Source: Cristatella mucedo (Eukaryota; Bryozoa; Phylactolaemata; Cristatellidae). Taken from it: 64,000 nt of DNA. The stretch lies in assembly GCA_009760855.2 (NCBI GenBank), contig WPIO01000061.1, positions 1,069,501-1,133,500 on the forward strand, in the 5' to 3' direction. Positions 1-64,000 of the stretch are shown piece after piece; the stretch's first letter is position 1, and each line of letters starts with the position of its first letter. Below the pieces are notes generated by a model, which worked only from the letters and a program-made list of their open reading frames with translations, had not been told where the DNA came from and searched no databases. The position numbers and the translations under genes are program-made.

Positions 1-1078
1 CCAACGTTGCAGCGCTTACGCTCGCCTTTCCTTCGTCCACAGGATGGCTTCAAACTTTTTAAAATTGAATGATGATAAAACCAACTTACTAGTCATGGGC
101 AAAACAAACGCGATTCAGAAATTGGAAAGGCTAACGCTCAAAGTCGGCTCTGCCAGCATATGTCCTGTTGAATTTGCACGGAATTTAGTGTCATGATCCA
201 AAGTGACCTTTCATTAGACGATCACATCAGATCAACAATCAAGTCTGCCCACTTTCAGCTACACGACATTGCTAAAACGCGGGCTTGTATAGGCAGGGAT
301 ACCACATCTAAATTGCTCCATGCATTTATGACATCCCGTCTTGACTTCTTGTAACTCACTGCTTGCTGGTCTACCGGCCTGTGCAATCAGGCGCTTACAG
401 CTGGCTTACAGCTAGTGCCACACTATGCAGCTAGGCTTGTCAGTCGCGAGCGTCGCAGTTTCCACACTTTACCACTTCCCTCCGACCTGCACTGGCTTCC
501 AGTCAAGCCACGCATCGACTTCAAGATTCCGTCCCTCACTTTTAGGTCCCTTCACTCTTTGGCCCCAGCATATCAGATCTACTGCCCCACCAAGCATAGT
601 ACCATCCGCTTTCCGGAATCAGAAACTGTTTACCCATACCTCGTACAAATCTTAAGTTCTTTGGAGACCGAACCTTTAGTGTGTTCGTATGCTCCCAAAG
701 TCTGAAACTCACTCCCGACCTGCGTCACGACATCTCTTCTGACTTGTCCACATTTAAAAAGAAACTGAAAGCGTATCTCTTTATCACATCATTTAGTGGG
801 TCCCTGTGATTCGTCTTTTATGTGTTATCTTTTATGTTTTATGTTTTATATTTTAGTTTTTATTGTGCTTATTCACGCGGAAACTGTGCATGCTGCTACT
901 TGGAAGTGCATTCTAACCATACTTACTCACTAACCCTGTGCATGTCACCCCTAACCATGTTATTGCTGTTTATTGACCAGGCTATCGCTAACCATTCGAT
1001 CTTGCTTCCCTTGCAGCAAATGTAAAGTGCCTAGAAAGAGATTGGGTTCTCTGAGGGGCTATTACAATGCGTTGTAAG
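1..1078 (+). mobile_element. L2-B LINE, 5'-truncated RT 3' half plus 3' UTR
   Basis: Degenerate copy of the commoner L2/CR1-type LINE (called L2-B here). The left part encodes the end of the reverse transcriptase, including a frame matching the LKLNDDKT region. The rest encodes the conserved C-terminal RT extension (HWLPVK and IDFK motifs), broken by frameshifts. The 3' UTR carries the stereotyped end at about 1014-1070: a GCAGCAAATGTAAAG motif, then AGAAAGAGATTG and TTCTCTGAGG. The element enters from the window edge, so its 5' end is not visible. No intact protein is possible. Confidence 0.85.
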
Positions 1079-1189
1079 TTTGAAGACAAGTTCACGCGTC
1101 ACGTTTTTCATAAAACCATGATTAAGTTCATTAGATTATTATTTCATTAAATTATTGCAAAATAACGGCGCATGCACTTTTTCCTCAGC

Positions 1190-1300
1190 CTTATATTATT
1201 ACTATTATTTTGCAGCCAATGTTAAGCACATAGAAAGAGATTGAGTTCTCTGAGGACGCTTCATCAAGTGTGTTGTTATTATTATTAATATATTTAGCCG
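1190..1300 (+). mobile_element. L2-B LINE 3'-terminal fragment
   Basis: A second L2-B 3' terminus (GCAGCCAATGTTAAGCAC, AGAAAGAGATTGAG, TTCTCTGAGG), ending in a short ATT-rich tail. It is a 5'-truncated stub of about 100 bp just downstream of the preceding copy. Confidence 0.75.
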
Positions 1301-2640
1301 CTATGTGGGGATGCCAGTGAAGGTAAGATAACAGGTGCTGTACCTTATATTTAAAAACCTAGGACCACTAGGCGATGTAAAGGGATGTTCAATATCTAGA
1401 AAGGATCAACAATTTCACGACAGCGAAGCTCAGCTTTGACGTGCTCGATGCATCCTGACTGTCAAATTTCGGCCAAGGAGTGAAGGCGTGAAGGTCAAGG
1501 AGTGAAGTGGGTGCAGTAGGGGCGTGGGGGCTTGGGGGACGGAGAAATGGCTAAATTCGAAGAAAAACGAGCATTGCCGCTCAGTACCGTGCCCAGGATG
1601 CCAACGGCCCCTGATCTGGTCCGAGTCCTGTCCTCAGGAAGGAAAGCGGCACGATGCACGATGAACGTGGCCACGTGGCGAGGGAAGCAGGGTGCTTTGC
1701 ATGAAAATTTAAAGATGAGTTCAATTACCAGCAATTTTATGTGATTCAGCTGGTATGGAAATTCGTACGAGATTTTTCGTCTCCGATTTCATTAAATATT
1801 GATAGCCTACGAGTGTAAGACTAGCGCAGATGTGCTCGTATCTCACGACCCTGGCTGTAAGTTTGAATCTTGCAGCAGGCTGTTTTGTATTGCTAATAGC
1901 AAGCGGGAGTGACAACCACTGCTATTATTCTTTCTGCCATAAAAAATTAGATATTGAATGGGCTCGAGTTCAATGTGATTTCATCTAGCTATTATCAATT
2001 GTTTTGCAGCACACTGCCAAGCCAGTTAGTCGTTGCTAGAAACTCACGCAATCGCTACCATCGAGGGCGGACTGCTGCTTATAGCAGGCCATTTTGTCCA
2101 CGGTGTCTCAAGTATTCATATCTGATCAAACTAATTTTCCGATTCGCCGTCGCTCAAGTGGAGTTGCTTGACTTTGGCTTCGGCGTTGAGGTCCGTGGGC
2201 TCGGTACGGCATGCGGCCCAGATTGAGGTGTTTTAGCACTTTCGCTTTCTCTGAGAAGCTTAATAAAGAAAATACTCGCTGTGTATTGAAATGTTCCTGA
2301 CAGAATGTTAACACAGACGGCTGCTGAAAACATTATTCGGCTACATGTGACATATGAGGAAACTTGCCGACAAGCATTAGATTATCCGCAGCAGCGGGGC
2401 TGCACCCAGCTGAAATAAAATTGCCATATGTCCGTACATCTCCACGAAGCATTCAGTGATCCTGTGACTGATCTCCTTATATTAGGAATTCAAAGTGTAC
2501 TACTGGAAAGCCATGAGAAAGCAGCGAAACGTTTTGATCTCTCGAAGCTCAGTTCGATTAGCGAGTGATTGTGGCCAACAGATACTCCTAAGCTTCAGTA
2601 TTCCAAACTTCCTTGGCGAGTGGTTTTAAAAGAAAAATAA
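1301..2640. other. No gene recognised
   Basis: Only short open frames of under 95 codons are present, with no recognisable motif. I see no clear repeat structure. Confidence 0.5.
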
Positions 2641-2649
2641 TAATTATAA

Positions 2650-3842
2650 TACGTTTAATTAAGCGCCCTAAGAGAACTCTTATCTTTTTCTAGGGACTTT
2701 AAATTTGCTGCAAAGGAAGCACGATTGAATGCTTAGTGGTAGCAAGCTCAAAACATAGCAACAGGGTTAGTGGTGACATGCACAGGGTCAGCATGCAAGC
2801 ATGGTTAGAGGTAGCATGCCTAGTGTCAGCAGGCACACGCACATACAGGTCGAATCACAGGTAACCACTAAATGCTTTGATAAATAGCTGCGTTTTTATT
2901 TTCTTTTTAAATGTGGTTAAGTCAGGAGATGTCGGAACGCAAGTAAGGAGCGAGTTTTAGGCTTTTCGAGCATACTAACTAAAGGCACGGTCTCCAAAGG
3001 ATTTGCGGTTTGTACGAGGTATGGGTAAACAGTTACACTCCGAAAAGCAGGTGGTACGATGCTTAGCCTGGTGGGGCAGTAGATCTGATAAGTAGTCTAT
3101 AGCCAAAGAATGAAGGGACGTAAAAGTGAGTGACAAAACCTTGAAGTCGATGCATTTCTTGACTGGTAGCCAGTGCAGGTCGGCGAGAAGTGGTGAGATG
3201 TGGCAACTGCGACGTTTGCGATAGACAAGCCTAACGGCAGAGTTTTGTACCAGCTGTAAGTGCCAGATTGCAGAGGCCAGTAGACCAGCAAGCAGTGAGT
3301 TACAAAAAGTCAAGGCGGGATTCATAAATGCACGGAGCAATTTAGATGTGATATCCCTGTCTAATAAAGCCCACGGTTTTGCTATGTTCTGTGGCTGAAA
3401 GTAGGCAGACAACTGTGGAGCTGATGTGATCCTCTAATGACAGGTCACTTTGGAGCATGACGCCTAAATTTCGTGCAGATTCAATTGGAAATATGCTGGA
3501 TTTCGAGAGATATGCTAGAGCCGATTTCGAGCGTCAGCCTTTCCAATTTCTGAATTACACTTGGTTTGTCCATAACTAGTGCGTTAGTTTTTATCCTTAT
3601 TCAATTTAATAAAATTTGCTGCCATCCATGCCCGGATGTCATCAATACATGCAGCAAGGGAATAGAGATAACTCGACGTGTTGGAGGGCTGGAAGGGATC
3701 AAAGCAAAGGTACAGGTGAGTGTCATCAACATAAGCGAAAGCCTAGATTGTGCTTGGCAATCACTTCGGCAAGAAGGAGAGTATAAACCGTGAAGGAACG
3801 GGATCAAGCAAGTAGCCCCGAGGTACCCCATATTTCAGAGGT
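2650..3842 (-). mobile_element. L2-B LINE, 3' end to RT core
   Basis: Reads on the minus strand from a CTAAGAGAACTCTTATC-type 3' terminus near 2665 back into the RT. The stretch 2975-3412 translates to the typical C-terminal RT extension (HWLPVK, IDFKVLSLTF). The stretch 3560-3840 still corresponds to the RT palm up to the GVP(Q)G region. Frameshifts and stops separate these parts, so it is a dead copy. Confidence 0.85.
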
Positions 3843-4387
3843 TCTGTGTGCACTATGTTTACATTGAAATCTTCATATTTTGGCCGCCTTCGAGGTTGAA
3901 AACGTGTTTGAGTTTCCGAGTCACTCAGGCAGGGCTAGGGGCTCACCCAAGAAGCCCATTTCTTTTATCCACCGGTAGTGTAAATGCATCTGCCAATTCA
4001 ATATACAGTAGCATCCATCATAAAAGTACCGTTTGTGTTGATTGCGTTCCAAAATTGTGCCCAAATCGGCACAGCTCTGCAACGCCCTCACTATAGAATG
4101 ATGTGATAACACTGCTACAGCTGCCGTAGAAGACAGAGCTAGCTAGATTCTCCACGTACATGCTGCTTGGCTTTATGTCTGCTATAAGCTCCTTTATATT
4201 GATATCAAAACACCCCCACTTCATATTTTAGATGAGCACCTAGTTTTTGAAGCTCTAGCTAGATTTAGAGGTTTAAAATTATAGTCTGTGACGTGTCATA
4301 CCAGCATCCAGCAAAGGCACTATGGGTTGGCCAACAAAAATATTAAGGATGGCGTTCATGGGAAATAATATTAAAGATAAAAAATAA

Positions 4388-4440
4388 AGTTAGCTGATTT
4401 AACAGTCTCATTTTTATAGCGGCATATAAGCCCTAACTGC
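4388..4440 (-). mobile_element. SINE-2 3' fragment
   Basis: An AGTCTCATTTTTATAGCGGC-type stretch followed by a TAAGCCCTAAC-like segment matches the 3' part of the second tRNA-derived SINE family seen better at 6118 and 25637. Short and degenerate. Confidence 0.4.
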
Positions 4441-4457
4441 TACCAGCAAACTAGAAA

Positions 4458-4790
4458 CCGTGGCTCCAAGAGCTCTTCATCGTGGCTCAAAGCTGGCGCT
4501 CTCCGTCATGGCTCCGAGCGCTCTCGGTCGTATCTCCGAGCTGGCGCTCTCCGTCCGAGCTGGCGCTCTCCGTCCGAGCTGGCGCTCTCCGTCGTGGCTC
4601 CGAGTGCTCGCCATCGTGGCTCCGAGCTGGCGCTCTCCGTCGTGGCTCCGAGCTGGCGCTCTCCGTCGTGGCTGGGAGCGCTCTCCGTCGTGGCTCCGAG
4701 CTGGCGCTCTCCGTCGTGGCTGGGAGCGCTCTCCGTAGTGGCTGGGAGCTGGCGCTCTCCGTCGTGGCTGGGAGCGCTCTCCGTTGACTT
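4458..4790. repeat. GC-rich minisatellite (about 24-27 bp unit)
   Basis: Tandem array built on a GAGCTGGCGCTCTCCGTC core joined to GTGGCTCC or GTGGCTGGGA. It has roughly 12 irregular units with unit-length variants. On the minus strand an open frame runs from 5053 through the array to 4487 (188 codons). It has a hydrophobic Leu-rich N-terminal stretch (LSLCLVLLLRL) and repeats such as ATTESASSEPRRRALP. I cannot say whether this is a gene; an array of this kind often stays open in several frames. Confidence 0.75.
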
Positions 4791-5876
4791 GATGCTGTTT
4801 GCTGAAGGGCTTCAGTGTGGTTCGAAGAGGCGACGGGGACTGAGGTCAGGGAGAAGGGCAGGTGGAGGTGCAGGGGGTAGGGGGAACCGGAGGGAGAAGG
4901 GTATAGGCAGGTGTAAGCAATGAGAAAGAGGTAGGGTAAGGAGGAGGGGGCGGGGAGGCGAAGGAGAAGGACCAGACAAAGGGAGAGTACTCTCAATAAT
5001 GGGACTGTAATGCATCGAGCTGTAACCGGTTTCCGCCGGGCGTGGACAGTCAACGGCGTCGCTGCTCATATTGGAGGACCCTGGAGGTGGTGCCGACTGC
5101 TGATCTATGCATCCATGCGTCTTCTTCTTCTGAGCCAGATGCCATATTGCTAAGACAACCGATGAGGACTCGTTCCTTTGTATTGTAAAACAATTCTCTG
5201 AGAGCTCAAGTATTGGTCAGCGGTACAGGGCACATGGTGATCAATCGATCGTGACGACAAGAGTGTCAAAGTAACTTTCTCTAGATCTGGCTCTAGGAAA
5301 CGGCGTGTGTATAGGCGTCTCTCAAAATTAGGTTTCTACAACCAGCTCGCAATTTGGTAGTCGAAATCTCAACTGTCATCGACATTAAAAATGGTATATA
5401 CCCTTAAAGTCTTTAAAAGGTTTCTCAGCTGATATTTTTATGCGAACTCTTTTGCAATAGCTTGGTTTAACTCATACTTTGGAATTGGTTTATTTAATAA
5501 TGCTGTGTGGACGACGAACTGCCCTGTTAAATGATTAGAGCCCATTCATGCTGAAGATTCGCCAAATGCTTTCACCGGACATGATACCCATGACACAATG
5601 ACTTATTGAGAAGATACCCAATGTCCTTTAGTTTTTCGCCTCCACGCGATACTCAATCGGGAGGTTTTTTCAGCATTAAGCTAAACAGCTTTTGAGCTTA
5701 CAGAGTCCGTTCATAGCGAAATACCAATTCACTAGTAGAATCCATATCCGAACATCACCCTGATCAACCGGAGAACCTAGCTACGGCAGCGTATCCGCGA
5801 TACAGGGCGTAAACACAAACAGGTCTCCGTCTATAAGGTCTGCGAACAGTGGCGGAGTCAAAAGTTTTATATAGGA
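4791..5876. other. No gene recognised
   Basis: The first 250 bases are a purine-rich, GGAG-rich stretch adjoining the minisatellite. The rest is unremarkable AT-richer sequence with no long frame and no recognised repeat. Confidence 0.45.
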
Positions 5877-6061
5877 CAGCGGTTTTCAACTTTCCCAATG
5901 CCGCAATCCTTTAATACAATTCCTCATGTTGTTGCGACCCCAACCATAAAAATATTGTGTGCAAAATGTTGAAATGCGTGTTTTCCGATGGTCTTAAGCA
6001 ACCCCGTGAAAGGGTTGTTCGACCCCCAAAGAGGTCACGACGCACAGGTTGAGAATAGCTG
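5877..6061. mobile_element. hAT MITE resembling SPIN elements
   Basis: A 185-bp element with terminal inverted repeats: CAGCGGTTTTCAAC on the left and the complement of CAGCTATTCTCAAC on the right (11 of 14 match). It is flanked by 8-bp direct repeats, ATATAGGA and ATCTAGGA (7 of 8 match), the size expected for hAT transposition. Internal landmarks are GCGACCCC-like and AACCATAAAA motifs, then TTTTCCGATGGTCTTA, then GACCCCCAAAG. From memory these match the ends of the SPIN (OposCharlie-type) non-autonomous hAT elements. It has no coding capacity. Confidence 0.8.
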
Positions 6062-6117
6062 ATCTAGGAGGTACAAGACCTGCAAAAGGCTTATGCTTTA
6101 TATAAAAAAATACTTGT

Positions 6118-6262
6118 TAATTTAACAGCCTCTTTTTTTTACAGCGGCAGAAGAGCCTTAAAGGCTCTTACCCCACCCCCGCTTGCAGCAGCAATAGAGG
6201 ATCGCCCACCGCAGGATTCGAACCCACGTCTCGGGACTGAGGTCGTGAAATGCAGCGGCAAG
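6118..6262 (-). mobile_element. SINE-2 (tRNA-derived)
   Basis: On the minus strand a tRNA-like box B (GGGTTCGAATCC) lies near 6215, followed by a body with AAGGCTCTTCTGCCGCTG and an AAGAGGCTGTTAA end. The same body recurs at 25637 (minus) and 31231 (plus). The box A end is degraded in this copy. Confidence 0.6.
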
Positions 6263-6659
6263 ATTCGCAAGATTTGCGTGCAGGCGGGGCTATATCCGAA
6301 GTTAATGAAAAGTCTTAACAAAAAATCACAGAGTTTATTCGGCACGAACTCGGGGCGGGGGGGGGGGGTAGCTTATCGAGTCGCATTAACACAATTTCAT
6401 CGTTGGTGACTATCAAAGTTGATTGCAGAGAGGAGGGGTCCAGGTCGCAACGCCGCTGCGGCGGCGACTGCCCCTTGCCCCTCGGCCCCGCCACTGTGTG
6501 CGCATATCAGAGGACAGGATCGTGCTCGAAGCAGTACTAAGTAAGTACCACTAACTAAGCAATATTTAATTCCGCACGACCTATAATTCTTGATTGCTTT
6601 TTATCTGCAGACGTAAATTTGGATGCGGTACCTCACTGACCTGGGTGCCAACTTGTATT

Positions 6660-6712
6660 AAACTACTAACAACAACAATAACAACAACTACTAACAACAA
6701 TAATACAATTCA
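6660..6712. repeat. (AAC)n-rich microsatellite
   Basis: Imperfect AAC/ACT repeat directly before the 3' end of the minus-strand L2-B copy. On the element strand it would read (GTT)n and may be part of, or next to, the element tail. Confidence 0.6.
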
Positions 6713-7900
6713 CATGCACAGGGTATGCATTCAAGCATGGTTAATCAGCATACACAGTGTCAGCACGCATAAGCAAATAATGGACGAATAAGCAGGGACC
6801 CACTAAATGCTGTGAGAAATAAATGCGTTTTAGTTTCTTTTTAAATGTGGTTAAGTCAGGGGACGTCGTGACGTAAGTCGGGAGTGAGTTCCAGGCATTG
6901 GGAGCATGCGAACTAAAGGCACGGTCTCCAAAGGATTTGAGGTTTGTACGAGATATAGGTAAACGACTAGATTCCGAAAAGCGAGTTTTAATATAACAGT
7001 TCAACTGGTCTGCCGAAGTGAGTTTCCGTGTCTTTAGTAGACACAGTAGAAGCGAGACTGGAGAAAGTTCTATGAAATTCGTGCTGATTTTTTAATGTAA
7101 ATGCCTGACTATAGCCTCTTTGAAAGGTGCACGGGAATTTTCTGAGGCTAAGGACATATTTATTATGTTAGATATGCACGGCAGCAGCAGATCTATGCAT
7201 CTTAGAAGTAGTACGGTGGGTATAGGGTCTAGAGGATTAGTAGCCTTCTTTTGCTGGGATGTGAATTTCAGGATGAGGTCACTCGTAGCCTCCTTGAGTA
7301 GAATTGAAGGAGAGGAGTCCTTTTATGCTTTTTTAAACTTGAACTTAGCAGACCAAGCTAGAGTAATGTTAGTGGTTAACCATACGCCGTTTGGGCGAGA
7401 GCGCACAGTGCACTTACTCAGAAAAGCAAGTTCGTCGAGAATTTGAACTAGTGTCGTGTTGTAGCATTCTACCAATGATGATAGGTCGGACGGAAGATTT
7501 AGCAGCACTGGCAAAAAATATATTTTTCCGCCGACGAAATTAAAGTCACAGAATTTGAGATTTTGCTATTCACAGCTTTTTGGATGCGTATTTGGGCACA
7601 CACTCAGGACTGAATGAGATCCGCACGTGGTCAGATGAGCAGAATTTGGTGATATTAGAGGAAGATAGCACATAGTTTTCTGAAAGTACTTAATTGAGTG
7701 TGTAAACCTTTTATTAGTACGTTCATGCACATGAGCCGCAAGAGAAAATGTGCACAAAGTTTGGCACTTGACGCGTGACGTAAGCTGTCAAAATTAATGA
7801 TACAATCACTTATAAGGAGGAAAGATCGATTTCTTGCACAGAGAGTCGAAATGAGAATAGAGAAGTATGAGATAAAGGAGGACTTGGTACCAGGAGGGTC
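6712..7900 (-). mobile_element. L2-B LINE with deleted RT core
   Basis: Minus-strand copy in two parts. Positions 6712-7005 encode the RT C-terminus (TNLKSFGDRAFS, AWNSLPT). Positions 7085-7760 encode the start of the RT (SFKEAIVRH-like), then the linker (SDLSSLVECYNTTL) and the end of the endonuclease domain. The catalytic RT palm between them is missing, so this is one copy with an internal deletion of about 1 kb. Stops break every frame. Confidence 0.7.
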
Positions 7901-8304
7901 TATAGATTAATGCCACCATTGGCAGCTAGTTGCCAAAAGAAAAATAGATTTGAAAGACTGCTTCTGGGGGATTGCAAACAGTTTGAAATCGAGGAAGAAA
8001 CATGTGACAATGACGGCTTTTCCACTAGTTTTTATCAAGGGATATTAAAGAGAGAGAAGCTTGTATTCATGGCGACAGTCCTGGTCAGACTGTTAGTCGA
8101 CTTCAGCCCTCAAAAAGGTTGTAGTTGTCGTCAAAAACCACGTCGTGTATTGTTAAGGGTTTATTGCACGCTGAGCGAGAATTTCAAAGACCAGTAGAAG
8201 ATAAATTGTAAAAATGCACATTCTTGGTTTTGGTCCCGCTACTATATTACTGCTTTTACATCGGTGCATGAATCGGTGCCGCTTCTGCCACTCATACAAA
8301 TATA

Positions 8305-8457
8305 ACTAGTTTTTATAGCGCCCTAAGAGAACTTAATCTCTATTCAGTCACTTCAAATAAGCCACGGGGCTCGAGCCCATGACCTCAGTAGTCAAATAAA
8401 TTCACCGTTACCTCGATTTGGGCGAGCACCGCAACCACTGGGCCAAGCCAGCTTCAA
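8305..8457 (-). mobile_element. SINE-1 (tRNA-derived, L2-like 3' end)
   Basis: Read on the minus strand: box A (TGGCCCAGTGG-type), a GCTCGCCC-type linker, box B (GGGCTCGAGCCCC type), then AATAGAGATTAAG and TTCTCTTAGGGCGCTAT. It lies in the left flank of the first Ser-rich repeat locus. A copy occupies the same place beside the second locus, so it predates the duplication. Confidence 0.75.
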
Positions 8458-8985
8458 CGCAAAAGTAAGAGCGACAACTGATACATCTATGTAAGGACTA
8501 TCGTACATTACAGAGGCTGCATTTTATGGATGGTACAAATATCTCGTCCAGAGGCCACTACGTACGTTCTTTTAAATAGCAAATCTCTTCTGAAAACTCG
8601 CTAAATAAAACTGTTTCTATTTTCACAATTGACACGAAATTTTCAATGCTTATTGTATCTCTAAGTGAGATTAAATTCGATCGCTAAAAACGTGCAAACA
8701 TGAGAAATTTAAGGAGCAATCATTATTACCAATAAAATTTAACGTCTGTTGGACAACACCGAAAAATGTGCTTATCAAGTTGAATTACCTGAGCATTCAA
8801 GGACCTGCCAAAGCCACAAGTTTGTACTTGAAATGGGAAGGCAGCAAACGTTATCCGCGTTCGAATATTGTTCTCACATTGCTCTCGGACTTGACCAAGC
8901 TAGCTAGCAAAGGAAGCGTCGTAACAGCACAGCTGTCATGATAGTAGTCGTCGACAATTAGCCGACAGTTGAGCTAATGCGTCCT

Positions 8986-10302
8986 TCAGTACCTCGGCCT
9001 TCGAGTTGCGGCACCATTCCGATACACTGTTCTCCGTGTCGTAGCTCGCCTCGCCGTTCGCGGTCGAGCCAGTGTCGTCCTTCGGCGCCGGACGGCTATC
9101 AGGGGGCTCAGAAGGAGTGCAGCTCGGCCTCTCCGACTACTCTCAGCCGCGCTGCTGCCCGAGCCGCTGCTGCAGTAGCTCGACGGAGGGCGGCCCGTCG
9201 GGCAAACGCAGCCGCCATCGCTCGAGGTGCACTCCGTTGAGCTGAGATCGAGCTGGTGCGATCGAGCGCAGCTCTCTAGCGCCGCTCCTCCTCCGTAGCC
9301 GCTGTCGCTCGACGATGCAGCTCTGCCCTCTGTCGAGCTCAGATTGGATACCTCGTTCGAGCCAGCGAAGGACGTCAGCGCTCTGCCATAGCCGTCCTCA
9401 CGGAACGAGCAGCAAGCTCGAGAACTGCTGTGCGAGCTCGACAAGGAACTGCCCTCTGCTGAGCTCAGATTTTCCTCTGTCGCTCTCAGAATGTCCCCTG
9501 TCGCGCTCAGACTGCCCTCTGTCACGCTCAGACTGTCATCCTTCGTGCTTAGACTGTCACCCGTCGTGTTCAGACTGTCCTCTGTCTTGCTCGGACTGTA
9601 CTCTAACTCGCCGTTGTGGTCTTTATTGCTAGACCAGCCGGACTCCATTGTTTTCTTGACGTAGTTCGACCAAACCCTCGATGGTGTTGAGATGTGACTG
9701 CCTGCAAAGCTGCCGTTGGTGTCGTGGCTTTATGAGCCGTGCGCATCGAAATATTCTTCATTACAGATCGGACCGTACTCGGTCGTAATGCTATGGTCGT
9801 TATTGCATGATAGCAAGTACCCCATTGCTTTGCTGGGGCATTGCAACCATGCAATGCGATCTACCGAACGGAGGATCTCTGAAGATCTGTAGCTGGTGTC
9901 GAGGCTTGAAAAGCTGAAGGCATCGGAACTGTCATCTGTCAAACTCGAACTGTAATCTGTCGCGCTGCTGAGGTCGTCGTGGCTCGACCAGCAGTGCTCT
10001 GGCACGTCGCTGATGTCCGAACGTCGTGTAACGCCTCCCATTGAGCTGCAGCTATCAGTGAAGCTGCTGGTAGCGGTAGAGCTTGAAGCACTGTACGTAG
10101 GGGTGGCACTGTCCTCCATCGATCTGGGGTGATAATCTGTCGAGCTGCTTCTGCGGTTGTCGTGGATTTTCCGGCTGTAACCTGTCGAGCGCTTGCCGGA
10201 GCTCGACCGAGCGCCGCACTGTGACGAGCTGCTCGCGCGTTGGCCTACGCTCTGCCGGTCTACTTTCTTATCGTTCATCCTTGTCTTTTTCCCGCTCGCC
10301 AT
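8986..10302 (-). pseudogene. Ser-rich heptad-repeat protein, copy 1 (one in-frame stop)
   Basis: One continuous minus-strand frame of 438 codons from an ATG at 10302 to a TGA at 8986, broken only by a TAA at 9732-9730. The order is: basic N-terminus (MASGKKTRMNDKK); a Ser/Asp-rich region with paired (S)DISDVPE.CWSS motifs; about eight 7-residue repeats of the form TEDSLS(A/T) at 9449-9612; a conserved block (SRACCSFREDGYGRAL, SSSDSGYGG, CVCPTGRPPSSYC); and an Arg-rich tail. There is no signal peptide or membrane segment. The paralogue at 21.5-23.6 kb has sense codons at the stop, so the TAA is probably a derived lesion, but two shorter proteins or readthrough cannot be excluded. I recognise no family. 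Confidence 0.6.
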
Positions 10303-10555
10303 ACAGCGATTGCTGAGGAATTGAAGCGTTCAAAAGCCACAGCATACATTCATGCAGACGTATATTTAAATTCCAAAGCTTTATAAATGCCTCTAGGACT
10401 TTCTTAGTATGATGACACTTTGGTGGAAATTCGGCGTCCACCTGACATGTCGGATTTCGGCGATGTGCGTGAACTACTTTCTCCGTTTTTTTCCTTCCCT
10501 TCACAGTTCAAAATCAAGGTTCAACCTTGAAATTCTAATACGGTGGCACGACATT

Positions 10556-11950
10556 AAGCTAAAGCTCGGGTCTCTATCCGTATCTACAGCAGGTAATTTC
10601 ACTCCTCTAGGCGGCAAACGCTTTCAATTTTGTTGCATTTGGACTGTAGAGAAACAAGCAAAAAATCTAGCACCCGCGATGACTTGAAGCTATTACTAAT
10701 GATGATTATGGCTCGTCGCTTGCCATTGATCGGCGAGGCTCGCTCTGTTCCACTTCCGGCCCAAGCTGCACATCCGTCGCATCCGTACGTTTCTCCCTTT
10801 TTTATGGTATTTGATATGTACCTTGTCGAGCGCTAGTCGCCAACTGAAAGCGCCAAGCTCTGAGTGCAGTTATATGCAAGCTCGCTGATTAGACATGCCC
10901 TACGGGCATACGATTACTTAGCTGTGCAACGGGTGGAGACACTCGAGAGCAATTGATCTCTTTCATATCTTGCCAAAATCGCCAACAGGTTTCACACGGT
11001 TTTGATACAGCTTGCTATGGCACACTATTGTAGATTGTTGTTGTGTATTGCTTGACTATTAGGTTATTTTCGACGAGCTAGGGTAGTTGGTCTTCCTTTA
11101 GGAATACCAAGTGCCTGACTGTTCTTATTGGCCAGGTGGCATCGTTGCATCTCGTGGCCATCATCATGAATTGGTTCGCATTCGTTCATCCTTTTATGTA
11201 CTCGCACAGGCCGCATACGAAGCAAGAGGCATTCATTCCTACCCGGCACTATTAATACAGCAATGAAGCAGCTTAACGCCATGATAGTTTAGAAACGGAA
11301 ACGTTGGCATACTGAATCATTTAGGTCATGGTAGTGCTTGAAAATATTGTGTCGCCATCATTACAGAAATGGAGAACGGGTATAATATTATCGACTGCTT
11401 ATACGGTAAAAAAACAGATCCCGAGAGATCGTTATATGATCCCTGTACGCTAGGCTGGTGGTGTGCAGATATGACTCCATGTAGCTTGAGAATATAGCGC
11501 TCTATGCTAAGAATGTGGATTCGTGAGGAATATGTACGTTCTTGATTCTAGTCGTGAGAGCCGATAGTCACTATAAGAACGAGTGCATTAACGTGGCTCC
11601 TATGGCGTTAGCCGTGTTTAGAGGCGCTAGCTAAGCCAGTGGCCGAATCGCACGTCTGCAAGAACGAACAGCACCTATGAACGCACATAGTGTGTGGGAG
11701 CGGACTGCATAGTGGATCCAGCAGAATGATTGAATTGCTGCACAACGCCTCGCAGCAAGAAGCCGGCCCCGCCCCTATCAAAGAAACTGCCAGCTAAGCC
11801 AGCTAGACTCTTATATCAAAGTTTTGAAACTGGCAAGGAATTACCTGCTAGATTTTAGAGCATATCACTCCACACCGGCATGCATTGCTTCGGGTGCATA
11901 ACAACCTCCCCCGGAATGCAGTCTATGTGCTTGATTTTACGGCAACGTTT
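10556..11950. other. No gene recognised
   Basis: Upstream of the first Ser-rich locus. I see no long frame, recognised repeat or RNA gene. Confidence 0.4.
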
Positions 11951-11954
11951 GGCA

Positions 11955-12055
11955 CTAGTCACGCTTCCTTTGCAGCAAATGTAAAGTGCCTAGAAAGAGA
12001 CTGAATTTTCTGAGTGCGCTATACAAATGTATTGTAATAATAATTATTAATATTT
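11955..12055 (+). mobile_element. L2-B LINE 3'-terminal fragment
   Basis: GCAGCAAATGTAAAGTGCC, AGAAAGAGACTGA and TTTTCTGAGTGCGCTAT followed by an ATT-rich tail: a 5'-truncated stub of the L2-B 3' end directly before a SINE-1 copy. Confidence 0.75.
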
Positions 12056-12071
12056 TGATCCGTTCGGTGCC

Positions 12072-12213
12072 TAAGTGCTGGTTTGGTCCAGCGGTTATGG
12101 TGCTCGCCCCGACCAAGGTCTTGCCTAGGTCGTGGGCCCAAACCTCGTGGCATATATGAAGCACTTTAATATAGTTTAAGTTCTCTTAGGGTGCAACACA
12201 AATGAATTATGTT
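12072..12213 (+). mobile_element. SINE-1 (tRNA-derived, L2-like 3' end)
   Basis: GCTGGTTTGGTCCAGCGG (box A region), GCTCGCCCCGACCAAGGTC, GTCGTGGGCCCAAACC (degraded box B), then TTAAGTTCTCTTAGGGTGC. It is an older copy with several mismatches to the copy at 37775. Confidence 0.7.
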
Positions 12214-13780
12214 TTCTAAGTGACTAGTTGGCATTTTTAGGATTTTTTCAGATCTATGAAATCCTGATAAAGTCAGAAATATCTGTTAAAGCCTCCAAAA
12301 AATCAGTTACTAGTGGATTTTATGGATGGATGTGGCTTTCGTAAAAGAATGACGCGAAATTAATAAAAGGATAAACAGATGATGGCTGAGAAAAATGGTT
12401 ACTGCCTAGTTAAAGCAAAACCATATACTTTTCTTCCACTAGTTTCTACCTACAAATAAATAACGGTAAACCACCACTTTGCTTTGAAAGGCCTGATTGA
12501 GTGTCCTCTGACGCAGCCAGACGTGAGCCAGATAACCTACTAAAAGGAAAGCTTGCAGCTCCTCATGAATGCTGCAAAGCCATCACTTTAGGAGCAATCA
12601 GCAAGTATTGAAACAGTTTAAAGTTCCCCTGATTGTAAGATTACAAAAAGTAGCTTTTAGCCCCACGAAACTGCGGGTACACGATACTAAATTTGAAAAT
12701 CAAAGGCCAATTATGTAGGCTGGGCAAAGGCTCTCAGCAGCCTTTGGGGTATCGACTCTCCTTGGAAGCTGGAGGAGCAACGTCGCTACAACTGACTGCA
12801 GCGACCAGGCGCTTCATTTTTGTCCGTTCCACTGAGAGCAAATGTCCACACAACTTAAATATGTAACTAATAGTGATATGATCAAAAGCCTGCTGACCAC
12901 TATTTTGTTATGCAAGGAAGAATTGAAGGTTCAGTTTCAACTATGAGAGTGCATATCGTAAGTCCTTATGCAAATTGGTAAACTATCTACTCTGTTATTT
13001 TTGACATAGAGCTGATCATGCATATGCACAATCATAGCGGTAGCATTATTATTATAAACAAGAGCACAATTAACGCGTATTGTCAGCGATTCGTGTTTGC
13101 GGACTCACAATACAAGTATCAAGTTTGATCGTCCGCTAAAACCTGCCGCTTTCTGCCTGACCATAATGAAATAATACAGAACTGTGTGAATTATTACAAC
13201 TACAATTGATTCAGGGAGAACTAATTTTGTTATGGTCCCGCTCATTAAATGAGGTCCTGCAAAAACTGAGTATGGCTTGATGGACCACCGCGTTGAGGTT
13301 TCATAGTACTCAAATTTGTTTATCATTTGTTGCCCGGAGTCTTAAACCAGGGGTGAGGTACTCGCACTTCACGACATAAATCACGTGGTTTTGAGTCCTG
13401 CACCAGATAATCCTGTATTGTCATCTGCAGGCAGAGGGTAGCCGCATAACCTATACTTTGGTTCTGTATATTCTTAAGCTTTTGACTCAGCTGATCGCTA
13501 CTGAACTTGACATGCTCAATTGCAATTACTGAACGTGTAAGTTAAAATTCAAATTAAAGTCCTGTCACTGAGGGTACTTTTTTCATCTATTGTCGTAGCA
13601 CGTTCAAAGGCAGGAACTCACGTCCAAGTCGAGTGCTTTAACCACAAGCAGCCTAGGTCACGTGACTGACGTGACTAACCCAGTGGTTAGTACTACTCGG
13701 GAGCGAAAGTGAAAATGCGCTTTCACGGCCCTTTGCAAAAAGTGCCAGGAATGACAATTTCTTTGTTAGTCGTGGTTCGG
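12214..13780. other. No gene recognised
   Basis: AT-rich intergenic sequence with only short frames and no repeat that I recognise. Confidence 0.4.
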
Positions 13781-13782
13781 GA

Positions 13783-14724
13783 GTGTAATGTATCTCCGTC
13801 TGTAGTTCCACAAAGCCATAAAGACTATAGAGTTTTGTATAGCCCTCTCACAGCCTAAGCGGCTTTCGGCAGCTTTCGGTAGCCAAAAGAATTCGTCTCA
13901 CGAAACAAAGAGAAAGTGGGAAGCATAGCAGAGTCAGGAGAACAGTTGTGGTAGTGAGTAGCATGGAATCTGCAGCTCAGGACCGCTGAAAAGGATGAGC
14001 CATAGTCGGCAGCAGAAGAGTAGTTGTCGTTTCGTAAGAATTGTGGAAGCGAGTTCCACAGTCTAGGACCTGCAGAGCTAATGCTTCTGTCGCCAACGGT
14101 CTAAGCAGAGAATTGGAACAGCTAATTTATTGTCTACACAGGACCTGAGGGCTCGAACAGGCTGAAACTGGTGCAGAAGTTCAGCTAGGTATGAAGGAGC
14201 CAAGCCGTGGCGGGCCTTGTGGGTCAGCGTAAGAACTTTGCTCTGTATCCTTTAATCAACCGGCATCCATCCTAGCTCTTTTAGCAAAGGAGACACGTAC
14301 TAAAACTTCTGGGACTTGAAGACCAGCCTTGCAGCCATATTCATAGTCTGCTGCAGTGGCCTAGTTGCTTTCTTTGGTAGCCCAATCAAAAGGGAATTAC
14401 AATAATCAAGCCAAGACAGAACTAAGGAGCTAGTTTAATTTTTGCGAGCCACTGCGAAGGACAGCTCCAAACTGGGATAGGGATCTGACGTGATGGCTAG
14501 CTGTAGAAGCAGTCTTCTGAATGAAGCTTTTAAGATTGAAGCAGCTGTCGAAAACGACACCTAAATTTTGAGCACGTGGTGATGGTCGCACGACAGCATC
14601 ACCTATTAGAAGAGCAAAGCCTTTTAATCCAGCCACACGTTTAGGGTGTCCTATGAGCAGCAGTTCGCTTTTATCGTCATTTAGTTTCAAGAAAATTTCT
14701 GACATCCAGGATCGAATGTCGGCC
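13783..14724 (-). mobile_element. L2-A LINE, RT 3' part and 3' UTR
   Basis: Minus-strand copy of the second LINE lineage. The 3' UTR has GGAGATACATTAC and the AAGCCGCTTAGGCTG region. The RT C-terminus includes TVGDRSISSAGPRLWN-type coding, and the 5' limit is at the FLKLNDDKSELLLIGHPKR segment (14650-14700). Frames are interrupted. It ends abruptly at 14724 by 5' truncation. Confidence 0.85.
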
Positions 14725-15281
14725 CATATGAAATCAAAGGCCTAGGATTTGTGTACAGCCGGGGTGAATTCTTCTCAGTGCTTACGTTCCCGTTCGCCTT
14801 CCGGTCCTTCCGGTATATTGGAAATTCTGAAGCACTCTGGGAGAGAGGCACATGCAAACCGCCCTCGTGGTCTTGAAAATGGGTCATTCACAGTGCTCAC
14901 CACGTCGCAATTTCGCGGCCGACGATATACGACTACTAAATACGGTGAAGCTCAGTGAACTCGCAGTGCGAAGTGTCGAATCGTATCGTACATATAGTGT
15001 ATGTATATGTCACTACATTGTCATGAAAACCCTAAGCTCTAAAATCTAAAATCTAAAACTCAGTCGATTCAGAGGCGTCATTGACAAGACCTCGATATCC
15101 TGAATTTTATAGCTGCGGCTCGCGTCCAGCCAACGAGTCAGTGAAAGCGACCGGTGGCTCCTGTCAGACAGCCTAAGTCGAGATAGCTTCAGAAAACCAT
15201 CCATATTACTGTGAACCAGCTGCTGGTCAGAGCAACGACGTGTAATGCTCGTGCACCCATCCCCCACACGGAAGCGTTGTA
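14725..15281. other. No gene recognised
   Basis: Unremarkable sequence between the LINE and the GGC repeat; short frames only. Confidence 0.35.
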
Positions 15282-15463
<182 letters not shown>

Positions 15464-16325
15464 TAGGTAATGGATGCCAGCGTTAGCAAAATTAAGGCGT
15501 CCCGCTGGTCCCCGGGGGCAGTGCAGGTACTTACAATGGACGTCAAATGCGAAGCGCTAACGCCAAGGAATCATTAACACGGACCATCAAAGTAGTCAAC
15601 CAGACGCGAGCCCGCTTCTGTCGAACTTGAGTCAAAGAAACCACGCAAAGGAGAGGCGTTCGCCATAAACTATAGGGCAATAAAGGAAGTGGGCTGGAAG
15701 TGACGACAAATTACTACGCCAAGTTGGGCAATATGCTTACGACAGTGTTCTCGCTATAGAGAATAAATGTATTGCCATTACAAGCAATTAAATTAAGCCA
15801 CATATTTTTGGTATGCCATGATAATAATAGTTTTCCATGGGATTTTCTGAATGCCAGTAGCTTATTAGAACACTTCCATCTCAAATTATACAGCTCTGCA
15901 CTTCACAAGCAAGGAAATTCACGCGTATACTCACACCTAATCCCAGCACGCATACTTACGTACACTCGTGCAACTTGGGGATCCAACTCGGACGCGTAAG
16001 TAGCCATTGAATATCGACTTAAAAGCGTCTGCACAACAAAGCGGTAGAGAAAAGCGGAACGCAGCCTATTTTGACCAGCAGCGCCCTCAAAGATTTTCTG
16101 TGCAAACAAGCACCGGCTAACGCGTGGGCGGATTTTTAACGAACTATTAGTGCGAGATGCCTACGCCAGCGCTGCGTGGCGTGACAGCATTAATGAAGAG
16201 GGTCGTCGTTATAAACCAGCAATAATTCGGCAACTTCGCCAGAAAATCGAACAGCAGCGAAACCGGTTGTGCGCAAGAGTCGCGTGCATCTTTGTGCGCG
16301 CGACCGGCCAGCCTGGATGGAAATA
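15464..16325. other. No gene recognised
   Basis: Unremarkable sequence between the GGC repeat and the (CT)n/(TA)n tract. Confidence 0.35.
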
Positions 16326-16330
16326 ATTGT

Positions 16331-16382
<52 letters not shown>

Positions 16383-16400
16383 GCATATATATTTAAATAT
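16331..16400. repeat. (CT)n-(TA)n compound microsatellite
   Basis: About 33 bp of alternating CT followed by about 20 bp of TA and an AT-rich decay. Confidence 0.9.
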
Positions 16401-16589
16401 AGGTCTGATAAGGTAGATAGCTGGGTTTCTGTCACTGTTCGTGAACCATTTGGCTTTAAGAACTGCGCTTTTTCGTGTGGGTCATCGTTTAAATCAGTTG
16501 CTATCAGGTCCTCGTCAAAGACCATACCTCTCACAGTTGTGGTCTACCGACATCTTTCCGGCTGTCTATGCAGGAGTTTCCTGCAGCGC

Positions 16590-17760
16590 ACAAACAGCCT
16601 AAGTGGCTTTCTGTACCCATACAGTACCGCACAGGCTTCAGCTCATGAAAGAAAAAGAAAGTGAGAGGTATAGCAGAGTCAGGAGGGCAGTCAGGGAAGT
16701 GAGAGGCATGGCAGTAGCAGCTCAGGACGGTTGGAAGAGATGCGCCACAGCCTTCACAAGCCGACATTTATTATGTCTTACTTTCTTTATATCAAGCGTA
16801 GGCCAAGAGCGGTCGGGCAGGTAGAGACCTGTCGTTTGATCAGATGTGATCAGTCAGTTGTTCGTTGTGGAGTAAACATTGAGGTGCTGCAAAGGATTGA
16901 GGGATAGGATTCCAGAGGAAATGCTGCCACCCTAGAGATGGACCCCCTGATCATGTCTATTTTATTGACAAAGAAGCTAGAGAAGCTGGATCACCACAAG
17001 GAACACTAGGTAAGGAGCTAACCTGGGAGCGATCTAGGAGATGGTTGATAGTAGACATCAGCATTTCTGGATTGTGCACCTGTGAGTCAACAATGTTTTT
17101 GTAGAAGCTAGACTTAACCTTTGCTACGATCGATTGATAAGATCTGCAATACTCCTCGTATGCCTGTCAATCGACAGTCAGTCCTAATTTTTCGCATGCT
17201 TTTTCAAGCTTTTAGACTTTGCTTAGTAAACTATGGGCCGTCTGGGCGAGGGCGCACTGTGCGCTTAGTCAGCGGTGCAAACTATTCGAGCTAGTCAGCT
17301 AAGTGTCGTATTGTAACAATCTATTGCTAAGTGTCATATTGTAACAATCTACTAACGATGACAGGTCGGAAGGGGGATTGAGCAGCAGAGGCTGAGCAGA
17401 TACTCTAGCACAGACAGCTTCGATGTCAAGAGTTCTGAGGTTTCGCGATTCACAAGTGATTTTAGATGAGGAGGACAGCACACATTGTAGTCTGAGTGAG
17501 ATCTGCTGGTGGTTAGATAAGCAGGAGTCATTGAGCGTAACAAGTGAATAAGCTAATTTATTGTCAAGATAAACCTGGAGGAAGAGGAGGCTAAAACTGG
17601 TGCACAAGTTCAGCTAGGTAGTAAGGAGCCACGCCCTGGCAGACCTAATGGTCCAGAGGAAGAACAGAAGAGGAAGAACTCTGCATCGGTTGATCAGCTT
17701 GGCTGCTCCTTCAGCAAAAGAGACACATGGCGTGACCTCTGGGATTTGCTAACCTTCACC
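16590..17760 (-). mobile_element. L2 LINE mosaic (L2-A interrupted by an endonuclease-linker fragment)
   Basis: Positions 16590-16765 match the L2-A 3' UTR and 17540-17760 resume inside the L2-A RT C-terminus. Between them, about 16840-17535 encodes a LINE endonuclease end and linker (CLSNHQQISLRL, NLRTLDIEAV, SDLSSLVDCYNMTL). The simplest reading is an older L2-A copy with a second L2 fragment inserted in it. All parts are on the minus strand and none is intact. Confidence 0.65.
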
Positions 17761-18037
17761 ATCGCCGATAGAGGCTCAGTGTTCCTTCGCATTTCTAGAT
17801 TTATTAAAAATGGTCGAGGAGTAGCAATAGTAGCCGTTTCTGGCCGATTTTCTATAGAAGTTTTCAGCTCCTTCAAAAATTCCCAGGAGTCTCTTGAACT
17901 GGGTCCCTATAAAATTCTGCTTCTATCATCATGATGGCAATTACCAATCAATCCCTAGGTACCAGGGCTAACTTTTCCGTTTTTTATCTTGTTTCGATTT
18001 TCTTCCAGGAATGGCACCTTGTTAATGCTGGGGTATT

Positions 18038-19945
18038 CAGAGGCGTAGTGAGATATTTCGGCGCTTGGGGACAAAGCTACACATGGCTTCCCCTTCCTTT
18101 GTCAAAAAGTTTCTGCAAAATAGCTCTACCACCGAAGAAATGCAAAATACACGCTAACAGGTATATCAAGCCGAGAAAGTGTTATTAATTGCAGTAAAGG
18201 TACAAGGTGGCTATTTCAGCTTTAACTTGAATGTTTCTGGCCTTTAACGTGGCAAACTGGTCTATTACAGTTTTAAAGTCAATTTTTTCCAGTGTACCTT
18301 TTTCTCAGCTTAGCCAGGCGAAATCGAAGAGTCAATTTTGCCCCATTGACGGTCTCAGATAAGACAGTATTATCTTCAGCTTGCTCAAGTACCGTTCAAA
18401 ACTGGCAGCTGATAATAAGAACTTGCAATGTGGCTCTAAAATTAGGAAACTTATCTTCTTCTTAACTGACAATGAAAGACATGCGTTCCAGGGATCTTTG
18501 GTTCCGAGTCGTGACGTGTGGCAGGAAGCATTTTACAGTAACATATTCGATTGTACAGCTTTTTTCATCAAAGTTTGAACAATAGATGCCTCCAAGACAT
18601 TGCTGGCAGAGTTTGGTCTGGTCAATTTCTTCAAAAACTTCTAAACTTCTAACAAGAAACCAAATTTGGCATCAGGATCTGTGAGCCGGTAAAACCTAGT
18701 TGTAATTATCTGTCGTAGATAGTCCATACTTTCCTTTCCGATTCTTGAAATCTCCTCTGCCAAGAGACCAACATCTCGAGAGAATTATCCAGCCATGTGT
18801 GTCTTTCGGCAGATTCTTCGTTCAACTGCAACTTGACACAATTCACATTTCCATTTGGTATATAGTAGCGATTCTTGGCAAAGGTGTTCTCGAAGTCTTG
18901 ACAACTCGATCTAAAGAGAATGAAGGTCACAAGAGACGTATTTGAAATTCATGTTTAAATCCTGCAGTCTTTTCTGAACGCGGTCAATCTTCCTTGAGAT
19001 GCTGTACCAAAATGGCAACAGAGCCTAAAAGTTGCCAACAAGTTAAGGTTCAAAATAAAATACAGAAGACTGCCCGCATTGCTTCTTGCTTCAAGTGTTC
19101 CAGATGTGTCCTCAGGTAATATCTCCAAAAGACCTACAATGCTGTCCAGTCCATGATTGATAGCTTTCACAGCCTCCAATCTTGCGCTCCACATTGCTGC
19201 AGAGTCACTCTTGACAGTGATCGCTAAGACTTTCTACAGTTCTTCCAATCTCAGAATGAATATTGATAAGAAAAGGTAGGTGCTCTCTATTGTTCCAAAA
19301 AGGCAATGACACGGAATCGTGACTTGCTGCATGAGCTCCTGCCAGTTTTAAGCTATGGTCATCACAGTTTGCAAAAATTGCCTTCTCATTTCTGTACAGT
19401 ATTATCTTTAGGACAACTGATATGTGACCTGATGTGAGTGCTGCACGTTTGTACCACACCTAGTTAAGTAAGCCTTGCTTGTGTCGTCTAATAGTGTTTC
19501 GTTGCTCAGCCACGGCACGCTGGCTCACCCTTGTCGCGGCATAACAGGCCGGGCTCTCCCTTGACGCGACGCAGCCCGCCTTTGGCAGGTAGGATGGGGC
19601 GAGCGGACGGGGCGAGCAGCTGGAGCGCGGACGGAGGGGTGAACGGCCGTTTGCTTGCTGCGCTGATAGCGCCGGTCGAATATACGGTGATTGGAGCCCC
19701 CTCAGTTTTTCCGTGTCGTCGCGAATATGCCGCCGGAGCGTCAAGCTACAGCTTGGTCTAAATCCGTAAACAAGCTTAATTAACTCAGCCAGCAAGCAAT
19801 GGTCAAGTCCATTGAAGCAAGGAATTGCTTGAAATCAAGATGGGTATAAAACAAGTAAAAAAATGTGCACGCTCCATTTTGCTTTTGGCGCCCCCTTGAC
19901 CTTGGCGCCCGGGGACAACTGTCCCCATCCCTTGCTACGCTTCTA
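18038..19945 (-). mobile_element. hAT-superfamily transposon relic (ZMYM1/DUF4371-like)
   Basis: Degenerate terminal inverted repeats: CAGAGGCGTAGTGAG at 18038 and the complement of TAGAAGCGTAGCAAG ending at 19945 (11 of 15 match), each followed inward by a GGGGACA motif. The flanking 8-mers are GGGGTATT and GGTCGATT (5 of 8 match, weak). Minus-strand translation in pieces gives transposase-like segments: a CDDHSLKLAG segment, a SAAMWSARLEAVKAI segment where related elements have LSDTRWSAR, and a C-terminal IDFKTVIDQFATLKARN block. It is shorter than a full element, with stops in all frames, so it is dead. Confidence 0.55.
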
Positions 19946-20619
19946 GGTCGATTTCAGCAGGTCTGTCTTTTGATAACCTTACCAAATTCACGTATCTGCC
20001 GAGTTCGCAAGTTTTCTAATTCATCTTCTTCCTTGGCATGCGTGCTATTCCTTGATCACGTAATAGGCCGCACTTTTGATCAGGTATTTTCCCTTAGTTG
20101 TCATCTGTCAACTCCAGTTACAACCAATTCCTGCATATATGAACGCATGCGGATCTCGATCTCTCTATAGAATCTATCAAACTTTGTAAAATAAAGTCTA
20201 TTCAAATAGCAAAACCTATAGAAACTTGGCTTTGAAAAAAAAATTATTTAACCATTATAATCTTCAATATTTCTTCTCCATTGTCTACGATCTCCCTTAT
20301 CAGTTAGATTGTTACATAAAGCACGATAATCTTGAAGAGTTCGCTCCTGTTATTGTGCAGGTCAGCTATTTTCTCCGACAGGATCTTGAAACTGATGCTC
20401 AATGAACTAGGTTAAGACTAAAATTTAAAAAGATTATAAAATGTTCCTGACTTATAATCATTTAGAACCGCATTAGCTATATAAATCTGCTTGTCTTAGT
20501 CCGCTGCTTCCGTCTGCCTCACTTAGGTCTGATCAAGTTCTGTTCGGCTGTAAAATAGAGTTATAGGTTAAGAAGACTTATAAATGAAATTCTTATAAAT
20601 ACTTCTTCTTTGTAGCGGT
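19946..20619. other. No gene recognised
   Basis: AT-rich sequence between the hAT relic and the second duplication block; no recognised feature. Confidence 0.35.
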
Positions 20620-20777
20620 TCCGCTCCTGTCCTATTGTTTCCACATCGGTAGATGAATTGGTGCAACTTCTGTCCCTCATAAAAATACAACTCCTTTGTA
20701 CTGATTGTACTTTGACTGATTAACCACGATAAACAAGGGACAACTGTATGTTAAGTATATGCATACATACATATATA

Positions 20778-20925
20778 TGTAATTCATTTGCGGAGCGTCC
20801 TAAGAGAACTGAATTTATATTCAGGCGCTTTACAAAAGCCACGGGACTCTAGCCCCCCCCCGACCTTAGCCAGACCTTGATCGAGGCGAGCACCTTAATC
20901 ACTGGGCCTAACCAGCACTGCAATG
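20778..20925 (-). mobile_element. SINE-1 (tRNA-derived), duplicated copy
   Basis: Minus strand: box A (GGCCCAGTGATTAAG type), box B region (complement of GGACTCTAGCCC), and a TTCTCTTAGGACGCTCCGC 3' end. It is the positional counterpart of the copy at 8305. A partial second tRNA-like head (TCTGGGCCAAGCCAGAG region) follows at about 20950-21000. Confidence 0.7.
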
Positions 20926-21535
20926 TGCTCGTCCATGTGAAACATTTAATTTTACCTCGGCCTAAGCGAGCATCTTTACATCTGGGCCAAGCCAGAGTGG
21001 CATTTGCCCTGCCTCGAGGTTAAAGTACGAACGGCAACTGATACATCTCTGTAAGGACATCTCTGTGAGGACTACCGTGCATTACGAGCGCTGGGTTCCA
21101 CACTAAAACTCCTTTGTTCAGAGGCCACTATATGCGTTGTATCAATAGTATCTCTTCAGTAAACTCGCTATATACAAAACTTTCATTTTTCACATAGGAC
21201 ATGTAATTTTCGATGCTTACAATATCTCTAAACGAAATTCAAGTGCTATTAAGGTGCAAGCATGAGAAATTTAAGGAGCAATCATTATTATCAATTTCAT
21301 TTTATGTCTGATGGATAACACTGAATAAATATTTGCTTATCTAGTTGAATTTCCCGAGCCTTCAAGGATCTGCCAAAGCCACAAGTTTGTACTTGAAATG
21401 GGAGGCCAAAAAAGGTTATCCGCATTCGATCATTGTTTCTCACCACTTGACAAAGTCAGCTAACAAAGGAAGCGTTGTAACAACGCAGCTGTCGTGGCGT
21501 TAGTTGTCGATGTCGATGATTAGCATATAGTTGAG

Positions 21536-23637
21536 CTAACGCACCTTTCCGTGCCTCGGCCTTCGAGTTGCCGAACAATTCTGATACACTGTTCTCCATT
21601 TCGTAGCTCGCCTAGCCATTCGCGGTCGAGCCAGTGTCGTCTTTCGGCGCCGGACGGCTACCAGGGGGCTCAGATGGAGTGCAGCTCGGCCTCTCCGACT
21701 ACTCTCAGCCGCGCTGCTGCCCGAGCCGCTGCCGCAGTAGCTCGACGGAGGGCGGCCCGTCGGGCAAACGCAGCTGCCGTCGCTCGAGGTGCTGCTGCAC
21801 TCCATTGAGCTGAGATCGATCTGGTGCGAGAGAGCGCCGCTCTTTGGCGCCGCCCTGCCGCCGTAGCCGCTGTCGCTCGATGATGTAGCTCTGCCCTCTG
21901 TCGAGCTCAGATCGGATACCTCGTTCGAGCCAGCGAAGGACTTCAGCGCTCTGCCATAGCCGTCCTCACGGAACGAGCAGCAAGCTCGAGAACTGCTGTC
22001 TGAGCTCGACAAGGAGCTGCTCGTTATCGTGCTCGTATTGCCCTCTGTCGTGCTCAGACTGTTCTCTGTCGTGCTCGTATTGCCCTCTGTCGTGCTCGTA
22101 TTGCCCTCTGTCGTGCTCAGACTGTTCTCTGTCGTGCTCAGGCTGTTCTCTGTCGTGCTCAGGCTGACCTCTGTCGTGCTCAGGCTGACCTCTGTCGTGC
22201 TCAGGCTGACCTCTGTCGCGCCCAGGCTGACCCCTGTCGCGCCCAGGCTGACCCCTGTCGCGCCCAGGCTGACCCCTGTCGCGCCCAGGCTGACCCCTGT
22301 CGCGCCCAGGCTGACCCCTGTCGCGCCCAGCCTGACCCCTGTCGCGTCGCGCCCAGCCTGACCCCTGTCGCGCCCAGGCTGACCCCTGTCGCGCCCAGCC
22401 TGACCCCTGTCGCGCCCAGCCTGACCCCTGTCGCGCCCAGCCTGACCCCTGTCGCGCCCAGCCTGACCCCTGTCGCGCCCAGCCTGACCCCTGTCGCGCC
22501 CAGCCTGACCCCTGTCGCGCCCAGGCTGTCGTCTGTCGCGCCCAGGCTGTCGTCTGTCGCGCCCAGGCTGTCGTCTGTCGCGCCCAGGCTGTCGTCTGTC
22601 GCGCCCAGGCTGTCGTCTGTCGCGCCCAGGCTGTCGTCTGTCGCGCCCAGGGTCGTCTGTCGCGCTCAGGCTGTCGTCTGTCGCGCCCAGGCTGTCGTCT
22701 GTCGCGCCCAGGCTGTCGTCTGTGTCGCCCAGGCTGTCGTCTGTCGCGCCCAGGCTGTCGTCTGTCGCGCCCAGGCGGTCGTCTGTCGCGCGCCCAGGCT
22801 GTCGTCTGTCGCGCCCAGGCTGTCGTCTGTCGCGCCCAGGCTGTCGTCTGTCGCGCCCAGGCTGTCGTCTGTCGCGCCCAGGCTGTCGTCTGTCGCGCCC
22901 AGGCTGTCGTCTGTCGCGCCCAGGCTGTCGTCTGTCGCGCCCAGGCTGTCGTCTGTCGCGCCCAGGCTGTCGTCTGTCGCGCCCAGGCTGTCGTCTGTCG
23001 CGCCCAGGCTGTCCTCTGTCGCGCCCAGGCTGTACTCTGTCGCGCCCAGGCTGTACTCTGTCGCGCCCAGGCTGTACTCTGTCGCGCTCAGGCTGTACTC
23101 TGTCGCGCTGCTGTGTTCATCATGGGTCGACCAGCAGTAATCCGGCATGTTTTTGTTGCAGTTCAAGCAAAGGTTGCATAATGTCGAGATGCGTCTATCT
23201 GCCAAGCTGCTGTCGCTGGTGTCATGAACTGGTGAATTTCGCTCTTCGAAACTGTCTTCAGCCGAGCTCAAATGAGACTCTGTGGCGCTGCTGCAGTCGT
23301 CATAGCTCGACCAGCAGTACTCTGGCACGTCGCTGATGTCCGAACCTATAATGCCTCCCTTTGAGCTGTAGCTATCTGTGAAGCTGCTGGTAGCGGTAGA
23401 GCTTGAAGCACTGAAGGCAGCGGATTTGCTGACTCCAGCGGCAGTGTCCTCCGTCGAGCTGGGGTGATAATCTGTCGCGCTGCTGCTGCTGCGGTTGTCG
23501 CGGCTTTTCCGGCTGCAACCTGTCGAGCGCTTACCGGAGCTCGACTGAGTGCCGAGTCGTGACGAGCTCCCGCGTTGACCTACGCTCTGCCAGTCTGCTT
23601 TCTTATTGTTCATCCTCGTCCTGTTCCTGCTCGCCAT
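21536..23637 (-). pseudogene. Ser-rich heptad-repeat protein, copy 2 (frameshifted array)
   Basis: The ATG at 23637 opens a frame of 323 codons: basic N-terminus MASRNRTRMNNKK, Ser/Asp-rich region with two DVPEYCWSS-type motifs, then heptads SATEYSL, GATEYSL and many GATDDSL. A 2-bp gain near 22789 switches the reading to RQTTAWA heptads, and a TGA at 22666 ends it. Further on, a 2-bp loss near 22650 and a 5-bp gain near 22331 are visible. The C-terminal part (SRACCSFREDGYGRAL, CVCPTGRPPSSYC, Arg-rich tail, stop at 21536) stays open in a frame shifted by exactly the net 5 bp. A frame of 699 codons including stop would result without the three indels. Whether they are real or assembly errors is not decidable here. 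Confidence 0.6.
22026..23112. repeat. 21-bp coding minisatellite, about 51 units
   Basis: Units of 21 bp in blocks of variants. From high to low coordinate: CTGTACTCTGTCGCGCCCAG, then a long CTGTCGTCTGTCGCGCCCAG block, then a CTGACCCCTGTCGCGCCCAG block, then CTCAGACTGTTCTCTGTCGT types. On the minus strand each unit codes for one heptad (GATEYSL, GATDDSL, GATGVSL, STTENSL). The paralogous array at 9449-9612 has only about eight diverged units, so the expansion is specific to this copy. Confidence 0.95.
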
Positions 23638-23702
23638 GCGGCGATTTCTGAAGAATTGAAGCGTTCAAAAGGCACAGCATACATTTATGCAGACATACAT
23701 TT

Positions 23703-25086
23703 GTAATGTATCTCCGTCTCTACTCTAACTTCACAAAGTCACAAAGACAATGAGGGTGTTACCCAGGAGAGTTTTGTATAGCTTACTCACAGCCTAAGCG
23801 GCTTTCGGTACGCATTCGGTAGCCAACAGACTTCTTCTCACGTAACAAAGAGAAAGTTGGAAGCATAGTAGAGTCAGGAGAGCAATTGAGGTAGTGAGTA
23901 GCATACAAGTAGCAGCTCATGACCGCTGAAAAGGACGAGCCATTCATTGTCGGCAGCAGGAGAGTAGTTGTTGCGTATGAATTGTGGAGGCGAGTTCCAC
24001 AGTCTAGGACCTGCAGAGCTAATGCTTCTGTCGCCAACGGTCTTTAAGCGGAGGAATGGAACAGCTAATTTATTTTTCACACAGGAAATTAGGGCGCGAA
24101 CAGGCTGAAACTGATGCAGCAGTTCAGCTAGGTACGAAGGAGCCAAGCCGTGGCGGGCTTTGTGGGTCAGCGTAAGAACTTTGCTCGGTATCCTTTAATC
24201 AACCGGCATCCATCCTAGCTCTTTTAGCAAAGGAGACACAAACCTCTGCGTCTTGAAGACTAGCCTTGCAGCCATATTCATAGTCTGCTGCAGTGGCCTA
24301 GTTGCTTTCTTTAGTAGCCCAGCCAAAAGAGAATTACAATAATCAAGCCAAGACAGAACTAAGGAGCTAGTTTAATTTTTGCGAGCCACTGCGAACGACA
24401 GCTCCAAACTGGGATAGGGATTGGACGTGGTGGCTCGCTGTAGAAGCAGTCTTCTGAACTAAACTTATAAAATTGAGGCAGCTGTCGAAAACGAAACTTA
24501 AAAGAAATTTCAAGCACGTGGTGATAGTGGCACAACAGCATCACCTATTAGAAGAGCAAAGCCTTTTAATCCAGCCACACGTTTAGGGCGTCCTATGAGC
24601 AGCAGTTCGCTTTTATCGTCATTTAGTTTCAAGAAGTTTTCCGACATCTAGGATGGAATGTCGGCAAGGCAAGCATTCAGTTCTCAGTTGCTGCAGCAGA
24701 TTCCGACGGTTTAAATAACAAATACAGCTGAGTATCATCAGCATAAAAGCGATATCCTATTCCATGGGCCTTAATCGCTTTTCCCCGCGGTTGACTATAA
24801 ATGGAGAACAGCAAGGGACCGTGTACAGACCCTTGAGGGACTCCACAGGTGACCATTCTCTTGTGTGAAACCTGACCCCCACACGACACAGATTGAACAC
24901 GATCATACAAGTACAATTTTAACCACGCCAGTGCTTCGTCTGCCTGTGATCGTTGTTCTCAATCGTTCAAGCAGAACATCGTGATCAATGGTGTCGAAGG
25001 CAGCTGATAGATCTAGCAGAGCTAGGGCAGCGACATTCCCGTCATCATTACCGCGTATTTTGTCATTGTTAACAAAGCTTTCCAAA
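23703..25086 (-). mobile_element. L2-A LINE inserted in duplicated block
   Basis: Minus-strand L2-A from the 3' UTR (AATGTATCTCCGTC at 23706) through the RT C-terminus to the RT palm (TCGVPQGSVHGPLLFSIY, FYADDTQLYLLF at about 24730-24760) and ALLDLSAAFDTIDHDVLLERL-type coding near 25000. The right limit is set by the paralogous empty site. It is 5'-truncated and has stops in the RT C-terminal part. Confidence 0.85.
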
Positions 25087-25636
25087 TTTCTTTAGGACTT
25101 TCTAACAATATGATGACATTTTGGTGGAAATTCGGCGTTCAACTGACATGTCGGATTTCGGCGACGTGCGTGAACTACTTTCTCCGTTTTTTCTTTCTTC
25201 CCTTCACAGCTCGAAATCATGTTTCAACCTTGAAATTCGTGCGCTATTGTAATAACCCATGACATTGCTGTGCTTCTCTTGAGTCAACATACTGGCTAGA
25301 TAATCTTTGATAACCAAGAGTTTGAAAGTCTAAGTAGGTAGCAGAAGGCAAGATATGTGCTACCGCTCTGATTTCTACTTGTATTCTACCGGAGGTCTAT
25401 CAACTCCATACAGACTTTTAAGGCAGGCGTATGCAATTTATATTGCCTTTGCACTATAAAGAAAGATCAGGAATCTATCTAGCGCGACGATTCGGCGCTA
25501 ATGCCCACAATAATTACGGTACATAAATCCCCGTTTTTCGGAGATGCTCGCTTCACACTACCTGAGCTGCAAGTGCTTCGTATCCGCACGCATCTCGCTT
25601 CTCTACGGTTTGCCATAGGCAGGGCTAGCTCATTCA

Positions 25637-25880
25637 ACAGCCTCTTTTGTAAGGCGACAGAAGAGAGCCTTTACGGCTATCACCACCGCTTGCATCGGCG
25701 ATAAAGAATTACCCACCGCAGGATTCGAGCCACGACCTCGGGACCGAGGTCGTGAAAGCAACCACCTTACCTGATGCGCCATCACGGCTCACAAAAAAGT
25801 GGACTGTGACCTGAACGCAGGGGCCGAGGTCGTGAAATACATTAAATGCCTTACCCAGTGTGCCATCACGGTTCGCAAGG
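25637..25880 (-). mobile_element. SINE-2 (tRNA-derived), one full and one partial copy
   Basis: Minus strand of 25637-25797: box A (TGGCGCATCAGGTAAGGTGG), box B (GGCTCGAATCCTG), then a body with AAGGCTCTCTTCTGTCGCC and an AAAAGAGGCTGTTGAATG end. Positions 25798-25880 repeat only the tRNA-like head (TGGCACACTGGGTAAGGC), as if a second copy sits head to tail. Confidence 0.65.
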
Positions 25881-25884
25881 GCTC

Positions 25885-26545
25885 CTTTCAGCTACGTAAA
25901 ATTTCTAAAATTCGAGCACTTAAGAATGGATACTACATCTAAATTGGTCCATATATTTGTGACATATCGTCTCGACTTCTGTAGCTCACTACTTGCTAGT
26001 CAACCGACCTATGCAGTCAGTCGCTAGGTGCAAAACTCTGCAGCTAGGCTTGTCTGCCATGAACTTCGCACGTGCCACATCATACCACTTCTCGCCGACC
26101 TGCACTGTCTCCCAATCAAGCAGCGTATTGAATTCAAGGTTCTGTTACTCACTTTTAGGTACCTTCATTCTCTTGCTCCAACCTATCCGTCCTAACAAAG
26201 TCTCAATCGGACTAGACATCATAAGGTCCCTTCTTCTGACTCAAGTCGTTTAGCAGTACCTCGAGCCAACCTAAAATCATTTAGAGACCGTGCATGTAGG
26301 TCCTGCGCTCTCAAAGCCTGAAACTCACTCCCGACTGAGGTCACGGCGTCCTTGGCTAGATGAAGTTTAAACAGAAATAAAACCCTATCGTTCCTCGAAG
26401 GTTTTTTCTGGATCCGCGTGAATTTTATTCGTGTGCTATTGCATGCTGATGCTGTACACATTCTCACTAAACATATTTATGCACTTCCGTTACAGTTTAT
26501 GTAAAGTACCTAAACAGAGATTTAAATTCTCTGGGGGTGCTGTAC
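25885..26545 (+). mobile_element. L2-B LINE 3' part
   Basis: Plus-strand copy starting in the RT C-terminal region (complete frame lost, SRLDF and FKVLLLTF-type remnants) and ending with TTATGTAAAGTACC, AACAGAGATTTAA and TTCTCTGGGGGTGCTGTAC. Old, with many mismatches. Confidence 0.75.
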
Positions 26546-28842
26546 ACTTATATCGTCATAGTGCTTCTATAAAAGATATAATTATGTTAACATAGCAATG
26601 CAGTGGTACAAACAGAATTAATACCAAGAACTACTAGCCTCACAAACGAGTGGAATCCGTACAGAAACTCAACCTATTTAGCCTCCATCAACTCTATTAC
26701 TCCCCCTTTAGCATCACCTTTTACCTTACCTTAACTTACTCCGTTGCCTCATTTTTTTCAAATAGAAAGGTGCTAGCACTTTATTGCACAGGTCGTGGTT
26801 TCGATTAACAGTTCTAGTGTTGCTGCAGGCAATTCATTTTTTAAAACAGGAGTGATTGCTATTTAAAAGCTGAATAATTTAAGCTCTAATTCAACTCGCC
26901 TTATCCTTTACCTTGCCTTAAACCCACATGAAGCTCAAGGATTTCACGCGTGATTGGTGGCCAGTTAGGAACGTGAAGTGAAGGATTAGCAACGAGAGAG
27001 AGAGCGAGAGAGGGAGAGAGCTAAACTAAAACTAAATGACCGAACCATTTTAATCGTGCTTCTTTCACTTTCATGTAACGTGTAAAGCGCCCGGAAGAAA
27101 GATTCAGTGAGTTCAAAAGTTCAAAAGTTCAGTGAGAGCACTATGAAATTGTATCACTATGATTCTAGTACCTCAGAAGGTGGATGGACGTCTGCAGCCT
27201 TATAATGCTTCAAAGAGCTGCAGCGTGCGGAGGAAACTTCATATAACTCGACTAGCGATTCCTGCATGCATCTTTGTATGTAATGCCACAGATGCCGTTA
27301 GGACTCGTGTTTACAGCGTTAGAGTTTTTCGCTAACCCATGTAAAGCCCAAAAGTAAGCCAGTTGCTTACTTTTGCCCCCCCCCAACCAGAACCTGCTCG
27401 AGGGGGAGCTGGGCGGGACCCGGAGGCATGCATAGAATAGAATGCGAGGGGCAATGCCCAGGGCACACTGCAGGCGTCCAATGCTCCAAGCGAAGCGAAC
27501 GTGAAAATGGCGTCAGAAAAACTCGACGCAGACTCGCGTCGCGCTTCGCTCTATCTAGCGAGCCAACGGTGCAGTGCCCAGCCGCACGGGCGGTCGCTCC
27601 TGCGGCTGCTCGACCTCGGCCTCGGCCGCTGCAGCTCTGGCTGCACTGTTTAACCTGCGACCGCGCGTGTCCTCGCGCTCGCGGCCACCGGCGTGCGGTA
27701 GAATGGTCGTGTGGGTAAAATGGTCGTCGCTCAGCGCTCAGGTATTTCGTCGCGAGCGACTGTGCTAGCCGCGCGTGCCACCGCTGACCACAACATGCGA
27801 CCGCAGAATGAGCTGCAAGAACGCACGCGCGCACGCGCGCACTCACGCACACGCGAAAATGCAGGTGCCCAGCTTGGTTCAACGACTACTTACTTTATGC
27901 GATGCGACGATGGTGAAGCACCTCGGAGGGCGGGGTGCTTCATTGAAAAGTTTGCGACGATATGAAAACGCAGGTCAATTTCTGAGGAGGCGGCTTTAGT
28001 AGACGGCTTTGAAGGCGGCGAGAACGGAGCGCCTGTCCATCCGTCAACTGTCACGGACTGCTCCCCGCTATAAGCATAATGAGACTGGACCGGAAGTGAA
28101 AGTGGAGACTCGAAACGACATTTAAAGAAATTACATTTACGGTACTGATGGTAGTAAAAAGAAAGTAATCTCATCTTTATATTTTTGCCAGGCCTCTGTA
28201 TGTATTCAGCAATGTCGCTTAAAACCAGACTGCTAGCTGCCGCAACGCGCATACGGGAAGTAGCTAATGGAGCTCGCATGAGCTTGCCCGCTAAGACTTC
28301 CCTGTAGTGGCAGTCGAAAAGCAGAGCATTACGTACGGCGCATTGCGGACTTAATTGGGTCTGTTACTCTCCGTACCGCAAACCGGGTCGAAGGGCAAAG
28401 GCCCAGTGACTTTGCACAGCGACTGTAGCTGAAAGATGCGTTGCGAAAGTTTCGAGTCGAGCGGGCCACTCGCCGCAACTAGTTGTGCGAGGAAGTGGGT
28501 CGCGTGAGCCTAATGGTCTCTCAGGCTGCACAGCTTGCCGCGCGGCCGCGTCTTCAGAGCAGTTCACTAGCATGTTGACGTGTCTCAATGAAACGAGACT
28601 GGGCTTACAGGTCCTTACACGCTCTAACCTGTAGGTCAAATTAAGTATCAAAGGATTACCGCGTCATTCTTGTCCAAGATGGCTGGGGGCAGGCTCTTCG
28701 CATGACTTTTTTTCGCTTTTTCGATGGCTTTTCGCAGTTACGCTCGCCACTGTGGCTGGGCGAACGAAACAGACAGCGCCGAACTACCTCCAACCCTCCT
28801 CCGCCTTAGCCCAGGGGTGAGGCGTTCGCTCTTCACTAACTG
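26546..28842. other. No gene recognised; CpG-rich segment and a LINE-type stub
   Basis: Positions 27065-27160 contain a diverged L2-like 3' end (GTGTAAAGCGCCCGGAAG). Positions 27360-27860 are strongly GC- and CpG-rich with a CGCACGCGCGC tract and open frames on both strands (171 codons minus, 96 plus), none recognisable. This could be a promoter-type CpG island, but no exon was identified beside it. Confidence 0.35.
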
Positions 28843-29539
28843 AGAAACTGAATGCTTGCCTTGCCGATATTCGATCCTGGATGTCGGAAAACTTCCTGAA
28901 ATTAAATGACGATAAAACCGAACTGCTGCTCATAGGAAACCCTAAGCGTGTGGCTGGATTAAAAGGCTTTGCTGTTCTAATAGGTGATGCTATTGTGCGA
29001 CCTTCACCACGTGCTCGTAATCTAGGTGTCGTGTTCGACAGCTGCCTCAATTTCAAAAGCTTCATTCAGAAGACTGCCTCTACAGCTAGCCATCACATCC
29101 GATCCCTATCGTAGATTAGAAGCTGTCTCCTACAGTGGCTTGTAAAAAATTTAACTAGCTCTTTAGTTCTGTCTGGGCTTGATTATTGTAATTCCCTTTT
29201 GGCTGGGCTGCCAAAGAAAGCTATTATGCCACTACAGCGGACTATGAATATGGCTGCAAGGCTGGTCTTCAAGTCCCAGCGGTTTGAGCACGTGTCACCT
29301 CTGCTGAAAGAGCTAGGATGGTTGCCGGTTGAGCAAAGGATACAGAGCAAAGTTCTTACGCTGACCCACAAGGCCCGCCACGGCCTGGCTCCTTCGTACC
29401 TAGCTGAACAACTGCATCAGTTTCAGCCTGTTCGCGCCCTCAGGTCCTGTGTGGAGAATAAATTAGCTGTCCCATTCCTCCACTTAAAGACAGTTGGCGA
29501 CAGAAGCTTTAGCTCTGCAGGTCCTAGACTGTGGAACTC
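28843..29539 (+). mobile_element. L2-A LINE, 5' part of a split copy
   Basis: Plus-strand L2-A from KLNACLADIRSWMSENF-type coding through the RT C-terminus to GPRLWNS. It is interrupted after GTGGAACTC at 29539 by an L2-B element. The same L2-A resumes at about 30925. There is one stop at the LS* position near 29110. Confidence 0.9.
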
Positions 29540-30889
29540 TTTCGGCAGCTTTTGACACCATCGATCACAAAGTTCTTCTAGAGCGCCTCTCATCTCGCCT
29601 GGGCATCACTGGCACTGCTCTGCAGTGGTTCAGGTCCTATCTCAGTGGGAGACTCCAGAGTATTGACGTAATTGGACAAAAATCATCTGAAGTACCTCTG
29701 AAATATGGAGTACCTCAGGGCTCCGTGCTAGGTTCGGTTCTTTTCACGGTTTATACTCTCACTGTTGCTGATGTGATTGCCAAGCACAATCTAGGCTTTC
29801 ACTTCTATGCGGATGACACTCAGTTGTACCTTTGCTTTGATCCCTCCCAGCCTTCGAGCACCTCAAATTCTCTCAACTCACTTGCTGCATGCATTGATGA
29901 CATCCGCACATGGATGGCAGCAAATTTTCTAAAACTAAACGATGACAAAACTAACTTACTAGTTATGGGCAAACCAAGTGTGATTCAGAAATTGGAAAGG
30001 CTGACGCTCAAAATTGGCTCTGCCAGCATATCTCCTGTCGAATCAGCTTGAAATCTAGGTGTCATATTCCAAAGCGACCTCTCGTTAGACGACCATATCA
30101 GCTCCACGGTCAAATCTGCCTATTTTCAGCTTCATAACATTGCTAAAATTCGGGCTTGTTTAGATAAGGATACCGCGTCTAAGTTGGTTCATGCATTCGT
30201 GACATCTCGTCTCGACTTCTGCAACTCACTGCTTACTGGCCTCCCAACATGTGCGATCAGGCGATTGCAGCTGGTGCAAAACTCTGCAGCTAGGCTTGTC
30301 TGTCGTGAGCGTCGCAGTTGCCACATTACTCCACTTCTCGCCGACCTGCACTGGTTACCAGTCAAGCAACGGATTGACTTCAAGGTTTTGTCACTCACTT
30401 TTATGTCCCTTCATTCTATGGCTCCAGCCTATCTCTCCGACATTCTTCCCATCAGGCCAAGCATCGTACCACCCGCTTTTCGGAATCCAACAGTCTGGAA
30501 ATACCTCGTACAAACCTCAAATCCTTTGGAGACCGTGCATTTAGTTCATATGCTCCCAAAGCCTGGAACTCCCTCCCGACCTGCGTCAGAACATCCCCTG
30601 ACCTGACCGCATTTAAAAGGAACCTAAAATGCACATATTTAGGACAGCATTTAGTGGGCCCCTGTAATTCGTCCTTCACGTGCTTATGCGTGCTGACACT
30701 GTGCATGCTGCCACTAACCACATTTGCATGCTGACCCTGTGCATGTCACCCATAACCATGCTATCCATGTTATTCATTTTGTTTGTTTTTCAAGCATGAT
30801 TTTACTTACCATTTAATTGCATTTCCCTTTGCAGCAAATGTAAATCGCCTAGAAAGAGATTAAGTTCTCTGAGGGCGCTTTATCAAGTA

Positions 30890-30920
<31 letters not shown>
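29540..30920 (+). mobile_element. L2-B LINE nested in L2-A
   Basis: Best preserved L2-B copy in the window. It starts at the AAFDTIDHKVLLERL segment of the RT and includes GVPQGSVLGSVLFTVY and FYADDTQLYL (palm motifs B and C). It shows one TGA at 30049-30051, then continues in the same frame to LDFCNSLLTGLP, HWLPVKQRIDFKVLSLTF and a frameshift near 30450. The 3' end is canonical (GCAGCAAATGTAAATCGCC, TTCTCTGAGGGCGC), with an (ATT)n tail at 30888-30920. It lacks the endonuclease and the N-terminal RT. Confidence 0.9.
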
Positions 30921-31230
30921 ATTCGCTTCCAAAATTCTTACGCAACGACATCTACTCTCCAACTGCCGACAATGGCACATATTTTTCAGCGGTCCTGAAC
31001 TGCCACTTCTATGCTACTCACTACCTCAACTGCTCTCCTGACTCTGCTATGCTTCCCACTTTCTCTTTGTTGCGTGAGACGAAGTCTGTTGGCTACCGAA
31101 TGCGTACCGAAAGCCGCTTAGGCTGTGACTGGGCTATACAAAACTCTCCTGCGTAACAACCACATGGTCTTTATGACTTTGTGGAGTTACTGACGGAGAT
31201 GCATTACATTACATTACATTACATTACATC
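30921..31230 (+). mobile_element. L2-A LINE, 3' part of split copy with (ATTAC)n tail
   Basis: Resumes with TTCGCTTCCAAAATTCTTACG, the direct continuation of the sequence broken at 29539. It runs through the 3' UTR (AAGCCGCTTAGGCTG, GGAGTTACTGACGGAGATG) and ends in ATTACATTACATTACATTAC. This defines the L2-A 3' terminus and its tail type. Confidence 0.9.
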
Positions 31231-31345
31231 TAGGTCGTGGGTTACAGTCCTAAAGTGGGCGATCCTATATTGCCCACAGCAGGAGGTGGTGAAAGCCGTT
31301 AAGGCTCTTCTGCCACTATGGAAACGAGGCTGCTAATGAGCTAAC
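31231..31345 (+). mobile_element. SINE-2 body fragment
   Basis: Plus-strand match to the SINE-2 body (GTGGGCGATCCTATATTG, AAGGCTCTTCTGCC, GAGGCTGCTAATGAG) directly after the L2-A tail; the tRNA-like head is missing or degraded. Confidence 0.5.
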
Positions 31346-32090
31346 GTTTCCTTTACGTGATTTACGAAGAAGCAATCGGAGATGGTCCTGGAGCGAGTCC
31401 TGGATCAAAGGAACCACGCCGAAATTCGACGAGGTGTCAGCGAAATTAGTTGTCCCACTCCAGGGCAGAAACTAGAGACGCTGGCCAAGTAGCTGGCCTC
31501 GATGAGCAAAATGCATCGAGGTAGCCATTTCGGTTGATCCCAGAAGGCAGCCATTGTGGCAGTCCGCACTGAATTGCATTTAAAGAACGTTTGCAGTGCA
31601 TTCCGATGGAAATATTATCTATCAACTAACCTTCCGGCCAGCCCCGCGCGGTACTTCTATGATACTATATACGACAACAGTGTGTAGCGTAGCAACGTGA
31701 GGATACTAAGTCATCTCTTACAGGGGTTGACTGCGACAACGTGGTCCTCTGATCAGTAAGACAACCGGAATAGTGCTTCGACGATGTTCTCACCAGGCCG
31801 TAGGCCTCGGCGGTGTGACCTTGAGGCTATCTAAAGGCTAACTGAAAGGCGCTCTCCGACGATGCTCCAATCAGCCAGGAGGTGTTGGCGGTGCGTCCTT
31901 CGGGAAATGCGGCTAACTGATGGGGGTTCCGACAATGCCTCAATCAGGCTGCATTATCTATGCAGTGTGCCCTTCCCAAGAATAAGGTGAGCGCACGTTT
32001 TTAGTGATCGTACGCTTACGCATCGCAGCGCCGACGAAAGCAAACATTGCGTGACATTTACATATCCAAAGCATATAGTGTGTGATCTTG
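31346..32090. other. No gene recognised
   Basis: Contains a loosely repeated theme of TCCGACGATG and CAATCAG(G/C) with GGCTAACTGA(A/T) at 31780-31960, suggesting a degenerate tandem duplication of about 70 bp. No coding signal. Confidence 0.35.
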
Positions 32091-32395
32091 GTTATGAAAT
32101 ATGTAAAATCCCATTTCTGTCAGGATTGCAACCGGTAATGAGTTCCAAGCTTGTGAGCATAAGAGATGCTGAGAGCGGTCGTTTCCTTTACTGGGTCTTG
32201 TGATGCGTCTTTTTCGTGATTATGCATGCTGAAATTGAACAGGTTGCTACTACCAATATTATCTGACGTACACAATGTGCATGTTGTCATTATCCTTTAT
32301 TTAGATCACATGTTAAGTGTCCAGAAAGAAATTCGGTTCTCATAGGGTGCTTAAAAAAACCTTATTATTGTTATTAATTATACTAACACTGTTAA
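32090..32395 (+). mobile_element. L2-type LINE 3' end
   Basis: Diverged L2-B-like 3' UTR (TTATGCATGCTG, CACATGTTAAGTGTCC, AGAAAGAAATTCGGTTCTCATAGGG) with an ATT tail. A similar TTCTCATAGGG end occurs near 62300, so this may be a third L2 subfamily. Confidence 0.6.
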
Positions 32396-32663
32396 TTAGC
32401 AGAGGGTCGTCAAGGACAACCACATTACAAACATTTGACGATGATATCATATTGGCATTGCTATTGCTAATGCAGTTATTGATTCCAAAGTATGTTTTGA
32501 TAGAGGGTTCGGTTCAAAGCCCTTCAGTAACATCTAGGGCTGTCTCGATTAAGCAGCTGGAGGTCGTCGGCCTTGACATGGCAGCCGTTGTCAATTGTTC
32601 ACAAAACTATGTATGTACGCAAATTTCCAGCAAAATATCGACTTTGTTAAAAAAAAATTATGT

Positions 32664-32669
32664 TTTATT
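32664..32669 (-). promoter_or_regulatory. Candidate poly(A) signal for YDJC
   Basis: AATAAA on the minus strand, about 270 nt past the stop codon of the last YDJC exon. It is the nearest canonical hexamer noticed; cleavage site not determinable. Confidence 0.4.
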
Positions 32670-32942
32670 TATTAAAGAATGAGTCACCGGATTTAATCTC
32701 ACTTTCAGCCCAACTGTAGGAGACTGGGCAATTTATGTTGAAAAGCTTATGCTGCATTTAGCTTTTACGGATAGATACGAAAGAATCCACTGATCGCCAC
32801 GAGGTCCCTAAATATGCTAAGTTGCCATAAAATATGGTACCAATATTTTATGAAAAGGGGCGGCGATTTCGGGGCTCTACCCGAAAGAAATAAAAAGATC
32901 ACCATGAAGTTTCCGAGAGTGGTCCGAGCTGGCCAACATCAG

Positions 32943-45816
<12,874 letters not shown>

Positions 45817-45900
45817 GGCACGGCCAAAAGTGAGCGATCGGGAGCCTTGGGACGCCCACTTCAACGAAAGCAAAGAATTGGAACAGCTGTGATAAGTCAA

Positions 45901-47868
45901 AGATCACTGACCTGGTTCATATTTTCTAGCTCCACCCTTCGCCACGCCCCTGGTGGTTTCGCCCAAAGCCCAGCGGCACAGAATCCTCAAAAGAAGTCCA
46001 TATTTTTCGTCTTGAAGAACCAGAGCCCAATAAGAGTGGATAGCGTGGTGAAACGAAAGCCTACTCATGTAGGTCGATTGCATGCGGGCTGGTACAGCTC
46101 CTTTCCTCAAAAGCTGGTAGGAGCATCCTCGAGAGGGGCGTGTGCACAGCTGTGGTCCGCTTCTAATGAGGTGTTGACACAGGCCGATAACCCGCTGGTG
46201 AACAGATGGTGGATTCACCATCAGGGTCGGCCAAGGGACAGCCGGAGGCGAGGAGAGGAGACTCGAGTGTGAGTAGGGGGTGAAGGCAGTCGTGCGTCTT
46301 GCAGCTCCGTGCCTTGTGCAATAAACCGTTGGCGTTGTTCATCGGCAGGCTTTCTGATGTGCGAACCAAACTACAGCACAGACACAAGTATTCGCTGGGC
46401 CGATAATATCAACCGAAAAGGAAGCTTATAGCAGGAATTGAAGGAGCCGGGTCCTCGGGACGTACGCCACTTTCGGCGGCATGCGCATGCGCCCGCCACC
46501 GTATGTACACGATGTATGTATGTGTGTGTGCACGATCGCAGAGGTGGCGACAGCCAGCCGACTGATCCCCCAGACAACCGACTTCGCAAAGCGGCCCCCC
46601 CCCCCCGCTGCCGGTGCGTCATCATCCTCCGGCGTCTGCGCTCACCTCTCTCGCATCTGCCTGCGGCCGCTGTGTTGGTCCTGCCCACTCTTCCTTCGTG
46701 TCGTCCCAACAGCAACTTACGGGTTTGAATCGAAAAGCAAGTCACCGGGCCACCTACGCTTGTGTCGGCGGCCCGCCTAACGGTCGAGTTGGGTCAAACG
46801 TGCGAAGTATGAGTCTTATGGGGAAAACTACCAGTGTGTGTCTCTTAGGCTCGAAGCTGCAGGTACATGTCGGTTACATAGTTCTACCGGATAAGCAAGA
46901 CCGTTGAGTGACACTTCTAACGACTGCCAAGGAATGTGCTTGTACCATTGCCGTCAAAACGGCACCGGCACAATCACCGTTATGGTGTTTGATCGCATTC
47001 GATCGCGAATGGTCTGGTTTTGATCGTGATTCGAGCGTGGATAGCCTTCAGCAGCCACAACGCACACGTTCAGGTCAAGAAATTGCATGCGAGTAGTGTT
47101 CGCAGAAAAACACTTTTCTCGGTCAGGGTACTTTATTTGAGTGCACCGGATGAATAAATATGTAGGTGGATGCTATTCGCACATACATACGTGGATATAC
47201 ACTATGAGCACCTCGTTAGGTACCCATGTTTTTGTTTCGCTTCACGTCGTTGGTCTAAAGCTTAATAGCAATGCGTTTGAAGCCCTTCAACAGGATTACA
47301 ACGAAGCACCTCTTAAAAACCTGCATTATAACCGGTGCATCGCTGCGTAGTTTTGTTAGCGTTCGGTACGTATCGATTTGATAGGCAGTGTTTTAGCAGA
47401 GATGACAGTCTCTATAGGTTGAGCTCTCTCGAATGGCACCCCGTTTTCTAATTGCAGGTAGACAGAGAGCACATTGCTCTCGCATTCCTCGAAGTGTTGG
47501 GGGGGGGGCGTGGGAGTCAGATGCCAAGAGGCGAAAAACAGCACAGACTTCGTGACCACTAAATAGTCACCGATGGATATACCTAGGCCCATGCTCAACT
47601 ACGCCGAAGCAGGCGTCGGAAGGTTGTTCTGACTCGGCGGATAGTCGGAGCACTTTCACTAGGGCAATAGACAAAAGCTCTCTGGGGGTCTCTTTCGTCA
47701 GACGATCTAGCCACAGCCTAGCGTGTCGAGCAAGCCACGCCAGCTGCAACCTGACAGCAGCAGGAAGCCCACCATTGCACAGTCCAACTGACGACAGCTC
47801 TGCCGAAGTTCTATAGGCCGACTTCGCACCGAACAGCTACTACCATATCATAGCAGGAAACGACGGAT
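45901..47868. other. Intergenic region between YDJC and the ankyrin-kinase gene
   Basis: It lies upstream of YDJC and should hold its promoter and 5' UTR. Moderately GC-rich with a poly-C run near 46598 and a short (TG)n run near 46510-46530. Several 60-140 codon frames on both strands have no recognisable content. Confidence 0.4.
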
Positions 47869-47874
47869 TTTATT
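47869..47874 (-). promoter_or_regulatory. Candidate poly(A) signal abutting stop codon
   Basis: AATAAA immediately follows the TGA at 47877-47875 on the minus strand, which would give a very short 3' UTR. Confidence 0.4.
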
Positions 47875-63713
<15,839 letters not shown>

Positions 63714-64000
63714 CTGCAGACAGAAAGAGCAGGGCCGCCAACCGTGAGTGGCCAGGACAGCAACGACGGCCAGGACGGCACGGGGGGGGGGGGGTGGGCA
63801 GAAGGAGCAAGTGGCAAGCCAGAGGCCAAGCACAGCGCCGTGGTTCCGCATCCGTCGTTCGGACTTCTCGGCCAACGCCACACGGCCGCCGGCTGCATCT
63901 GAAGACCCGGGCGAGTGCCTGGCACGCGACATGTGCCGAGCCGTGCTGCCGGCTCTCGGGCATCCAATACCAACAGCAGCGGCAACGAAGGCAGCAGTGT

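Follow-up and report, generated by a model that had tools for sequence, protein, structure and literature searches.

A tandemly duplicated serine-rich gene of the bryozoan Cristatella mucedo, most likely with growth of a coding minisatellite and subsequent loss of frame in one copy

On the minus strand of a 64,000-nucleotide stretch of Cristatella mucedo DNA (contig WPIO01000061.1, positions 1,069,501 to 1,133,500; hereafter the window, in whose numbering all positions are given), a frame starts with an ATG at 23637, passes through a long array of heptad repeats, and ends with a stop at 21536, being interrupted on the way. The question raised by this locus, here called copy B (21536..23637), is whether it is a gene that was read until recently, a sound gene misread in assembly, or DNA that lost its coding function long ago or never had one. 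Most likely it is an unnamed serine-rich gene, duplicated in tandem, in the second copy of which a coding minisatellite grew and the frame was then, recently, lost.

The array occupies 22027..23109 on the minus strand, where TRF finds a 21-base unit in 51.3 copies, in agreement with the roughly 51 heptads of the first-pass annotation; translation and tiling divide it into blocks of EYSL, DDSL, GVRL, GVSL, ENSL and EGNT type. Tiling yields 52 rows. Apart from row 1 (20 bases), a tiling edge, and row 52, where the array exits in degenerate form, only rows 15, 22 and 36 deviate from 21 bases. Together with the sequence, the rows place a +2 length change at 22786..22792 (row 15/16, row 15 having 23 bases), a -2 change at 22648..22653 (row 22, 19 bases) and a +5 change at 22344..22352 (row 36, 26 bases), all on the minus strand and each within one unit. 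These sizes, summing to +5, are those annotated earlier, as are the positions of the first two (about 22789 and 22650); the third lies at about 22346 rather than 22331, some 15 bases away. The putative protein would be serine-rich and of low complexity, with a basic N-terminus and an acidic heptad array of DDS type. A second GC-rich minisatellite lies at 4459-4784, with units of 19-48 bases based on TCCGAGCTGGCGCTCTCCG and several frames open on both strands.

On three-frame translation, the start frame of copy B runs open until it meets a TGA close to the -2 indel, and the open frame of the C-terminal part is offset from the start by 2, as had been annotated. The length arithmetic is likewise right (2102 - 5 = 2097 = 3 x 699, stop counted). 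It had been put forward as a bookkeeping match that argues for a real gene; however, with both ends open merely the sum modulo 3 is tested, so the match is weak evidence, its prior chance being 1 in 3. Much of the array is also traversed by long stop-free runs in several frames on both strands, because the unit length is a multiple of three, and its openness is therefore little evidence. A coding minisatellite has many head-to-tail units whose length is a multiple of three, as here (21 bases, 51.3 copies), and an ORF open across the array, whereas the frame of copy B shifts within the array as assembled.

The paralogue reported at first pass is present as a diverged tandem duplicate, copy A, recognized by self-alignment and translation at 8986..10302 on the minus strand (439 codons, terminal stop included). 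Its short, diverged heptad array (9463..9604, minus strand) had been put at about 8 heptads and comes to about 7, TRF giving 6.8 copies with 77% matches; its frame is interrupted by an in-frame TAA at 9730..9732, codon 191 of 439, where copy A may be truncated too. With this TAA in copy A and the indels in copy B, neither copy is intact as assembled. A module of about 59 codons on the minus strand (C/GWSSxDDxSSAT...TEDS...DTS...I-S) seemingly occurs three times in copy A (9610-9990) and twice in copy B (23090-23330); it is weakly conserved and was spotted mainly by eye, and the heptads seem to arise from its second part.

Self-alignment shows the two copies to be alike in pieces over 8220-10535 and 20606-25238, including DNA on both sides of the frame. 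The upstream region of copy A (10374..10535) matches 25073..25238 of copy B at 88%, and the DNA downstream of copy B (20606..21535) matches 8220-8985 in pieces, with 24.5% divergence where aligned. Upstream, divergence is 12.3% over 65 bases and 9.9% over 162 bases; within the gene it is 14.2% in the N part, 7.6% in the C part and 36% in the middle. A young unprocessed pseudogene carries co-duplicated flanking non-coding DNA and frame-disrupting lesions, and both are found: the similarity continues up- and downstream, and copy B as assembled holds three indels together with the TGA that they bring about. Conservation between the copies is highest at 9064-9257 against 21626-21825, with 8 differences in 194 aligned bases, as gene conversion or non-coding constraint may lead one to expect.

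Between copy B and most of its conserved upstream region lies a LINE fragment (23702..25073, minus strand), 65 bases upstream of the ATG and similar by self-alignment to 49471-50840, 36720-37600 and 13784-14723; copy A has no LINE at the corresponding place. A target-site duplication of at least 7 bases was not found around the fragment. The ORF at 49601-51082 in a related copy matches the reverse transcriptase domain RVT_1 of Pfam. One LINE family is represented in the window at 13784-14723, 23702-25073, 28838-29539, 36720-37600 and 49471-50840, with listed pairs about 86-97% alike, and one copy of the family carries a reverse transcriptase ORF of 493 codons.

That copies A and B once held a reading frame is supported by what was preserved beyond the array. 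Over the N and C parts, stops number 0 or 1 in the proposed frame and 3-13 in the two remaining minus-strand frames. All six internal A/B gaps within the proposed frame are multiples of three (3, 3, 15 and 3 in the N part, 6 in the C part, 3 in the middle), compared with 4 of the 10 gaps downstream (P = 0.026); neither gap in the 162-base upstream match is such a multiple, both being of 2 bases. The gap counts leave out end gaps (3 in the N part; 1 at column 2 and 12 at the end in the C part; 5 and 2 in the middle; 12 and 1 downstream). Under neutral simulation from copy A, 1.34 stops are expected in the N part and 0.99 in the C part, and the chances of none at all are 0.26 and 0.37, which are not small. 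Of the rows in this stop analysis, those from copy A and those for the N part were used; the row for the C part from copy B and the joint row began out of frame, with 4 stops at their start, and were left out. Because the frame is open, we infer a gene without introns. Two plus-strand frames were considered as genes and rejected, one in the C region (dN/dS 0.44) on account of 4 stop-bearing codon pairs, and one in the N region (dN/dS 0.61) on account of 8.

Purifying selection at the amino-acid level was not found between the two copies: pairwise Nei-Gojobori dN/dS, computed without an outgroup and with copy A itself interrupted, is 0.90 and 0.85, and substitutions are spread flatly over the codon positions (16/19/17 in the N part, 17/9/10 in the C part). 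A disordered, composition-driven protein would be expected to keep its frame and not its sequence in this way, as would genes recently dead; the codon-position pattern could also have been flattened by gene conversion between copies A and B. The earlier claim of a real, recently coding gene thus holds for the frame, given the stop counts, the gap lengths and the restriction of each indel to one unit, but does not extend to constraint on protein sequence.

Flat codon positions and dN/dS near 1 also suit a reading in which both copies are old pseudogenes, or non-gene, triplet-periodic GC-rich DNA, the open frame being a remnant or a by-product of periodicity. The TAA of copy A and the LINE adjoining the ATG of copy B fit it too, and by eye several of the gaps in multiples of three are GCA/CAG slips. 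We nonetheless consider it doubtful: the ATG and the frame outside the array are kept in both copies, save for one TAA; the alignable flanks carry no frameshift, whereas 6 of 10 downstream gaps are not multiples of three; and none of the 3 frame-breaking array variants recurs in a second unit.

The last point bears also on when the array broke. In the tiling, many frame-keeping substitution variants are common to blocks of units, and +2, -2 and +5 are each restricted to one; the indels are therefore younger than the local multiplication of units, or else errors. Were all three consensus errors of assembly in a GC-rich array, copy B would be a gene of about 51 heptads whose array is open. In favor of this, all three fall within the array, the alignable N and C flanks having no internal gap other than multiples of three, and single-unit indels are over-represented there: single-row events in rows 6-42 comprise 3 indels and 4 substitutions (3 and 5 if row 5 is counted), against 10 and 179 downstream (P = 0.007). 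This excess, however, is predicted by slippage as much as by sequencing error. A poorly read patch is mildly favored by the clustering of deviating rows in the DDSL block, five of which fall within 8 (rows 15-22) of its 23 rows, between the identical rows 6-14 and 23-28 (P = 0.04, the cluster having been picked post hoc). Set against this are the indel sizes of +2, -2 and +5, two of the three being by eye duplications of a CG-rich motif, which resemble replication slippage and not single-base homopolymer errors. Moreover, four of the five simple-repeat arrays examined in the window (two AC, CT and GGC) have no phase break, the AG array having two, and length errors are therefore not rife. Sizes and unbroken arrays together mildly favor real slippage, and assembly error as the whole explanation appears unlikely.

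The first-pass annotation held that exactly three indels break what would otherwise be one frame of 699 codons. This looks incomplete as worded, since a fourth switch, of -1, some 41-45 codons before the end of both copies is indicated by a small codon log-odds model, for which the N part of one copy served as training set and the other copy as test. With a minus-strand-only (two-frame) background the main frame of the C part scores +59.1 (B) and +36.5 (A), and over the last 45 (B) or 41 (A) codons it falls to -20.0 and -16.8 while the -1 frame rises to +12.2 and +17.5. With a background of the five other frames, the main frame of the C part scores +34.9 (B) and +8.2 (A), the other five lying between +2.7 and -57.9, and of the six frames of the tail only -1 scores above zero, at +7.1 (B, one stop) and +12.0 (A, no stop), the rest lying between -4.2 and -23.3. 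The coding-like signal moves at 21674..21725 in copy B and, at the same place in copy A, at 9112..9163, both on the minus strand; 21676-21725 shows 0 differences in 50 between the copies.

In a codon scan the best -1-frame tail stretch scores 19.3 (A) and 14.3 (B), compared with 30-codon windows outside both copies (in the window plus L004), 99% of which score below 10.4 and 99.9% below 20.3. Simple repeats (27 or more) and plus-strand frames over both copies (up to 23.0) also score high with the model, so that single-window scores are no proof. With the two-frame background, one plus-strand frame of the C part reaches +35.0 (B, 2 stops) and +24.6 (A, 1 stop), so the model partly reflects composition, which again suits old pseudogenes or non-gene DNA.

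The switch occupies one and the same place in both copies and so probably predates their duplication; the original tail was probably a different one from the arginine-rich end of the 699-codon frame. The simplest explanation is a small ancestral indel. A switch of that age is a further point for old pseudogenes or non-gene DNA, and it runs counter to the reading of copy B as a recently broken gene, suggesting that the family was already altered. The switch might instead be functional, an intron or -1 ribosomal frameshifting joining the serine-rich frame to the -1 tail in both copies, which would be compatible with the other readings. The contrast in the tail between -1 and main frame under both backgrounds, and the identity of the copies at the switch, speak for it. 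Against it, RNA around the switch folds no better than shuffled sequence (z = 0.54 and 0.74), inspection by eye spotted neither a canonical slippery heptamer nor a plausible intron, the -1 tail of copy B contains a stop, and the ancestral small change is the simpler account. Programmed frameshifting was accordingly dropped for want of a fold signal, and a functional switch as a whole is very improbable.

Taking these lines together, we give about even chances to copy B being, in the one assembly examined, a copy, broken only recently, of a fast-evolving gene that encodes a serine-rich, low-complexity, disordered protein. This reading also draws on the LINE that parts the ORF of copy B from its upstream region, on the lower divergence of the DNA upstream (12.3% and 9.9%) than downstream (24.5%), and on the in-frame scores of the C part under the five-frame background. 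The order of events, as read from the DNA, would begin with tandem duplication of a gene-bearing segment into copies A and B, followed in copy B by multiplication of blocks of near-identical 21-base units and then by the changes of +2, -2 and +5 in single units. That in-frame variants multiplied and frame-breaking ones did not suggests that the frame was still being read as the array grew, through slippage or unequal exchange. The protein would tolerate nearly any missense change, since composition and not sequence matters in a disordered protein. At present the full protein would no longer be made by copy B, or would be made solely from other alleles. A more elaborate picture, which we rate as the most improbable of all, is of a gene pair that keeps its frame and is free in amino-acid sequence, with a conserved -1 switch, programmed or spliced, close to the end, and an array frame polymorphic between individuals. 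If that were true, one locus would yield alternative repeat proteins by allele, of DDSL or frame-shifted type.

The libraries searched yielded no relative of the pair, which counts against the reading of a recently broken gene. At the DNA level, its own genome (572,011,866 bases in 688 contigs), queried with the N part and array of copy B (22100-23637), returned at least three matches, which comprise the query locus and copy A in two pieces. Three ORF pieces (two of copy A; the N part plus array of copy B) had no match in Pfam at E 0.1, and three pieces had none in NCBIfam; one piece queried against the PDB, the N part of copy A, found no match. Viral contigs held no relative of the C part of copy B, and phage sequences no match for its N part plus array. 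A Rubicon domain at E 0.44, from four pieces run against Pfam at E 10, was taken as a chance match and not credited. Elsewhere in the window, a YdjC-like gene (PF04794) is found on the minus strand in two exons about 9.4 kb apart, 45547-45903 (E 3e-15) and 35745-36110 (E 4e-4, below the curated cut-off), which cover consecutive profile positions, 2-50 and 53-91. A kinase-like exon suspected by eye at 54777-55823 was dropped, having no Pfam match and only chance matches in the PDB.

The locus is a compact setting in which to ask whether coding minisatellites expand under selection for frame and lose it afterwards, frame-keeping variants having multiplied here and frame-breaking ones not. It also carries a caution, that indel sums modulo three are weak evidence and that a coding signal needs checking along the whole frame.

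Among known systems, involucrin has a coding repeat that expands between related genes. Copy B resembles it in that a short in-frame array has become much longer in one lineage or copy and its flanks can still be recognized, and differs in being another protein and in that the grown copy has lost its frame. Its unit of 7 residues differs also from that of CEL, which has 11, and no sequence shared with CEL or MUC1 is claimed. Frameshifts within coding VNTR arrays are described for human MUC1 (ADTKD-MUC1), whose 60-base unit is again unlike that of copy B, and for CEL (MODY8) (PMC5843638, PMC7248079, PMC9379575, PMC8692231). With these two, copy B shares a coding minisatellite in which single units gain small frame-shifting indels; unlike them, it has three such indels in one assembled allele and is known from DNA alone. 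Copy B thus looks like an ordinary event of a known kind, with the C-terminal frame switch shared by both copies as an extra wrinkle.
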